A program made the translations under genes and the position numbers. A stretch of DNA of 64,000 nucleotides, taken from the NCBI RefSeq assembly GCF_005405125.1, contig NZ_BJDL01000007.1, forward strand, positions 1 through 64,000, in the 5' to 3' direction. This document shows positions 1 through 64,000 of the stretch, one piece after another; the first letter of the stretch is position 1; each line of letters starts with the position of its first letter. Source of the DNA: Lactiplantibacillus songbeiensis (GTDB taxonomy: Bacteria > Bacillota > Bacilli > Lactobacillales > Lactobacillaceae). Below the pieces are notes generated by a model, which did no database searches, had not been told where the DNA came from, and worked only from the letters and a program-made list of their open reading frames with translations.

Positions 1-3
1 TAT

Positions 4-76
4 GACCCCTTGGTCAAGTGGTTTAAGACACTGCCCTTTCACGGCAGTAACATGGGTTCGAATCCCGTAGGGGTCA
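4..76 (+). tRNA. tRNA-Glu (UUC)
   Basis: Full cloverleaf. Acceptor arms GACCCCT and AGGGGTC pair, the anticodon stem CTGCC/GGCAG closes a loop with anticodon TTC, and the T arm contains GGTTCGAATCC. The 3' CCA is not encoded. It is the first member of a nine-tRNA run that probably continues beyond the left edge. Confidence 0.95.
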
Positions 77-80
77 TCAT

Positions 81-153
81 GGAGGATTAGCTCAGTTGGG
101 AGAGCGTCTGCCTTACAAGCAGAGGGTCACAGGTTCGAGCCCTGTATCCTCCA
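81..153 (+). tRNA. tRNA-Val (UAC)
   Basis: Acceptor arms GGAGGAT/ATCCTCC pair; anticodon stem TCTGC/GCAGA presents TAC. T arm AGGTTCGAGCCCT. It lies four bases after tRNA-Glu, consistent with one precursor transcript. Confidence 0.95.
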
Positions 154-209
154 TATGATGAGTTTACTCATCATTAATTTAATAGACTTCATCATGAAAA
201 ATGTAATTT

Positions 210-282
210 GGCTCGGTAGCTCAGTCGGTAGAGCAATGGATTGAAGCTCCATGTGTCGGCGGTTCGATTCCGTCCCGCGCCA
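210..282 (+). tRNA. tRNA-Phe (GAA)
   Basis: Anticodon stem ATGGA/TCCAT with loop TTGAAGC gives anticodon GAA. Acceptor arms GGCTCGG and CCGCGCC pair except for a T:C opposition at positions 4:69. Position 37 is G rather than the usual A of bacterial tRNA-Phe. Everything else, including the T arm GGTTCGATTCC, is intact. Confidence 0.92.
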
Positions 283-287
283 TTTAT

Positions 288-370
288 GGAGGGGTAGCGA
301 AGTCTGGCTAAACGCGGCGGACTGTAAATCCGCTCCTTCGGGTTCGGTGGTTCGAATCCACTCCCCTCCA
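288..370 (+). tRNA. tRNA-Tyr (GUA)
   Basis: An 83-base class II tRNA with a long variable arm (GCTCCTTCGGGTTC region). Acceptor GGAGGGG/CCCCTCC; anticodon stem GCGGA/TCCGC with GTA. Confidence 0.95.
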
Positions 371-378
371 TTTTTCAT

Positions 379-452
379 AGGGATATAGTTCAATGGTAGA
401 ACAATGGTCTCCAAAACCATCGATGTGGGTTCAACTCCTACTATCCCTGCCA
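379..452 (+). tRNA. tRNA-Trp (CCA)
   Basis: Acceptor AGGGATA/TATCCCT, discriminator G at 449. The anticodon stem ATGGT/ACCAT presents CCA. Bases 450-452 read CCA, so the 3' end appears to be encoded here, unlike in its neighbours. Confidence 0.94.
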
Positions 453-456
453 TGAT

Positions 457-530
457 GGCGGTATTGGCGAAGTGGTTAACGCACCGGATTGTGGCTCCGG
501 CACGCGTGGGTTCGATTCCCACATACCGCC
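457..530 (+). tRNA. tRNA-His (GUG)
   Basis: G457 is the extra 5' G(-1) typical of tRNA-His and pairs with discriminator C530. The acceptor stem continues GCGGTAT/ATACCGC. The anticodon stem CCGGA/TCCGG presents GTG. Confidence 0.94.
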
Positions 531-537
531 CTTTGAT

Positions 538-609
538 TGGGTTATAGCCAAGTGGTAAGGCAATGGACTTTGACTCCATCATGCGCTGGTTCGAATCCAG
601 CTAACCCAA
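538..609 (+). tRNA. tRNA-Gln (UUG)
   Basis: Acceptor TGGGTTA/TAACCCA with discriminator A609. The anticodon loop CTTTGAC gives TTG. T arm CTGGTTCGAATCCAG. Confidence 0.95.
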
Positions 610-630
610 TTGGGTTTGGGCAAAAATGAT

Positions 631-701
<71 letters not shown>

Positions 702-759
702 TTCCTGAAAGGGTTGTAAACCTGATCAGTAAATAGTAGTAAGTCCAATTCATTATTAT

Positions 760-844
760 GCCGGCGTGGCGGAATTGGCAGACGCGCTGGACTCAAAATC
801 CAGTTCCCGTTGAGGGAGTATCGGTTCGACCCCGATCGCCGGTA
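760..844 (+). tRNA. tRNA-Leu (CAA)
   Basis: Class II tRNA of about 85 bases. Acceptor GCCGGCG pairs with CGCCGGT, giving a G:U at 1:72. The anticodon loop CTCAAAA gives CAA. The long variable arm is TTCCCGTTGAGGGAG. It is the last gene of the run. Confidence 0.93.
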
Positions 845-870
845 TCATTGCTACATAAGTAGTTACGATA

Positions 871-910
871 AAAAGAGACATCATACCTTATGTGTGGTGT
901 CTCTTTTTTT
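871..910 (+). terminator. terminator of the tRNA cluster
   Basis: Hairpin arms AGAGACATCA and TGGTGTCTCT followed by a T tract, just after tRNA-Leu. Confidence 0.85.
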
Positions 911-1125
911 GTCGTTATAACGGAATAACAGCGATATAACAAACGATTGTTGAATGCTGATTTTTCATATTTGAAAACGAGTCTGTCATCAGAAGGGGGG
1001 GCGATACCGGTGATCAGGATCGAACTCGGATACGTCGAATCCACCCAGTATCAATCGATTATGGATACGACGAATTTTAAATGGTAAGTATTGATTAACG
1101 GTTTTTTATTAAACGAGGACTTAAA
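911..1125. other. leader of the ASCH-like gene
   Basis: Non-coding stretch between the tRNA terminator and the next gene. GAGGAC ahead of the ATG at 1126 is the likely ribosome site. Two similar segments, GGATACGTCGAAT and GGATACGACGAAT, lie at 1028-1077. No RNA gene was recognised. Confidence 0.4.
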
Positions 1126-1641
1126 ATGACTCTAGTTAGAACAGTTTATGATCCAGACTTACCGACGTTATTATTGTCTTTACATCCAGAAAATACGCAG
1201 GCTATTGTTGCGCAAACAAAAGTCATTGAGTATCGGCATCGCTTCTTCAAGCAGCCATTTCAAGCGTTTGTTTATACAACTGGTTCGCAAGGTGGTGTAA
1301 ACCTATTTATGAAGTGTGACCAACCAATTAAGGCCACTGTTAACTCGTTGGCTCAAATCGGGTATCGGCTTCAAAATGAGAGCAGCAAAAGTGTCAACGC
1401 ATATTTTAAGGCTCAAAACAGCGGTGTGGCGATTCCGATTACTGAATGGGTACAATTTCCCCTGATTAGGTTAAAAACGCTTAGAATAAGGTTTGATAAT
1501 TTTGTAACCCCACGTAGTTATGTCTTTTTAGATCAGCAGGTGCGCCAAGCTCAATTGGATTATTTCTTACAGCAACCAATTTTGAAGCGAGGATTAACTG
1601 ATTGGACAGCGAAATATGCTGATATTGCAGATTTGATTTAA
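1126..1641 (+). CDS. ASCH/PUA-like domain protein
   Basis: A 171-residue soluble protein. The N-terminal third (LLSLHPENTQAI, then VIEYRHRFF and FVYTTG) resembles the start of ASCH/PUA-like domains, which typically read LLSIxPxYAxxI followed by xxEFRxR. That fold often binds RNA or modified nucleotides, but no catalytic residues can be assigned. The C-terminal half is unlike anything I recognise and holds several aromatic and basic patches. The start is ATG with GAGGAC upstream. The gene stands alone after the tRNA cluster, and its exact role is unknown. Confidence 0.65.
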   Translation: MTLVRTVYDPDLPTLLLSLHPENTQAIVAQTKVIEYRHRFFKQPFQAFVYTTGSQGGVNLFMKCDQPIKATVNSLAQIGYRLQNESSKSVNAYFKAQNSGVAIPITEWVQFPLIRLKTLRIRFDNFVTPRSYVFLDQQVRQAQLDYFLQQPILKRGLTDWTAKYADIADLI

Positions 1642-1709
1642 AAATAGGCTATCGTGAAACAAATATAGTTAAATTGTGATTTAAGTGGTATCAAAGAAGA
1701 ATAGTCTGA

Positions 1710-2000
1710 TCAATATTTAAACCAATGTGATCTATTTGTTCTTGCGTAGTAAAGGTGGTGACCATGCCCCTTAACATGTACTAGATAGCCATCTTTTCCC
1801 ATATGGTAAAAAGGCATAATAGAAATTCTATGACCTTTTTTAAGACGTAAGTGCCGACCTAAACGGCTAATTACGAATGAACTGCCTTGAATAAAACGAT
1901 AAACGGTTATATTTCGAGAAACGTGGGCGGTTCGATACGAACTGGCGTCAGCAACTATGCCACTGAATAAGAAACTGACTACAAAAGCCTGGTTAACTGA
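1710..2000 (-). pseudogene. relic of a small secreted protein gene
   Basis: The minus strand is open for 97 codons with no usable start. It begins with what looks like the end of a signal peptide (AFVVSFLFSGIVADASS) and ends in a Lys/His/Tyr-rich tail (GYLVHVKGHGHHLYY). A TGA closes the frame upstream, inside the terminator palindrome at 1983-2037, so the 5' end of the original gene seems to have been lost. The composition resembles the small secreted protein at 62008-62529, but I see no convincing alignment. A spurious open frame cannot be excluded. Confidence 0.4.
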
Positions 2001-2037
2001 TCACACAAAATGTGATTCTGGTTAACCAGGCTTTTTT
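1983..2037. terminator. bidirectional terminator
   Basis: Perfect 14-15 bp arms AAAGCCTGGTTAAC/GTTAACCAGGCTTT around a second palindromic loop (TCACA..TGTGA), with T runs on both sides. It lies just past the stop of the acetyltransferase gene on the minus strand. Confidence 0.85.
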
Positions 2038-2041
2038 CGAT

Positions 2042-2563
2042 TTACTTAATTAGCTTTTCATAAACGTAGCAGACGTCATCTTGGTGATAGACGCCGACCA
2101 TTTCGCCAACTCGTTCGAACCCCATTTTAGCAATCAAATGTTGCATCGGTAAGTTGTCAGCATGGGTGTCGATCCGAATACTTTTAATTTCCGGATGACG
2201 GCGGATAATATGATCAATCATTTTTTCAAAGAGTTGAGTGGCATAACCATGACCAGCTTTACTGGAATGGATGGCCACACGGTGGATGACCCGGTATGGT
2301 TCGGTCGTGTTTAGCCAAGTGGCTTTGGCAGTATCATAAGTCGTGTCGGGTGATGGCACGACGGCAACAGCTCCAACGGTTGCGTGATCGTCTTCATTGA
2401 AGAGATAGGCCGATCCACCCATAATATCTTCGGTAATCTGATTACGTGATGGGTAGTCGCCTTGCCATTGGTTCACGCCGGCTTCGGCCAATTGGTTACG
2501 GCCGTCGCTTAAAATGTCGATGATTGTATCAATATCATCGAGGGTTGCTTTCTTGAAATACAT
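2042..2563 (-). CDS. GNAT-family N-acetyltransferase
   Basis: A 173-residue single-domain acetyltransferase. The GNAT fold shows in order: the N-terminal helix after FKKATLDDIDTI, the central strand IHRVAIHSS, the acetyl-CoA loop around KAGHGYATQLF (the usual R/Q-x-x-G-x-G/A pattern with K at its start), and the C-terminal N-x-x-M..MGFERVG motif. The substrate cannot be read from the sequence. The start is an ATG about 12 bases downstream of GGAG (GAGAGGAGCACTGCAAC in coding sense). The gene is monocistronic with its own terminator. Confidence 0.85.
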   Translation of the reverse strand: MYFKKATLDDIDTIIDILSDGRNQLAEAGVNQWQGDYPSRNQITEDIMGGSAYLFNEDDHATVGAVAVVPSPDTTYDTAKATWLNTTEPYRVIHRVAIHSSKAGHGYATQLFEKMIDHIIRRHPEIKSIRIDTHADNLPMQHLIAKMGFERVGEMVGVYHQDDVCYVYEKLIK

Positions 2564-2647
2564 GTTGCAGTGCTCCTCTCCTGTTACATCGGCGCGGATT
2601 CACGCTGACTTAAACAGTATACAGAAATCTGGTCAGATTGAAAGGAT

Positions 2648-3511
2648 TTACTTCTGATTTTCATTAATTTTTCCATTTTGCAAATTGGTCAAAATCTGCG
2701 CCGCTTGACTAGCTAGCTGATGCTCCTCATTATAAGCGGCGACAGCACTGGGGGCGTACTGATAAGCGCCCGTTACTAAAGTTTGTTCATAGAATGGCAA
2801 ATAGGGGAGCTGGTGATCACGGGCGATTTGAATCGCTGCTTGCCAGTCGAAGGGCACTTGGCGATAACTAATATCTAGGAGACCATGATCATCGAACGTC
2901 AATAGTAAATACATCGCGCGCTGTTGTCGCAATTGTGGATGAACGGCGGTCGGTAGGCCCACGGTGCCCGCGTTTAAAATTAATTGGCCGTTAGTTGAAT
3001 ACCGCATTAGTGGTTGGTGGGTGTGAGCGTAAATCACAATATCCGGATCACCAACTGTCGCTTGATCGAAATTAACTTGAGCTTCAGTTGGCGCCAAGGT
3101 ATGGCCACTGGCGAAGTTCGGTAAAACGTGTTGCAGCCGAATCTTCAGCTCACCGACTTGCTTAGTAACGGTCAGTGGTAAGTGTACTAATTGCTCAAAG
3201 TGGGTGGTCGATAATTGGGCGCGGTCATAAGCTGTTAAAATCGTGGCCATAATTTGTTTCGGTTGGTTGAACGTTGTGGGTGTCGCGGTTAAAACTTTAC
3301 GATAGTTTTGTTCGTGATTACCTAACACGTAAACGGTGGGGGCCACTTGATCAAGTAAGGTCATACACCGTTCGGCTTCCGGTCCACGCACGGTGATGTC
3401 ACCGACCGTCCAAAATTCGGTTACGGCTTGTTGTTTGGCATCGGCCAGGACAGCTGTTAGGGCCGTGGCGTTGCCATGAATATCTGAGAGTACGGCAATT
3501 TTATGTAACAT
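2648..3511 (-). CDS. metallophosphoesterase (YfcE/MJ0936-like)
   Basis: A 287-residue calcineurin-like phosphoesterase. Metal-binding motifs appear in the canonical order: SDIHGN near residue 9, VGDITVRG near 37, LGNHEQ near 63, a distal TLAP..AHTHQP near 165-170, and a closing LNAGTVGLP. In this family the motifs bind two divalent metals and hydrolyse phosphoesters or nucleotides. The C-terminal 60 residues extend beyond the core. The length is normal for the group with an extended C terminus. Ribosome site GGAGGC precedes the ATG. The true substrate is unknown. Confidence 0.85.
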   Translation of the reverse strand: MLHKIAVLSDIHGNATALTAVLADAKQQAVTEFWTVGDITVRGPEAERCMTLLDQVAPTVYVLGNHEQNYRKVLTATPTTFNQPKQIMATILTAYDRAQLSTTHFEQLVHLPLTVTKQVGELKIRLQHVLPNFASGHTLAPTEAQVNFDQATVGDPDIVIYAHTHQPLMRYSTNGQLILNAGTVGLPTAVHPQLRQQRAMYLLLTFDDHGLLDISYRQVPFDWQAAIQIARDHQLPYLPFYEQTLVTGAYQYAPSAVAAYNEEHQLASQAAQILTNLQNGKINENQK

Positions 3512-3676
3512 GAGTAATAGCCTCCGTAAGTGCGATTAAAGTTTGTTATCGGCTTAATCGTTTCTTTGAACTTTTGTTAACTGGCTGTAACGTGGTTGCA
3601 ACTTGACTCTGGTAAGCTTGGTCATTGGAACGAAGTAATCTATTAGCACGTATATTCAAGCCAATTCGTTTCACGT

Positions 3677-3709
3677 CGCCGTAATCTCGCTGATTACGAC
3701 GGTTTTTAT
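3677..3709 (+). terminator. hairpin terminator upstream of the aro leader
   Basis: CCGTAATC tcgct GATTACGACGG followed by five T. No gene on the plus strand precedes it closely, so it may end a short leader or sRNA transcript. The 305 bases from 3512 to 3816 otherwise hold only the aro promoter. Confidence 0.6.
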
Positions 3710-3753
3710 TTTACCTTTTTTTAGTGATGAATAAAATTAAAATGAAATTAGTA

Positions 3754-3782
3754 TTGACAGCATTAAATGAGAATGTTTTAAT
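3754..3782 (+). promoter_or_regulatory. promoter of the aromatic amino acid operon
   Basis: TTGACA at 3754-3759 and TTTAAT at 3777-3782, separated by 17 bp. The expected transcription start is near 3790, about 27 bases before the leader peptide. Confidence 0.75.
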
Positions 3783-3816
3783 GTAAATATCAACTTAACG
3801 GAAAGGAAAGATAATT

Positions 3817-3873
3817 ATGACACAACTTTGGTCAACTAACGCGTATTATTATGGCTTTTATTACTTTAGGTAG
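3817..3873 (+). CDS. aromatic leader peptide of the aro operon
   Basis: An 18-codon reading frame encoding MTQLWSTNAYYYGFYYFR. Eight of 18 residues are aromatic (five Tyr, two Phe, one Trp), clustered at the end as YYYGFYYF. It has a good ribosome site (GGAAAGGAAAG) seven bases before the ATG and stops at TAG. It lies between the promoter and three hairpins, the last of which is an intrinsic terminator. This is the classical layout of ribosome-mediated attenuation as in enterobacterial trp and pheA leaders. The coding capacity, position and composition are direct observations; the regulatory role is inferred. Confidence 0.82.
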   Translation: MTQLWSTNAYYYGFYYFR

Positions 3874-3889
3874 CGTCCGCATTAGTTTC

Positions 3890-4047
3890 TTAGATGCGGG
3901 CGGTGAACACGCCCGTGTCTAAGGTGAGCAAAGTCATTTTTGTCTTTGACCAGCTAGACACGTGAAGGTCTAGCTGGGAATAAACATCATTTATTCCTGC
4001 ATGGTTTTTAAAGCCAGCTAGATTTTCTAAATCTAGCTGGCTTTTTA
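3890..4047 (+). promoter_or_regulatory. attenuator of the aro operon (competing hairpins)
   Basis: There are three hairpins after the leader peptide stop. Hairpin 1 (3890-3921) pairs GCGGGCG with CGCCCGT. Hairpin 2 (3950-3977) pairs CCAGCTAGA with TCTAGCTGG. The terminator (4011-4047) uses the same two words again: CCAGCTAGA at 4014-4022 and TCTAGCTGG at 4032-4040. TCTAGCTGG at 3969-3977 can therefore pair with 4014-4022 and disrupt the terminator. This would let a ribosome stalled on Tyr/Phe codons switch the fold. Confidence 0.78.
4011..4047 (+). terminator. attenuator terminator
   Basis: Arms AGCCAGCTAGATT and AATCTAGCTGGCT with a short loop, followed by TTTTTAT. It lies 28 bases before the first structural gene of the operon. 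Confidence 0.88.
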
Positions 4048-4075
4048 TATTCTAATTCGTTTTTAATTTTAAGTA

Positions 4076-5563
4076 GTGGTTAACATGCATAAGAGAGCAT
4101 TATCGTTGAGTTTATACCTGAATTACTTCGTTCATGGGATTGGGTTAATTATTTTAACGCAAAATATGCAAGCGTTAAGCCAGCATTGGCAAACGCCAAT
4201 AGCCACCGTTTCCTACGTGGTTTCGGGAATTGGGATGGGGCGCTTGTTTGCCTACTTCCTATTTGGCAAATTATCTGATCGTTATGGTCGTAAGTTATTT
4301 ATTAATATTGGGATGTTGAGTTACTTAGTCTTCTTCATTGGTATGGCGTTTGTGACTAATATTCAGGTGGCCTATGCCTTAGCTATTCTAGCGGGGATTG
4401 CCAACTCGGCTTTAGATTCTGGGACCTACACGACCTTCATCGAAATGGGTGGTCGGCAAGGATCCGCTAACGTGTTGATTAAAGCCTTCATGTCCGCTGG
4501 TGAATTTATCTTACCATTATTGATTGCCAGTCTAGAAACCACGCGGCAATGGTACGGCTGGTCCTTTATGTTAGCGGCCGTCGTTTTGATCGTCAATGTG
4601 GTCTTACTGAATCGGCAGAAATTTCCAGTACGTAACCAGGTCGATGCAAGTGCCCAAGCGGCGGGTCAACAATTATCCAAAGCCCGTCGTTGGTTAGCCA
4701 GTGCTAGCTTGGCTGGTTACGGCTACACGTCAATGGCTGTGATGATCTTATACACGCAATGGATCAGTTTATTCGTGACCAGCGAATTGAACTACTCGCG
4801 TGTGTTGGCACATTTATTACTATCACTATACAGTATCGGGTCCATTACTGGCGTGCTCGTGACGTTCTGGTTGCTACATCGTGGTGCAGCTGAAAATAAA
4901 GTCTTACTGACGATGAACCTGAGCTCGTTAGTCGCATTACTAGTCGTGTGTTACACGAGTTGGCCATGGTTATCGATCATCGCATCATTCGTTTTTGGCT
5001 TTACTGCTGCTGGTGGCATGATGCAAGTGGGGTTGAACTTATTTATCCGGCTTTACCCCCAAGCTAAAGGAACTGTGACCGGCGTCTTCTTCACTTTTGG
5101 TAGTATCGCGGCGTTCACGATTCCGTTGATTACCGGCTGGTTGTCGAAGCAAAGTATTGGCGCGGCGATGCGCTTTGATTTAGTGGTTGGCTTAGCTGGC
5201 GTGGCTTTAGTTGCTTTGGCCGTCTGGGCGTTAGGACCAACGAAGTCCTTAGCTCACGAACGGCAACATATTAATCAGATTGATCAACAGATCGTTCGGC
5301 TACTCAATCAACGGTTCGACATGGTCACCACGATTGGCGATTTAAAACAAGCTGAACAATTACCAGTCTTAGATCAGCAACGTGAAGATCGCGTTTTAGA
5401 TCAAGTTGCACAAAAGAGTCAAACCGCTGCCCATACGCCATACTTACAAGCAATTTACCAAGCGATTATGTTGAATTCGCGGGCGTACCAAAGTGCCCGT
5501 AAAACGACGACTGAAATGACAACGAGATCCACTCAGCATAAGGAGGAATTAACACATGATTAA
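4076..5563 (+). CDS. MFS transporter fused to chorismate mutase (AroQ type)
   Basis: A 495-residue two-part protein. Residues 1 to about 390 form a 12-helix major facilitator; the loop after helix 2 has the MFS signature GKLSDRYGRK. Residues about 393-480 read INQIDQQIVRLLNQRFDMVTTIG and continue with PVLDQQRED. This is the AroQ chorismate mutase helix with its Arg/Lys/Glu active-site pattern. The mutase converts chorismate to prephenate, the substrate of TyrA encoded downstream. The transporter substrate is unknown and may be an aromatic or shikimate-type compound. The start is assigned to GTG at 4076, with ATG at 4085 as an alternative; neither has a clear ribosome site. Its 3' end overlaps aroC. 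Confidence 0.8.
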   Translation: MVNMHKRALSLSLYLNYFVHGIGLIILTQNMQALSQHWQTPIATVSYVVSGIGMGRLFAYFLFGKLSDRYGRKLFINIGMLSYLVFFIGMAFVTNIQVAYALAILAGIANSALDSGTYTTFIEMGGRQGSANVLIKAFMSAGEFILPLLIASLETTRQWYGWSFMLAAVVLIVNVVLLNRQKFPVRNQVDASAQAAGQQLSKARRWLASASLAGYGYTSMAVMILYTQWISLFVTSELNYSRVLAHLLLSLYSIGSITGVLVTFWLLHRGAAENKVLLTMNLSSLVALLVVCYTSWPWLSIIASFVFGFTAAGGMMQVGLNLFIRLYPQAKGTVTGVFFTFGSIAAFTIPLITGWLSKQSIGAAMRFDLVVGLAGVALVALAVWALGPTKSLAHERQHINQIDQQIVRLLNQRFDMVTTIGDLKQAEQLPVLDQQREDRVLDQVAQKSQTAAHTPYLQAIYQAIMLNSRAYQSARKTTTEMTTRSTQHKEELTHD

Positions 5564-6725
5564 TTACGTGACGGCCGGTGAATCACATGGGCCCCAATTA
5601 ACTGGCATTTTAACCGGGATTCCAGCCGGATTAACCTTAGATATCGCGGCCATTAACACCGGCCTAGCTGCGCGGCAAGGTGGCTTTGGCCGCGGTAATC
5701 GGCAACAAATCGAGCACGATACGGTGACGGTTACTGGTGGCTTACGTCATGGTGTGACTTTGGGTTCCCCGATTGCGTTAACGATTCAAAATCGGGATCA
5801 TGCGCATTGGCACGCGATTATGAATCCGACTAGTCCAGCGACCGCTGACAATACCTTGCGGCAAGTCACCCGACCACGACCTGGTCACGCGGATCTCGTT
5901 GGCGGCATGAAATACGGTCACCGCGATCTACGGAATGTCTTGGAACGGTCATCTGCTCGTGAAACGGCCATGCGGGTGGCAATCGGTCAGATTTGTAAGC
6001 AATTATTAGCCCAACTCGGGATCGACTTAGTCGGCTACGTGCAACAGATTGGGCAAATCCAAGTTGATCCGCAAGCGAGCTTGTCAGTCACTGAATTGAC
6101 TCAAGCCATCGCACAAAACGATTTACGAATTACCGATAATGCGCAAGTTGATGATATTCACGACCTCATTACCGCGACTAAAAAAGCCGGCGATACACTA
6201 GGTGGCGTGATACGAGTGGTTGCCACTAATGTCCCAGCGGGCTTAGGTAGCTACACTAATTGGGACACTAAGTTGGATGGACAACTGGCAGCCGCCGTGA
6301 TGGGCGTCAATGCGATGAAAGGCGTTGAGATTGGCGATGGCTTTGCCGCGGCTGCGAGCTATGGCAGTCAGGTGATGGATGAGATCGATTGGGATGCTGA
6401 AAACGGATGGTCTCGGTTGACGAATCATCTGGGCGGCTTTGAAGGTGGCATGACCAACGGAATGCCAATCATTATTAAGGCGGCGATGAAGCCGATTCCA
6501 ACGCTTTACAAACCATTACAAAGTGTTGATATCCAGACGAAAGCGATTCAAAAGGCAAGCGTAGAACGCTCAGATACGACTGCCATCGTGCCCGCGTCAA
6601 TCGTTGTTGAAAGTGTTGTGGCGATTGAACTTGCCCGTGCGATTACAGCGACCTTTGATGGCAGCAACTTGAGTCGGTTACAAGCGATGGTGCAAGCTTA
6701 TCGCGCCGAACTCCAAGCGTACTAG
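5556..6725 (+). CDS. aroC: chorismate synthase
   Basis: A 389-residue enzyme that makes chorismate from EPSP with reduced FMN. Recognisable are the N-terminal GESHGPQLTGIL (signature 1), RPRPGHADLVGGMKYG, the RSSARETAMRVA motif (signature 2) and GGFEGGMTNG near the C terminus (signature 3). The length is normal for the bacterial form. It starts eight bases inside the preceding gene, behind a strong AGGAGG at 5541-5546, which implies translational coupling within the operon. Confidence 0.97.
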   Translation: MINYVTAGESHGPQLTGILTGIPAGLTLDIAAINTGLAARQGGFGRGNRQQIEHDTVTVTGGLRHGVTLGSPIALTIQNRDHAHWHAIMNPTSPATADNTLRQVTRPRPGHADLVGGMKYGHRDLRNVLERSSARETAMRVAIGQICKQLLAQLGIDLVGYVQQIGQIQVDPQASLSVTELTQAIAQNDLRITDNAQVDDIHDLITATKKAGDTLGGVIRVVATNVPAGLGSYTNWDTKLDGQLAAAVMGVNAMKGVEIGDGFAAAASYGSQVMDEIDWDAENGWSRLTNHLGGFEGGMTNGMPIIIKAAMKPIPTLYKPLQSVDIQTKAIQKASVERSDTTAIVPASIVVESVVAIELARAITATFDGSNLSRLQAMVQAYRAELQAY

Positions 6726-6728
6726 CCA

Positions 6729-7268
6729 ATGCAGATGCATACGTTAGGTCCCGCTGCTACTGATAGTTATGCGGCGGCGCAAACTTATAACCAATTGCCC
6801 GCAGTGACGCCGATGACGATTGTTGGTCACCCAAGCTTTGAAGCCATCTTGACCCATTTGGATCGCTACAGTGGTGATTATTTACTATTACCGGCGGCGT
6901 TCAAATCACCGGCGTTACAAGCAAGTTGGGGCGATGTCCACTATGCCTTGCTTGATAAGATGACGTTGACCCGTTGCTTTATGACGCAGTTGAACCCATT
7001 AGTGGTCGTGCAGCGATTGGATGCGGATAATCGCATCGGCTACACACATGCGGCGACGGCCCAACTCTTACAACGGATTGTCAGTCATGTCGACGTGCAA
7101 ACGGCGCCAAGTAAAGTGGCGGCTTATCAACTTTATCAAACCAATCAAGCCGGCTACGTTTTAACGAATGAAAAAAATGTCACACTAACGGCCAATGAAC
7201 GGGTGGTGAAACGTTTAACGCCCGCGATGGTCTGGTGTCTATATCATATTAAGGATGACGATGAATGA
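6729..7268 (+). CDS. prephenate dehydratase-like protein lacking key residues
   Basis: A 179-residue protein that begins HTLGPAATDSYAAAQ, matching the LGPxGTxSxxAA start of prephenate dehydratases. It keeps the overall PBP-like layout (a 45-residue first lobe, a THAAT segment where dehydratases have SHPQ). The ENTSSG substrate motif is replaced by AFKSPA and the catalytic TRF by TPA, and there is no ACT domain. Active dehydratases are normally about 270 residues. It may be a divergent enzyme (the BacA prephenate decarboxylase branch is a precedent for short members) or a non-catalytic relative. It sits between aroC and aroA and overlaps aroA by ATGA. Confidence 0.6.
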   Translation: MQMHTLGPAATDSYAAAQTYNQLPAVTPMTIVGHPSFEAILTHLDRYSGDYLLLPAAFKSPALQASWGDVHYALLDKMTLTRCFMTQLNPLVVVQRLDADNRIGYTHAATAQLLQRIVSHVDVQTAPSKVAAYQLYQTNQAGYVLTNEKNVTLTANERVVKRLTPAMVWCLYHIKDDDE

Positions 7269-8572
7269 AAAAATTAAACAGCCAACCCGCTAATGGTCTC
7301 CACGGTACATTGACGGTTCCTGGTGACAAAAGTATTTCCCACCGCGGCCTGATCTTTGGTGCAATTAGCCAAGGGACGACTACGTTAACCAACTTTTTAC
7401 CCGCTGATGATTGCTTGTCCACATTAGGTGCCATGCAAGCGCTCGGTGTTCAAATTGACCGGGAGGCAACGACTGTTCAGATAATCGGTCGCGGATTACA
7501 TGGCTTGACAGCGTCACACCATCCTTTAGATATGGGTAATGCTGGGACAGCAACGCGCTTATTAGCCGGCTTATTGGCTGGCCAACCTTTTGACAGTACA
7601 CTCATTGGTGATGACTCACTCAGTCAGCGGCCAATGGAACGGGTCCGTCAGCCATTAGCTACGATGGGTGCCAAATTGGATTTAGTGAATGGTCATTTAC
7701 CAATGAACATTCACGGCCAGCGTTTACATGCCGCCAATTACCAAATGACGGTCGCCAGTGCTCAAGTCAAAAGCGCGTTAATCTTAGCGGCATTACAAGC
7801 TGACCACCCAAGTACGATTATTGAAAAATTACCGACGCGTGATCATACCGAACGCTTACTGCAGGCGTTTGGTGGCGAGATTGCGACGGCAGCTGATGGA
7901 AAGACGATTACGGTTCAGCCGCAACCAAACTTGCGGGGGCAAGATGTGACGGTACCCGGAGACTTATCGTCAGCAGCCTTCTTTTTAACAGCGGCTAGCA
8001 TCGTGCCCGGTTCCCGCGTGCGATTGCACAATGTTGGTTTGAATCCCACGCGGACCGGTTTATTAACAGTATTGCAACGTATGGGCGGCGATGTCACGAT
8101 TACACCAACTGCTAGTACGGGTGAACCATTCGGCGATGTGACCGTAGCGGCGACTGAACTAAAGCCGATTACCTTGACGGCAGCTGATATTCCAGCGGTG
8201 ATCGATGAATTACCGTTAGTGGCGCTATTAGCGGCGACCGCTAATGGGGTCAGTCGAATTAGCGGTGCTGGTGAGTTACGGGTCAAGGAAACGGATCGCA
8301 TTGCCACGATTGTGACTGAATTACGCAAACTAGGCGTCGCGATTGAAGAACGCCCTGATGGTTTTGTAATTGACGGGCGGCCGGCTTGGCACGTCCAGAC
8401 GTCACAATTGGACAGTCACGGTGATCACCGCATCGGCATGATGATGGCGATTGCGGCGTTGCGGCTTCAGATACCGTTAACGTTGGCAAACTCGTCAGCC
8501 ATCAGTATCTCGTACCCGAACTTCTTTCATGATTTACAACAATTATTACCGGCAACGGAGGTATTGGCATGA
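7265..8572 (+). CDS. aroA: 3-phosphoshikimate 1-carboxyvinyltransferase (EPSP synthase)
   Basis: A 435-residue enzyme joining shikimate-3-phosphate and PEP. Motifs in order: VPGDKSISHRGLI, GNAGTATRLLAGLL, SLSQRPMERVRQP, VASAQVKSALILA, VPGDLSSAAFF, IDELPLVALLA, RVKETDRI and SHGDHRIGM. The GTATRL and RPM segments look more like class II (Gram-positive) enzymes than like the E. coli enzyme with GTAMRP. The ATGA overlaps with both the upstream and downstream genes point to strict coupling. Confidence 0.96.
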   Translation: MKKLNSQPANGLHGTLTVPGDKSISHRGLIFGAISQGTTTLTNFLPADDCLSTLGAMQALGVQIDREATTVQIIGRGLHGLTASHHPLDMGNAGTATRLLAGLLAGQPFDSTLIGDDSLSQRPMERVRQPLATMGAKLDLVNGHLPMNIHGQRLHAANYQMTVASAQVKSALILAALQADHPSTIIEKLPTRDHTERLLQAFGGEIATAADGKTITVQPQPNLRGQDVTVPGDLSSAAFFLTAASIVPGSRVRLHNVGLNPTRTGLLTVLQRMGGDVTITPTASTGEPFGDVTVAATELKPITLTAADIPAVIDELPLVALLAATANGVSRISGAGELRVKETDRIATIVTELRKLGVAIEERPDGFVIDGRPAWHVQTSQLDSHGDHRIGMMMAIAALRLQIPLTLANSSAISISYPNFFHDLQQLLPATEVLA

Positions 8573-9666
8573 CGCAAGTATTGATTAAAGGACTCGGGCT
8601 GATTGGCAGTTCGCTGGCGCTAGCGATTCGTCAAGCGCATCCAGCCGTCACGATTGTGGGCAGTGACGTGGTTCCAGCAACTCTTGATTACGCGCAACAA
8701 AGTCAGCTCGTTGATAAGGTGACAACTGATTTCTCAACTGCGGCAGTGACCGCCGATGTGATCATTTTAGCTGGGCCGGTCGCCGTGATTTGTGACGACC
8801 TAGCGACTTTAGCCAAGCTGCCGTTGAAACCGCAAGTGGTGATTACCGATGTTGGGAGTACGAAGCAGACGGTGTTAGCGGCGGCCAAACCATTACAACA
8901 ACGGGGGTTAGCCTTTGTGGGCGGGCATCCAATGGCTGGTTCGCATAAATCGGGCGTGAGAGCGGGCCGCGCTGATTTATTTGAAAATGCGTACTACTTC
9001 TTAGTGCCCGGCTTAGCACCAACCACTGCGGTCCAGCAGTTGCAGGTCTTATTAGTGGGCACGCATGTCAAATGGCTCACGGTGACACCTAAGCAACATG
9101 ATCGGTTAGTCGGTCAGCTCAGTCATTTGCCACATGTGGTGGCCGCAGCGCTAGTGAATCAGACGCAACAAGCGTTGGCCGATTCACCGCTAGGGTTACG
9201 GTTGGCGGCGGGGGGCTTTAAAAGCATTACCCGCATCGCGTCGGCGGACCCGACCATGTGGCAGTCGATTTTATTGAATAACGGGCAAGTCGTAACCAGC
9301 CAATTACAGGATTATATCGACCAGTTAGCTGCAATTAAAGCCGCGATTGAGCAGCAAGATGCGACTAAAATCAACGCGTTTTTCGCTGCAGCGAAGACCA
9401 CCCGTGATCATTTAGGACCGGAACACCTGGGAAGCTTGCCTAACTTTTTCGATTTATTTTTAAATATTCCGGATCAGACCGGTGCGATTGCTGATGTGAC
9501 GCAACGTTTGGCTGCCGCGGGATTGAGCTTAGTGAATATTCATATTTTAGAGATTCGTGAAGACGTCGATGGGGTCTTACAAGTCACGTTCGGCGATGCC
9601 GCCACACGTGATCAAGCGGCAACCCTATTACAACAAGCAGATTATCAGATTGTGAGGAGAAGTTAA
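8569..9666 (+). CDS. tyrA: prephenate dehydrogenase
   Basis: A 365-residue NAD-dependent enzyme converting prephenate to 4-hydroxyphenylpyruvate, the tyrosine precursor. The N-terminal Rossmann motif is KGLGLIGSSLA. The catalytic HPMAGSHKSG segment lies near residue 125, and VGQLSHLPHVVAAAL follows. The last 80 residues (FLNIPDQTGAIADVTQ, then NIHILEIRE) form an ACT domain, so feedback control by tyrosine is likely. It overlaps aroA by ATGA and is followed at two bases by aroK. Confidence 0.95.
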   Translation: MTQVLIKGLGLIGSSLALAIRQAHPAVTIVGSDVVPATLDYAQQSQLVDKVTTDFSTAAVTADVIILAGPVAVICDDLATLAKLPLKPQVVITDVGSTKQTVLAAAKPLQQRGLAFVGGHPMAGSHKSGVRAGRADLFENAYYFLVPGLAPTTAVQQLQVLLVGTHVKWLTVTPKQHDRLVGQLSHLPHVVAAALVNQTQQALADSPLGLRLAAGGFKSITRIASADPTMWQSILLNNGQVVTSQLQDYIDQLAAIKAAIEQQDATKINAFFAAAKTTRDHLGPEHLGSLPNFFDLFLNIPDQTGAIADVTQRLAAAGLSLVNIHILEIREDVDGVLQVTFGDAATRDQAATLLQQADYQIVRRS

Positions 9667-9667
9667 G

Positions 9668-10192
9668 ATGGAAGCAATTTTAATTGGATTTATGGGTAGT
9701 GGCAAAACGACGGTTGGTCGGCTATTGGCGGACCAATTAATGACCCAACATGCTGATTTGGATGACATGATTGTTGACCGGGCCGGCCAAGCCATTACGG
9801 CGATTTTTGAGGAACATGGCGAAGGGTACTTCCGGCAACTCGAACAACAAACGTTGCGCGGGGCCTTGGCGCAACCAGGCGTGCTTTCGACGGGTGGCGG
9901 GACGCCCACGATTCCGGCTAATGCGGCAATTTTGACGGCTAGTCCAGTGCCGGTTATTTGTCTAGCCGCTGACGATGCCACGATCCTCGACCGTGTGTCC
10001 CATGATACTAGCCGGCCATTGGTTAATGACTTGGATACAACGGCATTATTGGCACTGAAACATCATCGTGCCCCTTTATACGAAGCGGCGGCGGACTTGG
10101 TGATTCAGACCGACCAATTGACCCCGAACGAGATTGTGGCGACCATTCAAGACTGGTTAAGTCAACCCGCACGCCGGACTGCTCAAGGTTAG
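9668..10192 (+). CDS. aroK: shikimate kinase
   Basis: A 174-residue P-loop kinase that phosphorylates shikimate with ATP. Walker A is GFMGSGKTTVG. The shikimate-binding residues lie in HADLDDMIV, the FRQLEQQTL segment and STGGGTP. It starts right after tyrA (AGGAGAAGTTAAG then ATG) and is the last gene of the operon. No separate terminator was seen; a long B-type repeat hairpin starts about ten bases after the stop and may serve. Confidence 0.95.
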   Translation: MEAILIGFMGSGKTTVGRLLADQLMTQHADLDDMIVDRAGQAITAIFEEHGEGYFRQLEQQTLRGALAQPGVLSTGGGTPTIPANAAILTASPVPVICLAADDATILDRVSHDTSRPLVNDLDTTALLALKHHRAPLYEAAADLVIQTDQLTPNEIVATIQDWLSQPARRTAQG

Positions 10193-10203
10193 GGTCGTGG
10201 GAG

Positions 10204-10572
10204 GTTGCCGCCTGCCGGTTGGGTTCTAAAACGCTGGAACGCCATGGGTCATTTTGAAGCCAAAGCCCGGTCTGCAAAACTGACCTTGGCCTAAGTCCGA
10301 GAAAAACACTCGCACTAAGGCCAACGACACGGCTGAGCATTTTAGAACCCAACCTCTCGGCTAAATTTGTAATCGACAATAAATAGTCATTAATTCCCGT
10401 TATTTAACGCCGGGCGGGCCAGAATTGGCTCAGTGGTGTCGTTGATCTTAGTTGCCTGGTTTTTAGGCGACTTAGATCAAGCCCGGTTTTCGAGACCGCC
10501 CTATGGCTCGAAAACGTGGCCACCACGTTCCAGCCAATTCTGGCCCAACCAGAGTGGTAAATTTATCCAACT
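10204..10572 (-). mobile_element. composite structured repeat (B unit + A unit, inverted)
   Basis: The B unit (10204-10368) is bounded by GGTTGGGTTCTAAAACGC and TTTTAGAACCCAACC. The A unit (10404-10558) lies in minus orientation, starting TTAACGCCGGGCGG and ending CCAACCAGAGTGG. The internal arms are long: TTGATCTAAGTCGCCT pairs with AGGCAACTAAGATCAA read on the minus strand. A degenerate terminal repeat (CCAACTAATACATAA) follows the A unit. Confidence 0.8.
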
Positions 10573-10580
10573 AATACATA

Positions 10581-10615
10581 AAACACCCGCTAACAGACTG
10601 CTAGCGGGTGTTTTG
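10581..10615. terminator. bidirectional terminator of the glycerophosphodiesterase gene
   Basis: AAAACACCCGCTA / TAGCGGGTGTTTT hairpin immediately downstream of the minus-strand stop at 10621. Confidence 0.85.
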
Positions 10616-10620
10616 AGGTG

Positions 10621-12414
10621 CTATTCATTAGAAGTTAAGCTCAATTCATTCATAAACGTTAAGAGTAGTTTCGAATAACCGGGGTGATCGGTATTGGTCT
10701 TAGCTTCGACTTGCATCTCATGCAGATTGTCGGTGATGATGCCGTTGACCCCCATGAACATCATCTGATCCATCAAGTCAGTGTCATCGATATCCCATGC
10801 GTAAACTTTTTGATGATTACGGTCGGCTTTACTGACGAACTGATCGTTTAGCGTCGTGGCTTCCATCGTATAACCATTGGCGCTTGTATATGGAAAAGTT
10901 AGATTATATGGCAAGATATAATTGACGAATTGATGCGGGTCTTGCGTTTTTAAATCGGTCATGACCTTGTAGCTGAGCGTATGCACCTGGTCATGATTTT
11001 TCTGCAACGTTTGACCATAGCGTTTAATGAAGCGCGTCGTATCTTGACGGGTATACGCTGATGTCGTTTTGATTTCGACTAATAATTTTTGATGGTGTTG
11101 ATGAGCGGCGGTTAAATATTGGTCGAAACTCGGAATCTTGGCTTGGTAGCCGTTTTCGTGAACCGTTAGTTTAGTCAATTGGTTCAAGGTTAACTGTGCG
11201 GGCTTTTTCTTGATACCCGCTAATTTCTTTAAATTAGTATCATGCATCACGACAAATTGATGATCCTTAGTGACTTGTACGTCCATCTCGATGTAGTCAG
11301 GATGTTCGCGACTAGTCTTAATCAAAGATGGCATCGTATTTTGCACGCCGTTACCATTATCGACACCGCGATGGGCAATCATCAACGGTTGGGTGATGGC
11401 GAGGCCATTTAGATAAATCAAATTAAACGCAACTAATAGGCCACTGGCTAACGTCATCCCAATGATGACTGTCGTCCGAGTCAGTCGTTTGAGGCGGGGC
11501 GCTTCGTTGAATCGAAGTTGATTTTGCATGGGCAAGGTTAGGTCTTGTCGGTAGCAGGCAATAATCAGCATCATAAACAGGACGGTCGTGTAACAGATGA
11601 TAATTTCCGTGACGACTTCCATCATAAATAAGTTAACCGTCGCGGCGGCCATCCCAAAGTTGGTGTGGTCAAAGCCGAGTTGAGCAACGTAAATGCCGCC
11701 ATAAATAACCAACACGATTAGCGTCACCATACCTAAAATGACGAGCATGTGCCAGAGGTAGCGCCAGATGCGGTGTTGTGTCTGTTGCCAGCTCTGTTTA
11801 ACGGCTTGACGCCAGGGGAGTTGGTCGATAATCATGAGTGGCAATAAGCTGATTAACCGTAAGCCTAGATAACCAGCGCCGAGATAAAAGACGGCTAAGG
11901 CCACTGCTAGCCATGGGTTCTCAAGTAAATAGCTGACGATAAAAGCTGGAATTCGTGCCTTATTCAAGAGCGGGGTTGTAAAGAGATAGCTACCAAATGG
12001 CAAAATCACCATAAAATAGCCGATAAAAAAGATAAAGGTCCCAATCGAGGTATGATTTAAGCTGTGAACTGTGTCATACAAGACATCACGCACGGTTGCT
12101 GGTCGACCATTGAGAATATTAATGATTCCTAGGAGTAGGAAGGCGAATTGCCAGTAAACCAAAATAATTACTGCTAGTAATAATAGCAACATGCCAACAA
12201 ACGCCAAGGGTTCTTTGACCATGATGTGGCCGAAATTGGTATATGACACATAAGCGACACCTTGCCACTTTAAGAGCATCTCCAATGCCCAGTTAAAAAA
12301 CGGAATGGCCACGTAGCTAATCGCTAAGTTAGTCCCAAAAATCAGCGCGACGTAACTGCCCCAGTGTTGATAAAAACGGCGGGTCCCAGCCCACCAAAAA
12401 CGCCATGCCCCCAT
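10621..12414 (-). CDS. membrane-anchored glycerophosphodiester phosphodiesterase
   Basis: A 597-residue protein in two parts. Residues 1 to about 330 hold some eight hydrophobic segments and match the membrane domain usually placed ahead of GDPD catalytic domains in Firmicutes. Residues about 345-590 are the GDPD barrel: IAHRGVDN with the catalytic His, EMDVQVTKD with metal-binding Glu and Asp, VMHDTNL with the second His, LLVEIKT, and a closing GVNGIITDN. The family cleaves glycerophosphodiesters to glycerol-3-phosphate plus alcohol; lipoteichoic acid or lipid substrates are possible. Ribosome site GGGGGCC is weak. Confidence 0.9.
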   Translation of the reverse strand: MGAWRFWWAGTRRFYQHWGSYVALIFGTNLAISYVAIPFFNWALEMLLKWQGVAYVSYTNFGHIMVKEPLAFVGMLLLLLAVIILVYWQFAFLLLGIINILNGRPATVRDVLYDTVHSLNHTSIGTFIFFIGYFMVILPFGSYLFTTPLLNKARIPAFIVSYLLENPWLAVALAVFYLGAGYLGLRLISLLPLMIIDQLPWRQAVKQSWQQTQHRIWRYLWHMLVILGMVTLIVLVIYGGIYVAQLGFDHTNFGMAAATVNLFMMEVVTEIIICYTTVLFMMLIIACYRQDLTLPMQNQLRFNEAPRLKRLTRTTVIIGMTLASGLLVAFNLIYLNGLAITQPLMIAHRGVDNGNGVQNTMPSLIKTSREHPDYIEMDVQVTKDHQFVVMHDTNLKKLAGIKKKPAQLTLNQLTKLTVHENGYQAKIPSFDQYLTAAHQHHQKLLVEIKTTSAYTRQDTTRFIKRYGQTLQKNHDQVHTLSYKVMTDLKTQDPHQFVNYILPYNLTFPYTSANGYTMEATTLNDQFVSKADRNHQKVYAWDIDDTDLMDQMMFMGVNGIITDNLHEMQVEAKTNTDHPGYSKLLLTFMNELSLTSNE

Positions 12415-12532
12415 GTTGCAGGCCCCCTAAAATTAATTTAGTTATAGTTTAGCATATGTGGTTGGTGACCGGGGGATGGATTGGCGAATTGCTGGTAACT
12501 GCCAATTGTAAAGAATATATAAAATGTTGATT

Positions 12533-13857
12533 CTAAAATAAATGCCAAACCAAGTCTAAATTTAAGCCGGTAATGATTAAGGTCAGGCCATAGCCCAACA
12601 CCGTTGTCCACCAGTGATTGACGTGGGTCCCCATTAATTTAGCATGACTAGTGAGGGCGACCATCGGAAATAAGGTGATTGGTAAAGCAATGCTCAAAGC
12701 AACTTGTGCGTAGATGATTAATTGTTCAAAAGCATGGTCCGTAAAACCGACCAGTAGGCCAATTAAGAAAATCGGTAGTAGGGTGACTAGCCGAGTTAAG
12801 AGGCGTCGTTGCCACAGGGGTAGTCGGATATGTAAGTAACCTTCCATGACGATTTGGCCGGCAAGCGTACTAGTGATCGATGAAATCAGGCCGGTGATCA
12901 GTAACGCAAAGGCGAACAGGCTACTCATGACGGGACTAGCCAAAGCGCCAACGATGGCTGGATTCTTCAAACCATTAAATACAGCCTGTAAATTGGCTAA
13001 TTGGGTAGTTGTATGGAAAAATAACGTGCCACCGAGAATGAGTAGGAGCGCATTAATGACGAAAGCGGCCAGTAGATGAATAGTGGAATCCCAGTTAGCA
13101 AATCGTAATGCTTCGGTGACTTGGGCCGGATTATGGTCGTCATAACGCCGACTTTGGGCCAAAGAAGAATGCAAATACAAGTTATGCGGCATGATGGTGG
13201 CACCAAGAATCCCTAGGCTTAGCATTAAAGCGGCATGATTTTTGAAAATTAATGGTGTCGGAACTAAGCCCGCCAAGATAGTCCCCGCATGCAAGTTTGT
13301 GCGGCCAACTTCACAGCCAAAAATCAGACCGACCGTCAAGATTGCTGCCAAAACGATGAATTCAATCCGTCGAATGCCGAATCTCAAAAAGAGCAAGACA
13401 ATTAAGACGTCGCCAATAGTCAGCAAGATGCCAGCTAGTAAGGGTAAGCCAAAGAGTAATTTCAACGCGATGGCCGTGCCGATGACGCCGGTCAGATCAG
13501 TGGCCATCATCGCGACTTCGTTCAGCAGCCACAAGCCGTAACGAACTGGTCGTGGACAAAACTGGGCGATAGCTTGTGCTAAATCTTGGCGGGTGACGAC
13601 TCCTAATTTATGGCTAAGGCTTGCATGAACGTGGCAACGATAATGGCCATGCCTAAGACGGCTAGTAGGTGATATTGAAATTGACTGCCGCCAGCTAGTG
13701 ACGTCAGCCAATTGCCGGGATCCATATAGCCAACCGCAACTAGGGCACCGGGGCCACTATAGGCGAGAAATTTTTGCCAAAAGGCAGTTTGTGCAACGCC
13801 AGGGACGGGCACGCTGCGGTTGATTTCAGTGAGACTGGGCTCATCTTTAGGCTTCAT
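12533..13857 (-). pseudogene. mntH: NRAMP manganese transporter with frameshift
   Basis: The first 84 codons from 13857 encode the NRAMP start with the metal-binding DPGN motif in MDPGNW (TM1), then stop at TAG (13607 region) after MQALAIN. The next frame continues from KLGVVTRQDLAQ through MPHNLYLHSS (TM6 motif) to the end. A single missing base near 13612-13620 accounts for the switch: MQALA should run straight into KLGVV. No slippery run is present, so programmed frameshifting is unlikely. The start overlaps the end of hemH by 11 bases. It is either a real inactivating deletion or a sequencing error. Confidence 0.85.
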
Positions 13858-14803
13858 GGACTTGCGCCTCCCACCAGCGGGTTGCCAGGTCCGCTAAGAA
13901 TTGACTAAAGCGCGGATTATCATTCATTGGTGGCACTAAGTCAAAACGGTTACCGCCGCTAGCACGAAAAGTCTGATAATTTTGAACATAATCTTCTTCA
14001 ATCGTTTCTAGACAGTCGACGACAAAGGAAGGCGTCACAATGAGCACATTGCGGTGGCCTTTTTCAACGAGAGTCATTAATTCATTTTTTAAATAGGGTT
14101 TCAACCATGGCATCGGACCAAATTTGGATTGAAATGCGGTGATGACGTGATCCGCCGGTAAGTCAGGCAACCGTTTGAGGACCGCTTTAGTGGTAGCTAA
14201 GCATTCTTGCAAGTAAGGGTCACCGTGGCGAACCATGGCCGTGGGAATACTATGATAACTGAAAATGATCCGATCATAATTGTGTTGGTCATAGCTAGCC
14301 TGCACTTGGTCAGCCAATAGTTGTAAATAGTCAGGTTCATCGTAAAAGTGCTTGATAAACGTCATGGGCACGCCACTGGTTTCTGCTTGAATCAAAATAG
14401 ATTGGTGGGTACTTTGGGTGTATTGCGGGAAGAGTGGTAGGACAATCACTTGCGGACACCCCGCAGCAGCCATTTGTTTTAACGTCTTGCCAATGGCGGG
14501 TTTACCATAAGTCATTGCGAGACGAACGTCCCAAGTCGGTAAGTCGGCTTGCACTAAATCACGGATTTGCTGGGAACGAACAATCAGTGGTGAACCGGCC
14601 GCCAGCCAGCTATCACGGTAGAAAGTGGCCGAACGCCAAGCGCGTAGTGGCAAAATCAAACCGTGTAATAAGGGTTGCCAAATTGCTGGCGGCATTTCGA
14701 TCACACTGGGATCACTTAAAAAACGACTTAAATAGGCTTTGACGTCGGCAGTCTGCGGCGATGCGGGTGAGCCTAAATTCACAAGTAAGAGTCCTGGTCG
14801 CAT
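13847..14803 (-). CDS. hemH: ferrochelatase
   Basis: A 318-residue enzyme that inserts iron into a porphyrin. Gram-positive members act on coproporphyrin III. Visible are the N-terminal LLLVNLGSP, the SYHSIP segment carrying the conserved His, FQSKFGPMPWLKP, and the late PSFVVDCLETIEE with the acidic metal path. I chose the ATG at 14803 because AAAGGAG sits nine bases upstream; an in-frame TTG lies 18 bases earlier. No other haem genes are near. mntH follows with overlapping ends. Confidence 0.93.
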   Translation of the reverse strand: MRPGLLLVNLGSPASPQTADVKAYLSRFLSDPSVIEMPPAIWQPLLHGLILPLRAWRSATFYRDSWLAAGSPLIVRSQQIRDLVQADLPTWDVRLAMTYGKPAIGKTLKQMAAAGCPQVIVLPLFPQYTQSTHQSILIQAETSGVPMTFIKHFYDEPDYLQLLADQVQASYDQHNYDRIIFSYHSIPTAMVRHGDPYLQECLATTKAVLKRLPDLPADHVITAFQSKFGPMPWLKPYLKNELMTLVEKGHRNVLIVTPSFVVDCLETIEEDYVQNYQTFRASGGNRFDLVPPMNDNPRFSQFLADLATRWWEAQVHEA

Positions 14804-14938
14804 ATTGACGACTCCTTTCAACTGATATCGAGTTCATTATGGCATAAAATTATTGATAAAAATGGATTGACGCCCTGAATTGTTGCGGTTATCAAGTGAT
14901 AATCAGGTAATTAGTTTGGTAAGTCAATATACAAAATA

Positions 14939-15114
14939 TATTTGCTGCTAGTTGGAGTTAAGCTGCCACTCTGGTTGGCCCGGAATCGGCTGAAACATGG
15001 TGGCCACGTTTTCGAGCCACAGTGCGGTCTCAAAAGCCGGGCTTTTACTAAATCGGAAGAATCACCGATTAAGTAAAACGACACCACTGAGCCAATTCGG
15101 CTGCCCGTCGTTAA
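14939..15114 (+). repeat. A-unit structured repeat with left terminal repeat
   Basis: A TGCTGCTAGTTGG terminal repeat is followed by the A unit GCCACTCTGGTTGG .. CGTTAA. Internal stem TTTTACTAAATCGG pairs with CCGATTAAGTAAAA, a version of the A stem whose two sides differ together from other copies. No right terminal repeat was found. Confidence 0.8.
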
Positions 15115-15136
15115 CGACTAAGTATTCGTTATAGTA

Positions 15137-15185
15137 AAAACGGCTACTCATTATTTAGATTTCCAAGCAATGAGTAGCCGTTTTC
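15137..15185. terminator. bidirectional hairpin terminator
   Basis: AAAACGGCTACTCATT / AATGAGTAGCCGTTTT around a 16-base loop, in the 1-kb gap between hemH and the acetolactate synthase gene. Confidence 0.8.
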
Positions 15186-15367
15186 ACTATTTAAGTTTGT
15201 TATGAAAGTTCTTCAATTAAGGTCTGAAGTGGTCGAAGAAGGTGTCAGAATTTGTTGTTCAAGTGCCATTAACTTGGTTTAATCTGTTTGAATTAAATCT
15301 CCAATTCATCTTGATGTTCAATAAGCTCTAGTTTGTATTTGGCAATTTTTGATAGGTGTTAAATAAA

Positions 15368-15414
15368 AATAAGTCTCGATGACTTAGGATAACTAAGTTG
15401 CATCGAGACTTATT
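15368..15414 (-). terminator. long perfect hairpin, likely minus-strand terminator
   Basis: Arms AATAAGTCTCGATG and CATCGAGACTTATT, with an inner ACTTAG/CTAAGT stem. On the minus strand it is followed by ATTTTTATTT, so it could end the acetolactate synthase transcript about 400 bases after its stop. Confidence 0.65.
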
Positions 15415-15472
15415 GGAATGATTAATCAAACAGTTTGTTTATCGTAATTTGTTATACGTTGGCACTAACGAA

Positions 15473-15625
15473 TCATGCTTGGTGTTAGTTAAAAGTAAAC
15501 AACTAGTCAATTATAAATACCGGTAATTAACGGTGGGCGGCTCAGAATTGGCAATTGATGGTCGGACCAGAAGAATACCCGCTAATGACTTGCTATCTGA
15601 CAAGTTGTTAGCGGGTATTTTAAGA
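15473..15625 (-). repeat. A-unit fragment and a hairpin
   Basis: It begins with a terminal-repeat copy (ATGCTTGGTGTTAGTT). It then carries a collapsed A unit (TTAACGGTGGGCGG.. CAGAATTGGC..GGTCGGACCAGA). It ends with a hairpin AATACCCGCTAA/TTAGCGGGTATT at 15583-15625. The centre of the A unit is deleted. Confidence 0.6.
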
Positions 15626-15653
15626 TGTACTAAAATAAAATTTAGCACTTAAA

Positions 15654-15812
15654 TTAGCGTAGAGCGGGCTGGATGATGCTCAGTGGTGTCGTTTGACTTA
15701 GGGCGGGTGGTTTTCCCCGCTCTTAGTCAAAGCCCGGCTTGTGAGACCGTTTTTTTGGCTCACAAACGTGGCCACCACGTTCCAGCATCACTCCAGACCA
15801 ACCGCAGCGGCA
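15654..15812 (-). repeat. A-prime subtype structured repeat
   Basis: Same plan as the A unit, but with outer arms GGCTGGATGATGCT/AGCATCACTCCAG and inner hairpin TGTGAGCC .. GGTCTCACA (minus sense). The second copy of this subtype is at 23507-23668. Confidence 0.8.
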
Positions 15813-15828
15813 AGTTAATGGACACTGT

Positions 15829-17499
15829 TTAAATCCGAATTGTCGTATTACCAAGCTTTTCAATCAACTTCAAGTTTTCGCGATAATCAACCGGCACCGT
15901 AATAATATGCACGCCAGTCTTGGCGGCAACGGCTTGTTTCAGCATCGGTTCAAACTCGCTGGCTTGTGTTACGCGATAACCAACGGCGCCGAAACTTTCA
16001 GCATATTTAACGAAGTCCGGATTACTGAAGTCGACTTCATCATGATGTTCGAGCTCCATATCCATCTTCCACTTGATCAAGCCGTATGAGGCATCTTCCC
16101 AAATCACGATCACTAGATGTAGCTTTTCACGGATCGCGGTTTCGATTTCTTGGGAGTTCATCATAAAGCTGCCGTCACCCATCACGGCGACCACGGTGCG
16201 GTCCGGGTAAGCGAGCTTAGCACCTAATGCCCCGGGCAACGTCCAGGACATCGTTGACAGACCGTTGTCGATTAAGCAGGTATTCGGTAGGTAAGTCTGA
16301 TACAACCGGGCCATCCACATCTTAACGGCCCCGGTATCGACTAACACGATATCGTCATCGGCTAAAGCGGCACGAGTATCGTTAACGATTTTTTGTGGCA
16401 GCATTGGGAAAGCGTCACTGGCGGCCCCGGTGGCGAGTTCCTTTTGAATCATTTCGCGAATCACTGGTTTGCGGTTAGCGTAGTGAATATCTTGTTCCTT
16501 TAGTGCAGCAATTAAGGCGGCTAAGCTGGGCCGGATGTTCGCGATAATGTTGAGTGTGACATCGTAATGGCTATCAGTATCTTGGCGGAACATGTTGATA
16601 TGGATAATCTTCTTGTCGCCCCGCGGATTGATCTTTTTCGGATCAAATTGTTGAATCGAAAAGCCAATCGCGATAATTAGGTCGGCATCGTCAAAGGCGA
16701 AGTTTTCATAATCTTTACGCATAAAACCAACGACCCCGAGGGCATTTTTATGCCGGTCGGACAAGACGCCTTTACTCATAAAGGTGGTGGCAACGGGAAT
16801 ATCTAAGAGCTCACTTAGTTGTTGGACATATTGTTCAGCATGCTTCCAAGTGACCCCATCACCGGCTAAAATGATCGGGTGTTTGGCCCCGGCAATTAAT
16901 TTAACGGCTTTGTCGATATCGCTGGCCGTGGGTTGCGTCACGGAAATTGGTGCAATTGGTAACGGCTTACTTTCAGCATCGGCTGGTGCCATCTCAACGT
17001 CTTGGGGAATGGATAAGTAAGTGGCCCCCGGCTTGTCGCGTTTGGAGATTGAGAACGCTTTACGGACCATTTCGGGCACCGCGTGAGACGTCAGCACCAT
17101 ATTGGCGTATTGGGTCACCGGTTTGAACATAGAGACTAAGTCGATGACTTGATGGGATTCCTTATGCAGTCGATCCAAGCCACCTTGCGCACTAATGGCA
17201 ACCAGTGGGGTGGAGTTGGTTTCGGCATCCGCGACCCCTAACAATAAATTAATGGCGCCAGGGCCTAGGGTGGCGACACAAACGCCGGGGTTACCGGTTA
17301 GGCGGCCATAAACACTGGCCATAAAGGAAGCCCCTTGTTCATGCCGAGTTAAAATAAATTTGATTTTTGTCGATTTGTTAATCGCATCGACTAAGTGAAT
17401 ATTTTCTTCGCCAGGAATACCGAAGACGTATTGGACGCCTTCATTTTCGAGACATGCGACTAATAATTGGGCGGTATTTTGAGTCATTGGGACCGTCAT
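15829..17499 (-). CDS. als: acetolactate synthase-like thiamine diphosphate enzyme
   Basis: A 556-residue ThDP-dependent enzyme. The N-terminal PYR domain has FGIPGEENIH with the catalytic Glu in RHEQGASFMA. The central domain carries HPIILAGDGV, and the C-terminal PP domain has VMGDGSFMMNSQE followed by VIVIWEDASYG. In B. subtilis AlsS the corresponding end reads WNDSTYD. The catabolic type condenses two pyruvates to acetolactate on the way to acetoin. No acetolactate decarboxylase is adjacent. It starts two bases after the permease stop, with AAGGAAGG inside the permease's last codons, so the two are cotranscribed and coupled. Assignment to AlsS rather than another ThDP carboligase is likely but not certain. 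Confidence 0.82.
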   Translation of the reverse strand: MTVPMTQNTAQLLVACLENEGVQYVFGIPGEENIHLVDAINKSTKIKFILTRHEQGASFMASVYGRLTGNPGVCVATLGPGAINLLLGVADAETNSTPLVAISAQGGLDRLHKESHQVIDLVSMFKPVTQYANMVLTSHAVPEMVRKAFSISKRDKPGATYLSIPQDVEMAPADAESKPLPIAPISVTQPTASDIDKAVKLIAGAKHPIILAGDGVTWKHAEQYVQQLSELLDIPVATTFMSKGVLSDRHKNALGVVGFMRKDYENFAFDDADLIIAIGFSIQQFDPKKINPRGDKKIIHINMFRQDTDSHYDVTLNIIANIRPSLAALIAALKEQDIHYANRKPVIREMIQKELATGAASDAFPMLPQKIVNDTRAALADDDIVLVDTGAVKMWMARLYQTYLPNTCLIDNGLSTMSWTLPGALGAKLAYPDRTVVAVMGDGSFMMNSQEIETAIREKLHLVIVIWEDASYGLIKWKMDMELEHHDEVDFSNPDFVKYAESFGAVGYRVTQASEFEPMLKQAVAAKTGVHIITVPVDYRENLKLIEKLGNTTIRI

Positions 17500-17501
17500 A
17501 A

Positions 17502-18881
17502 TTAACCTTCCTTACTGTGAGTGAATTTTTGATGACAATAATAACCTAGATAACAAATTGCCACGAATGGCAGCGTGTAATAAAGGGCGATGCGTTGATT
17601 GGGATCAAACCAGATCAACAGACAGGATAAGCCACTTAAAATAAACGCTAGCCAAGGGACGACCGGATAACCTGGTGTTTGATAGACCAAGTCTTCAAGT
17701 TTGTTGCCGGCTTTTAAATAAGCTTTACGAAAGTTGATCTCCGATAACGCAATCGCCATCCAAACCAGCACAACCGCTAATCCTGAGATTGAGACTAACA
17801 CGAGATAAACGGAGCCCGCAGCATAAACACTTGATAATAATGCGAGAATCCCACCTAACATGCTGGTAATCAGCGCCGGTAACGGCACGTCGCGTTTGGT
17901 TGTTCGCTTAAAAATCTTTGGAATAGTCCCTTCGTTGGCAAGTGACCACAGCATCCGCGTTGACGCGTATAAGCCAGAGTTGGCGGCTGACATGATCGCC
18001 GTTAAGACAACGAAATTCATGATATCCGCGGCATAGGGAATCCCGATGGCTTTAAAGACCAGTACGAAAGGACTTTGAGTGACGCCTGCTTGTTGGTAGG
18101 GGATCAAGGCGGCCATGACGAACATACTGCCGACAAAGAAGATAATCAGCCGCCACAGGGTGGTTCGAATCGCCGTGGGAATCGTGTGGGCGGGATCTTT
18201 AGTTTCGCCCGCAGTAATCCCGATGAGTTCGGTCCCTGAAAAGGCAAAGTTAACCGTCAGCATGGTGGTAAAGACGCCACCGAAGCCATTCGGAAACCAG
18301 CCGTTTTTGTAATAATTGCTTAGAAATGGGGCGTGCGCATGGCCTTGTAAATGTAAGACGCCGACCATCGCCAAGCCACCTAAAATAATGAAGGCAATAA
18401 TCGCAACGACTTTGATGCTGGCAAACCAAAACTCGGCTTCCGCAAACCAGCGCACCGACATCGCGTTGACTGTAAAGATGACGACCATAAAGACTAAACT
18501 CCAGATCCAAGTGGCGATATGCGGGAACCAGTGCTGCATAATTAAGCCAGCCGCCGTGAATTCGGAACCCAGCGCAATCGTCCAGGTGAGCCAGTATAAA
18601 ATGGCGACCGTAAAGCCAGTGCCGGGACCGATGTATTTCTTAGCGTAGACATGAAAAGCACCGGTGTAGGGCATGGCAACGGCTAGTTCGCCGAGACACA
18701 GCATGACTAAATAGACCAAGACGGCGCCAATGGTATAAGCCAAGAGGGTGCCGATGGGTCCTGCTTCGTGAATCGTATAGCCGGAACTTAAAAAGAGCCC
18801 GGTCCCGATGACCCCGCCGAGCGAGATCATCAAGACGTGCCGGGACTCCATTTGCCGGTTGAGATGGGTCTGTTTTGCCAT
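17502..18881 (-). CDS. mmuP: APC-family amino acid permease (S-methylmethionine permease-like)
   Basis: A 459-residue permease with 12 hydrophobic segments. The APC start is [15 protein letters not shown], with the consensus substrate loop in TM1. [16 protein letters not shown] in TM6 is typical of the amino acid transporter group. It is divergent from mmuM across a 106-base gap, the arrangement seen for S-methylmethionine uptake and use, so that substrate is the best guess. Its ribosome site is AGGCGGA. The next gene in the same direction is the acetolactate synthase-like gene. A more general amino acid substrate is possible. Confidence 0.75.
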
Positions 18882-18987
18882 AAAGAATATCCGCCTGCCT
18901 TGTCAGTTTGAATTAATTAGAATAAAATGAGTAAACTCACCAGTGTCATTAGAATACCATAATTCAATGGTCGAAAGGAAACTGATT

Positions 18988-19917
18988 ATGTCAATAAATA
19001 CATTGAAAACGCTATTACAAAAAGGAATCGTTATTTCCGATGGGGCGATGGCCACGGAATTAGAAAAGCGCGGGGTGGCGACGGATAGTGCGTTGTGGTC
19101 GGCCACGGCGATGCAAAGTCAGCCAGCGGCGATTACGGCGGTCCATCAAAGTTATTTTGCGGCTGGCGCGCAGATTGCCACCACAAATACGTATCAAGCC
19201 AATGTGCCAGCATTCGTGCAGGCCGGGATTCCCGCAATGCAAGCCCGACAACTGATTCAAAAAGCCGTGACGTTGGCTAATCAAGCCCGGGATGATTATG
19301 CGGCGCAACATGCTGATTTTCGTGGCGTGGTCGCCGGTAGTATCGGCCCATACGGCGCATACTTGGCCGATGGTAGTGAATATACGGGCAAGTATCACTT
19401 AGATGAAGTCGCCTATCAAGCTTTTCATCGCGAACGGCTGCAGTTAATCACGCAAGTGGGTGTAGACGTGTTGGCTTTAGAGACAATGCCCAATTTTGAA
19501 GAAGTTCAAGCACTGGTTCATTTAGTGACAACTGAATTCCCTGACCAGCCGTACTGGGTCAGTTTTAGTATTGAAAATCCCACGACGTTATGTGATGGGA
19601 CTTCACTGGCTACAGCGGCGCGTTGGGTTGCGCAACAACCGAATGTCGTGGCGGTCGGCGTTAATTGTACCCGCTTAGAAAATATTGAACCGGCGTTAAA
19701 GACATTGCGGGCTGCGGTCGACATCCCTTTGATCGTTTATCCTAATTCTGGCGATGAATATGATCCAATCACAAAAACGTGGCAACCCAATGCAGATAGC
19801 CAACCTTATGGCTCATTTGTGCCTAGCTGGATGGCCGCCGGAGCGAACGTGATTGGTGGTTGTTGCCGGACAACTCCGGCAGATATTGCGGCAGCGGCTA
19901 AGATTGTTGTGGGGTAA
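18988..19917 (+). CDS. mmuM: homocysteine S-methyltransferase
   Basis: A 309-residue zinc enzyme that transfers a methyl group from S-methylmethionine to homocysteine. The N-terminal VISDGAMATELEKRG, the substrate segment TTNTYQAN, VGVNCTRLE with one Zn-ligand Cys and VIGGCCRTTP with the other two are all intact. I chose the ATG at 18988 with GAAAGGAAA upstream over an earlier in-frame ATG that has no ribosome site. It is divergent from the permease. A small membrane protein follows at five bases. Confidence 0.93.
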   Translation: MSINTLKTLLQKGIVISDGAMATELEKRGVATDSALWSATAMQSQPAAITAVHQSYFAAGAQIATTNTYQANVPAFVQAGIPAMQARQLIQKAVTLANQARDDYAAQHADFRGVVAGSIGPYGAYLADGSEYTGKYHLDEVAYQAFHRERLQLITQVGVDVLALETMPNFEEVQALVHLVTTEFPDQPYWVSFSIENPTTLCDGTSLATAARWVAQQPNVVAVGVNCTRLENIEPALKTLRAAVDIPLIVYPNSGDEYDPITKTWQPNADSQPYGSFVPSWMAAGANVIGGCCRTTPADIAAAAKIVVG

Positions 19918-19922
19918 ACGTG

Positions 19923-20099
19923 ATGATTCCAATTGGCTTATTGGTCGTCATCGTAACCTTGATGAGTTGGTGGTTGGTGCATTTTTACTGGTATCGACGT
20001 GGCTGGCGCATATTTTGGGCGACCTTAGCAGTTCTATTAACCGTGATCGATATTGCTTGGATTGTGTTCATGATTAGAATGGCAACTGTGGTCGATTAA
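19923..20099 (+). CDS. small two-helix membrane protein
   Basis: A 58-residue frame encoding MIPIGLLVVIVTLMSWWLV, then HFYWYRRGW, then a second hydrophobic stretch FWATLAVLLTVIDIAWIVF. The RR pair and the two helices form a typical hairpin topology. It begins five bases after mmuM (a GTG three bases earlier is also possible) and is followed directly by a terminator, so it appears to belong to the mmuM transcript. Function unknown. Confidence 0.65.
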   Translation: MIPIGLLVVIVTLMSWWLVHFYWYRRGWRIFWATLAVLLTVIDIAWIVFMIRMATVVD

Positions 20100-20135
20100 A
20101 AAACACCAACTCAGCTAAATGGGTTGGTGTTTTTG
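20099..20135 (+). terminator. terminator after mmuM and the small membrane protein
   Basis: AAAACACCAAC / GTTGGTGTTTTT hairpin beginning within the stop codon. Confidence 0.85.
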
Positions 20136-20148
20136 TGTGTCTGATATC

Positions 20149-20399
20149 ATGCTTGTTGCAAGTTGGTTTAAATTGCCACTCTGGTTGGGCCAGAATTGGC
20201 TGGAACGTGGTGGCCGCGTTTGGAAGCCAAAGAACGTCTTCCAAGCCGGGCTTTATCTAAGTCGGAAAACCACCGACCAAGATAAATGACACCACTGAGC
20301 CAATTCCGGTCCGCCCGACGTTAAATAACTGATTATTTATTTAAAATACCCTTTTTAGAACCCAACCGGCAGGCGGCAATTTCAATTTACACCAAGTAT
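20149..20399 (+). mobile_element. composite MITE-like repeat (A unit + B end)
   Basis: The left terminal repeat is ATGCTTGTTGCAAGTT. The A unit spans 20174-20324, with hairpin GGAAGCC..GTCTTCC. A shortened B end follows (TTTAGAACCCAACCGG then CAGGCGGCAATTT), and the right terminal repeat is AATTTACACCAAGTAT. It ends three bases before the stop of the next gene. Confidence 0.75.
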
Positions 20400-20401
20400 G
20401 A

Positions 20402-21121
20402 TTAATAGAGTAAAAACATAAAAATCAATTGCAATAACGCGTTGATCATCAAATGCAAGCGAGTACGTCCGAATGACTGTTGCATAAACCAAACCGCAAC
20501 GGTCAAAATGATGGCAACGATGGTTTGCCACGTCATTGGCTGTAAGAAAATCGTAACGACTAGCAAGACACCGCTTAAGGCCGAGACGAGTTGATTAATT
20601 TGTCGCTGCTTACTGAACGTGGGGACATATAAGAAGATATAACTCGCAGCTAAGGGGGTTAGCTTCCATAGAAAGGTCGTTGATAGGTAGTTATTCTGTA
20701 AATAGAAAACAGCGACCGGAATGGTAAAGGTCATCACGATCCCGAAGACCACGAGTCCAAAATAATTTTGCATGCCAAAACGTGGAATCGCCATCACGAA
20801 CAACCAGACACTGCACGTTAAGAGTAAATATAACAGTTCTGATTCACGGGCGATGATATTGGTAAACGCTAATGCAATTGAAATGCCAATCGCAATTAGG
20901 CTCCACTGGGCGCGAATTCGCCGATCTAAAATAATAAAGACGGTGGCGGCAATTGCTAAGGTGTAGCCGATTAGTGGTAACTGCGAACTTGAAAATTGTG
21001 CCGTTTGGAACGATTGGCCGTAATCTAATGCGGCCCACCAACAAATAATACTTTGGATGATCGTGAAAATGCCTAGTTGGACATAATCACGGTTGAGTTT
21101 AAGTTTTCCGATTCGAATCAT
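20402..21121 (-). CDS. multi-pass membrane protein of unknown function
   Basis: A 239-residue protein made almost entirely of hydrophobic helices (about seven or eight), separated by short loops such as LDRRIRAQW and FSKQRQINQ. No enzymatic or transport signature was recognised. A start at ATG 21121 is preceded by AGAAAGAGC. It is a single gene flanked by repeats on both sides. Confidence 0.7.
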   Translation of the reverse strand: MIRIGKLKLNRDYVQLGIFTIIQSIICWWAALDYGQSFQTAQFSSSQLPLIGYTLAIAATVFIILDRRIRAQWSLIAIGISIALAFTNIIARESELLYLLLTCSVWLFVMAIPRFGMQNYFGLVVFGIVMTFTIPVAVFYLQNNYLSTTFLWKLTPLAASYIFLYVPTFSKQRQINQLVSALSGVLLVVTIFLQPMTWQTIVAIILTVAVWFMQQSFGRTRLHLMINALLQLIFMFLLY

Positions 21122-21159
21122 TGGTCACAGCTCTTTCTGGTTAATACGATTGATGCTCA

Positions 21160-21330
21160 TTGAAATTGCCGCCTACCGGTTGGATTTAAAATGTTGAAAC
21201 GCCATGGCCATTTTGAAGTTGAAAACTGGTCTTGACCTAAGTCCGAGAACAGCACGTGTACCAAGCGTTAATAAATTTTTTGACAGTTTCCTCATAAAGA
21301 CTAACTGGCAGACAACCATTTAACTAGCAT
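21160..21330 (+). repeat. truncated B-unit repeat
   Basis: AATTGCCGCCTACCGGTTGG starts the unit. The first half then runs as far as ACCTAAGTCCGAG, where it breaks off. A right terminal repeat remnant (AACTAGCATCAAAAGT) follows at about 21315. Confidence 0.65.
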
Positions 21331-21440
21331 CAAAAGTTGTTTAATATTTTAATCGTACCATAGGGCGCCTGTCCGTCAATCATTTGGAAAGAATCTTTAA
21401 TAATTTACTAAATTGTGGTAGAGTGGTACAGTTATGAGCC

Positions 21441-21632
21441 GTTCCCGAAAGGATAAGAGAGCGTTTGGGCTGAGTGGCCGAAACGTGGTCTGACCAACTG
21501 CGGGCTGTGCCTAGCTACGCTTAACAACCGTTGCCAAACCCGCAACAATTGCTAAGCTAGGCTATGCGCGCCAGCAACCCGTTGGCCAGCCCACTCTTAG
21601 ATGCCTTGTAACCGAAATACCAAAGGGGGAAT
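21441..21632 (+). promoter_or_regulatory. S-MK box (SAM-III) riboswitch of metK
   Basis: The conserved halves are GTTCCCGAAAGGAT (21441-21454) and AGATGCCTTGTAACCGAAAT, followed by GGGGGAA (21625-21631). The second half ends in the metK Shine-Dalgarno, which pairs with GTTCCC when SAM is bound and blocks initiation. The two halves are separated by 146 bases that form a D-type structured repeat in minus orientation, closed by AAGAG/CTCTT and GGGCTG/CAGCCC. The motif identity is established knowledge for Lactobacillales metK; the large insert is read from the sequence. Confidence 0.9.
21455..21600 (-). repeat. D-family structured repeat inside the S-MK box
   Basis: It matches the copy at 22928-23056 in inverted orientation: CCGAAACGTGGTC, then CTACGCTTAA, then CTAAGCTAGGC, AACCCGTTGGCC and CACTCTTAGA. 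The inner stem here is TTAGCAA/TTGTTAA, where other copies have TAAGGTGG/CCACCTTA or AATCAC/GTGATT. Confidence 0.8.
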
Positions 21633-21638
21633 TATAAA

Positions 21639-22838
21639 ATGAGTGAGAGACACCTATTTACATCGGAATCAGTATCTGAAGGCCATCCCGACAAGATCGC
21701 GGATCAAATCAGTGATTCCATCTTAGACGCCATGTTGGCGCAAGATCCAAAAGCACGGGTTGCCGTGGAAACATCCGTTACGACTGGTCTAGTATTAGTT
21801 TTCGGTGAAGTTTCGACGACCGCTTATGTTGATATTCAAAAGGTTGTTCGTAATACGATTAAATCAATCGGTTATACGGATGGCCAATACGGGTTTGATG
21901 GTGACAACTGTGCCGTCTTAGTTGCTTTAGACGAACAGTCACCAGACATCGCGCAAGGGGTCGATGATTCCTTAGAAACGCGTGAAGGTAACGGCGATCC
22001 GCTCGATCAAATCGGGGCCGGTGATCAAGGGATGATGTTTGGCTATGCCATTAACGAAACGCCTGAATACATGCCATTACCAATCTCATTGAGCCACCGT
22101 TTGATGCGCAAGATTGCGGCACTCCGCAAGGCTGGCACCGTCAAATGGTTACGGCCCGATGCTAAATCTCAAGTGACCGTTGAATATGATGATGCTGGTC
22201 AACCTAAACGAGTTGATACGGTCGTTGTGTCAACACAACATGATCCCGATGTTGACTTGGCCACGATTCGCCAAACGGTGATCGACCAAGTTATCAAGGC
22301 CGTGATTCCTGCTAACTTGTTAGATGACCAAACGAAGTATCTCGTGAATCCAACCGGTCGTTTTGTGATTGGTGGGCCACAAGGGGATGCTGGTTTGACT
22401 GGTCGGAAGATTATCGTGGATACTTACGGTGGCTTCGCTCATCATGGTGGTGGCGCGTTCTCCGGTAAGGATGCCACGAAGGTTGACCGTTCCGCAAGTT
22501 ATGCCGCGCGTTACATTGCGAAAAACATTGTCGCAGCTGGTTTAGCTGACCAAATCGAAGTTCAATTAGCTTATGCCATTGGGGTTGCACAACCCGTTTC
22601 GATTGCCGTTGATACGGCCGGCACTGGTAAAGTTAGCGATGATGCTTTAATTGAAGCTATTCGCAAAAACTTTGATTTACGTCCAGCTGGGATTATTCAA
22701 ATGTTAGACTTACAACGGCCAATTTACCGTCAAACGGCGGCTTATGGTCATTTCGGTCGGACTGACATTGATTTGCCTTGGGAACATACTGATAAAGTTG
22801 ACGCCTTAAAAGCTGAATTTGAAGAACTTAATAAATAA
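21639..22838 (+). CDS. metK: S-adenosylmethionine synthetase
   Basis: A 399-residue enzyme that makes SAM from methionine and ATP. The signatures are complete: [19 protein letters not shown] near the start, [12 protein letters not shown] near 120, [14 protein letters not shown] near 250 and [17 protein letters not shown]. The length is normal. The ribosome site GGGGGA is part of the S-MK box, so synthesis should be shut off by its own product. A terminator follows 50 bases after the stop. Confidence 0.98.
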
Positions 22839-22888
22839 AACGGTGACGATTCCAACAGATCGTGACGGTCTGTAGGTACTCGACGCTA

Positions 22889-22919
22889 AAAGCGACCTCT
22901 TTTTGGGGTTGCTTTTTTA
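22889..22919 (+). terminator. terminator of metK
   Basis: AAGCGACC tctttttg GGGTTGCTTTTTT hairpin and T run. Confidence 0.85.
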
Positions 22920-22927
22920 TTATGGTC

Positions 22928-23056
22928 AGAGCGTTCAGGCCAACGGGTTGAAGGTGAGCATTGCCTAGCTAAGGTGGTGACTCGGTGAACTTTCCGAGTG
23001 GCCACCTTAGCGTAGCAAGCGCAGCCTTCAGTTGGCCTGGACACGTTTCGGCAAAT
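22928..23056 (+). repeat. D-family structured repeat after metK
   Basis: An extended hairpin. CAGGCCAAC pairs with GTTGGCCTG, GAAGG with CCTTC, and CTAGCTAAGGTGG with CCACCTTAGCGTAGC. Constant words GCCTAGC and GCGTAGCAA flank the variable inner stem. It begins nine bases after the metK terminator. Confidence 0.8.
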
Positions 23057-23087
23057 TAGCAATAGCGTGGTTAGATAGTAACTTATC

Positions 23088-23348
23088 ACGCTTGGTGCTA
23101 GTTGGATCAGGTTGCCACTCTGGTTGGTCCAGAATCGGCTGGAACGTGGTGGCCACGTTTTCGAGCCGAAGGGCGGTCTCGAAAGCCGGGCTTTATCTAA
23201 GTCGAAACCCACGACTAAGATAAACGACACCACTGAGCCAATTCTGGCCCGCCCGACGTTAATGAACAGGTATCTATGAATGAACGATTGCTGTTCAGCA
23301 AGTCTCTTAGCCGAGTAGTCGGCGGTAATTCTAACTAGTACTAAGGGC
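23088..23348 (+). mobile_element. composite MITE-like repeat (A unit)
   Basis: Left terminal repeat ACGCTTGGTGCTAGTT, A unit 23113-23262 with TTTTCGAGCC..GGTCTCGAAA, a residual B-type end (TCTTAGCCGAG), and right terminal repeat AACTAGTACTAAGGGC. Confidence 0.78.
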
Positions 23349-23506
23349 ATGACCAGTATGTTTGTTAAGATTAAAGATTGTGCGTGTTGATTATTGATTT
23401 GAATAGGTCAACCTAGCTAAGGCTATTGATAATTGGACCATATTTCAACGGTACTACTCGGCTAAAAATGAATTTGTCTTAAACTATAATCACAAAAAAG
23501 CACTTA

Positions 23507-23668
23507 ATTAGCGCAGGGCGGGCTGGATTGATGCTCAGTGGTGTCGTTTGACTTAGATCGGGTGAATTTTCCCGGTCTTAGTCAAAGCCCGGCTTGTGAG
23601 ACCGAACTGTGGCTCACAAACGCGGCCACCACGTTCCAGCATCAATCCAGCCCAACCGCAGCGGCAAA
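23507..23668 (-). repeat. A-prime subtype structured repeat
   Basis: Outer arms GGGCTGGATTGATGCT and AGCATCAATCCAGCCC are perfectly complementary. The inner stem TTTGACTAAGACCGGG pairs with CCCGATCTAAGTCAAA on the minus strand. It ends 40 bases before the efflux transporter start and could influence its leader. Confidence 0.82.
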
Positions 23669-23707
23669 TTTATACTAACTAGATTTAAAAAAGAGAAGGA
23701 GAAATAC

Positions 23708-25225
23708 ATGCAACAGCGTAAAACCAACGTGATGGCAGTCACCATTGCCATTTACGTGGCCACGTTCATGAGTGCGATTGAAGGGACAATTGTCTCGACC
23801 GCGTTGCCAACGATTGTCGGCGACTTGCACGGGGTCGCTTTAATGAACTGGGTCTTTTCGATTTATTTATTGACCAACGCCATGATGACGCCAATTTATG
23901 GCAAGCTGACTGATTTAGTCGGCCGTAAACCCGTCATGCAAGCGGGATTACTGATTTTTATTATCGGGTCCATGATGAGTGGGCTATCTGATTCGATGCC
24001 GACGCTGATTTTTTGGCGGGCGATTCAAGGGATTGGGGCTGGGGCGTTGATGCCGGTCTCAATGACGATTATTGCGGATATTTATTCGTTTGAACGGCGG
24101 GCAAAAGTTCTTGGATTTAACAGTTCTGCCTGGGGGATTGCCTCCGTATTGGCACCGTTAATCGGGGGCTTGATCGTGGATAAATTAAGCTGGCACTGGA
24201 TTTTCTTCATTAACGTTCCCGTGGGCTTAATTACCTTGATCTTATTTCAAGTTTATCTGCGTGAACCAAAACGGCATAATGACGTTAAAGTTGATTATCT
24301 AGGTAGCTTTTGGTTAATGCTATTTTTACTATGCTTAATGCTCAGTTTCCAATTATTGGGAAATACGACAATTAGCTGGCCAGCGGTTATCGGGGCGTGG
24401 ATCATCAGTGCATTGAGTTTATGGCTCTTTATCCGGCGTGAAAGTCGGACCCCTGAACCGGTTATTTCACTCAAGTTATTTAAAAATCATACTTTTGTGA
24501 TTCAAAATGCTGTCGCAGCTTTAATCAGTGGGTTCTTGATGGGGGTAGAAGTGTATATCCCAACTTGGACGCAAGGTATTTTAGGTGTGCCGGCTTCCTT
24601 AGCTGGTTTCGCGGTGACGCCGAGTTCCTTGATGTGGATTATCGGGTCATTCGTGACGGGTCGTTTGCTGGCCAAATGGGCGCCTCGACGCATTATCTAT
24701 TTGAGCTTAGCCTTTATTGCGGTGACCGGGATATGCTTAGCCGTGATTCCCGTTTCAACGGCATTTGCTTGGTTCTTCTTGATTACTGCCGTTGGTGGGG
24801 TTGGTTTCGGGATCGTGATTACCGCGACGACCGTAACGTCACAACATTTAGTGTCACCCAAAACAGTTGGGGTCGCGACATCGTTTAATACGTTGAGTCG
24901 GACGATTGGGCAAACGTTGATGATTTCAGTCTTTGGGATTGCGTTAAACGTTGGGATGAATCAAGGGATTCAAGGCCATCCGGGGACGAATATGGCGATG
25001 ATGAACAAGTTGATCAATCCACAGACAGCAACGGAATTACCGGCTAAATTATTGCCAACTTTGCGCGGCATTTTATATACCGGCCTTCATTGGGTCTACT
25101 TAATTGGGTTGGGCTTGATTCTCTTGGCTGTTTTGGTGAACAGTCTGGATCGTGGCCCACAATTGACAGCGGCCCAGCATGCTGAACAGCTACATCGAGA
25201 TGAACATGATGACGCGACGGACTAA
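23708..25225 (+). CDS. DHA2-type MFS multidrug transporter
   Basis: A 505-residue protein with 14 predicted helices, the EmrB/QacA layout. The motif-A loop GKLTDLVGRKPVM follows helix 2, and the motif-C-like segment GFNSSAWGIASVLAPLIGG lies in helix 5. The N-terminal IEGTIVSTALPTIVGDL is typical of proton-driven drug exporters. I placed the start at ATG 23708, with AAGGAG nine bases upstream; the frame is open further upstream only because it runs through the repeat. The downstream hydrolase overlaps its end. Confidence 0.88.
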   Translation: MQQRKTNVMAVTIAIYVATFMSAIEGTIVSTALPTIVGDLHGVALMNWVFSIYLLTNAMMTPIYGKLTDLVGRKPVMQAGLLIFIIGSMMSGLSDSMPTLIFWRAIQGIGAGALMPVSMTIIADIYSFERRAKVLGFNSSAWGIASVLAPLIGGLIVDKLSWHWIFFINVPVGLITLILFQVYLREPKRHNDVKVDYLGSFWLMLFLLCLMLSFQLLGNTTISWPAVIGAWIISALSLWLFIRRESRTPEPVISLKLFKNHTFVIQNAVAALISGFLMGVEVYIPTWTQGILGVPASLAGFAVTPSSLMWIIGSFVTGRLLAKWAPRRIIYLSLAFIAVTGICLAVIPVSTAFAWFFLITAVGGVGFGIVITATTVTSQHLVSPKTVGVATSFNTLSRTIGQTLMISVFGIALNVGMNQGIQGHPGTNMAMMNKLINPQTATELPAKLLPTLRGILYTGLHWVYLIGLGLILLAVLVNSLDRGPQLTAAQHAEQLHRDEHDDATD

Positions 25226-25928
25226 GGTTTTATGGACTAGCCTAATAGGACTACTGATTGTTTTAGCTGTCGGTTACGGGGTCATCAAAGCCAAAACCTA
25301 TGAGCCTAGTCGCGCTGCGCAAACGGCAGCAACAACAGCGACGGTTACGGCTAACTATACGGTCTTTAAAGGTAGACCGTCGAAAACGGCCATTGTTTTC
25401 TACCCCGGGGCACTTGTTGATCCAGCCAGTTATAGTATCTGGGCCAAGCAGGTGGCGCAACAAGGTCACAGTGTCTATTTGATGCATTTTCCATTGGATT
25501 TAGCGGTATTAGCTGGTAATCGAGCAGACCAAGTGCCAGCCAAAGTACGTCACAATTATGTGATTGGCGGCCATTCTTTAGGTGGCGTGATGGCGAGTCG
25601 CTATGCGGCAAAGCATCCGCGGGGCCTGAAAGGCAGCTTTTACCTTGCCAGTTATCCGGACAAAAAAGGTCGACTTGATCACACAACGTTACCAGTGCTG
25701 TCAATTACCGCAAGTCGTGATGGGGTGTTGAATTGGTCGCATTATCGGCAGAGTAAAGTGTATCTGCCAGCACACACCACGTTTGCCAAAATAATTGGTG
25801 GTAACCATGCGGGCTTTGGCAGTTATGGACCACAAAAGGGGGACCACGCGGCCACATTGGCCAATGCTCAGCAACAGGCACAAGTGAGCCAGTTGTTAAC
25901 GCAATGGCTGACTAAATTAACTAAATAA
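25200..25928 (+). CDS. membrane-anchored alpha/beta hydrolase
   Basis: A 242-residue protein with an N-terminal hydrophobic anchor (VLWTSLIGLLIVLAVGYGV), so the domain is probably outside the cell. The hydrolase core shows VFYPGALVDP (oxyanion region), the nucleophile elbow GGHSLGGVMA, an acid in SRDGVLN and the His in GGNHAGFGSYG. The gap between motifs fits the hydrolase_5 type. It overlaps the transporter by about 26 bases and shares its transcript. ATG codons at 25200, 25206 and 25209 are all possible starts. Confidence 0.82.
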   Translation: MNMMTRRTKVLWTSLIGLLIVLAVGYGVIKAKTYEPSRAAQTAATTATVTANYTVFKGRPSKTAIVFYPGALVDPASYSIWAKQVAQQGHSVYLMHFPLDLAVLAGNRADQVPAKVRHNYVIGGHSLGGVMASRYAAKHPRGLKGSFYLASYPDKKGRLDHTTLPVLSITASRDGVLNWSHYRQSKVYLPAHTTFAKIIGGNHAGFGSYGPQKGDHAATLANAQQQAQVSQLLTQWLTKLTK

Positions 25929-25933
25929 TGGGT

Positions 25934-25975
25934 CAAAAAAACGGGCTTACTAACTGAAGTAGGCGCGTTTTTTTG
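25934..25975 (+). terminator. terminator of the transporter-hydrolase pair
   Basis: Imperfect hairpin ACGGGCTTACT / AGTAGGCGCGT followed by seven T. Confidence 0.7.
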
Positions 25976-26008
25976 TGTACAGCTTTTAAGTGGCGGCTAA
26001 TGATGTTG

Positions 26009-26060
26009 GCTCCGTTGACCAGTACGTCTTAACAGTCCAGTCCAACCGGAGCGGTGATAG
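26009..26060 (+). repeat. C-type repeat fragment
   Basis: GGCTCCGTTGACCAGTACG and AACCGGAGCGG correspond to the two ends of the C unit at 33024-33206; the centre is missing. Confidence 0.45.
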
Positions 26061-26086
26061 CAGCCAAACTTAATCAATCAGCACCC

Positions 26087-26770
26087 TTAATAGTCTTCTG
26101 GCAGACTTAGAAGTTGTGGCCGACTGAAATAATAGCCCTGTTTGAATTTAATGCCCAGTTTTTTACTGAGCTGATTGTCGGCGTGATCTTCAATGCCTTC
26201 CAAAACGAGGCGAATGCCATATTCAATACTGATGGCATGCCAAAAATGGATCTTTTGCTGGATATTCGGATCTTTAAACTGCTGATTAAAATTTTGTAAC
26301 GCAAATTTGATTTCGGAAACAAACGGCAGTAGATCCTGAATCTCAGTGAAATAGTTGTCACCGGTGCCAACATCGTCAAGTGAGAGTTGCATTCCATATT
26401 TGAGAAAGCGCTTTAATTGTGGAATTAAGTCATCAACCGGATATTTTTTAGGACCATCTTCTTCGGTCAATTCGATGACGAGTTTCGTCGGATAAAGTTG
26501 TTCCTGACTTTTGATCAAGGCGTGCGCAATCGGTGTGGTCATTAATTGTTCACGACTGACATTCACTGAACAGTAGCGTACTTTAACCGATAGGACTTTC
26601 GTGGTGGCGATTAAGAGGTCAGCAATGACTTGCGGATCAATGGCGGCAAATGATTCTGGCAGTCGCCAGCCATCGCGGGTGAGTTGTTTCATCAATAGTT
26701 CATAGCCAAAAATAGTCTTGGTCGCTGTATTGATTTGTGGTTGGACAAAATAGCGATAAATTGGTTTCAA
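26087..26770 (-). CDS. stand-alone EAL-domain protein
   Basis: A 227-residue single EAL domain with no GGDEF, REC or PAS partner. Motifs in order: GYELLMK (EAL position), VNVSREQL with the Asn, VIELTEED with the Glu, SLDDVGTGDN with the metal-binding Asp pair, EIKFAL (normally KIDxxF), LEGIED and KFKQGYYFSRP. The main catalytic residues of a cyclic-di-GMP phosphodiesterase are present, but the EAL and KID motifs are altered, so activity is uncertain. The start is ATG at 26770 with GGGAGGCCCC ahead of it. Confidence 0.85.
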   Translation of the reverse strand: MKPIYRYFVQPQINTATKTIFGYELLMKQLTRDGWRLPESFAAIDPQVIADLLIATTKVLSVKVRYCSVNVSREQLMTTPIAHALIKSQEQLYPTKLVIELTEEDGPKKYPVDDLIPQLKRFLKYGMQLSLDDVGTGDNYFTEIQDLLPFVSEIKFALQNFNQQFKDPNIQQKIHFWHAISIEYGIRLVLEGIEDHADNQLSKKLGIKFKQGYYFSRPQLLSLPEDY

Positions 26771-26948
26771 ATGAGGGGCCTCCCTAGCGGACTATTATGT
26801 CAATTACAATTAAAGTATACTATAATTAATTGTGAATGAATAAAAGAAAGCCTAAATTTGGCTAAGAATGGTTAAAATATCGGCGACACGAGCGGTTGTG
26901 GTGTCATCTAGCCGATGAATTGGGCTTCGAATGAGGAAGGATGATTTG

Positions 26949-28304
26949 ATGAAAGTCGTTATCATTGGGTGTACCCATGCCGGTATTGCGGCCGTCAAAC
27001 AAATTTTGAAAGTGTATCCGAAAGCGGAGATTACCGTGTATGAACGGCAGGCTAATATTGCTTATCTATCCTGTGCCACGTACTTACATATTGAAGGTAC
27101 CGTGCAACGGTTGTCCGACGCTGTCTATGCAGAACCCGAAGAGTTTACGAAACAAGGGGTGCGGATGCAGCTCAAGCATGATGTTGTTCAGGTTGACGCG
27201 GCCGCTCACCGCTTGTTAGTGCAAAATCTAGTTAATAAGCACTTGACGACTGATCACTATGATCGCTTAATTATGGCGACCGGTTCTATTACGGCGATTC
27301 CAGCGATTACTGGGATTGAGAATCCAAAAGTCATGTTGTGTAAGACTTTTGACCAAGCGCATGATTTGTGCCAAAATGCGGAAAGCTTTGATCGGGTTGC
27401 CGTATTAGGCGGTGGTTACGTTGGCATTGAACTGGCTGAAGGGTATGTCAATTCCGGCCATCAAGTGACGCTGATTCAACGGCCCAAGAGTTTATTGAAC
27501 GCTTATGTTGAACCGGCGATTAGCGATGCAGTGGCGGCCGTTTTGAGGACACATGGCGTTAAAGTTGTGCTTGGGACAGAAGTTACTGCTTTTGAAAATA
27601 CGGATTCTGGTGACTTGTTAGTCAAGACAAACAGTGGCGATTATCAAGTGGATATGGCGGCGATTAGCACCGGCATGTTGCCACAGACGGATTTGTTGGA
27701 AGGCCAAGTGAAGATGGCGGCTAACGGGGCTATCATTACGGATGATTACATGCAGACGTCTGACCCGGATATTTTTGCGGCCGGCGATGCAGCGGTCAGC
27801 CACGATAATCCCGCGCATCAGTTAACGTATGCGCCGTTAGTTTCGCATGCGATTCGCCAAGGGGCTTTAGCCGGGATTAATGTCTTTGATCGGCGGTTAC
27901 GGACAATTGGTACTCAGAAGACGACTGGGATGCAAGTCTTTGACCAAACGGTGGTCGCCACCGGTCTGACGTTAGCGGCGGCTAAAGCGGCTAATCTTAA
28001 CGCAGCTCAAGTGGTCTATCAAGGGGCCTATCGTCCTGAATTTATGCCAGCCACGCCGATGGTCACGGTGCATTTGATCTATGATCGTAATAACCGTAAG
28101 ATTTTGGGCGCACAACTAATGAGTGGGCACGATGTCTCTCAAGCGGCGAATACGGTATCAGCGTTGATCCAAAATGGCGGGACGGTTGATCAGTTAGCCT
28201 TTCTGGATACGCTATTTTCGCCGAACTTCAATGATTTATATAATTATTTGAACTTAGCGGGTCAGCTGGCTGTTGATCAAGAACAAGGGTATTTACGGAC
28301 TTGA
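26949..28304 (+). CDS. NADH oxidase / CoA-disulfide reductase family flavoprotein
   Basis: A 451-residue FAD enzyme. The N-terminal dinucleotide fold is VVIIGCTHAGIAA, followed by YLSCATYLHIEG with the redox Cys near residue 42. The NAD fold is VAVLGGGYVGIELAEG, the FAD motif is DIFAAGDAAV, and a C-terminal dimerisation domain follows. In lactobacilli, members with one active Cys usually reduce oxygen to water using NADH. The start is ATG 26949 behind AGGAAGG; an ATG at 26931 sits before it without a ribosome site. It is a single gene with its own palindromic terminator. Confidence 0.88.
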   Translation: MKVVIIGCTHAGIAAVKQILKVYPKAEITVYERQANIAYLSCATYLHIEGTVQRLSDAVYAEPEEFTKQGVRMQLKHDVVQVDAAAHRLLVQNLVNKHLTTDHYDRLIMATGSITAIPAITGIENPKVMLCKTFDQAHDLCQNAESFDRVAVLGGGYVGIELAEGYVNSGHQVTLIQRPKSLLNAYVEPAISDAVAAVLRTHGVKVVLGTEVTAFENTDSGDLLVKTNSGDYQVDMAAISTGMLPQTDLLEGQVKMAANGAIITDDYMQTSDPDIFAAGDAAVSHDNPAHQLTYAPLVSHAIRQGALAGINVFDRRLRTIGTQKTTGMQVFDQTVVATGLTLAAAKAANLNAAQVVYQGAYRPEFMPATPMVTVHLIYDRNNRKILGAQLMSGHDVSQAANTVSALIQNGGTVDQLAFLDTLFSPNFNDLYNYLNLAGQLAVDQEQGYLRT

Positions 28305-28343
28305 AAAATAAGCGTCTCAGAAATTTCTGAGACGCTTATTTTA
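28304..28343. terminator. perfect palindromic terminator
   Basis: AAAATAAGCGTCTCAGAA pairs with TTCTGAGACGCTTATTTT. Usable from both strands. Confidence 0.88.
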
Positions 28344-28349
28344 TACATA

Positions 28350-28448
28350 CTAGTTGAAATTGCCGCCTGCCGGTTGGTTCTTAAAACGCTGGAACGCTAA
28401 GGCCAACGACACGACTGAGTATTTTAGAAACCAACTAGCACCAAGCGT
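28350..28448 (+). repeat. shortened B-unit repeat with right terminal repeat
   Basis: TGCCGCCTGCCGGTTGG, then AAAACGCTGGAACGC joined directly to AAGGCCAACGACACG after loss of the middle, then AACTAGCACCAAGCGT. It ends just before the methyltransferase stop. Confidence 0.75.
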
Positions 28449-28451
28449 ATA

Positions 28452-29018
28452 TTAACGTTTTTGAATGGCAATTAAATAGGGTGGTTGATGGATTTGGTTA
28501 ATAAAGCCATACTGTAAGACTTGAAAAGTCTGCTGGTCAAGTTGTGTCACGTGGTCGTGAAGGGCTTGGGCCTCGGCCTGGCCACCCGGATGTCCGGCGT
28601 AGACCATTAAAATGATGAGGCCATTTGTTGCTAAACGGCTTTCCAAGGCAGTCACTGCCGTTAAGGTCGTGGCAGCATGGGTAATAATGGTTTTGTCACC
28701 ACCAGGTAAATAACCGAGGTTGAAAATGGCGCATTTGATGGGTTGGTCAGCTGGTAACACGGTGGCCAAATTTTCATGACCAGCGTGAGTCAAGGTCACT
28801 GATGGTTGCAAGTGCGCATTTTCTAAGGCCGCGGCGGTATGATCGATTGCTGCTTTTTGGATATCAAAGCCGTAGACATGGCCTTGGGGGCCGACTAATT
28901 TGGCTAGGTAAACAGTATCGTGGCCGTTACCAACTGTTGCATCTACTACGACATCACCGGGATCGACGACTTGATTGATTAACGTATGACTATAAGTTAA
29001 AGCTGAACTAAGTTGGAT
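28452..29018 (-). CDS. class I SAM-dependent methyltransferase (YtqB-like), unusual start
   Basis: The frame encodes a complete YtqB/rRNA-methylase-like protein of about 188 residues. SALTYSHTLI begins it, VVDATVGNGHDTVYLA is the SAM-binding motif I, and FNLGYLPGGDK is the motif IV region. No ATG, GTG or TTG lies in the first 69 codons; the first TTG (28811) would delete the SAM site. An AAGGAAG ribosome site lies nine bases before an ATC codon at 29018, exactly where the family's initiator Met is expected. Either AUC initiates, or an ATG was lost and the gene is inactive. It follows the PAP2 gene by 25 bases. Confidence 0.75.
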   Translation of the reverse strand: MQLSSALTYSHTLINQVVDPGDVVVDATVGNGHDTVYLAKLVGPQGHVYGFDIQKAAIDHTAAALENAHLQPSVTLTHAGHENLATVLPADQPIKCAIFNLGYLPGGDKTIITHAATTLTAVTALESRLATNGLIILMVYAGHPGGQAEAQALHDHVTQLDQQTFQVLQYGFINQIHQPPYLIAIQKR

Positions 29019-29043
29019 GAGGTTTCACTTCCTTACAAGCTGA

Positions 29044-29700
29044 TTATGACCGGGACTTAAGTCGAATAGGGCCAGTTCGATGGCCGGCAGTTAGGCGGGT
29101 ACTGAGATACAATAAACAACTGCCGAGCATGAGACCACCAAAAGTATCACTGGGATAATGCACGCCAACAATAATTCGACTGATCATCATGAGTAACACC
29201 ATCAAAGTACCAAGCCCAAGCAGGCTTCTTTTAAGCGGCGTTTGTTTAAGTAAATCCCAGGCAATCACGAGTAGGCTGCCGATTAAAAGTGTGGTAGTCG
29301 TTGAATGTCCACTGGGATAGCTGTAGCCGCCGATTTGGACGAGCCGCCAAGCAGTTGGACGTGGTCGTTGGATGATTTGCTTAATGAAATAATTGCCATA
29401 GCCACCTAAGACCCAAACATTGATCCAGAAAAATAAAGTGGCGCGGGGTTGTCGCATAAGTAATAATGTCATCCCAATAATGGTGGTAATGATCGTAATC
29501 ATATGTGGATTGCCTAGTTGGGTATAGCTCACCATGGCTTGCTGGAACCACTGGGGACTGTGATGTAGCGGGATGGCAATTGCTTGATCAAATTGTCTAA
29601 TTATTGTCGCTGATTGTGCCACTGCAATGGTCCAGCCAAACCATAACAGTAATAACCCACTCATCAGGGTATCTTGGGCCCGCCATCTTTTACTGGCCAT
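29044..29700 (-). CDS. PAP2-family membrane phosphatase
   Basis: A 218-residue integral membrane phosphatase with about six helices. The three-part acid phosphatase signature is complete: KQIIQRPRP, then SYPSGHSTTT, then SRIIVGVHYPSD, giving the catalytic His residues. Such enzymes dephosphorylate lipid phosphates, for example undecaprenyl pyrophosphate or phosphatidic acid. The start ATG follows GGAGG (CGGAGGTGGGGCA). It forms an operon with the methyltransferase frame downstream. Confidence 0.9.
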   Translation of the reverse strand: MASKRWRAQDTLMSGLLLLWFGWTIAVAQSATIIRQFDQAIAIPLHHSPQWFQQAMVSYTQLGNPHMITIITTIIGMTLLLMRQPRATLFFWINVWVLGGYGNYFIKQIIQRPRPTAWRLVQIGGYSYPSGHSTTTTLLIGSLLVIAWDLLKQTPLKRSLLGLGTLMVLLMMISRIIVGVHYPSDTFGGLMLGSCLLYLSTRLTAGHRTGPIRLKSRS

Positions 29701-29775
29701 TGCCCCACCTCCGTTAATTATCTCTAATCATTATAGCATTGTATTATTTTAGCGTTAACGAAATAATAATAAAAC

Positions 29776-30005
29776 ACGTTTGGTGATAGTTGGTTTAAAT
29801 TGCCACTCTGGTTGGTCCAGAATCGGCTGGAACGTGGTGGCCACGTTTTCGAGCCAAAACGCAGTCTCGAAAGCCGGGCTTTATCTAAGTCGGAAAACCA
29901 CCGACCAAGATAAACGACACCACTGAGCCAATTCTGGACCGCCCGGCGTTAGTTAATGGACATTAATAAATTAATGATTAATTATTTTCAACTAGCGCTA
30001 AGTGT
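29776..30005 (+). mobile_element. composite MITE-like repeat (A unit only)
   Basis: ACGTTTGGTGATAGTT left terminal repeat, A unit 29801-29953, right terminal repeat AACTAGCGCTAAGTGT. The B unit is absent. Confidence 0.78.
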
Positions 30006-30084
30006 CATGAAACTAATCATCAAATTCCTAATCATTTCTACAATAGTGCTTGAAAATCAGCACGGGGTTTGCTAGTATGGTAGT

Positions 30085-30331
30085 CAATAACTTTGCGACT
30101 CTGACAAGGACTAGTAGTCGCTGCTGCTTTTCAGAAACTCCGTGGTCGTTGCAAACGGGGATGCAGTGGTGGCGAACTCACCTTCGAGTCTTCCGGCTGA
30201 AGCAATTGTAGGTACGGACGTGGTTTCGCGTTAAGAAAACTCAAGAGGCCACGCTAGTCGTGGAATCATAGGTGGTACCGCGGAACCTCGTTTCGTCCTA
30301 TAAGCGCTTTTTGCTTATAGGATTTTTTTGT
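30085..30331 (+). promoter_or_regulatory. T-box leader of leuS
   Basis: The T-box sequence AGGTGGTACCGCG is at 30270-30282. It follows a long stem I (closed by GCGACT/AGTCGC near 30095-30120) and precedes a terminator. Uncharged tRNA-Leu should bind and favour the antiterminator. I could not assign the specifier codon with confidence. Confidence 0.9.
30295..30329 (+). terminator. T-box terminator of leuS
   Basis: GTCCTATAAGC / GCTTATAGGAT followed by T7; the 5' arm overlaps the antiterminator partner. Confidence 0.88.
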
Positions 30332-30451
30332 AGCGTGCGAAGGTGGCCGGGTGGGATTGAGGATTGCCTAGCCAATCACTGAATGCGCTTTTTGCATTGA
30401 GTGATTAGCGTAGCAACCGGAAGTTCCAGGCCACCGGAGCACGTTTTACCC
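30331..30451 (+). repeat. D-family structured repeat in the leuS leader
   Basis: AGCGTGCGAAGG..GGCCGG, GATTGCCTAGCCAATCAC, GTGATTAGCGTAGCAA and CCAGGCCACCGGAGCACG. The inner stem AATCAC/GTGATT differs from the other copies but is paired. It lies between the T-box terminator and the leuS start. Confidence 0.8.
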
Positions 30452-30535
30452 AAAATACTTCAACCAGACTCACTAAATCCAAAGTCATCAACCGCAATGC
30501 TAGTTACATAGCAGGCACAAGAAAGGGGCACAATT

Positions 30536-32959
30536 ATGGCATACAACCATAAAGTCATTGAACGTAAGTGGCAACATTATTGGAAGGTTAACAAGACTTT
30601 CAAGGCACAAGATACAACTGATAAACCCAAATACTATGCATTGGATATGTTCCCTTATCCATCCGGTCAAGGGTTACACGTTGGACATCCAGAAGGGTAC
30701 ACCGCCACGGATATTATGTCGCGGATGAAACGGATGCAAGGGTTCAACGTCTTACATCCAATGGGGTGGGACGCTTTTGGCTTGCCAGCTGAACAATATG
30801 CTTTAAAGACGGGTCATAACCCGAAAGACTTTACGGCTAAAAATATTAAAAACTTCAAACGCCAAATTCGGTCATTAGGTTTTTCATATGATTGGGATCG
30901 TGAAGTCAATACGACTGATCCTAGTTATTACAAATGGACTCAATGGATCTTTGAACAATTATACAAGCGCGGTTTAGCGTATGAATCTGAAACGTTGGTT
31001 AACTGGGCCCCTGATATGATGGGTGGGACTGTAGTTTCTAACGAAGAAGTGGTTGATGGCAAGACGGAACGCGGTGGCTATCCAGTTTACCGGGTCCCAA
31101 TGAAGCAATGGAGTCTTAAGATTACGGCCTATGCCGACCGTTTAATCGATGATTTGGATGATATTGATTGGCCAGAAAGCATCAAGGAACAACAACGTAA
31201 TTGGATTGGCCGTTCAGTTGGGGCTTCGATTCGTTTCAACATTGAAAACCATCCTGATCAACAGATTGAAGTCTTTTCAACCCGTCCAGATACCTTGTAC
31301 GGTGCTAGCTATATGGTCTTAGCGCCAGAATTGGACTTGGTCAATACGTTAACGACGCCTGAACAAGCTGAAGCCGTTAAAGCTTACAAAGCCAAAATTG
31401 CCAGCAAGTCTGACCTGGAACGGACTGACTTGAATAAAGACAAGACCGGGGTCTTCACCGGGAGCTACGCGATTAACCCAATTAATGGCGAAAAACTACC
31501 AATTTGGATCGCCGATTACGTCTTGGCATCATACGGGACTGGGGAAGTCATGGGCGTTCCCGCTCACGATGATCGTGATTTTGAATTTGCGCAAAAGTTT
31601 GGTCTCGATATTAAACCTGTCATTGCTGGTGAAAATGACTACAGCAAGCAGGCTTACACTGAAGATGGTGAACATATTAATTCCGGCTTAGTGGATGGCT
31701 TAACGAAACAACCCGCTATTGACAAAATGATTGATTGGTTAGTTGAACATGATGCCGGCGAAAAGAAAGTCAACTTCCGCTTACGGGATTGGATCTTTTC
31801 ACGGCAACGTTATTGGGGCGAACCAATCCCAGTAATCCATTGGGAAGATGGCGAAACCACGTTGGTACCGGAAGATGAATTACCACTCCGTTTACCAGCT
31901 ACGAAGAATCTCGAACCTTCTGGGACTGGTGAAAGCCCATTAGCCAACATCGATGACTGGGTCAATGTCGTTGATAAAAATGGCCGTAAAGGAAAACGTG
32001 AAACCAACACGATGCCACAATGGGCCGGGAGTTCATGGTACTTCTTGCGTTACGTTGATCCACACAATGCCGATGCTTTAGCCGACTATGACAAGTTAAA
32101 ATACTGGTCACCAGTTGACTTATACGTGGGTGGTGCGGAACACGCGGTCTTACATCTATTGTATGCGCGTTTCTGGCACAAGTTCTTGTACGACCTCGGC
32201 GTCGTGCCATTTAAGGAACCATTCCAGAAGTTAGTCAACCAAGGGATGATCTTGGGCGATAACCATGAAAAGATGTCCAAGTCACGTGGCAACGTGGTCA
32301 ACCCTGATGATATCGTTGAACAATATGGCGCCGATACGTTGCGGTTATACGAAATGTTCATGGGACCTTTGGAAGCTTCAATTCCATGGAGTACAGAAGG
32401 TTTGCATGGTGCTAACAAGTGGATCGAACGGGTTTGGCGATTGATTATTGATGAAAATAATCACGTGCGCGATCGGGTCACGACCTTTAACGATGGTAAG
32501 TTGACGAAAGTCTATAACCAAACCGTCAAAAAGGTTACTGAAGATTATGAAGCGATGCGCTTTAACATTGCCATCTCACAGATGATGGTCTTCGTTAACG
32601 AAGCGTACAAGGTTGATGATTTACCAATCGTCTATATTGAAGGCTTAGTGAAGTTATTAGCCCCAATTACGCCACACTTGTCTGAAGAACTCTGGTCATT
32701 ATTAGGCCATGAAAAGACGATCACGTACGCGACTTGGCCAACTTATGATGAATCTAAGTTAGTTGAAAGTACGGTCCAGATTGTCTTACAAGTTAACGGT
32801 AAGGTTCGGTCACATGCCGAAGTCGCTAAAGACATGGGTAAAGACGAACTTGAAAAGTTAGCCTTGGCCGACGAAAAAGTTAAAGAATTTACTGACGGGA
32901 AGACGATTCGCAAAGTCATCGCTATTCCTGGTAAATTAGTGAACATTGTCGCTAACTAA
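30536..32959 (+). CDS. leuS: leucyl-tRNA synthetase
   Basis: An 807-residue class I synthetase. The HIGH motif appears as [29 protein letters not shown] and a CP1 editing domain follow, then the KMSKSRGN catalytic loop near residue 580 and the anticodon-binding C terminus. The length is normal for bacterial LeuRS. Ribosome site AAAGGGG. The T-box upstream couples it to tRNA-Leu charging, and a tight terminator follows. Confidence 0.98.
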
Positions 32960-32968
32960 ATCTAGTTT

Positions 32969-33006
32969 AAAAAAGTTGTCATCAATTTTGATGGCAGCTT
33001 TTTTAT
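32969..33006 (+). terminator. terminator of leuS
   Basis: AAAAAGTTGTCATC / GATGGCAGCTTTTTT hairpin. Confidence 0.85.
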
Positions 33007-33023
33007 TTTGGAATTTAGCTACA

Positions 33024-33206
33024 CCTCCGTTGATCAGGCTGTACGCGGTGGGGCGGACCTGAAGCCTCAGGAGCGGTCTTCAGGACACTTTTTAGCCGAA
33101 AGACACGTCTAAAAAGTTGGCCCAGTCACTAAGACTGGAAGATCACCAGTCTTAGTGACTCGCAAAGTGACTCGACACGGCGTACAACCTACTCAGCTCC
33201 GGTTTC
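33024..33206 (+). repeat. C-type structured repeat
   Basis: Ends CTCCGTTGATCAGG and CAGCTCCGG, with GTACG/CGTAC inside. Three nested hairpins follow: CCTGAAGCC..GGTCTTCAGG, ACTTTTTAGCC..GTCTAAAAAGT, and a perfect 15-bp AGTCACTAAGACTGG/CCAGTCTTAGTGACT. It ends with CGACACGGC. The constant loop words (AGCC..GTCT, CTAAG, CGACAC) are those of the A and B units. Confidence 0.72.
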
Positions 33207-33234
33207 GCAGTAAGTTTGAATTGATTAGCAGAAC

Positions 33235-33476
33235 ACTTTAGAAACCAACTTCTCAGCTAAAGTTACTGGTTGCAACGAATTAACGTTAGTTTATAAATAG
33301 CCAATAATTAACGCCGGGCGGACCAGAATTGTGGTGTCGTTTATCTTAGTCGTAGGTTTCGACTTAGATAAAGCCCGGCTTTCGAGACCGCACTTTGGCT
33401 CGAAAACGTGGCCACCACGTTCCAGCCGATTCTGGGCCAACCAGAGTGGCAATGTAATCCTACTAGTACTATGCGC
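33235..33476 (-). mobile_element. composite repeat, inverted (B tail + A unit)
   Basis: B tail TTTAGAAACCAACTTCTCAG at about 33238-33260. The A unit lies in minus orientation at 33308-33451 and lacks a few bases of one arm (AATTGTGGTG instead of AATTGGCTCAGTGGTG). A terminal-repeat relic TACTAGTACTATGCGC follows. A C-type end fragment (GGCTTCAGGTCTGCTCC) sits just beyond at 33494-33515. Confidence 0.7.
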
Positions 33477-33677
33477 TCTGAACACTGGCTTTTAGGCTTC
33501 AGGTCTGCTCCACAGTACACCAATGAGAGTAATTTACTGTTAATCAGGTCTTGAACCTGCGATGTCTAAAATCTTAAACGTTGCTTAAACTCCCCGCGAA
33601 CACCAGAATTGAATTGCAACTGTGCGATATTTCATCTAAAATGGTTAAGATTGAACTAAGAAAGTGGGTTACGAAAC

Positions 33678-35348
33678 ATGTCTGAGGAATCAAAAGCAAA
33701 TCAGCCGCAAAATCCGCATATGAATTCGGAAGCTGACGCGCATCAAAAGATGGTGCGGGGATCGGCTTGGATGACGGCCGGCAGTCTCTTTTCACGGATT
33801 CTTGGGGCCATTTATATTATTCCCTGGGTCGTGTGGCTCGGTAACGATTACGCGCAAGGTAACGCGCTATACGCGAAAGGCTATAACATTTATAGTTTCT
33901 TCCTATTAGTAGCGATTGGTGGGATTCCTTCTGCCATCTCGAAGCAGGTTTCAGAATATAATGCGCAAAATGAATACGGTGTTGGTCAGCGGTTATTTAA
34001 ACGGGGCCTATTGTTGACGACGGCCATGGGAATTGTGGCTGGCTGTATCTTGTGGTTCGGTGCGAAACCGATTGGCTTTATTTTCGGTGGTAGTGATCCG
34101 AATATGATTCCAGTGTTGCGGGCGTTAGCGATTGCCTTAGTGATTATTCCGTCGATGTCGTTGACCCGTGGTTTCTTCCAAGGGTACCAACAGATGGCGC
34201 CGTCCGCCGTGTCCCAATTCGTTGAACAAGTCTTTCGGGTCGTTTATCTATTGGGTGCGACTTACTTTATTATGCGGGTGCAGCGTGGGGATTGGGTCAA
34301 TGCGATTACGCAGTCAACCTTTGCAGCGTTTGTCGGGGCGGCCGCTAGTTTCTTACTGTTAGGGTGGTATTACTACCGGCAGCGGCCGGAACTGAATCGT
34401 TTAGCGGCGCAAAGTGATGCCAAGCTGGTCATCCCAGTGTGGCAGTTATTTAAAGATATTATTATCCAAGCGATTCCGTTTATTGTGATTGATACGGCCA
34501 CAACGGTCTTTAACTTGTTTGACCAAGCGACCTTCCAACCGATTATGCAACATGCTTTCCATATGAAAGTGTCGGTTATTAATACGTTGTACGCCTTATT
34601 TGCGTTCAACTCTAATAAATTAGTCATGATTATTGTTTCGTTAGCTTCTGCGATTGCGATTACGGTTGTGCCGTTATTGTCCGAATCATTAGCGGCCCAT
34701 AATCTACGGCAGATTCGAAAACAACTGGAAGATGCGCTGATCCTATTTTTGTTCATTATGATTCCAGGTTCCTTAGGGATGGCGGCGATTGCTTATCCGT
34801 TAAATACGTTATTTTACGGGTATGATGAATTAGGGTCGTTGATTTTGCAGATTGCCTCATTTACGGCCATTTTACTAGGGCTATTTACGGTGGTGACCGG
34901 CTTAATGCAAGGGTTGTCACGGAACAAAGATGTAATTCGATATTATCTAATTGGCTTAGTGGTCAAGTTAGTAGTGCAAGTGCCTTGTGTGATTTTTCTA
35001 TCGGCAGCGGGGCCGTTAGTCGCCACGGCGATTGGGATGGCGGTTGCCAGCATGCTGGTCTTGTATGATTTGGAAGTGAACTTCGGTGTTCGCTATGCGA
35101 AGTTATTGCCGAAAGTCAACCGGATTTTGATTTACTCGATTTTGACGTACTTAGCGGCAACTTTGGTTGTTCATGGTCTCAACTTAGTTCTAAATGAACA
35201 CAGTAAACTGCAAGCAATGATTATTTTAATCTTAGCGGTTGCCGCTGGTGGTGCGGTCTATGGGTACTTTGCGTTGAAGTCCCATCTTGCTGATTTGATG
35301 ATTGGTTCCCGGGCGGCCGGTTTACGGCGCAAGCTCCGGATTAAGTAG
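33678..35348 (+). CDS. MATE/MOP-type polysaccharide or lipid II flippase
   Basis: A 556-residue membrane protein with about 14 helices after a short polar N terminus. It begins MVRGSAWMTAGSLFSRILG, typical of the SpoVB/YtgP branch of the MOP superfamily (Wzx/MurJ-like flippases), and has QQMAPSAVSQFVEQVFR in the middle. These proteins flip undecaprenyl-linked cell-wall precursors or polysaccharide units. The start ATG follows AGAAAGTGGG. The pseudouridine synthase gene follows at seven bases, probably cotranscribed. Confidence 0.88.
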   Translation: MSEESKANQPQNPHMNSEADAHQKMVRGSAWMTAGSLFSRILGAIYIIPWVVWLGNDYAQGNALYAKGYNIYSFFLLVAIGGIPSAISKQVSEYNAQNEYGVGQRLFKRGLLLTTAMGIVAGCILWFGAKPIGFIFGGSDPNMIPVLRALAIALVIIPSMSLTRGFFQGYQQMAPSAVSQFVEQVFRVVYLLGATYFIMRVQRGDWVNAITQSTFAAFVGAAASFLLLGWYYYRQRPELNRLAAQSDAKLVIPVWQLFKDIIIQAIPFIVIDTATTVFNLFDQATFQPIMQHAFHMKVSVINTLYALFAFNSNKLVMIIVSLASAIAITVVPLLSESLAAHNLRQIRKQLEDALILFLFIMIPGSLGMAAIAYPLNTLFYGYDELGSLILQIASFTAILLGLFTVVTGLMQGLSRNKDVIRYYLIGLVVKLVVQVPCVIFLSAAGPLVATAIGMAVASMLVLYDLEVNFGVRYAKLLPKVNRILIYSILTYLAATLVVHGLNLVLNEHSKLQAMIILILAVAAGGAVYGYFALKSHLADLMIGSRAAGLRRKLRIK

Positions 35349-35355
35349 GTGTAGA

Positions 35356-36093
35356 ATGCGAATAGATAAATTTTTACATGCCATGCGAATTGGCACGCGG
35401 ACGCAAGTGCGTCGGTTGATCAAGGACGGGCACATTACCGCCAATGGTGAACGCGTGCTTTCTGGTAAGCAACAAGTTAATCCTAGTAGTGACGTGGTTT
35501 ACTTGGATGAAGAACCGGTTCGTTACCAACAGTACTTTTATTATGTGATGAATAAACCTGTTGGTGCGATTACGGCCACGGTGGATGCGCAGGCTAAAAC
35601 GGTGCTGGATCTTTTTAATGCCACGGATTACCGAGATGATTTATTCCCGGTTGGCCGGTTGGATAAGGACACGGAAGGTATCTTGTTGATTACTAATGAT
35701 GGTGCCTTGTCGCACGCCTTGTTAGCCCCCGCACATCACGTGACGAAAGTCTATGAGGCTGAGGTGACTGGCGAAATTACTGCTGATCAAGTCGCTGGTT
35801 TTAATGATGGGGTGACGTTGAAAGACGGGACTCAGTTACAACCGGCCCAAGCTGAAATTGTTGCGTTTCATGAGATTGAAAACTTTACGACGTTACGGAT
35901 TCAGATTCATGAAGGCAAGTATCATCAAGTTAAACGGATGATTGGGACGTTAGGCGAACGGGTGGTGCAATTAAAACGCATCAAGTTCGGGTCATTAACG
36001 TTGCCAGTAGGTTTACTTGCTGGGAATTATCGCGCTTTAACTGATGATGAATTGACCGCGTTAAAAGCGGATGCGGGTCAAACTGAAAATTAA
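35356..36093 (+). CDS. 16S rRNA pseudouridine synthase (RsuA/RluB family)
   Basis: A 245-residue enzyme. The N-terminal S4 domain reads MRIDKFLHAMRIGTRTQVRR, and the catalytic motif is FPVGRLDKDTEGILL with the essential Asp. EGKYHQVKRM follows, the usual late motif. The start is ATG 35356 with AGGTGTAG before it; an upstream in-frame extension would reach into the flippase gene and lacks homology. The exact rRNA position is not deducible. Confidence 0.9.
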   Translation: MRIDKFLHAMRIGTRTQVRRLIKDGHITANGERVLSGKQQVNPSSDVVYLDEEPVRYQQYFYYVMNKPVGAITATVDAQAKTVLDLFNATDYRDDLFPVGRLDKDTEGILLITNDGALSHALLAPAHHVTKVYEAEVTGEITADQVAGFNDGVTLKDGTQLQPAQAEIVAFHEIENFTTLRIQIHEGKYHQVKRMIGTLGERVVQLKRIKFGSLTLPVGLLAGNYRALTDDELTALKADAGQTEN

Positions 36094-36097
36094 AAAT

Positions 36098-36142
36098 AAA
36101 GCATCGTTATCCGAGGTTATGCTGGGATAACGGTGCTTTTTT
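36098..36142. terminator. terminator between convergent genes
   Basis: AAAGCATCGTTATCC / GGATAACGGTGCTTTTTT hairpin separating the pseudouridine synthase and nnrD genes. Confidence 0.85.
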
Positions 36143-36148
36143 CTTAGG

Positions 36149-36976
36149 CTAAGCTTGACTGTAATCATGCATGTACTTCGGTAGTTGCGCACTGATTTGA
36201 TGGGGCAACACCACGTATTGGGTCTGGGCTAAGTCGTCGGCAATCGCGCTGTGTAAGTAGACCGCGCTTAAAATGGCATTCGTGAAATCATCGAATTGAG
36301 CTAGAAAGCCACCAACCATGCCGGCTAAGGTATCCCCCATACCGCCAGTTGCCATTGCCGGGGTACCACCGGGATTAATCCAAGCCTGGGGGCCATTGTA
36401 GATGGTTGTATGATGAGCCTTAACGACGGCAGTGACGTTGAGCCGTTGTGCAGCTAGCTGATTAGCAGCTGGGGTTTGGTCGGCAATTTTGAGGCCACTG
36501 ACCCGTTGCCATTCCATCTGATGGGGTGTTAGGACAACTTGACCGGTTAAGGCTGGTTGTCTGGTCGTGGCGAGTAGGGTTAAGGCGGAGCCGTCAATCA
36601 CTAGGCGTTGTTTTGGCGTAACTGTTTTTAAGACTTGGGTCAAGAGTGTCGGGGCAACCGCTTCGGTACCTAAGCCAGGGCCAATCACGATCACGTCCAT
36701 AGTCGCCAACAGGTCGTTGATTTGCTCGAAATCCGTATAGTCGACCACCATCGCTTCGGGTAATTGGGCATGCAGACTAGTGAAGTTGATGGGGTCAGTT
36801 GCGACCGTCACTAGGCCGGCACCGCTGTATGTAGCGGCGGTGGCAGCCATGATAATGGCCCCACCAAAGTTCTGATTGCCGCCAATTAACATGATGCGGC
36901 CATAGGTGCCCTTATATGATTCGGCGGGGCGTTTAATAATGGTCTGACGGACTAACGCCGGCGTAATTGTTTGCAA
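36149..36976 (-). CDS. nnrD: ADP-dependent NAD(P)H-hydrate dehydratase
   Basis: A 275-residue ribokinase-like enzyme that repairs hydrated NAD(P)H. The start region is YGRIMLIGGNQNFGGAIIMA. VIGPGLGTEA, VLTPHQMEWQR and the anion-hole segment NPGGTPAMATGGMGDTLAG follow, and a C-terminal YLHSAIADD ends the motif series. The partner epimerase domain is not fused, as usual in lactobacilli. The start codon ATG at 36976 follows AAGCAGGTC, a weak ribosome site. Confidence 0.92.
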   Translation of the reverse strand: MQTITPALVRQTIIKRPAESYKGTYGRIMLIGGNQNFGGAIIMAATAATYSGAGLVTVATDPINFTSLHAQLPEAMVVDYTDFEQINDLLATMDVIVIGPGLGTEAVAPTLLTQVLKTVTPKQRLVIDGSALTLLATTRQPALTGQVVLTPHQMEWQRVSGLKIADQTPAANQLAAQRLNVTAVVKAHHTTIYNGPQAWINPGGTPAMATGGMGDTLAGMVGGFLAQFDDFTNAILSAVYLHSAIADDLAQTQYVVLPHQISAQLPKYMHDYSQA

Positions 36977-37009
36977 AATAAGACCTGCTTTCTTGAATTT
37001 ACTTTCAGT

Positions 37010-37412
37010 ACGTTTGGTGTTAGTTGGTTTAAATTGTCACTCTGGTTGGTCCAGAATCGGCTGGAACGTGGTGGCCGCGTTTTCGAGCCACAGTGCGGTC
37101 TCGAAAGCCGGGCTTTATCTAAGTCGGAAAATCACCGACTAAGATAAACGACACCACTGAGCCAACTCTGGCCCGCCCGACGTTAACTAACGGATATTAA
37201 AAAATTAACGATTGATTATTTCAGTTTAGTCATTAGCCGAGAGGTTGATTCCTAAAATGCTCAGCCGTGTCGTTGGCCTTAGTGCGAGTGGTCTGCTCGG
37301 ACTTAGGCCAAGGCCAATTTTGAAGACCGTGCTTTGGCTTCAAAATGGCCCATGGCGTTCCAGCATTTTAGGAACCAACCGGCAGGCGGCAATTTCAACT
37401 AGCATCGAGCGT
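37010..37412 (+). mobile_element. full-length composite MITE-like repeat (A + B)
   Basis: This is the most complete copy, 403 bp. It has left terminal repeat ACGTTTGGTGTTAGTT, A unit 37035-37186, B unit 37231-37396 (GAGGTTGATTCCTAAAATGC .. GGAACCAACCGG) and right terminal repeat AACTAGCATCGAGCGT. The A stem TTTATCTAAGTCGG pairs with CCGACTAAGATAAA. The B stem TTGGCCTTAGT pairs with ACTTAGGCCAA. No exact target duplication was seen here. Confidence 0.82.
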
Positions 37413-37514
37413 ATTCTCAGTATAACATGCAGGTGGTGAGCGGTTGCTTAAGATTATTAAGTTGGCGTCACCTATGCTAGAATTAAGTAAACCAAATATT
37501 GGAGGAATTTATTA

Positions 37515-38918
37515 ATGACAATTGATTGGCAAGCAGAAGCGGCTAAGCGCCAGGACGACTACTTAGCAGATTTAACCACGATGTTGCGGGTACCGAGCTT
37601 TCGAGATGATAGTCAGGCAACGGCCGATGCCCCATTAGGTCCCGGTCCTAAGCAAGCGTTGACGACGTTCTTAGCAATTGCCAAACGCGATGGCTTCAAA
37701 ACCAAGAACATTGATAACTTAGTCGGTTATGCGGAATACGGCGAGGGTGACGAGACATTAGCGGTCTTAGCCCATGTCGATGAGATGCCCGCTGGTAACG
37801 GTTGGGATACCGATCCATTTGAACCGACCATTAAAGATGGCAAGCTGTATGCTCGGGGGGCCTCGGACGATAAAGGCCCCGGGATGGCGGCTTATTATGG
37901 TTTGAAGATGGTCAAAGAGCTTGGCCTGAAATTAAATAAAAAGATCCGGTTTATTGTTGGGACCGATGAAGAAAGCAATTGGACGGGGATGAAACGGTAC
38001 TTTGAAGTCGAACCGGCGCCAACTTTGGGCTTCTCACCGGATGCGGAATTCCCATTAATTAATGGTGAAAAAGGGAACGTCAGCTTGCAAGTCCACTTTG
38101 GTGCCACTGATACCGGGGCAGTTAGCTTAATCAGCTTTGACTCTGGCTTGCGGGAAAACATGGTGCCTCGTGAAGCCGAAGCCATCATTGCCAATGCCGA
38201 TGTTGACCAAGTGACGGCTGATTTTAAAGCGTTCTTGGCTGACCAACCGGTGACAGGTGAGGTCACTAACGATGCACAAGGGCTTAAATTAGCGCTCGTT
38301 GGGAAAGCCACTCACGGGATGGAACCACGTAATGGGATTAATGCCGGGACTTACTTGGCGACCTTCTTGAATAACTATGCCTTTGCTGGCGATGCCCAAG
38401 CGTTCTTGAACTTTATCGCCACTAAATTACACAAGGATTCACGGGTCAACCAATTAGGCTTAGCCTTTACTGATGAAGTGATGGGCGACTTAACGATGAA
38501 CGTGGGCTTATTGCACTTTGATCAGCAACAAGGCGGTGATTTGACCTTGAACTTCCGTTATCCAAAGGGGATTGAACCTGCTGACTTGACGAACGGCGTC
38601 ACGGCACAATTACCAGCTGGGGCGACGGTCAGTCAAGGTGACTTTATGGTGCCACATTACGTAGACCCTGAAGATCCAATCGTTAAGGATTTGATGGCTG
38701 TTTATCGACGCCAAACTGGCGATAGCGCTTCACAACCAGAAATCGTTGGTGGTGGGACTTACGGTCGAATGATGAAGCGCGGCGTTGCTTTTGGGGCTTT
38801 ATTCCCACATACTGAAGATACGATGCACCAAGCCAATGAATTCCAACCGGTTGCTGATTTAATGGCAGCGATGGCGATTTATGGCGAATCGATTGCGGTT
38901 TTAGCAACTGATCACTAA
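37515..38918 (+). CDS. pepV: dipeptidase PepV (M20 family)
   Basis: A 467-residue zinc dipeptidase acting in peptide utilisation. The M20 ligands are visible: VLAHVDEMPAG (His and catalytic Asp), ARGASDDKGPG (bridging Asp), VGTDEESNW (catalytic Glu and ligand), GFSPDAEFP, and a late FPHTEDTMHQ (last His). The central lid domain (residues about 190-370) makes it a PepV-type monomer. The strong ribosome site is GGAGG. The universal stress protein gene follows 24 bases later. Confidence 0.94.
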   Translation: MTIDWQAEAAKRQDDYLADLTTMLRVPSFRDDSQATADAPLGPGPKQALTTFLAIAKRDGFKTKNIDNLVGYAEYGEGDETLAVLAHVDEMPAGNGWDTDPFEPTIKDGKLYARGASDDKGPGMAAYYGLKMVKELGLKLNKKIRFIVGTDEESNWTGMKRYFEVEPAPTLGFSPDAEFPLINGEKGNVSLQVHFGATDTGAVSLISFDSGLRENMVPREAEAIIANADVDQVTADFKAFLADQPVTGEVTNDAQGLKLALVGKATHGMEPRNGINAGTYLATFLNNYAFAGDAQAFLNFIATKLHKDSRVNQLGLAFTDEVMGDLTMNVGLLHFDQQQGGDLTLNFRYPKGIEPADLTNGVTAQLPAGATVSQGDFMVPHYVDPEDPIVKDLMAVYRRQTGDSASQPEIVGGGTYGRMMKRGVAFGALFPHTEDTMHQANEFQPVADLMAAMAIYGESIAVLATDH

Positions 38919-38942
38919 TTAACTTAAAGGAGGAGACGCGTC

Positions 38943-39449
38943 ATGACGCTTTACCAAAAGATTCTCGTCGGAATTGATACCTCGTTGCAATCAGAATTAG
39001 CCTTAAACAAGGCCACTACGATTGCCAGTAAGAATCAAGCGACTTTAGATATCGTCACGGTGATTAATACGGAAAAGTTTATCGGTGTTACGCAAGGACC
39101 AATGGGGTTTGGCGCGGCGACTCCGCAAGTCTTACAGGAATTGACCAAGCAGTTGAAAGCCACTTTGGCGCAGGCCCGGCGTAAAGCTGTTGAAGCTGGT
39201 GTTCCTGATGTGCAGATTCATTTGCATTCTGGAAACTCCAAGACTTTATTGGCAACGACGTTACCGGCGCGCTATGGAACGGACTTAATTGTCATTGGGG
39301 CGACTGGTCTAAACGCGGTCTCACGTTTTTTGATTGGCTCCAATGCGGCCTACGTCACGCGTCGGGCTGTTTGCGATATCTTAGTGGTGCGGACGGATTT
39401 GGCACATCAATTGGTTGAACATCCGACGCGCTTAACGCGTAAATTATAA
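38943..39449 (+). CDS. universal stress protein (UspA family)
   Basis: A 168-residue UspA domain. It begins KILVGIDTSLQSELALNKA. The nucleotide-binding motif GATGLNAVSRFLIGSNAAYV, followed by CDILVVR, fits the G-x2-G-x9-G-S pattern, so ATP binding is likely. A very strong AAAGGAGGAG ribosome site precedes the ATG. It is probably transcribed with pepV, and a terminator follows. I did not find a separate Lacto-usp leader in the short gap. Confidence 0.92.
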   Translation: MTLYQKILVGIDTSLQSELALNKATTIASKNQATLDIVTVINTEKFIGVTQGPMGFGAATPQVLQELTKQLKATLAQARRKAVEAGVPDVQIHLHSGNSKTLLATTLPARYGTDLIVIGATGLNAVSRFLIGSNAAYVTRRAVCDILVVRTDLAHQLVEHPTRLTRKL

Positions 39450-39458
39450 GTTAATGAA

Positions 39459-39497
39459 GAACGGTCTTGGCGGTGCGTGCTGTCAGGACCGTTTTTA
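39459..39497 (+). terminator. terminator of pepV-usp
   Basis: ACGGTCTTG / CAGGACCGT hairpin followed by TTTTTAT. Confidence 0.8.
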
Positions 39498-39760
39498 TAA
39501 GCTTAAAAATTGATCGGCTTGATTCTTAACCGAACACATACGTAATCTTTACAATAAGTCGACAATTTTGCAACGTTGTTCTGGCATGATTTAGAGTGTA
39601 AGCGTAGACGGCAATTGTCACTAACATCAGACGTCAAGCGACTGATTTGATTACGGTCATGATAAAAGCCCGAGAATACCTGAAACCAGTTACCGATAAC
39701 ATGTTAAAATTAAGACACTTGGCCAAATACCTGTGGTTGAGAGAAAAGAGTTGAAATTTA
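39498..39760. other. non-coding gap before the glycerophosphodiesterase gene
   Basis: No gene, repeat or hairpin of note was seen. TTGCAACG..17 bp..ATTTAG near 39570-39595 and other AT-rich stretches may hold the promoter of the next gene. Confidence 0.4.
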
Positions 39761-40447
39761 ATGACAAGTAATTCCCTGATATATGGTCATCGCGGGGTGC
39801 CAGTGAAATTTCCAGAAAATTCATTGGCTGGTTTTGCCTATGCGATTGGTCATCAGATCGATGGTTTAGAATTTGATGTGCATTTGACGAAGGATCGGGT
39901 CCCAGTCATTATGCATGATGAAGAAATTAATCGGACGACCGATGGGATGGGACGTATCGCTGACTATACCTATGCCGAATTACGGCAATTCACGTTAGCC
40001 AATGGTGAACCAGTGCCGTCCTTAAAAGAATTATTGGATTTGGTGAGTGGTGAACCGGTTCATTTAAACTTAGAGTTTAAGACGGATAAGCATTATTATC
40101 AAGGAATTGAACGGATCGTGTTACAACTTGTTCAACAAGCCGACTTGGTCTATCCGGTGGTGTTCTCGTCATTTAACTTGCGTAGTTTGGAACGGGGTCA
40201 TGAGATTGACTCACGACAAAAGTATGCGTTTTTAACGTCAGCCAAGCTTGGTGATCCAGAAGGGTTTGCCGTCGCGGAGCATTTAGAAGGCCTGCACTTG
40301 GAACATTATCAAGACATGCAGCATGTGTCAGAACGGGTCTGGACCGTTGATGACCCTGATGAGTTGCGGGAATTATTTGATAAGCAAGTCAGTGCCGTAA
40401 TTACTGATGATTTTGAATTGGCACGCGAGGTGCGCGCAGCCATCTAA
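39761..40447 (+). CDS. cytosolic glycerophosphodiester phosphodiesterase
   Basis: A 228-residue soluble GDPD enzyme of the UgpQ type. It starts IYGHRGVPVKFPENS, then LEFDVHLTKDRVPVIMHDE with the metal-binding acids and catalytic His. HLNLEFKT and a closing VSAVITDDFELA complete it. No signal peptide or membrane domain, in contrast to the gene at 10621-12414. The start ATG has only a weak AAAGAG upstream. It ends right before a palindromic terminator. Confidence 0.93.
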   Translation: MTSNSLIYGHRGVPVKFPENSLAGFAYAIGHQIDGLEFDVHLTKDRVPVIMHDEEINRTTDGMGRIADYTYAELRQFTLANGEPVPSLKELLDLVSGEPVHLNLEFKTDKHYYQGIERIVLQLVQQADLVYPVVFSSFNLRSLERGHEIDSRQKYAFLTSAKLGDPEGFAVAEHLEGLHLEHYQDMQHVSERVWTVDDPDELRELFDKQVSAVITDDFELAREVRAAI

Positions 40448-40452
40448 AGCTA

Positions 40453-40493
40453 AAAAAACAGCTATTCAGAAAATTTTCTGAATAGCTGTTTTT
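40453..40493. terminator. bidirectional palindromic terminator
   Basis: AACAGCTATTCAGAAAA / TTTTCTGAATAGCTGTT with A and T runs on the two sides, between convergent genes. Confidence 0.88.
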
Positions 40494-40501
40494 GTTCGGA
40501 T

Positions 40502-41149
40502 TTAGACGTTTGCTGGTTTGCGAATTTTAGCTAATTCGGCATCAATTTGTGCCAAAACAGCTTGTTGGTTTTCAACTTTTTCCAAGTTGTATTTTTGTAA
40601 GTCGATCTTCATCTTAGGACTAGCATCGTATTCGTCGAACCACTTCCGATAAGCGGTCCACATCTTGAAATAATAAGATTCCAATTCAGGATTGTTATCG
40701 AATTGTTCGTAATCACGACCACGTTTTTTAATCCGGTATAAGATCGTATCAAAATCAGTTTCTGAATAGACCATCAAATCTGGTGCTTTTTTAGGTAATT
40801 CAGTTAATTCGGTCATCATGTTATCGAGCAATTGCAAATAAACTTTTAATTCCGTGTTGGAAATATTACCTTCCGCGTTGTTTTCCTTGGTGAATAGGGC
40901 ATCTTCATAGATGGAACGGTCGAGGACGTTGTTGTCATCGGCCAATGCCTTTTTGATCATCCCGAAACGTTTGTTAAGGAAGTAGATTTGTAATAAGAAA
41001 CCGTAATTTTTAGGATCTGAGTAGTATAGTGGCAATACTGGATTGTCGCCAACTGGTTCGTAGAAAGCTTTAGTGCCAAGGTGGTCAGCGATTAACCCCG
41101 TTAACGTGGTTTTACCGACACCAATCATACCTGCTGTTATTATCACCAT
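40502..41149 (-). CDS. deoxynucleoside kinase (deoxyguanosine/deoxyadenosine kinase type)
   Basis: A 215-residue P-loop kinase. GMIGVGKTTL is Walker A. FYEPVGDNP carries the catalytic Glu, VLDRSIYEDALF is the DRS motif, and IKKRGRDYEQ is the Arg-rich lid. It salvages purine deoxynucleosides by making the 5'-monophosphates; several lactobacilli depend on this route. The start ATG follows AGAGGGGC. A pair of identical palindromes (41175-41216) lies just upstream and could be an operator. Confidence 0.92.
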   Translation of the reverse strand: MVIITAGMIGVGKTTLTGLIADHLGTKAFYEPVGDNPVLPLYYSDPKNYGFLLQIYFLNKRFGMIKKALADDNNVLDRSIYEDALFTKENNAEGNISNTELKVYLQLLDNMMTELTELPKKAPDLMVYSETDFDTILYRIKKRGRDYEQFDNNPELESYYFKMWTAYRKWFDEYDASPKMKIDLQKYNLEKVENQQAVLAQIDAELAKIRKPANV

Positions 41150-41174
41150 GATAGCCCCTCTTTATAGAAAATTG

Positions 41175-41216
41175 CACTATATAGTATACCAAAAAAATGA
41201 CTAATACTATATAGTG
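41175..41216 (-). promoter_or_regulatory. paired palindromes upstream of the deoxynucleoside kinase
   Basis: CACTATATAGTAT (41175-41187) and ATACTATATAGTG (41204-41216) are mirror copies. Each contains the perfect palindrome ACTATATAGT, and the centres are 30 bp apart. On the minus strand GGTATACT overlaps one copy and could be the -10 region. The paired arrangement recalls NrdR boxes, but the core is two bases shorter than that consensus. Confidence 0.55.
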
Positions 41217-41247
41217 TTTTGAATAAAGTTTTGGTGAGGCTGGACAA

Positions 41248-41625
41248 TTATTTTTTTACTTGTTCCTTCATTAAATCGCGGATTTCACTCAAGTATTGTT
41301 CAGACAAATCTGGTTCAACTGGTGTTTCTTCAGGTTCTGTTTTGACGACTTTATTGATCGCCTTAACGAGCAAGAAGACGACTAACGCAATGATAAAGAA
41401 ATTAATAATTGAGTTGAGGAAAGCACCATATTTAAAGGTTGCTTCCCCAATGGTGACTTTTAAGTTAGACAGATCGATCCGTCCGAGAAAAATTCCAATC
41501 AAAGGATTAATTAAATTGTTGGTGAGAGATTTGACGATGCCGGTAAAAGCCGACCCGATAATGACCCCGACGGCCAGATCAATCACGTTACCACGGGCAA
41601 TAAATTGTTTGAATTCTTCAATCAT
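41248..41625 (-). CDS. mscL: large-conductance mechanosensitive channel
   Basis: A 125-residue channel with two membrane helices. The start FKQFIARGNVIDLAVGVIIGSAF is the conserved TM1, with the pore constriction. The second helix is INFFIIALVVFLLVKAIN, and a charged C-terminal tail follows. Length and layout are normal. It opens under hypo-osmotic stress. Strong ribosome site AGGAGGAAT. Transcribed towards, but separate from, the kinase gene. Confidence 0.97.
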   Translation of the reverse strand: MIEEFKQFIARGNVIDLAVGVIIGSAFTGIVKSLTNNLINPLIGIFLGRIDLSNLKVTIGEATFKYGAFLNSIINFFIIALVVFLLVKAINKVVKTEPEETPVEPDLSEQYLSEIRDLMKEQVKK

Positions 41626-41810
41626 AATGAAATTCCTCCTAGTATTAATCTAAGCTAGCATAGCAAAAAATGAAACCGGCGACAATTCAGACGCTCATTA
41701 AACGGTTTATTGATAGGTCAACGGCCAAATTAACTGGTAAAGCGGTTGCATTCCGTTGTGGATTTCGATAGAGTGGAGTGTAAACTTTAATTTAAGAGGG
41801 TAGTTTTAGT

Positions 41811-42632
41811 ATGTATAAAATGATCGTCTGTGATCTCGACGAAACGTTAATGAACGATGACGGGACGTTATCTAAAAAAAATGCGGCTGCTATTCAGGCC
41901 GCGACTAAAAAAGGGGTCTACTTTGTAGCAAATTCGGGGCGGAGTTATACCTCGTTTCAAGACAATCTAGCGCAAATGCACTTGCGCGATCAACCGGATC
42001 AATATTCGATTTCGTATAATGGTGGCTTAATCTTGGAAAACGCCGGTAATCGGCCGATTGCGGTCAATGCGATGCCATTTGAATTAGCCCGCGCGATTTT
42101 TGAAGTGGGTGCGGCTAATCCAGAAGCAGCCACCCATATCTATACACAAGATCAGTTATTTATTTATCATCCCACGCCAGATGATTCGGCTTATCTGACT
42201 AATCGTGGTGCTGAATTCACCCCAGTGACTAGTGCTGATTTTAATCAGTTTAAGTCATTAAATGTGATGAAAATTATCATGGCTTTGCCAACGGTTGAAA
42301 AGCGCCAAGCGATGCGTGCAGCGGTCGAAGCGGTCGTTGATCCTGCGCAACTAGCGGTCACTTTTTCATCAGGGCGTTATGTAGAATTTAATCAGGCCGG
42401 TGTTAATAAAGGGTCGGCTGCTGTTCAATTGGGACAACTATTAGGGATTAAACCGGCTGAAATTATTGCGGCTGGTGATAATAGTAATGATTTGCCGATG
42501 CTACGTGCAGTGGGGTTGCCTGTCAGTGTCGCCAATGGGATCGATGCTGTAAAAGCGGCGGCGAAATATGTTACCCAGGCTGACAATAATCATGATGCCA
42601 TTGCGGAAATTATTAATAAGTTTGTTTTATAA
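41811..42632 (+). CDS. Cof-type HAD-superfamily phosphatase
   Basis: A 273-residue HAD hydrolase with a C2-type cap. Motif I CDLDETLMND, motif II VANSGRSYTS, the conserved Lys in GVNKGSAAVQL and motif IV AAGDNSNDLPML are all present. Cof-type enzymes hydrolyse sugar phosphates, nucleotides or phosphorylated cofactors; the substrate here is unknown. The ATG lies behind AGAGGGTAG. Confidence 0.92.
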   Translation: MYKMIVCDLDETLMNDDGTLSKKNAAAIQAATKKGVYFVANSGRSYTSFQDNLAQMHLRDQPDQYSISYNGGLILENAGNRPIAVNAMPFELARAIFEVGAANPEAATHIYTQDQLFIYHPTPDDSAYLTNRGAEFTPVTSADFNQFKSLNVMKIIMALPTVEKRQAMRAAVEAVVDPAQLAVTFSSGRYVEFNQAGVNKGSAAVQLGQLLGIKPAEIIAAGDNSNDLPMLRAVGLPVSVANGIDAVKAAAKYVTQADNNHDAIAEIINKFVL

Positions 42633-42773
42633 CCGAAGCTATCTTAATATTGCAGTCGAATTGGTTTGAACTAAGGCTGAGCCTAGTGGTATGATGTTAA
42701 TTGGAATGTAGTGGACGCTACAAGTTATTGCCAGTGAAGACTCACTGGACATCAGTGAATGGGGGAACGCGCA

Positions 42774-43379
42774 ATGAGTGCGATTCGAGACGATTTAGCG
42801 AAGGCAATTAAGAATAAACATCTCGTTGAAATCTATTCCAAAGGAACCAACGAGCAGTTTAGTGTCGGCTATATATTACAACAAGACGAAAAGTTCGTCT
42901 TAGTCGAAGCCATCAATGTTGACGGTGAGTTGGATGGCTTAGTAGTCTTCCGTAAGGCGTCACTGGCAAAAGTGGTGACGGGAACAGATTACTTGAAGAG
43001 TATGATGACCATCGTGAGCCTCGCCCAACAACGCGGCTACTTCGATGTTTGGAACACGGAACGGTTGGCAGCTAAGTTCTTGAAGAAGGATAACCAGAAA
43101 CATTCCTTATTGAAGACCTTATTAAAGCAAGCCTTCAAACGCGATCAAGTCATTCAGCTATCTGGTCGCATCAAGAAGCATGGCGACAGTTATACCGGTT
43201 TTATTCATAGTGAACATAAGAAGTATCTTGAATTTAACTATGTTGATACGTTTGAACTAGAAAAGCGGCCCCAGATTGCCGTGCGGTATGCAGAGATTGA
43301 CGAAGCAAGTTTGCATAGTTTTGAAACCTTTAACATTACCGCCGTTATCGAGAGCTACATGCCCGGCGACTTCCATTAA
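42774..43379 (+). CDS. conserved-looking cytoplasmic protein of unknown function
   Basis: A 201-residue soluble protein without recognised motifs. The first 70 residues are beta-rich (VEIYSKGTNEQFSVGYILQQ, then FVLVEAINVDGEL) and could form an SH3- or Sm-like barrel. A second beta-rich block comes at about 125-185. I chose the ATG at 42774, which has GGGGGA at the right distance; an earlier in-frame ATG overlaps that ribosome site. It is monocistronic with a terminator. Confidence 0.75.
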   Translation: MSAIRDDLAKAIKNKHLVEIYSKGTNEQFSVGYILQQDEKFVLVEAINVDGELDGLVVFRKASLAKVVTGTDYLKSMMTIVSLAQQRGYFDVWNTERLAAKFLKKDNQKHSLLKTLLKQAFKRDQVIQLSGRIKKHGDSYTGFIHSEHKKYLEFNYVDTFELEKRPQIAVRYAEIDEASLHSFETFNITAVIESYMPGDFH

Positions 43380-43394
43380 AATAGACTAATTATG

Positions 43395-43427
43395 GGTCAG
43401 CTATCTGATGAGATGGCTGGCTTTTTT
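43395..43427 (+). terminator. terminator of the 42774 gene
   Basis: GTCAGCTATCT / AGATGGCTGGC hairpin followed by T6. Confidence 0.82.
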
Positions 43428-43574
43428 GTGTCGACTTTTAGAAGTTTGACGGTGTTTAAAGTTGCTAATGGTGATATAGTTAAACCGAAAGCCCTAGGAT
43501 AATTGTGATGATTGGACTTCCATAATTTTTATGAATATAGATTAGGTTATTTAAGAATTTTAGGGGGCTACGAG

Positions 43575-46500
43575 ATGAGTAGCAAAAATTTAATGCAGGG
43601 TTCAAAACCAGTTAAGGTTCACTATCGGATGTATAAGTCGGGGCGTCAGTGGCTCTTTGCCAGCATGACGGTTGTGACTGTTGGTGGCAGTTTATTATGG
43701 GGCAATCAAGCACATGCAGCCACGACTACGCCAACTAACAATGAATCAGCTGACCAAACAACTGTAAGCGGTACCGCATCGGCTAGTTCAACGGTGACGT
43801 TACATGAGTCAACAAGTACAACTTCACAAGTGTCGTCTTCCAGCGCTGTTAGTGGTGACCAGCAAAGTGGCACTAGTGCCATGAGCCAAGATAGTCAGGC
43901 CAGCCAAGCGAGTCAAGTAACTAATGACTCGAGTAGTGCTAGTCAGCCAGCTATTAGTGAGGGGCAATCAGCACAGTCATCGGCTCAGACATCGAGTCAG
44001 GCCAGTCAGACGAGTCAAGCAACTAGTGCGTCGAGCAGTGTTGGCCAGTCAGCGACTAGTGTTGGTCAACCATCACCAGCGGCAACTAATTCAATTGACG
44101 GTGCTGCAAACCAGTCAAAATCAGCCGTATCATCACTAGCGAGTGTGGCTGATAATCAGCGGATTACCGTACAGCACGTCGTTAGTTTGGCGAATGAACA
44201 AGCTGATAGTGGCACATTAATGGCTAACTTAATGACTTCGGGTGTCAACGCGGCAAATAAGATAGTTGCGACTCGGGCTAGCTTACTTAAGGATGCAACC
44301 CCGGATTCGACGTTTACTTGGACGATTGATGACACTGGGACAACGTTAACGTTGAATGGCGGGACGCCGACTGAATCGCTATATACGATGCTGACGGATG
44401 CGCAACGTGAGAAAATTGAACACATTGTCATTGCAAATCCAGTGACGATTATCGGTGATGTTGGTAAGAATTTTTTAATGGCTTTTACTACGATGAGACG
44501 ATTACCGGGCTGGAAAAGATCAATGTTGATCAGGCGACTGACTTGAACTCAATGTTCAATCGGTTAGGTAATAATCCCTCGTTTAAGCCCATTGCATTTG
44601 GTGGTTTGGCTAACTGGAACGTTTCAAATGTGACGACCTTTAGATTTATGTTCTATAATGCGCAGATTACTAGCGTCGATGTTAAAAATTGGCAAGTTAG
44701 CCAAGTGACGGATATGGGATATATGTTTGATGGGACCTCGCAATTATCTAGCCTGGACCTTAGCGGTTGGCAGGTTACAGGTGGTACATTGAGTGACATG
44801 ACCGACTTTGCTTACGAGTCTAATATCAGTCATTTGGATTTGCGGACTTGGCAAGTAGCTCCAGGACTTAAGGTCAATGCTGCGATTAGTACGGATAATT
44901 TAACTGAAGTAGGGTTAAATGACAGTTTTCAAAACTTTAATATGGGTGATCTTCTTGGTTTTCGCAAGTCAGCGGGATATCCCTATGATGATCAATGGAT
45001 TGATGAAGCCACTCAGAAACGTTATACGGCTGAAGAACTGGAAACGTTATATGATTCTGGTCAAGGGACGACTAGTTTATATAAAATTCATACGGTTACA
45101 GTTCAGGGGCTAACGACTAAAGCGGTGACCATTTATCCGAATATGACTGTTGACCCAATCGCTTTTGCGGACACGTTTGTTGATACAGATGACCGAACAT
45201 GGAATGCAAGTAATATTGACACAAACGCTTCGAATTTTAAATTTGCGAGTCCGGTTGATACGAGTCAAGTTGGTGATTATCAGGTTGAGATTATTTATAC
45301 GAATGATCAAGGTCAACCAATTTCGAGTGAGGCAACTTTGCATGTTATTCCTAGTAAAGTGACCTACACTATGCAAAATCAAACTGCAATTATTAATGAA
45401 AATCCGGCTGATGCGGAAGATACTGAAAAACGTTTAGCGTCACTAATCTCTAAACTGGAACAAATGATGGTTGCAGACGATAATGGGCAAAAGCTGACTT
45501 TGCTAACAGGACTAGAGCTTACTGAAGATTCATATGCCGCATTTGAAGCTATTGAGAGCTTAATTCCAGGGGTTTATTCAATAACATTTACGCATACAGA
45601 TCCAATTGATAATATTCCCGTGGAATCACCGGTAGTTACGTTTACGTTGATTGAGTCAAAAGCAAAGCTCACTTTAAACCCGGTGACAATTATCCGTCCT
45701 GATGGCTCAATTACGGCGACTGACTTATTCCAAACAGCGTTAGATGGTTATGGCGACTCTTTGATCGGTGCGGATGGTCAATTAAGTTCGGCAGTGACAC
45801 TTGATTTAAGTGGCTTGAATTTATCAAAACCAGTGCCGGGGACGTATCAAATCTCGGCAACTTATACGGATGAGGCCAATAATGTCGTGACGGCGACGCA
45901 AGCCGTTACTGTAGCCAAGACAAAGCAAAGTCTTGACTTGAATAATCATGATCAGCCAGTATCATTGATTGCTGGACCACGCCCTTACTTTGTTCCCGCT
46001 AACTTGGTAGATAGCGCAACTGATGGATTTGGTAATCCTATCGATGCGTCACAATTGCAGTACGATTATTATGACTTGAATAATCAGCCAGTAACTTTGG
46101 ATTTAAAAAATCCTGGTAAATATCAATTAAAAATTAGCTACCAGGACAGTGCTGGTAATATTATCAGCAAAACAGTCCCAGTTAATCTCGATGCCACCAA
46201 GGCAAAAGTTAAATTGACGACGAATTCAGAGGGAATTGTGATCAACGATACTGACTTTGATCCAACCTCATTGATTGAAACTGCCGTTGATGAAAATGAT
46301 GACCCATTGAGTCCAACTGTCGTTAGTACCTTTGCACGCATGGCTCGTTTAGGCGGCAATCAGTTATTAATTACCAATCATGTAGATGTAACTAAAGCCG
46401 GAACTTACACGGTTGATTTCAGCTATACCGATGTTGCTGGCAACGTGTCTGAGCAGCATGCCAACGTCACCGTATATGTACCTGCAACCTTTGCGATTCA

Positions 46501-47542
46501 ACCAACACAAACAATCACTCAAGGCGAGGTATTTGACCCGCGGAGTCTCTTTGTATCGGGAACCGGTGTTGATGGCGCAACCTTAACTGCGGCTGATTTG
46601 ACGTATGATTTGAGTGGTGTTGATTTTACCAAAGCAGGTGTCTACCAATTGCCAGTCAGTTACAAGGATCAATATGGCAAGTTGACGACGGCTAACTCAG
46701 AATTAACCATCAAAACGCAGCCAGTTGTTGGTCAAGCAAAGATTACGCTGAATTCAGTAGCGCCGATTGTGGCCGCGGCTAATCAAACCTTTAATCCGAC
46801 GCGAGTGGTTAACATGATTACGACGGCCACCGGCGAAAAAGTGGCGGTAACCGATCCAGCGGTTAAGCTGACAAGCAATGTTGATCCAACCAAGCCGGGG
46901 ACGTATCAAGTACGAGTCAGTTATGCTGGTGTTAGCGCCACTGCGACAATTACAGTTATCGCAGCGACTAACCCGGGTGATGATGGTAATAGTGAGACAA
47001 CTACCCCGACTAAGCCAAATGACGGGCATAACGGTGGCACCACACCCTCTACTAATCCGGATGATAATGGTGGGACAACCACCCCAACCACGCCCGATAT
47101 GGGAAACGGGAACAATGCGACGGTTTCAGATAATAATGGTGGCACAACGATGCCAACGGTTAATAAACCAGTGACATCAGTTAAAACACCGGCAACTGCT
47201 AATCAGTCTAAACCAGTTATTGCTAAGAAACAGGTAACAAACCAGCCTGTAACTAATATCCGGCCAGTTAAAGCGTCATTGGTAGCGACCGATGTGCACG
47301 TTAAAACTGGCACTTGGCAAGCTAGTCCGGCAGGTGTCATGCTAGCTAAGCCTGAAAAGACAACCGTTACCTCGAAAAAAGTTGATTTAAAAGCGCCAAC
47401 ATCTAAGCAGCCAACCAAATCGCAACCGATCAGTGGTGAGTTACCACAAACTAATGACCGAGTATCGGCTGTAGGTATTGTTGGTGCCGCATTAGTCGGA
47501 CTACTAGGTTTGTTTGGTTTGGCTAGTCATCGAAAGTTTTAA
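43575..47542 (+). pseudogene. BspA-like LPxTG surface protein with a frameshift in a T tract
   Basis: The N-terminal frame (43575-44546) has a KxYKxGKxW-type signal peptide (MYKSGRQWLFASM .. AHA) and a Ser/Thr/Gln-rich stretch. After NPVTIIGDVGKN it goes out of frame at a six-T run (44471-44476). One extra T would give NFFNGFYYDETITGLEKINV and join the second frame. That frame runs through BspA-type (DUF285) units (NWNVSNVTTFRFMF), several Ig-like repeats, a Pro/Thr/Asn-rich wall spacer and an LPQTND sorting signal with membrane anchor. The intact product would be about 1,320 residues. It could be a real mutation, phase variation or a sequencing error. Confidence 0.88.
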
Positions 47543-47560
47543 GTTGAAATTGATTGATTT

Positions 47561-47595
47561 AAGGTCTGAAATTAAGTTTTCAGGCCTTTTATTTT
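47561..47595 (+). terminator. terminator of the first surface protein gene
   Basis: AAGGTCTGAAA / TTTTCAGGCCTTTTATTTT hairpin. Confidence 0.8.
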
Positions 47596-47849
47596 GAACT
47601 ATTTTGACGCAATGGTCTAATGACTGATCTAAAGTGGGGACTTAGATTGAAGGCTGAATCGGATGATTGGCTTAGTAATGCTTAAGTAATCATCACTTGC
47701 AAGTAATGGATTGGTTAGGTTTAGTGCGTTAGAATAGTTGCTAGGGTAAATGGTTCTTACATTATTTAATTTATTTTATTGAAATCATTTAATTAATATA
47801 CATGGACTGATTTGTTGGATGAGGGTAACCGAAAGGATGCGGGTTAGAG
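47596..47849. other. AT-rich leader of the second surface protein gene
   Basis: No gene was seen. The region ends with GAAAGGATGCGGG ahead of the ATG at 47850, and a promoter is probable in the AT-rich part near 47760-47810. Confidence 0.45.
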
Positions 47850-50800
47850 ATGTTGTATAAGCAGAATGCCAGGATTCAAAAGGCAAAAATACATTATAAA
47901 ATGTATAAATCTGGTAATAAATGGCTATTTGCTAGTTTGACGATGTTAACTTTAGGATTAGGTGGAACGGTGACTGCGCAGGCGGCAACACCAGTTGGAC
48001 CATCAACACCAGCCGGAACCATGACTAGTCCGGACACTAAAACGTTGCCTAAAAGCCAGTCGATACCAGTATCTTCAGGAGCGCCAGTCGTGGCGAGTGG
48101 CACGTCAGCGGCATCGGCGGCAACGTCTGGAGCTGTTAATTCAACAGTTTCATCAACAGCGGCCGCAGCAAGTTCTGAAGTTGCGGGTTCACAAGCTGTT
48201 TCAGAGACTAGTGCAACCAGCCAAGCCACGAGTACTACAGTTAGCATGGCCGGGACCGATGTCACTAGTGCTTCAACAACCCAAGCATCGACAGATCCAG
48301 CTTCGACGGTAGCGCCAGGTGACCCTAAAGCAACATCACGGGCCTTACCCATTGAAAAAGCTACTGCCGCTAAGCGTTCAACTGTGGAACTTGAAGGGAT
48401 GAACGGGACTGTTCACTGGCAGTTGTCAGACGGTGAATTAACGCTCGACGGTGGGACCTTAGCGGAAAATGAATTCAAAGATAGCACTGGCAATACTGAC
48501 TGGAAATCACGCGTTTATCATGTCACCGTGAAGGCGCCGGTAAAAGTTGTCGGTAAAATTGGGGTTGGCTTGTTTCAAGATTGGAATCAATTAGTAAACA
48601 TTAAGAATGGTGAAAATTTAGACGTCAGTGAAGCCACTGATCTGAATCATATGTTTGCTAATGATCCGAACTTAGCTTCTTTAGACGTTAGTCAATGGCA
48701 AGTAGATCGGGTGACTGATTTTAGTTGGCTTTTTTCAAATGATGCGAGTTTAGGCAGAAATAATGTCATAGTCGACCAAGAAGATACGATCTGTTCGGGG
48801 ATAATTGATGTTAGCAAGTGGCACACTACGGCAGCAACTAACTTACAAGGGGTTTTTCAAGGTGTTCACCGAAATGGTACTTATCCGATGACTTTAAACG
48901 TGGCTAACTGGCAGGTTGATCACGTCACGAATATGAGCGAACTTTTTGCGGAGACCACCTTAGGCCCGTTGGATTTATCTAAGTGGCACGTTGATCAAGT
49001 GACTGATATGAGTGGCATGTTTGCGCGGGTCGAAGGTCTGGAAAATTTGGACTTAAGTCAGTGGCATGTGGGAAACGTCACTACGATGGCTGAGATGTTT
49101 CGTGAGACGACTGATTTGGCGAGCTTAAACGTTGGTCATTGGGATGTCAGTCATGTAACCGACATGCATGCGATGTTTTATGGCACAATGCTGCCCAAGT
49201 TGGCCTTAAATCAATGGGACGTTTCAAATGTCACCAACATGGCCGGTATGTTTAAATGGTCAGCGTTAACGGATTTACAGATTGGTGATTGGCAGACGGG
49301 GCATGTAACTAATATGGGGCATATGTTTGAGCAGGCCGACTTAGTGAAACTAGATTTAAACCGTTGGGACGTGAGCCAGGTCGTTAATATGACTGGCATG
49401 TTCAAATTAATGCCCAACTTACGGGACTTGCAGATTAGTAATTGGCAGACCCACCAGTTGACTAAAATGGCCGGGATGTTTATGGGGATTAGGGATTTAA
49501 CGCCACTAACGACCTTAGATATCGCTAATTGGGATACGTCACACGTGACGAGCTTTGATCAACTCTTCCGAGATCAGAGTCATTTACACAATCTAGATGT
49601 CAGTCGGTGGGACGTTCGGCAAATTGAGTCAATGGACTATGCGTTTGCTGATACTGGTTTGTTGGCGATTGATTTAGGCGACTGGCAGTTACAGCCGTAT
49701 GTGCATATGACACGTGCGCTTAATTCAACAGACTTGGGAAGAATCCGAATTAATGGGACTTTTCGACCTTATGACGCCGATATTTTTCCGACACCCAAAG
49801 TGATGGACGGTAATAGTGATACTGGTCATTGGTATAACTTGGCAACCAATCAAAAATATACATCAAGTGAATTGGTCGATTTGTATCATAAAGTGGACAA
49901 TCAAGGTAATCCGATCGAGCCTGGCCCACTAGCCACCTATATTTGGCGACCAGATCGCAGCCTACTAGAGGTCCAGAATGATGTCAAAATTTATCAATAT
50001 ACGCCATGGCAGGCTGGGCTAGTCATTAGTAAATTGTTAGGCGATCATGGTAATCCAATTGATCCAGCTACCGTACCGGCTGAAGATTTAGTCGTCACGG
50101 CGGTCGATACTAGTAAACTTGGCAAACAACTTGTGCATATCAAATATACGTCCAGTTATGGGAAAGTCTTAGAAAAAGAAACGACTGTCGAAGTTGTCCC
50201 GGCTGGCAAAGCTACCTTAACCGGGCGCGATGTCCTTTTAATTGCGGGACCCAAACATACTGCGTCACAATTAGCGTCTTTATTTAGCGGTACGAATGAG
50301 CAGGGACAACCGTTAACCTTAAATGATGTCACAGTGAGCTGGGTTGATATGAATGGCGAGCCACTCGATCAACCAGATTTAACGCAAGTTGGTCAGTATT
50401 GGGGCCGGTTTAGTTATCAGACTGATAATGTGACTCTTACACAGGCGAGTCAATTAACCGTCTTACCAAGTCGTGCGCTGGTACAGTTGACACCGGCCAC
50501 CGTCGTTGTTGGACCCAATGCGTCCTTTAATTTAGATGATCATTTGTTGATTTGGGATGCGTTTGGTCAACCACTAAGTAGTACGAGTGCTGGGGTGAGC
50601 GTCCACTGGGTCACTGGGCCGCAATTGCGTGCGACCCAAGCGACCGGACGGTATACCGCGACGGTTAGTTATACCGATATTGCGGGTAATCAGTTGACCG
50701 ATACCGCGACGATGCGCTTGATTAGTAGCCAAGCTAATATCTTGACGGTACCGAGTTTGAAAGTCTTGCAAGGCACAACCTTTGATCCGACTCAAACGGT

Positions 50801-51803
50801 TATTGCAGCATGGGACGCGGCTGGTCAGCCTTTAGCGTCCACGCAGTTAACATATGCGTCAACGGTGGACCCATCGAAGTTAGGCCAATACTGGGTAAAG
50901 GCCAGTTATCAAGATGAAGTCGGTAACGCACCGATTATCAAGTGGGTGCCGGTAACGGTTATCCAGCCGGTTAAGATTAGTTTAAAGACGCCACCATTGT
51001 TAATTGCTGGTCCCAAAACCACGTTTGACCCACAACAATTAATCGAGCAGGTGCAAGATGAAAACGGTCAAACTGTTCCACTCAACCAAGTGTCGGTAGT
51101 CAGCAACGTGAATCCACAACGAGTTGGCACTTATCCCGTGACGGTTAGCTATGGCGAGGGCAGTGCACAATTAATGGTCGTGGTGCAGGCGTCACAGGCT
51201 GGTCTCCAAGTTAAGACGCCGATTAAATTAGTGGTTGGTCAAGCTTGGCAACCGCAAGCCGCTTATGTGAGTGGTACTGATGCGACTGGTCACACCTTGC
51301 CATGGTCAGCGGTGACGGTGAAGGGACAAGTTGATTCCCAACAGGTCGGCATGACTGAGCTTTGGTATCAGTACACGGATATTGCCGGTAATCTGTGGCA
51401 ACAGTCCGTCTGGGTACAAGTCGAGCCAGATACTCAACCAGGTGGTGGCGGGGGTGGTACGGAGACACCGGGACCGGTGCCGCCAATCACAACGCCAGAG
51501 CCGCCGGTTGAGCCGGGGACACCAACTGATCCTGAAAAGCCCACGCAACCAGAGAAACCACTGAGGCCAGTTCAACCAACTAATCCGACTAAACCAGGCA
51601 CTGGCGCGACTGCTGGCGGACAAATCACGGTGAAACCAGTCATAGCTAAACCAGTAGTTGCATCGAAACCAAGCGCCAATTCATCAAAAGCGACTGAATT
51701 ACCACAAACTAATGAAACGACTACCATCGCGACAGCTTTAGCTGGTGTCAGTCTATTGATGGTTAGTCTAGGTGAGTTGATTGATTGGCGTCGTTTCTTC
51801 TAA
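47850..51803 (+). CDS. BspA-like LPxTG-anchored surface protein
   Basis: A 1,317-residue paralogue of the previous gene. Residues 1 to about 46 form a KxYKxGKxW-type signal (KMYKSGNKWLFASL .. AQA). A Ser/Ala/Thr-rich region reaches about residue 165. I count 13 BspA-type (DUF285) repeats around the pattern L-x-V-x-x-W-x-V-x-x-V-T-x-M-x-x-M-F between residues about 275 and 620. Repeated Ig-like domains of about 80 residues follow, then a Pro/Glu/Thr-rich wall-spanning segment and the sorting signal LPQTNE with hydrophobic tail. Such proteins are thought to act in adhesion; a ligand is unknown. Ribosome site GAAAGGATG. Confidence 0.92.
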   Translation: MLYKQNARIQKAKIHYKMYKSGNKWLFASLTMLTLGLGGTVTAQAATPVGPSTPAGTMTSPDTKTLPKSQSIPVSSGAPVVASGTSAASAATSGAVNSTVSSTAAAASSEVAGSQAVSETSATSQATSTTVSMAGTDVTSASTTQASTDPASTVAPGDPKATSRALPIEKATAAKRSTVELEGMNGTVHWQLSDGELTLDGGTLAENEFKDSTGNTDWKSRVYHVTVKAPVKVVGKIGVGLFQDWNQLVNIKNGENLDVSEATDLNHMFANDPNLASLDVSQWQVDRVTDFSWLFSNDASLGRNNVIVDQEDTICSGIIDVSKWHTTAATNLQGVFQGVHRNGTYPMTLNVANWQVDHVTNMSELFAETTLGPLDLSKWHVDQVTDMSGMFARVEGLENLDLSQWHVGNVTTMAEMFRETTDLASLNVGHWDVSHVTDMHAMFYGTMLPKLALNQWDVSNVTNMAGMFKWSALTDLQIGDWQTGHVTNMGHMFEQADLVKLDLNRWDVSQVVNMTGMFKLMPNLRDLQISNWQTHQLTKMAGMFMGIRDLTPLTTLDIANWDTSHVTSFDQLFRDQSHLHNLDVSRWDVRQIESMDYAFADTGLLAIDLGDWQLQPYVHMTRALNSTDLGRIRINGTFRPYDADIFPTPKVMDGNSDTGHWYNLATNQKYTSSELVDLYHKVDNQGNPIEPGPLATYIWRPDRSLLEVQNDVKIYQYTPWQAGLVISKLLGDHGNPIDPATVPAEDLVVTAVDTSKLGKQLVHIKYTSSYGKVLEKETTVEVVPAGKATLTGRDVLLIAGPKHTASQLASLFSGTNEQGQPLTLNDVTVSWVDMNGEPLDQPDLTQVGQYWGRFSYQTDNVTLTQASQLTVLPSRALVQLTPATVVVGPNASFNLDDHLLIWDAFGQPLSSTSAGVSVHWVTGPQLRATQATGRYTATVSYTDIAGNQLTDTATMRLISSQANILTVPSLKVLQGTTFDPTQTVIAAWDAAGQPLASTQLTYASTVDPSKLGQYWVKASYQDEVGNAPIIKWVPVTVIQPVKISLKTPPLLIAGPKTTFDPQQLIEQVQDENGQTVPLNQVSVVSNVNPQRVGTYPVTVSYGEGSAQLMVVVQASQAGLQVKTPIKLVVGQAWQPQAAYVSGTDATGHTLPWSAVTVKGQVDSQQVGMTELWYQYTDIAGNLWQQSVWVQVEPDTQPGGGGGGTETPGPVPPITTPEPPVEPGTPTDPEKPTQPEKPLRPVQPTNPTKPGTGATAGGQITVKPVIAKPVVASKPSANSSKATELPQTNETTTIATALAGVSLLMVSLGELIDWRRFF

Positions 51804-51820
51804 AATTAATATTTTTTAAT

Positions 51821-51850
51821 GAGGCTTGGATTAAGTTCCAAGTCTTTTTT
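51821..51850 (+). terminator. terminator of the second surface protein gene
   Basis: GGCTTGGA / TCCAAGTC hairpin with TTTTTT. Confidence 0.75.
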
Positions 51851-51976
51851 GTTCGGTGACTTTGTTTGTAATTAATTTAAGTCGTTGTCTGGAATTGAAA
51901 TGACAGAAAAATCTCCCGATAGATTAGTATCAAGCTAGCCTAACCGTAGTGGCAAGTAGAATCTGATAGTATTCAA

Positions 51977-52039
51977 ACGTGTTCACGCTAATGGCTAGGC
52001 ACTACTCAGAAGTAACCTGTTGGCGCTCACACTCTTAGA
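51977..52039 (-). repeat. deleted D-family repeat upstream of the kinase gene
   Basis: AACGTGTTCACGCTAATGG, then CTAGGCACTACTC, then ACCTGTTGGCGC and CACTCTTAGA. This matches the ends of the D copy in the S-MK box, with most of the central hairpin missing. Confidence 0.6.
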
Positions 52040-52100
52040 AATTGTTAAGTTTCTCAACATCAAATATACAAACGGACGGCCTTCCGATACAATAGGACTA

Positions 52101-53447
52101 ATGAACTTTCGGTATCTTGGGGAGGGCGGCATCATCGTTTATGTGAATTGGTATATCGCCGCGTTTGATCATTGGTATTCAGTCATGCTGGTCTTTGTGC
52201 TGCAAATCCTAATTAATCGGGAATTGCAACATCGCCGGGTCTATCTGACCGTTGTGATGATGGCAGTATTGTTGACCGGATCCTATTTACTTTATGATGA
52301 TTATTCAGACATTGCGACGTTTATTGTGAACTTGGGGTTGCTGGTCTTCGTTAAAGATAAAAAGTATTTTATTGTGACGAGTCTGACGGCGACCCTTGCT
52401 TATATTTTATTTAGTTTTTTTGGCAATTACGCGACAGAAACGATTTTTGATCTTTTTCATTTAGGTATCGGTCTGTGGAGTGGCTGGGCTTTTGAAATTG
52501 TTGGGGAAATCGTGGTCACCGCATGTATGTTGGTCGTGGCGATTAGTTTTCGACTGTTACACAAGCGGCATGCCAAGCAGTTTAGCGATGACGTGACGTT
52601 AAACGTGATTGCGAGTGCTTTGATTGTGGCGGCGATTGCGTACTTTGCGATTGCATCGGCGGCCGATAATTATAACATCGGGCATGGCTTTTTAGGTATC
52701 TTGATGATTATCTTGGTGGCAATCCTGCTGATCAACGGGGGGACGTTTATTTACTTGTTCTACAGCTATACAATGCGGGTTCAAGCCCATCGGCAAGCCT
52801 TAGAACGCCAGCAATATGATATTTATGTTAAAAATTTGGAAAGCAGTTATCAAAATTTACGTAAGTTCCGGCACGATTATCAAAATATTTTGCTCTCATT
52901 GAGTGAGTACGTGCAAGACGCGCACAATGCCGAATTGCAGACTTATTTTGATGATGTGATCAAGCGGTCGCAAAAGAGCTTGAGTCGCGATTTTGGACAT
53001 TTTGATAATTTGGAACGGATTAAAGACAAGTCTCTCAAAGCTATCATTCAAGATAAGTTTTCAGCGGCACGTCAAGCAGGCGTGCAAGTGCGGTTAGAGG
53101 CAAATGATGACATTTCAACGCCGCCAGTTGATCCGGTGACGTTGGCCCGGGTGAGTGGGATCTTATTAGATAATGCGATTGAAGCTGTCAACGGACAACC
53201 CGGTGGCGAAATTGCGGTTGCCGTTGTAAAATACGCGAAAATGGTGGAATTGATTTTTGCAAATTCACTGCAAGCGCCGATTGACCGGGTCGATGAATTG
53301 TTGACACCGGGGCATACGTCGAAAGGCGCTGGTCACGGTCAAGGGTTAGCGACAGTGCGCGAGCTGCTGGATCCGTTGCCGAACGTGACTTATGAGATTA
53401 GTGCCCAGCAGCAATTTGAATTTATCATTAGTATTGAAAGTGAGTGA
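52101..53447 (+). CDS. Agr/Lam-type sensor histidine kinase (HPK10)
   Basis: A membrane sensor of about 448 residues. About six or seven helices fill the first 210 residues. The cytoplasmic part has the H-box FRHDYQNILLSL with the phosphorylated His near 257, the N-box LLDNAIEAVNG, and the GHGQGLATVRELL nucleotide loop. This is the AgrC-like family that senses peptides. No AgrD/AgrB-like peptide genes are nearby, resembling the orphan LamK/LamR pair of L. plantarum. The start is uncertain: ATG 52101 has AGGA only three bases before it, and GTG 52143 is also possible. Confidence 0.88.
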   Translation: MNFRYLGEGGIIVYVNWYIAAFDHWYSVMLVFVLQILINRELQHRRVYLTVVMMAVLLTGSYLLYDDYSDIATFIVNLGLLVFVKDKKYFIVTSLTATLAYILFSFFGNYATETIFDLFHLGIGLWSGWAFEIVGEIVVTACMLVVAISFRLLHKRHAKQFSDDVTLNVIASALIVAAIAYFAIASAADNYNIGHGFLGILMIILVAILLINGGTFIYLFYSYTMRVQAHRQALERQQYDIYVKNLESSYQNLRKFRHDYQNILLSLSEYVQDAHNAELQTYFDDVIKRSQKSLSRDFGHFDNLERIKDKSLKAIIQDKFSAARQAGVQVRLEANDDISTPPVDPVTLARVSGILLDNAIEAVNGQPGGEIAVAVVKYAKMVELIFANSLQAPIDRVDELLTPGHTSKGAGHGQGLATVRELLDPLPNVTYEISAQQQFEFIISIESE

Positions 53448-53453
53448 GAACCT

Positions 53454-54221
53454 TTGTTGAAGACTTTTGTGGTTGAAGATGATCCAGAACAATTAGCGAC
53501 GTTAAAGCAGATTATCACGAATCATATTATGATTAACGACTTTGATATGCAGCTAACGTTGGCGACTGGCCAAGCCCAGGCGTTACTAGATTATTTAACG
53601 GCTGAACCGGCCGTTGAAGGATTGTATTTCTTGGATATCGAGTATCCTGGTCAAACTTTGAACGGGCTGGAGTTAGCGTCTCAGATTCGAGAACGGGATG
53701 TGAATGCCAAGATTGTCTTCGTCTCAACCCATTCAGAAATGGCTTTTTTGACGTTTGAACGTCGAATTGAACCGCTGGACTTTGTGGTAAAGGATTTAGG
53801 TGCAGCAACCGTTAAGTCGAAAGTCGAAAAAGACATTCGCGTGGCCTATGATCGCTATACCAAACAGGGGCTGACGAGTAAAGCTATGTTCTCTTATTCT
53901 AAGGGCGGCGAATTGTTCAACTTACCGTTATCGCAAGTCTTGTTTATTGAAACGGGAACTGCGCGGAATAAGTTGGTCTTACACCTGGCTGATCGCATGA
54001 TTCAGTATAACGGTAAGATCAGCGATGAAACGGTTGCTCATCCGGAACTCTTCCGAGTGCATAAGAGTTTCTTGGTGAATCCGCAAGCTTTGGTAAGGGT
54101 CAATAAACAGTCCCAATTGGGATACTTTGAAAATGGCGAATCAGTCGATATTGCGGTGCGTAAAATGCATGATTTGATTACATTGATCAAACAATCGGCC
54201 TTGACGGTAAAAGTTGATTGA
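53454..54221 (+). CDS. LytTR-family response regulator
   Basis: A 255-residue AgrA-like regulator. The receiver domain has VVEDDPEQ at the start, the phospho-acceptor Asp in FLDIEYPG and the conserved Lys in VVKDLG. The C-terminal LytTR DNA-binding domain starts near residue 145, with VLFIETGTARNKLVLHL and FRVHKSFLVNP. It starts at TTG six bases after the kinase stop, so the two form an operon. Possible targets include the neighbouring surface protein genes, but no binding sites were verified. Confidence 0.93.
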   Translation: MLKTFVVEDDPEQLATLKQIITNHIMINDFDMQLTLATGQAQALLDYLTAEPAVEGLYFLDIEYPGQTLNGLELASQIRERDVNAKIVFVSTHSEMAFLTFERRIEPLDFVVKDLGAATVKSKVEKDIRVAYDRYTKQGLTSKAMFSYSKGGELFNLPLSQVLFIETGTARNKLVLHLADRMIQYNGKISDETVAHPELFRVHKSFLVNPQALVRVNKQSQLGYFENGESVDIAVRKMHDLITLIKQSALTVKVD

Positions 54222-54268
54222 CTCTGATGTAACATAATCGTTGTGATTTATAAAATAAGGATAACGTT

Positions 54269-54301
54269 GGTGCAGGCTTCTTTAGGCTTTGCACCTTTTT
54301 T
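54269..54301 (+). terminator. terminator of the two-component operon
   Basis: GGTGCA / TGCACC hairpin followed by T6. Confidence 0.78.
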
Positions 54302-54385
54302 CGTCTGTTTGGCTGGAATGCAGGTAAGATAGAATTATTGAATCGAGCGGTCGTGGGGGCCGGTCAAAAATGGGGGATAAAATCA

Positions 54386-54712
54386 ATGAAGCAATTTTGG
54401 TCGCTAACATTGATGGTTCTCGCCGGATGCTTCTTAATCGTAGGTTCGGAGTATAGTTTGCAAGGTGACTATCGTCATTATCGGCATAAGGTCGTGGCCA
54501 AGGTGGATTATCACGCGGCTAGCCACCATGCGACGATTAAAGGGCGGACGAAACATGGTGTCATCGTAACGTTTCGGACAGGCAAGCGGGTCCATCAAGT
54601 GATTTCAAATAAGCAAGATGGCCGGTTCTATACGAAGTTGGCTGTTAAAGCCAATCAGCATGTAACGGTACAAGTACCGGGATTGAAACGCACCGTTTTG
54701 ACCGTGCAATAG
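54386..54712 (+). CDS. small exported or membrane-anchored protein
   Basis: A 108-residue protein. The N terminus MKQFWSLTLMVLAGCFLIVG is a single hydrophobic segment with a possible lipobox LAGC (Cys15). The short lead and the hydrophobic residues after the Cys make a plain membrane anchor equally likely. The rest is basic and His-rich (HYRHKVVAKVDYHAASHHA) and reads like one small beta domain. The start ATG 54386 has GGGGGATAA upstream. Function unknown. Confidence 0.65.
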   Translation: MKQFWSLTLMVLAGCFLIVGSEYSLQGDYRHYRHKVVAKVDYHAASHHATIKGRTKHGVIVTFRTGKRVHQVISNKQDGRFYTKLAVKANQHVTVQVPGLKRTVLTVQ

Positions 54713-54740
54713 TGTCGAAGAGTTAGTGCAACTAATGGGT

Positions 54741-54772
54741 AGATCTGACCAGGAGTGGTGAGGTCTTTTTTT
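54741..54772 (+). terminator. terminator of the 54386 gene
   Basis: AGATCTGACC / GGTGAGGTCT with one mismatch, followed by T7. Confidence 0.65.
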
Positions 54773-54890
54773 GTTTAATTATTGGGGAGGTTTGCTAAAA
54801 AAGCGTTAAGCTTCCTAGCGATTGGTAGGCACCTTTCACAAATTAGCGTAAGCTGAACTTAATCGAGAAAAGGAGTCGTGAAACCACGCT

Positions 54891-55262
54891 ATGCTTGTGA
54901 TTGGCATTATCTTAATAATTGGAGTTGTGGGGACGGGGGTCTTACGGTTTCGCTATCATTACCGGCTCTCCATGGGACCGGTAACGGAAACAGCCTTCGC
55001 ATGCTCGTTACTCAATATCGGGGTGTTTTTGTTATTCGTGTTATTGGGACAATTGCCGGGGCCGTTTTTGACCATGGGGCCGATTTACTTGCCACTGTAC
55101 CGGTTTTTACAAGGCGGTATCATTCCACTAACGGGCATCGTGTTGGCGATTGTGGGGATGGTTCGCGAACGTGGCCTAATGGATTGGTGGCTACTACAAT
55201 TTAATGTCTTATTTTTAATCTTTGATATCTTATTAGTTTGGCTGGGAAATTATGCCAGCTGA
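54891..55262 (+). CDS. four-helix membrane protein of unknown function
   Basis: A 123-residue protein with four hydrophobic helices (MLVIGIILIIGVVGTGVL, LLNIGVFLLFVLLG, GGIIPLTGIVLAIVGMV, FNVLFLIFDILLVWLG). No known motif. The AGGAG at 54872-54876 lies 14 bases before the ATG, which is longer than ideal. Its TGA stop is directly next to the stop of the gene on the other strand. Confidence 0.65.
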   Translation: MLVIGIILIIGVVGTGVLRFRYHYRLSMGPVTETAFACSLLNIGVFLLFVLLGQLPGPFLTMGPIYLPLYRFLQGGIIPLTGIVLAIVGMVRERGLMDWWLLQFNVLFLIFDILLVWLGNYAS

Positions 55263-55742
55263 TTATTTTAAAAAACGTTTGATGGCGGCATAAAAATGTT
55301 GACCATCCGTCACGGCCGTGTGATTAACCTCAACGGCCGTGATTTTTTCATTGTCGAGAATGGTGGCGTTTTGATTGTCAGTCCGAACTAAAGTGATGTC
55401 TAGTTGCCGCACACGTTTGTCGCTGAGCGTAACCGATAGAATGATTTCGTTACTGGTCATTGGCTGGGCTTCAACCTGGGTGCCAAGTAGTTTTTGCAAG
55501 GCGACTTCTAAGTCCATGGCATCGCCAGCCGTGAATTGCGACTTGTGACCATTATGGATATCTGCGATAAGATAATTGATCGTATTGACCGCTTTGACGT
55601 AGGCTTCACCGTCGGGCCGGTCAGTTTGTGGTTGGGTACCATTGTTGACTTGTTCATACGGTCGGCGTCGGATAACCCCGAATCGGACGCCGGCAAAAAA
55701 GACGCTGATGACGATGACACTGATAATGATGTGGACTAGCAT
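55263..55742 (-). CDS. small membrane-anchored protein of unknown function
   Basis: A 159-residue protein with an N-terminal membrane helix (MLVHIIISVIVISVFFAGV). A basic patch (IRRRPYEQ) then a soluble alpha/beta domain with the segments KAVNTINYLIADIHNG and LSDKRVRQLDITLV follow. No family was recognised. The start ATG follows GGAGAGCG. The stop codon TAA abuts the stop of the convergent gene with no base between, and no terminator separates them. Confidence 0.68.
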   Translation of the reverse strand: MLVHIIISVIVISVFFAGVRFGVIRRRPYEQVNNGTQPQTDRPDGEAYVKAVNTINYLIADIHNGHKSQFTAGDAMDLEVALQKLLGTQVEAQPMTSNEIILSVTLSDKRVRQLDITLVRTDNQNATILDNEKITAVEVNHTAVTDGQHFYAAIKRFLK

Positions 55743-56060
55743 TTGAGAAACTCGCTCTCCTTAATGAGTGAAATTGGGTATTAATTGATAATTGGTATAC
55801 ATATAAATGAGTAATCATTTGATAACTGATACCACTTGTTCAACGCTTAACTATATCCTACCATTATTTTTTGAAAATGCCTATGTATCAGTGAAAATTA
55901 TTTGACATAAGCAGTAACTGACAATTAGTTTTAATTTTATAAATGAATCGTATCAGAATATTGGTCTAAGTTTATCCCAAAAAATTGGGGCTTGAATTTT
56001 AACTGGCATTAACCGTTGAGGCAATACTTGATAAATAAGGTTTGATAGAGAATTAGGGTT
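55743..56060. other. AT-rich non-coding gap
   Basis: No gene was seen. A TTGACA at about 55901 followed by TTTTAAT and repeated GATAA words are present, but no clear promoter or operator could be fixed. Confidence 0.35.
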
Positions 56061-56308
56061 ACGCTTGGTGCTAGTTGCCTTAAACTGCTACTCCGGTTGG
56101 GCCAGAATCGGCTGAAAAGCGGTGGCTGCGTTTGGAAGCCAGTTCGGTATTCCAAGTCGGGAGTTAGCTAAGTTGGAAAATCACCGACCAAGATAAACGA
56201 CGCCACTGAGCCAATTCTGATCCGCCCAGTGTGAATGGTTTGATGATCTATGAACAACTTAAGCTACAAACCAACCGGCAGGCGGCAATTTTAACTAGTA
56301 CCAAGCGT
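56061..56308 (+). mobile_element. composite MITE-like repeat with target duplication
   Basis: A 248-bp element. The left terminal repeat is ACGCTTGGTGCTAGTT (56061-56076) and the right one AACTAGTACCAAGCGT (56293-56308), inverted copies with one mismatch. The A unit is degenerate (56087-56233) and the B unit is reduced to AACCAACCGGCAGG plus CGGCAATTTT. TAGGGTT occurs directly before (56054-56060) and directly after (56309-56315), a 7-bp target duplication. Confidence 0.85.
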
Positions 56309-56380
56309 TAGGGTTATAAAATTATGGCTAAATAAAAAATGACTCTACCGCTATACAGCAGTAGGGCCAAAGAGTTAGGT

Positions 56381-56405
56381 TTAAGTACAATATGGGGGAT
56401 TGTAC
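56381..56405 (+). other. short hairpin upstream of a possible small gene
   Basis: AAGTACAAT / ATTGTACTT, a 9-bp perfect stem around ATGGGGG. There is no T run, so it is not a standard terminator; it could be a leader structure for the small frame at 56436. Confidence 0.45.
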
Positions 56406-56435
56406 TTACTTGTCCATCCACTTTGGGGGAGTAAA

Positions 56436-56561
56436 ATGAACAAGTGTATAATTATTAGGTACAAAGATATAGTATTATATAATTGTGAAGAAAGTGTGAA
56501 GATTTGTCCTAAATACGGAAAAAGTTGGATTTATTTTATAAATCGCTATATTAATTTATAA
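56436..56561 (+). CDS. possible 41-residue small protein
   Basis: An AT-rich frame encoding MNKCIIIRYKDIVLYNCEES and continuing to a terminal RYINL. It has an excellent ribosome site (GGGGGAG, four bases before the ATG) and three Cys. No known family, and codon use is unlike its neighbours. It may be a genuine small peptide gene or a chance frame in an AT-rich leader. Confidence 0.35.
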   Translation: MNKCIIIRYKDIVLYNCEESVKICPKYGKSWIYFINRYINL

Positions 56562-56673
56562 TTTAACTTCATAAAAGCATTTGTATTAAGAGTTGGCTAC
56601 TGAATTTACCAACAGTCAGTTAGTAAGCATGGTAAAATAGAGATTAATTGAAAGTTTCGAGAGGTGTATAAAA

Positions 56674-57009
56674 ATGAAGTTAACTGCGATTGCTCATAAC
56701 GTGGCACATGCGATCAAGGATCGTAGCTCCGATAATCCGTATATTTTAGCGATTGAATTCACTGACAAAGCGACTAAAGGTAAATCTGCCACTGGGTGTG
56801 TGATTGTTCAGATGAATGACGCTAAGCATTACACCATTACTAGCCCGGATTGCCGTTATATGGATGTTGGTAAGGATATTCTCGCGATGGAACTTGGCGC
56901 TTTTTTTGAATGTGACGACGATTTGGACCAACGAGAAACGATGGTCGAGACCATCAATCAGTTAGTTGCTGATGACGAAACTAATGATAAAAGTTTAGTT
57001 ACCGCTTAA
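56674..57009 (+). CDS. small soluble protein of unknown function
   Basis: A 111-residue acidic protein. MKLTAIAHNVAHAIKDRSS begins it. A central beta-rich segment (GCVIVQMNDAKHYTITSPDC) and an acidic C terminus (ECDDDLDQRETMVE) follow. No motif was recognised. Ribosome site GAGAGGTG before the ATG and a clean terminator after it support a real gene. Confidence 0.72.
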   Translation: MKLTAIAHNVAHAIKDRSSDNPYILAIEFTDKATKGKSATGCVIVQMNDAKHYTITSPDCRYMDVGKDILAMELGAFFECDDDLDQRETMVETINQLVADDETNDKSLVTA

Positions 57010-57034
57010 AAACTGTCATTATTAGTTGCTGTGT

Positions 57035-57066
57035 AGGCGCATCTTGCTTAAGATGGCGCTTTTTTT
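57035..57066 (+). terminator. terminator of the 56674 gene
   Basis: AGGCGCATCTT / AAGATGGCGCT hairpin followed by T7. Confidence 0.85.
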
Positions 57067-57321
57067 GTTGCATTGAAAGTCAAGTTGTTCGCTTAGACGT
57101 TGTCAGAATGAAGCTTTTGTAAGCTCGAGTAGTTGATGGTTGTTAAGTTGAATCTCCAGTTAAAAGCGTGAAAATTCTAAGCTTTCTACAAAACTGCCCA
57201 GATAAGTCACCATTAAAACAATTAATACCAAAAAACATTGTGATTTTAAGCCTGCCTTATTGACTTTCCGTTCAAAAATCTTGATACTAGGGGTAAGTTA
57301 AGCAGAGAGTGGGGGGTAATC
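57067..57321. other. leader of the S53 protease gene
   Basis: No gene was seen. TTGACT..17 bp..TACTAG at about 57262-57290 could be the promoter. GGGGGG precedes the ATG at 57322. Confidence 0.4.
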
Positions 57322-59217
57322 ATGAAAAAAGAATGGTTAGTCGCGTTATCGTTAGTTGCTGGGTTTAGTGGTGGCTTATTGGTAGCGCAACCAATGACCA
57401 GCCACGCCGCCACGACGACCTTGTCTGATACGGTCGCGCCGCGGGTGAAAGTAACGAGTACCAAGAAAAAAGTTAAACCCAGTAAAAAAGAAGTTATTGA
57501 TATTGTCTTAAAATCCCGTAATAGCAGTGCATTAAGTAAATATAGCTATGCAACGGTCAATCCAAAATCAGCGTCATATCATCAATACTTAACGCCCAGT
57601 GCGTTTGGTAAAAAGTATGGGCAATCAGCGAAAACGTTAACCACGATTAAGTCCTATTTAAAGAAGCATCATTTGAGCTACAAAGTTTACGGTGGTAACT
57701 TAGTCATTCGTGCTACTGGGACCGTTAATAACATTAATAAAGCATTTGGTGTCACCTTAGTTAAAGTGAAAGTTAAGGGTAAGACCTACCAAACCCATAC
57801 TCAAAAAGCTAAGTTGCCTAGCAGTTTTAAGAGTAAGATTAATGCGGTGCTTGGACTTTCCAGTTATGGAAAATACAAGACGAATTTGACGACGACAGCC
57901 CATGCCACAAAAGGGCAGTTAAACGTCAATCAAACCACGCAACCGCAAAAGTTTGCTAATGCCTATCATCTAGATAAATTATATGAAAAAGGGTTAACTG
58001 GTAAAGGTCAACGCATTGCCATCTTATCGTTTGCAAACTTTCATCCAGCCGATGCTGCTTACTATTGGAAGCAAGAAGGTATTCCGGCGGCCAAAAGTAA
58101 TATCACGCGGTATAACATCGATGGTGGCGCTAGTTGGACTGGATACAACGAAACCACTTTAGACGTAGAGCAAGCTGGTGCGGTCGCTCCCGATGCGGCA
58201 CTCGATATTTATCTAGCCCCACAGACGGACACCGGAATGATCAACGCCTTAGCCACGATCATTGGTAAGAACAATGCTTCACAATTGACTACGAGTTGGG
58301 GACAAAGTGAAGGGGCCTTGTTGTCGGCGATGAGTCAAGGTGCTGAAACGAGTGCTTATGCCAAGGCCTTCAACACCTTGTTCCAACAAGCTGCGGTCCA
58401 AGGCATTTCGACCTTTGCAGCCACCGGTGATAATGGGGCTTACGACAGTATTCTAGACAACGCTGGTAGCTATCGTACCGATAAAACGGTGGATTTTCCT
58501 GCTAACTCAGCCTATGTCACTGCGTTAGGTGGGACCACGTTGCCATTTAGTGCTAGCTATACTGATGGCGGTAGCAAGGTTAAAGTCGATGTTAAGACGG
58601 AACGAGCTTGGGGTTCAGATTACCTCTACGGTCGCTTCGATAAGAGTTACTATTCGAATTATCAAGATCGTCTCGATGACTACTTCGCAGGTGGCGGTGG
58701 TGGCTTTAGCCGTTTGAATAAGACAACACCAGCGTTCCAGCGCGCATTGATCGGTAATGGGGTCAATACTTATGCCGCAGTCAACTTGTGGAAAGTCAGC
58801 AATGGTACCTTGAATCGAACTAGTTCAACAACTTATACGACCGGGACCGGTACCGGCCGGAATGTCCCAGACTTGTCGTTTAACGCTGATCCGAACACTG
58901 GCTATGACTTATACATGAGTTCCGCCAAGACGGTCGGTAAATCACCAAAATGGTACGTTTCCGGTGGGACGAGCGTGGTATCACCACAAGTGGCCGCGGC
59001 TAATGCGGTCATGAATAGTGGTTGCAGCAGTCGAATTGGCTACTGGAACCCGCAGATTTATCGCTTAGCGCAGACGAAGCAGTCACCATTCACACCGCTA
59101 ACGGCTAAGACTAATAATACGAACTTGTATTATACTGGCCAACCAGGCAAGCTGTATAACCAAGCAACCGGGCTTGGTACGGCGAACTTTGAAACACTGT
59201 TTAATCAATTGAAATAA
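57322..59217 (+). CDS. secreted S53 (sedolisin) peptidase with activation pro-domain
   Basis: A 631-residue exported protease. The signal peptide ends at SHAATTT (about residue 29). A pro-kumamolisin domain spans about 45-180 (SYHQYLTPSAFGKKYGQ and a Lys-rich linker). The catalytic domain carries the S53 triad: Glu277 and Asp281 in ETTLDVEQAG, the oxyanion Asp near 370 in ATGDNGAYD, and Ser near 551 in SGGTSVVSPQVAA. A calcium-site region should follow. S53 enzymes are usually active at low pH, which suits an acid-producing organism. It is a single gene with a terminator. Confidence 0.94.
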   Translation: MKKEWLVALSLVAGFSGGLLVAQPMTSHAATTTLSDTVAPRVKVTSTKKKVKPSKKEVIDIVLKSRNSSALSKYSYATVNPKSASYHQYLTPSAFGKKYGQSAKTLTTIKSYLKKHHLSYKVYGGNLVIRATGTVNNINKAFGVTLVKVKVKGKTYQTHTQKAKLPSSFKSKINAVLGLSSYGKYKTNLTTTAHATKGQLNVNQTTQPQKFANAYHLDKLYEKGLTGKGQRIAILSFANFHPADAAYYWKQEGIPAAKSNITRYNIDGGASWTGYNETTLDVEQAGAVAPDAALDIYLAPQTDTGMINALATIIGKNNASQLTTSWGQSEGALLSAMSQGAETSAYAKAFNTLFQQAAVQGISTFAATGDNGAYDSILDNAGSYRTDKTVDFPANSAYVTALGGTTLPFSASYTDGGSKVKVDVKTERAWGSDYLYGRFDKSYYSNYQDRLDDYFAGGGGGFSRLNKTTPAFQRALIGNGVNTYAAVNLWKVSNGTLNRTSSTTYTTGTGTGRNVPDLSFNADPNTGYDLYMSSAKTVGKSPKWYVSGGTSVVSPQVAAANAVMNSGCSSRIGYWNPQIYRLAQTKQSPFTPLTAKTNNTNLYYTGQPGKLYNQATGLGTANFETLFNQLK

Positions 59218-59228
59218 GAATTTAGGTA

Positions 59229-59262
59229 AGCAGCTCGGCCAGATTGGTCGAGCTGCTTTTTG
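59229..59262 (+). terminator. terminator of the S53 peptidase gene
   Basis: AGCAGCTCG / CGAGCTGCTTTTT hairpin. Confidence 0.85.
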
Positions 59263-59316
59263 CGTATGCGAACGCGTGTAACTCGGTGAGGGCTGCGGTA
59301 AACTTAATCTAAGTAA

Positions 59317-59624
59317 GGTGCTAGTTGGCTTAAATTGCCACTCTGGTTAGGCCAGAATTGGCTGGAACGGTGGTGGCTGCGTTTTCGAGCCAAAGTGCGG
59401 TCTCGAAAGGCCGGGCTTTATCTAAGTCGGAAAATTACCGACCAAGATAAACGACACCATTGAGCCAATTCTGGCCCGCCCGGCGTTAATTAACGGGAAT
59501 TAATGACTATTTATTGACGACCACAAATTTGGCCGAGAGGGTTGGTTCCTAAAATACTCAGCCGTGTCGTTCCAGCGTTTTAAGACTCAACCGGCAGGCG
59601 GCAATCTCAACTAGTACCAAGCGT
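59317..59624 (+). mobile_element. composite MITE-like repeat with target duplication
   Basis: The left terminal repeat is clipped (GGTGCTAGTT). The A unit spans 59337-59489 and a B unit with deleted centre 59529-59609. The right terminal repeat AACTAGTACCAAGCGT ends at 59624. TAAGTAA lies directly before (59310-59316) and directly after (59625-59631), a 7-bp target duplication. Confidence 0.82.
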
Positions 59625-59658
59625 TAAGTAAGCGGAATCTTTTTCGAGGTGAGGGTAG

Positions 59659-60354
59659 ATGCAAGCAGTTGATCGGGGATTAAGTTGGCTTTGGCGGTTA
59701 ACGATTATTTTGGGGTTGGCGATTGGGGTGATGATGCCACCACTGTTACTTCAGTTAGTGAACGAATTAACGGGTGTTAAGGCGTTGACTGGTTGGCGAG
59801 TGACTGCGGTGATTTTGTATTTTGGTCTATTCTTAGGCATTAGTGGCATTGCCTGTGCGGTCTATCGGCATTATACGGGGGAGATGACCCTTAAAAAGTT
59901 AACGTGGTCAGACTTGTGGCTCATCGGCGGCGGTTACTTAGTGATTATTGGCGGTGAAGGGCTGTTTCAATTCATAAACCAAGTCATCTATCATCAAAGT
60001 GAGACTCAAAATAATGCGGCAATTGAAGATCTAATGAGTGGTAGTTCGATGGCGCTGATCATGATGGCGGTCAGTGCCGTCTTTTTGACGCCGATTATGG
60101 AAGAGTTGGTCTTTCGAGCCGTGTTGACGAATCTTTTTTTACGACAAGAACCATTAAAAGTCTTGTTGAGTGCCATCGTTTTTGGGAGTATGCATGCCAG
60201 TACAACGCTGCCCAGCTTCTTGATCTATTTTACGATGGGCCTAATCTTAGCCAGCGTGTATCGGATTTCCGGGAAGATTCAGGATTCGATTATTTTACAC
60301 TTTTTGATTAATGCCGGGGCGATGAGCTTAATGTTGTTAAGTTGGCAGGCGTGA
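59659..60354 (+). CDS. CPBP-family intramembrane metalloprotease
   Basis: A 231-residue membrane protein with about seven helices. The three CPBP/CAAX-protease motifs are complete: EELVFRAVL (EExxxR), FGSMHAS (FxxxH) and HFLINAG (HxxxN). In lactobacilli such proteins are often linked to bacteriocin self-immunity or peptide processing, but no bacteriocin gene is adjacent here. The start is ATG 59659 with GAGGTGAGG upstream. Confidence 0.92.
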   Translation: MQAVDRGLSWLWRLTIILGLAIGVMMPPLLLQLVNELTGVKALTGWRVTAVILYFGLFLGISGIACAVYRHYTGEMTLKKLTWSDLWLIGGGYLVIIGGEGLFQFINQVIYHQSETQNNAAIEDLMSGSSMALIMMAVSAVFLTPIMEELVFRAVLTNLFLRQEPLKVLLSAIVFGSMHASTTLPSFLIYFTMGLILASVYRISGKIQDSIILHFLINAGAMSLMLLSWQA

Positions 60355-60364
60355 ATATGCAGAC

Positions 60365-60391
60365 AAAAAAGGCGCTCAACGGAGAGCGTCT
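60365..60391. terminator. terminator between convergent genes
   Basis: AAGGCGCTC / GAGCGTCTT hairpin with A6 on its left, so a T run on the minus strand behind the regulator gene. Confidence 0.75.
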
Positions 60392-60396
60392 TATAA

Positions 60397-60873
60397 TTAA
60401 AACTGTGGACCATCGTAATCGATTTTCTTAGGCTTCGCATTCTTAATCCGTTCCGAGGCAAAGTTGACCGTGTCACGAGTCGCGGCATAAGTCTTTTCGT
60501 CCATCCCCAGTAAGTCCATGCACGTATTAACGTGGGCAAAGATTTCTGGTTTGGCATCGAGTGCTTTTTGTGATAACGAAATGTTGACTTGGCGTTCATC
60601 ATTTTCATCACGTTTGCGTTCAACCCAGCCTTGCGTCTGCATCCGTTTTAAAAGCGGGGTTAACGTGCCACTGTCTAAATTAACGTGTGAGCCGAGTTCA
60701 CGAACGGTCATGGGATTATTTTCCCAAAGCGCTAACAACGTGATATATTGCGGATAGGTTAGCTTGAAAGGTGCCAACGCTTCTGCGTAAAAATGATTAA
60801 ACCGTTTGCTAGCGGTGTATAAGGCGAAACACAATTGTTCGTCGAGTAAGATATTCTTGGTTGGGGTTGCCAT
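60397..60873 (-). CDS. MarR-family regulator of the OhrR type
   Basis: A 158-residue winged-helix regulator. LLDEQLCFALYTASK places a Cys at the position used by OhrR to sense organic peroxides. LTYPQYITLLALWENNPM leads into the helix-turn-helix (VRELGSHVNLDSGTLTPLLKRM), and the wing is RKRDENDERQVNISLS. No ohr gene is next to it in the window, and the divergent neighbour is a protein of unknown function. The start follows AAAAGGAGC. Confidence 0.9.
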   Translation of the reverse strand: MATPTKNILLDEQLCFALYTASKRFNHFYAEALAPFKLTYPQYITLLALWENNPMTVRELGSHVNLDSGTLTPLLKRMQTQGWVERKRDENDERQVNISLSQKALDAKPEIFAHVNTCMDLLGMDEKTYAATRDTVNFASERIKNAKPKKIDYDGPQF

Positions 60874-60989
60874 CGAAACCAGCTCCTTTTCATATTCTAG
60901 TATATTGTACGCAATTAATTAGATATTTGCAATAATTATTATCGCTAGTTATATAAAAAGTCATCATTAATTATGAAAAAACAGAATAA

Positions 60990-61496
60990 TTAGGCAGCTG
61001 GGCCTAAATCTGCCGCCAAAAATAGTTTAGTCAAGGCAGTTTGGTTGATTGCTAGCTGTTTGCTGTCTTTAAACGCGTAGACGGGAACTGTTGTTGGTAA
61101 AGCTGTGGCTTGATGATTCGTAACTGGAACCGCCGCCGCAGCTTGGGACCGGCGTTGCTTAGGTGCTTGGACGTCCGCCGGTGCATGCTTGATCTTTAAA
61201 GTCGTCATCACTTTAAAGTCAGCTGGCTTGGTAGGATGCTTGGCGTGACGGACCTTAACGCCATGTAGTCGTGGCTTAAGTGCTAAGCCACTGTGGTTAG
61301 TCGTTAAGGTGAGCTGCTGATGCAACGTTAAATCGTAGTAATGTTGATCGTTGATATTTTTTAAGCGAACTTTGAAGTGCCCCAGTGGAATTAACCGACT
61401 ATCATTTTCAATAATCAGACTGTGATCGTCGAAGGTTTCCTTAGTGGTTACGGGTTCAAACGTATATTGTGCTAGAAATTTGTTAACTTGGTTCAA
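60990..61496 (-). CDS. protein of unknown function
   Basis: A 168-residue soluble protein. The N-terminal 95 residues are beta-rich (LIPLGHFKVRLKNINDQHYY, LTLTTNHSGLAL). A Lys/Ala/Pro-rich linker comes at 105-135, and a C-terminal segment PVYAFKDSKQLAIN ends the chain. No signal peptide or known motif. Ribosome site AGGGAG precedes the ATG. Confidence 0.65.
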   Translation of the reverse strand: MNQVNKFLAQYTFEPVTTKETFDDHSLIIENDSRLIPLGHFKVRLKNINDQHYYDLTLHQQLTLTTNHSGLALKPRLHGVKVRHAKHPTKPADFKVMTTLKIKHAPADVQAPKQRRSQAAAAVPVTNHQATALPTTVPVYAFKDSKQLAINQTALTKLFLAADLGPAA

Positions 61497-61634
61497 AATA
61501 TCACTCCCTACTGTCTAACCTAGTCGTCTGACGACAAAAGTCAATTAATTTGCAAAGCTAAAGTGGATGATTGCGCTTCCGTGACGCTTCGATTAAACTT
61601 AGGGGTAATGAGTAAAAATGAGGGGGATTTTGAG

Positions 61635-61913
61635 ATGTTTATGACAACGGGTGATCTTCAACGATCACATATGATTAAGACAGTCGTTTCGGCGACCGAA
61701 CATAGTATGTTTCAGTCGGAAAAAATTGATCAATTTGAAGATTTTGATGGTTTGATTGAAAAGGTAAAGGCTGACCTCATGCAAAAGGCCGCTGACAATG
61801 ATGGAGATGGCCTGATTTATGTCTCGTTTAATACTGAAGTCGTGCGGATGAGTGTGGCGCCACGGTTTTTAGTGGTGACGGGGTATGGGACTGTTGTGAA
61901 GTTGGCGGAATAA
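61635..61913 (+). CDS. small protein, possibly YbjQ-like
   Basis: A 92-residue protein starting MFMTTGDLQRSHMIKTVVSA, with KADLMQKAADNDGDGLIYVS and ending FLVVTGYGTVVKL. The pattern of an N-terminal strand, a helix with alternating Ala and a GTxV end resembles the YbjQ/UPF0145 fold, but sequence identity is weak. The ATG 61635 has AGGGGGA at good spacing. A long perfect hairpin follows. Confidence 0.6.
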   Translation: MFMTTGDLQRSHMIKTVVSATEHSMFQSEKIDQFEDFDGLIEKVKADLMQKAADNDGDGLIYVSFNTEVVRMSVAPRFLVVTGYGTVVKLAE

Positions 61914-61935
61914 GAAAATCTTATTAGATGAAAAT

Positions 61936-61992
61936 CAAATAAACGAGGGTTATCCAGCTTAAATTTAAGCGTGGATAGTCCTCGTTTATTTG
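61936..61992. terminator. bidirectional terminator between convergent genes
   Basis: Arms CAAATAAACGAGG / CCTCGTTTATTTG and an inner TTATCCA/TGGATA extension. Confidence 0.85.
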
Positions 61993-62007
61993 AATAGTGT
62001 TGAAGAA

Positions 62008-62529
62008 TTATTTACCGATTTTACTTGGATAATTTGATCTCGAATAAGTGTAGGAAGCCACTTTTGCAATCTTTTTATGACTAGCAATGTGAAAATAGAA
62101 CATATTGAGATAACTTTTTAAGACTCTATAATTATGACCATTGATTTTGCGGTGACCGATCCACATAAACGGGATTGATTCTGCTTCATTCATACCTTGA
62201 TTAAGTTGATAATAAGATCCGCCAGTTTTTGTGCCCCATACTTTTTTGCTATTTTTATTAATCTTTTCGACATGAAGTTTTAAAGAGCCCTTCTTTTTTG
62301 CAGTATAATTTCTGTAATAGCTTCTCTTACCATTATTTGAAATATTGTATGTAACGACAGCATGTCTTTTGATTTTTGTCACGCTGTATCCGGAGGAATG
62401 TCCTAGGTATTCATACCAAGTTCCTCTTAAGCTCTTTGGTGTTGTTGTAGAATTAGCCTGAACGACCAAATTTGGGAGTAAGATAATGCTGATTCCTAAT
62501 GTCGTTAAAATTTTTAGTGAGCTTTTCAA
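62008..62529 (-). CDS. small secreted protein of unknown function
   Basis: A 173-residue protein. The signal peptide is MKSSLKILTTLGISIILLPN with a cleavage region after VVQANS. The mature part is basic and Tyr-rich (RGTWYEYLGHSS, RSYYRNYTAKKKGSLKL), typical of small extracellular proteins of lactobacilli. I chose the TTG at 62529 because GGAGGAG lies six bases ahead of it. The gene is AT-richer than its neighbours, and a tRNA-Leu lies just upstream on the other strand, so acquisition by transfer is possible. Confidence 0.75.
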   Translation of the reverse strand: MKSSLKILTTLGISIILLPNLVVQANSTTTPKSLRGTWYEYLGHSSGYSVTKIKRHAVVTYNISNNGKRSYYRNYTAKKKGSLKLHVEKINKNSKKVWGTKTGGSYYQLNQGMNEAESIPFMWIGHRKINGHNYRVLKSYLNMFYFHIASHKKIAKVASYTYSRSNYPSKIGK

Positions 62530-62629
62530 AATAATCTCCTCCAAATGAATGCATGCTGTATAAATATAAAAAAAGGTTTATTTTTTGGACCTTTTTCGCT
62601 ATAATTGAGTTTGTTGCTAAAGAAACAAT

Positions 62630-62713
62630 GCCCCAGTGGCGGAACTGGCAGACGCGCAGCGTTCAGGTCGCTGTATTGGCAACAATGTACAGGTTCGAAT
62701 CCTGCCTGGGGCA
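62630..62713 (+). tRNA. tRNA-Leu (CAG)
   Basis: Class II tRNA. Acceptor GCCCCAG/CTGGGGC, D loop GGCGGAACTGGCAGACGC, anticodon loop TTCAGGT giving CAG, a long variable arm and T arm CAGGTTCGAATCCTG. It stands alone, followed by a terminator. Confidence 0.94.
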
Positions 62714-62727
62714 TCATAATACGTTAT

Positions 62728-62763
62728 AGAGTTACCTTACTAATTAAGGTGGCTCTTTTTTTT
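62728..62763 (+). terminator. terminator of tRNA-Leu (CAG)
   Basis: AGAGTTACCTT / AAGGTGGCTCT hairpin followed by T8. Confidence 0.85.
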
Positions 62764-63106
62764 GCGATGTTTTGCTTTTGACAGTAATTATTGAGGCTGA
62801 CATCGATGAATATAGTTCGTTTGATTAATATGTTGGTTGATTTTACCTCCTCCAAAATTATAAAACTAATCTAATTATAACATATCAAACTGGTCTGGTA
62901 ATGCTTATTGAAAAGATTAAATATAATCTGATTTAGCCTGGATAAAATAAAACGACCCTCGTTTTAAATCGTAATGGTCATAATAAGTATTAGATGACTA
63001 TTAATATAAAGTGGATTGTAAGGATTCGATATCGCTTTCATCTATACAACTAATAGCGTACACTATTAACGGGGTTATATTAAACTAAAATACTAATTAT
63101 ATTACT
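62764..63106. other. AT-rich gap before the third surface protein gene
   Basis: No gene was seen. On the minus strand a strong GGAGGAGG (near 62846) has no start codon behind it. AAACGACCCTCGTTTT at about 62950-62966 is a small hairpin. TAATATAAAGTGG and TATTAAACTAAAATACT are promoter-like stretches. Confidence 0.4.
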
Positions 63107-63121
63107 GGAGGAGTGAAGACT

Positions 63122-64000
63122 TTGAATGCAATCGAAACTGGTCAATTGACCAATCCTCACCCGGAAAAAATGGCTGGTCGTTTTTGGCTAATGGCGGGGG
63201 CAGCTTTACTGACCTGGCAAATTAATAACCAAGTTGTACAAGCCGACACAACTATTGTACCGACAACTAACACGACTGTTAATATTGATACATCTAAATC
63301 TAGTACAGAAATGCAGACCAAGGAACAAAAAGTGACAGTGCAATCCGGCACGTCAGCTGAAAAGGTGACACCAGGTTCAGGTGATATAGATACAAGCCAT
63401 ACTGAGAAATCACAACAACCAGCACCTGAAACTGCACCTGACGCGAATAGTGTAGTTGAAAGTGGTGGTCCGGAATCGCAACAATCAGCATCGGAAACAC
63501 CGGTGTATCAGCCTAGTTCTGGAGAACCAGTTGCACCGACTGAAACAATACCAGCACAGTCGACAGTGCCACCAAAGAAAGTTAAGGCGGCAGCACCAGC
63601 ACCGACTCAAGCTGCAAGTGGTGCTGGTCGTAGTGCTAGAGTTGCCAGACCGATGCTTAAAACTGTTGCACCAGTTAATGAACATACTTCTGGGATGTTA
63701 GGGACTAGTGCTTGGACGATTGGCCCCGGGGACTCTAATCAGCAGAAAGTGTTACATATTGGAGCAGGGACATTAGCTAATACTGACGTAAAGACCGATG
63801 CGGATGGTAAAGTCATAGATTGGGGCGCCCTTGGTTGGAATAACTATGAGATTGATGGTCAACACCCATCTTTAACTTTGAGCTTAGATGGTGATATTAC
63901 TACGGGAGCAGATGCCAGTTATTTGTTTTCAGGGTTAAATTACATGAATAGTGATCTTAAAAAAGTACACACCGAAAACACGACTAATATGGCTGGAATG
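63122..64000 (+). CDS. BspA-like surface protein, partial (cut by window end)
   Basis: 293 codons are visible and the frame is still open at 64000. It starts at TTG 63122, eight bases after GGAGGAG. The signal region (KMAGRFWLMAGAALLTW, ending VVQADTT) is not the standard KxYKxGKxW form. A Pro/Glu/Thr/Gln-rich stretch reaches about residue 195. A domain beginning TSAWTIGPGDSNQQKVLHIG follows, and the visible end (DLKKVHTENTTNMAGM) is the first BspA-type (DUF285) unit. It is the third BspA-like surface protein in 21 kb. The C terminus and any LPxTG signal lie outside the window. Confidence 0.85.
   Translation, partial: MNAIETGQLTNPHPEKMAGRFWLMAGAALLTWQINNQVVQADTTIVPTTNTTVNIDTSKSSTEMQTKEQKVTVQSGTSAEKVTPGSGDIDTSHTEKSQQPAPETAPDANSVVESGGPESQQSASETPVYQPSSGEPVAPTETIPAQSTVPPKKVKAAAPAPTQAASGAGRSARVARPMLKTVAPVNEHTSGMLGTSAWTIGPGDSNQQKVLHIGAGTLANTDVKTDADGKVIDWGALGWNNYEIDGQHPSLTLSLDGDITTGADASYLFSGLNYMNSDLKKVHTENTTNMAGM

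Follow-up and report, generated by a model that had tools for sequence, protein, structure and literature searches.

A seven-segment leader RNA as the probable ribosome-mediated attenuator of an aromatic amino acid operon in Lactiplantibacillus songbeiensis

Introduction

The locus described here raises the question of how an operon for aromatic amino acid biosynthesis is controlled in a lactic acid bacterium. T-boxes are the first guess for regulation of this kind in Lactobacillales. In the window, the whole stretch of 64,000 nt of Lactiplantibacillus songbeiensis DNA that was analysed, a promoter is followed by a short ORF rich in aromatic codons and by a terminator located ahead of the first structural gene. 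A first-pass annotation had read this arrangement as ribosome-mediated attenuation, a reading which is supported here by conservation of the ORF, by family-wide paired changes in the RNA and by the agreement between leader codons and the genes that follow them. We conclude that the element is very probably a ribosome-mediated transcription attenuator acting through a relay of switching helices, with ribosome stalling, timing and the size of the response being inferred without expression data.

Results

The leader ORF

The promoter, the 18-residue peptide with eight aromatic residues and the terminator, all claimed previously, are read directly in the sequence (Table 1). The -35 TTGAC and -10 TTTAAT are unchanged at all 17 loci of the genus, only the last -35 base varying; a promoter scan of the window did not report this promoter, the scan rule demanding an A at -10 position 2. 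Among 2777 ORFs of 10–40 codons having ATG, GTG or TTG starts on both strands of the window, none equals the leader ORF in the number of aromatic residues within a 9-residue stretch (7, the next best having 6), and it is also the most aromatic of the 56 window ORFs that combine an ATG with a Shine-Dalgarno-like site (7 per 9 residues, next best 4). Aromatic content this extreme indicates that the ORF does not arise by chance.

Table 1. Position of the leader elements and downstream genes in the window
Feature	Position	Strand	Basis or remark
Promoter	3754..3782	+	TTGACA 3754-3759, 17-nt spacer, TTTAAT 3777-3782; read directly in sequence
Shine-Dalgarno-like site GGAAAGGA of leader ORF	3800..3807	+	first seven bases invariant in 17/17 genus loci
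Leader ORF MTQLWSTNAYYYGFYYFR	3817..3873	+	ATG 3817, stop TAG 3871-3873; 18 codons, eight aromatic residues
Main sensor codons TAT TAT TAT (codons 10-12)	3844..3852	+	in genus, TAT TAT for first two in 17/17; third Tyr or Phe
P0 5' strand (codons 13-14, GGC TTT)	3853..3858	+	consensus structure; covariation and swap tests
Segment 1, immediately 3' of stop codon, partner 2	3874..3882	+	pair counts, staged folding
Segment 2, partner 1 or 3	3888..3902	+	swap test, pair counts, staged folding
Segment 3, partner 2 or 4	3910..3924	+	swap test, pair counts, staged folding
P0 3' strand (AAAGTC), in 3-4 spacer	3930..3935	+	consensus structure; covariation and swap tests
Segment 4 (CCAGCTAGACACG), partner 3 or 5	3950..3962	+	repeat words, swap test, pair counts
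Segment 5 (GTCTAGCTGG), partner 4 or 6	3968..3977	+	repeat words, swap test, pair counts
Segment 6, terminator 5' arm, partner 5 or 7	4010..4025	+	terminator scan, swap test, genus covariation
Segment 7, terminator 3' arm and U-run	4029..4047	+	terminator scan, swap test, genus covariation
MFS transporter fused to chorismate mutase (type II)	4085..5563	+	PF07690, PF01817
aroC, chorismate synthase	5556..6725	+	PF01264
Prephenate dehydratase-like protein, 179 aa (tentative)	6729..7268	+	structure-model match
aroA, EPSP synthase	7265..8572	+	PF00275
tyrA, prephenate dehydrogenase	8569..9666	+	PF02153, PF20463
aroK, shikimate kinase	9668..10192	+	PF01202

The first-pass annotation had named conserved aromatic codons, third-position substitutions and paired hairpin changes as observations that would support attenuation. 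Frame and aromatic codons are indeed preserved at 17 of the 17 Lactiplantibacillus loci that have the operon, with a peptide core of YY(Y/F)G(F/L)xYFR, and the third codon position is the most variable in the genus (115 differences, compared with 52 and 68, in 11 distinct 33-mers). As a coding signal the third-position excess does not extend beyond the genus, being absent family-wide, where position 2 is the most variable and the amino acids themselves change. The Tyr and Phe components of the proposed Tyr/Phe/Trp leader are conserved; however, a Trp codon occurs upstream of the core at just 2 of the 17 genus loci and a triple sensor was therefore rejected. AGG is the last sense codon in all 17 genus leaders and occurs a single time among the 2040 codons of the operon.

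The downstream operon

The third gene of the operon has a 179-aa product that matches no Pfam family at E≤10, and a profile search against PDB sequences was set aside, as the best E was only 0.41. The AlphaFold model (pLDDT 89.9) has prephenate dehydratase 3mwb as its best PDB match (E 1e-8, TM 0.47), but among the next matches are periplasmic binding proteins that share this general fold, some with higher TM, so the designation prephenate dehydratase-like, which rests on a predicted structure, remains tentative. By inference the protein has no room for an additional ACT domain, and this would agree with regulation through a leader that senses Phe.

A long orthologue of the fusion gene (≥67% identity) is present in 17 of the 21 genus genomes, that of the window included, and all 17 have the leader, while the leader model finds nothing in the remaining four. 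The fusion protein is 98% identical to that of L. dongliensis, the nearest among the genomes compared. Leaders in other family genera are likewise followed by MFS and chorismate mutase matches.

The leader RNA and neighbouring elements

Three hairpins and a terminator had been described previously; these are present, but the RNA is larger, consisting of seven segments together with an additional helix, P0. Each segment is able to pair with the next, giving either helices 1:2, 3:4 and 5:6 (read-through) or helices 2:3, 4:5 and 6:7 (termination). The two 9-base words noted in the first-pass annotation do each occur twice, CCAGCTAGA at 3950 and 4014 and TCTAGCTGG at 3969 and 4032. The terminator is a stem of 16 pairs at 4010-4044 followed by a U-run. 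RNA of 3874-4050 has a folding energy of -78.1 kcal/mol compared with -41.8 (sd 3.7) for shuffled sequences (z -9.9), and the minimum-energy fold of the window leader RNA consists of 2:3, 4:5 and 6:7. P0, which is part of the consensus structure of a model built from the 17 genus leaders, joins codons close to the end of the ORF to the spacer that separates segments 3 and 4.

Two other elements were observed in the window. A small-RNA-like element with its own terminator-like hairpin is located at 3627-3710 on the plus strand, upstream of the aro promoter, and has no credible Rfam match. Its 27-base core, GCACGTATATTCAAGCCAATTCGTTTC, occurs once and without mismatch in 21 of 21 genus genomes, including the four that lack the aro leader, and at ≤2 mismatches in 8 of 201 family genomes, all of them Lactiplantibacillus and none of another genus. 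At 30092-30303, also on the plus strand, an ordinary T-box leader precedes an ORF which by eye resembles leucyl-tRNA synthetase.

Distribution of related leaders

At E 0.1 or better, the model of 17 genus leaders matches 169 of 397 family genomes from 26 of 40 genera; for 163 of these genomes the E-value is 0.001 or better, and 228 of the 397 are without a match. A broader model matches 230 of 395 genomes of the order, family included, in 59 of 80 genera at E 0.01, and a third matches 35 of 398 genomes of the class at E 0.001, 30 inside the order and 5 outside, one of the latter being Sporolactobacillus. E-values of the models used here are rough. A short core pattern is found, among the matches listed, in at least 93 contigs, mostly Streptococcus, with Ruoffia, Globicatella, Vagococcus, Sporolactobacillus, Levilactobacillus, Lacticaseibacillus, Lentilactobacillus and Lactiplantibacillus also represented and the few remaining names probably due to chance. 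The earlier view that such a leader is unexpected here is thus not upheld, given the proportion of sampled genera with a match and the Firmicutes precedents in the accessible parts of PMC5794164 and PMC2965389.

Individual loci were read at 150 listed family matches (17 in the genus, 133 others), weaker matches being left out, and at 60 order-wide loci picked for variety from the listed matches followed by 30 more, 240 in total. By a loose criterion the leader ORF is present at 150 of 150 loci from the family search and at 60 of 60 and 30 of 30 of the further loci. The usual stop is lacking at 5 of the 240 (L238, L262, L263, L274 and L287), where the ORF extends a few codons into segment 1, and the ORF is one codon shorter at a few loci, for example L233, L255, L307 and L308. 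Relatives of the relay leader are widespread in lactic acid bacteria, some being, as judged from their codons, tuned to other amino acids.

A second leader of this class, MSLPLNQKTQTSFYFWYFR (E 2.4e-4), was observed in the window's own genome (locus L302, contig C30, 11091-11235, minus strand), followed by a gene for a PLP-dependent aminotransferase; its peptide has the stretch SFYFWYFR.

Coordinated changes in the helices

Covariation is seen for the termination helices in the genus alignment, where 0 of 500 shuffles reach their score, whereas the read-through helices are nearly invariant among the 17 sequences and their covariation is not above that of shuffles (271 of 500 reach the score). 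Among 64 aligned family leaders, helices 1:2 and 3:4 have 93.7% of cells paired with two-sided change in 10 of 15 pairs, and helices 2:3 and 4:5 have 94.5% of cells paired with two-sided change in 17 of 24, 0 of 500 shuffles reaching either result; this alignment was fitted to a model containing 2:3 and 4:5 but lacking 1:2 and 3:4. The paired changes anticipated in the first-pass annotation are thus found for these four helices in the family and for the termination helices in the genus, but not for the read-through helices at genus level.

In a swap test on 55 leaders of <80% identity, own partners outpair swapped partners in each of the six relay helices (every time with 0 of 2000 permutations) and ten other segment pairs are without signal. 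Helix 4:7 also passes, because 4:5, 5:6 and 6:7 do. The set was derived from the 150 loci by removing five without a terminator by the rule used (L091, L093, L100, L101, L155), four without a 4:5 hairpin (L050, L060, L068, L102) and two with a long spacer, leaving 139 leaders which were thinned to 55, plainly poor automatic segment calls (e.g. L086, L094, L109, L134) being kept. Because segments 2-7 come from predicted hairpins, the test is tilted towards 2:3, 4:5 and 6:7; some relatedness also remains among the leaders.

P0 was assessed in an 82-row alignment (82 sources giving 82 matches, with L235 represented twice and L236 not at all) fitted to a model that contains P0. Pairing is retained in 89.3% of cells and none of 500 shuffles reaches the covariation score; both sides are changed in 6 of 6 pairs, a result matched by 62 of 500 shuffles. 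The swap test for P0 gave 0 of 2000 for all leaders together and also for Lactobacillaceae (35) and other families (47) taken separately. For the four branched-chain leaders in the set, pairing with their own spacer amounts to -9.1 kcal/mol, compared with -4.4 kcal/mol with spacers of aromatic leaders from outside the family. Coordinated changes across relatives therefore support all seven predicted helices, the six of the relay and P0.

Leader codons and the genes that follow

The 150 family loci comprise 112 before aro-type genes, 7 before a prephenate dehydratase-like gene, 30 before a gene for an ABC substrate-binding protein and 1 before none of the genes probed. All 112 aro-type leaders have Tyr within their last 11 residues, compared with 0 of the 37 that belong to the prephenate dehydratase-like or ABC transporter type. 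As the transporter peptides are nearly alike, distinct peptides provide the fairer count, and here Tyr occurs in 66 of 66 aro-type and 0 of 13 other peptides (Fisher p 3.8e-15). The substrate-binding protein belongs to Pfam ABC_sub_bind, and its sole NCBIfam match, TrpX, is below cut-off (313.9 of 390). Phe without Tyr was rejected as a general rule for this ABC transporter, holding for 30 of 30 leaders in Lactobacillaceae but not throughout other families, where Tyr also occurs in leaders of this transporter type (e.g. L205, L252).

Outside the family, 60 loci and then 29 were read, with one further locus in the window's own genome. Products scanned at these loci are shikimate dehydrogenase, 3-dehydroquinate synthase, DAHP synthase, a transketolase (cut, and below cut-off), class I/II aminotransferase, ABC_sub_bind proteins, amino-acid-type ABC transporters and one 2-hydroxyacid dehydrogenase; aroC at L288 was assigned by resemblance. 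Eleven loci of one family (f5, by inference Aerococcaceae) precede genes of branched-chain metabolism and have Ile, Leu and Val as sensor codons, as in IIISIIIR and LLLISVIR. At three of these (L219, L220, L236) threonine ammonia-lyase, acetolactate synthase and branched-chain aminotransferase score above NCBIfam cut-offs, at L217 a substrate-binding protein has a branched-chain model as its best match, below cut-off, and at L223, L234, L237, L310, L311, L315 and L319 the assignment is by resemblance only. Ile, Leu or Val replace the aromatic codons in 7 of 7 ilv-/liv-type leaders and in 0 of 53 others, with four more found later, and peptide composition agrees with gene type at 60 of 60 loci of the first non-family set, the gene types having been assigned by the analyst. 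Leader codons thus track the predicted function of the gene: aro genes are preceded by Tyr and Phe codons, the prephenate dehydratase-like gene by Phe codons with no Tyr, and ilv-/liv-type genes by codons for Ile, Leu or Val.

A proposed relay and its folding models

We propose that the leader ORF would be translated while the RNA is being made. With charged Tyr- and Phe-tRNA available, a ribosome at the stop codon would mask segment 1, and 2:3, 4:5 and 6:7 would form, leading to termination. When Tyr- or Phe-tRNA is short, the ribosome would stall on the Tyr or Phe codons and mask the 5' strand of P0, leaving segment 1 free; 1:2, 3:4 and 5:6 would then form, terminator arm 6 would be held and RNA polymerase would read through. 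In the absence of a ribosome, P0 would form around 2:3 and cross 3:4, which should favour termination, although this is the least supported step.

Staged folding was performed with ribosome footprints applied around the P site; a ribosome covers approximately 15 nt on each side of it. With RNA available up to segment 4, the window leader is predicted to form 2:3 without a ribosome, 1:2 and 3:4 with the ribosome stalled at the sensor codons, and 2:3 with the ribosome at the stop codon. Among the 55 leaders, 3:4 is formed at this stage in 24 without a ribosome, 40 with a stalled ribosome and 12 with the ribosome at the stop codon; corresponding values for 5:6 at the segment-6 stage are 19, 35 and 20. 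Against the switch, once segment 6 has emerged the window leader folds into 2:3 and 4:5 in all three ribosome states, and for the full window RNA at equilibrium the termination conformer is at -66.8 kcal/mol compared with -35.3 kcal/mol for read-through. As the termination conformer is both more stable and favoured at the segment-6 stage, read-through must be kinetic, the kinetics being inferred and not simulated. The barrier along a nested path from 1:2 to 2:3 is approximately 8 kcal/mol, which allows no more than a race. Without a ribosome, 34 of 55 leaders form 1:2 at the segment-4 stage and 18 of 55 form P0, and since 1:2 is kept in so many, termination in the absence of translation is a prediction only. 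In staged folding P0 does not appear in the minimum-energy folds of the window itself. The folding models back only in part the dependence of the fold on ribosome position, and the mechanism is the weakest part of the case.

Discussion

The tracking of genes by leader codons, combined with the coordinated changes in the helices, points to ribosome-mediated attenuation. The requirements of such an attenuator, a leader ORF and mutually exclusive helices extending to the terminator, are met at the level of sequence, while translation and the response to tRNA charging are inferred. TnaC is a nascent peptide which arrests the ribosome when free ligand is bound, and it could be supposed that the leader peptide similarly arrests its ribosome on a free amino acid or pathway intermediate, the RNA relay reading the arrest. 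In favour of this, the peptide shows strong conservation at its end: the -2 codon is TTT at 145 of the 150 family loci, and a few positions ahead of this codon there is a small residue, most often G, S, D or N. However, the small residue is explicable by pairing in P0, aromatic-to-aromatic changes account for 6338 of 25047 nonsynonymous codon differences, and the fixed peptide expected of ligand-sensing arrest is not met, as sensor residues differ by class (Tyr/Phe, Phe without Tyr, Ile/Leu/Val) within one RNA family whose frame is constant. We consider arrest by free ligand to be improbable.

Even less weight can be given to two further explanations. Control by a T-box, a riboswitch or a protein-bound antiterminator, with the ORF incidental, has precedent in that T-boxes govern such genes elsewhere, as for the B. 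cereus group tyrosine operon (PMC2494555, accessible part), but the T-box model (RF00230) finds nothing in 3500-4150, whether at gathering level or with E allowed up to 5, and each locus that was read has an ORF, the codons of which agree with the downstream gene; we regard this explanation as very unlikely. The terminated leader could also be a trans-acting small RNA to which attenuation is secondary. The Enterococcus homologue is filed as an sRNA in Rfam (RF02863), and the E. faecium RNA is listed at 195 nt with two transcripts on a Northern blot in the available portion of PMC5593968. A terminated leader would itself be detected as a short RNA, however, and the location of 149 of 150 family loci before biosynthesis or uptake genes, as well as conservation of the pairings that compete with the terminator, leaves a trans-acting role with hardly any probability. 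Attenuation by a translating ribosome therefore remains the reading that we retain.

The relationship with RF02863, 'Enterococcus sRNA 2410', was investigated further. Of 20 non-Lactobacillaceae loci tested, 6 (L244, L248, L242, L230, L240, L206) match this family at gathering level, with up to 177 bits, the match beginning within the last six codons of the ORF, compared with 0 of 20 Lactobacillaceae and Sporolactobacillus loci tested. The window leader reaches no Rfam family at gathering level and its low-score list is of interest only for RF02863, a weak full-length match (22.1 bits, E 0.26) below the gathering score of 61 bits. RF02863 is homologous to the leader family, but its model lacks most of the leader ORF and it is filed as an sRNA gene. 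It is the structured half of the leader element, and the sRNA description in Rfam looks incomplete.

A more general proposal, which we put forward with some reserve although we judge it somewhat probable, is that these leaders constitute a modular, order-wide relay family. One RNA frame would be gated by the ribosome at both ends, P0 being masked by a stalled ribosome and segment 1 by a terminating one; it would permit read-through only with the ribosome stalled on the sensor codons, and be retargeted among Phe, Tyr, Trp, Ile, Leu and Val by changes in the codons and their P0 partners. The family would be a main regulator of aromatic amino acid supply in Lactobacillales, including Streptococcus, and the Enterococcus RNA would be its terminated product. 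No description of the family was found in searches of open-access literature, nor in the accessible part of PMC11109978; subscription papers and preprints were not covered, so a description there is not excluded.

Leader-peptide attenuation is presented here as widespread, homologous and retargetable in Lactobacillales. The codons label genes of unsure specificity, indicating Phe for the Lactobacillaceae ABC transporter and the prephenate dehydratase-like gene, and a new reading is offered for the Rfam sRNA RF02863. The proposed design, in which the position of a ribosome would be passed over >100 nt to RNA polymerase, is open to mutation tests.

Enteric leader-peptide attenuators (trp, phe, his, ilv) consist of a short ORF rich in codons for the product, alternative hairpins and an intrinsic terminator. 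The window leader has all three but differs in being a relay of seven segments, compared with three or four in the enteric systems, in having an ORF that ends ahead of segment 1, which a ribosome at the stop codon would mask, and in pairing sensor codons with a distant spacer through P0. According to the accessible part of Naville and Gautheret 2010 (PMC2965389), to their knowledge no such system had been shown beyond Proteobacteria and Actinobacteria, ermC apart; a His leader is proposed there for bacilli. In the accessible text of PMC5794164, the S. aureus ilv-leu operon has a leader peptide with Ile and Leu codons and a terminator, with genetic support, but its peptide is 26 aa and a different antiterminator takes up the U-tract, in contrast to the window relay. 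The same text cites predicted branched-chain leader peptides in Lactococcus lactis and Streptococcus, which share with the present family the order, the leader peptide and, for some members, the branched-chain amino acids. The predicted leader peptide uORFC-13-1 before aroF in Acholeplasma (PMC8632094, in the part available) and the bacilli His leader are likewise amino-acid leaders predicted with terminators in low-GC Gram-positives and their kin, in other taxa and for other genes or another amino acid. Leader-peptide attenuation is therefore already known, Firmicutes included, and the assignment of the relay leader family to it rests on sequence features, the response to tRNA charging being inferred.
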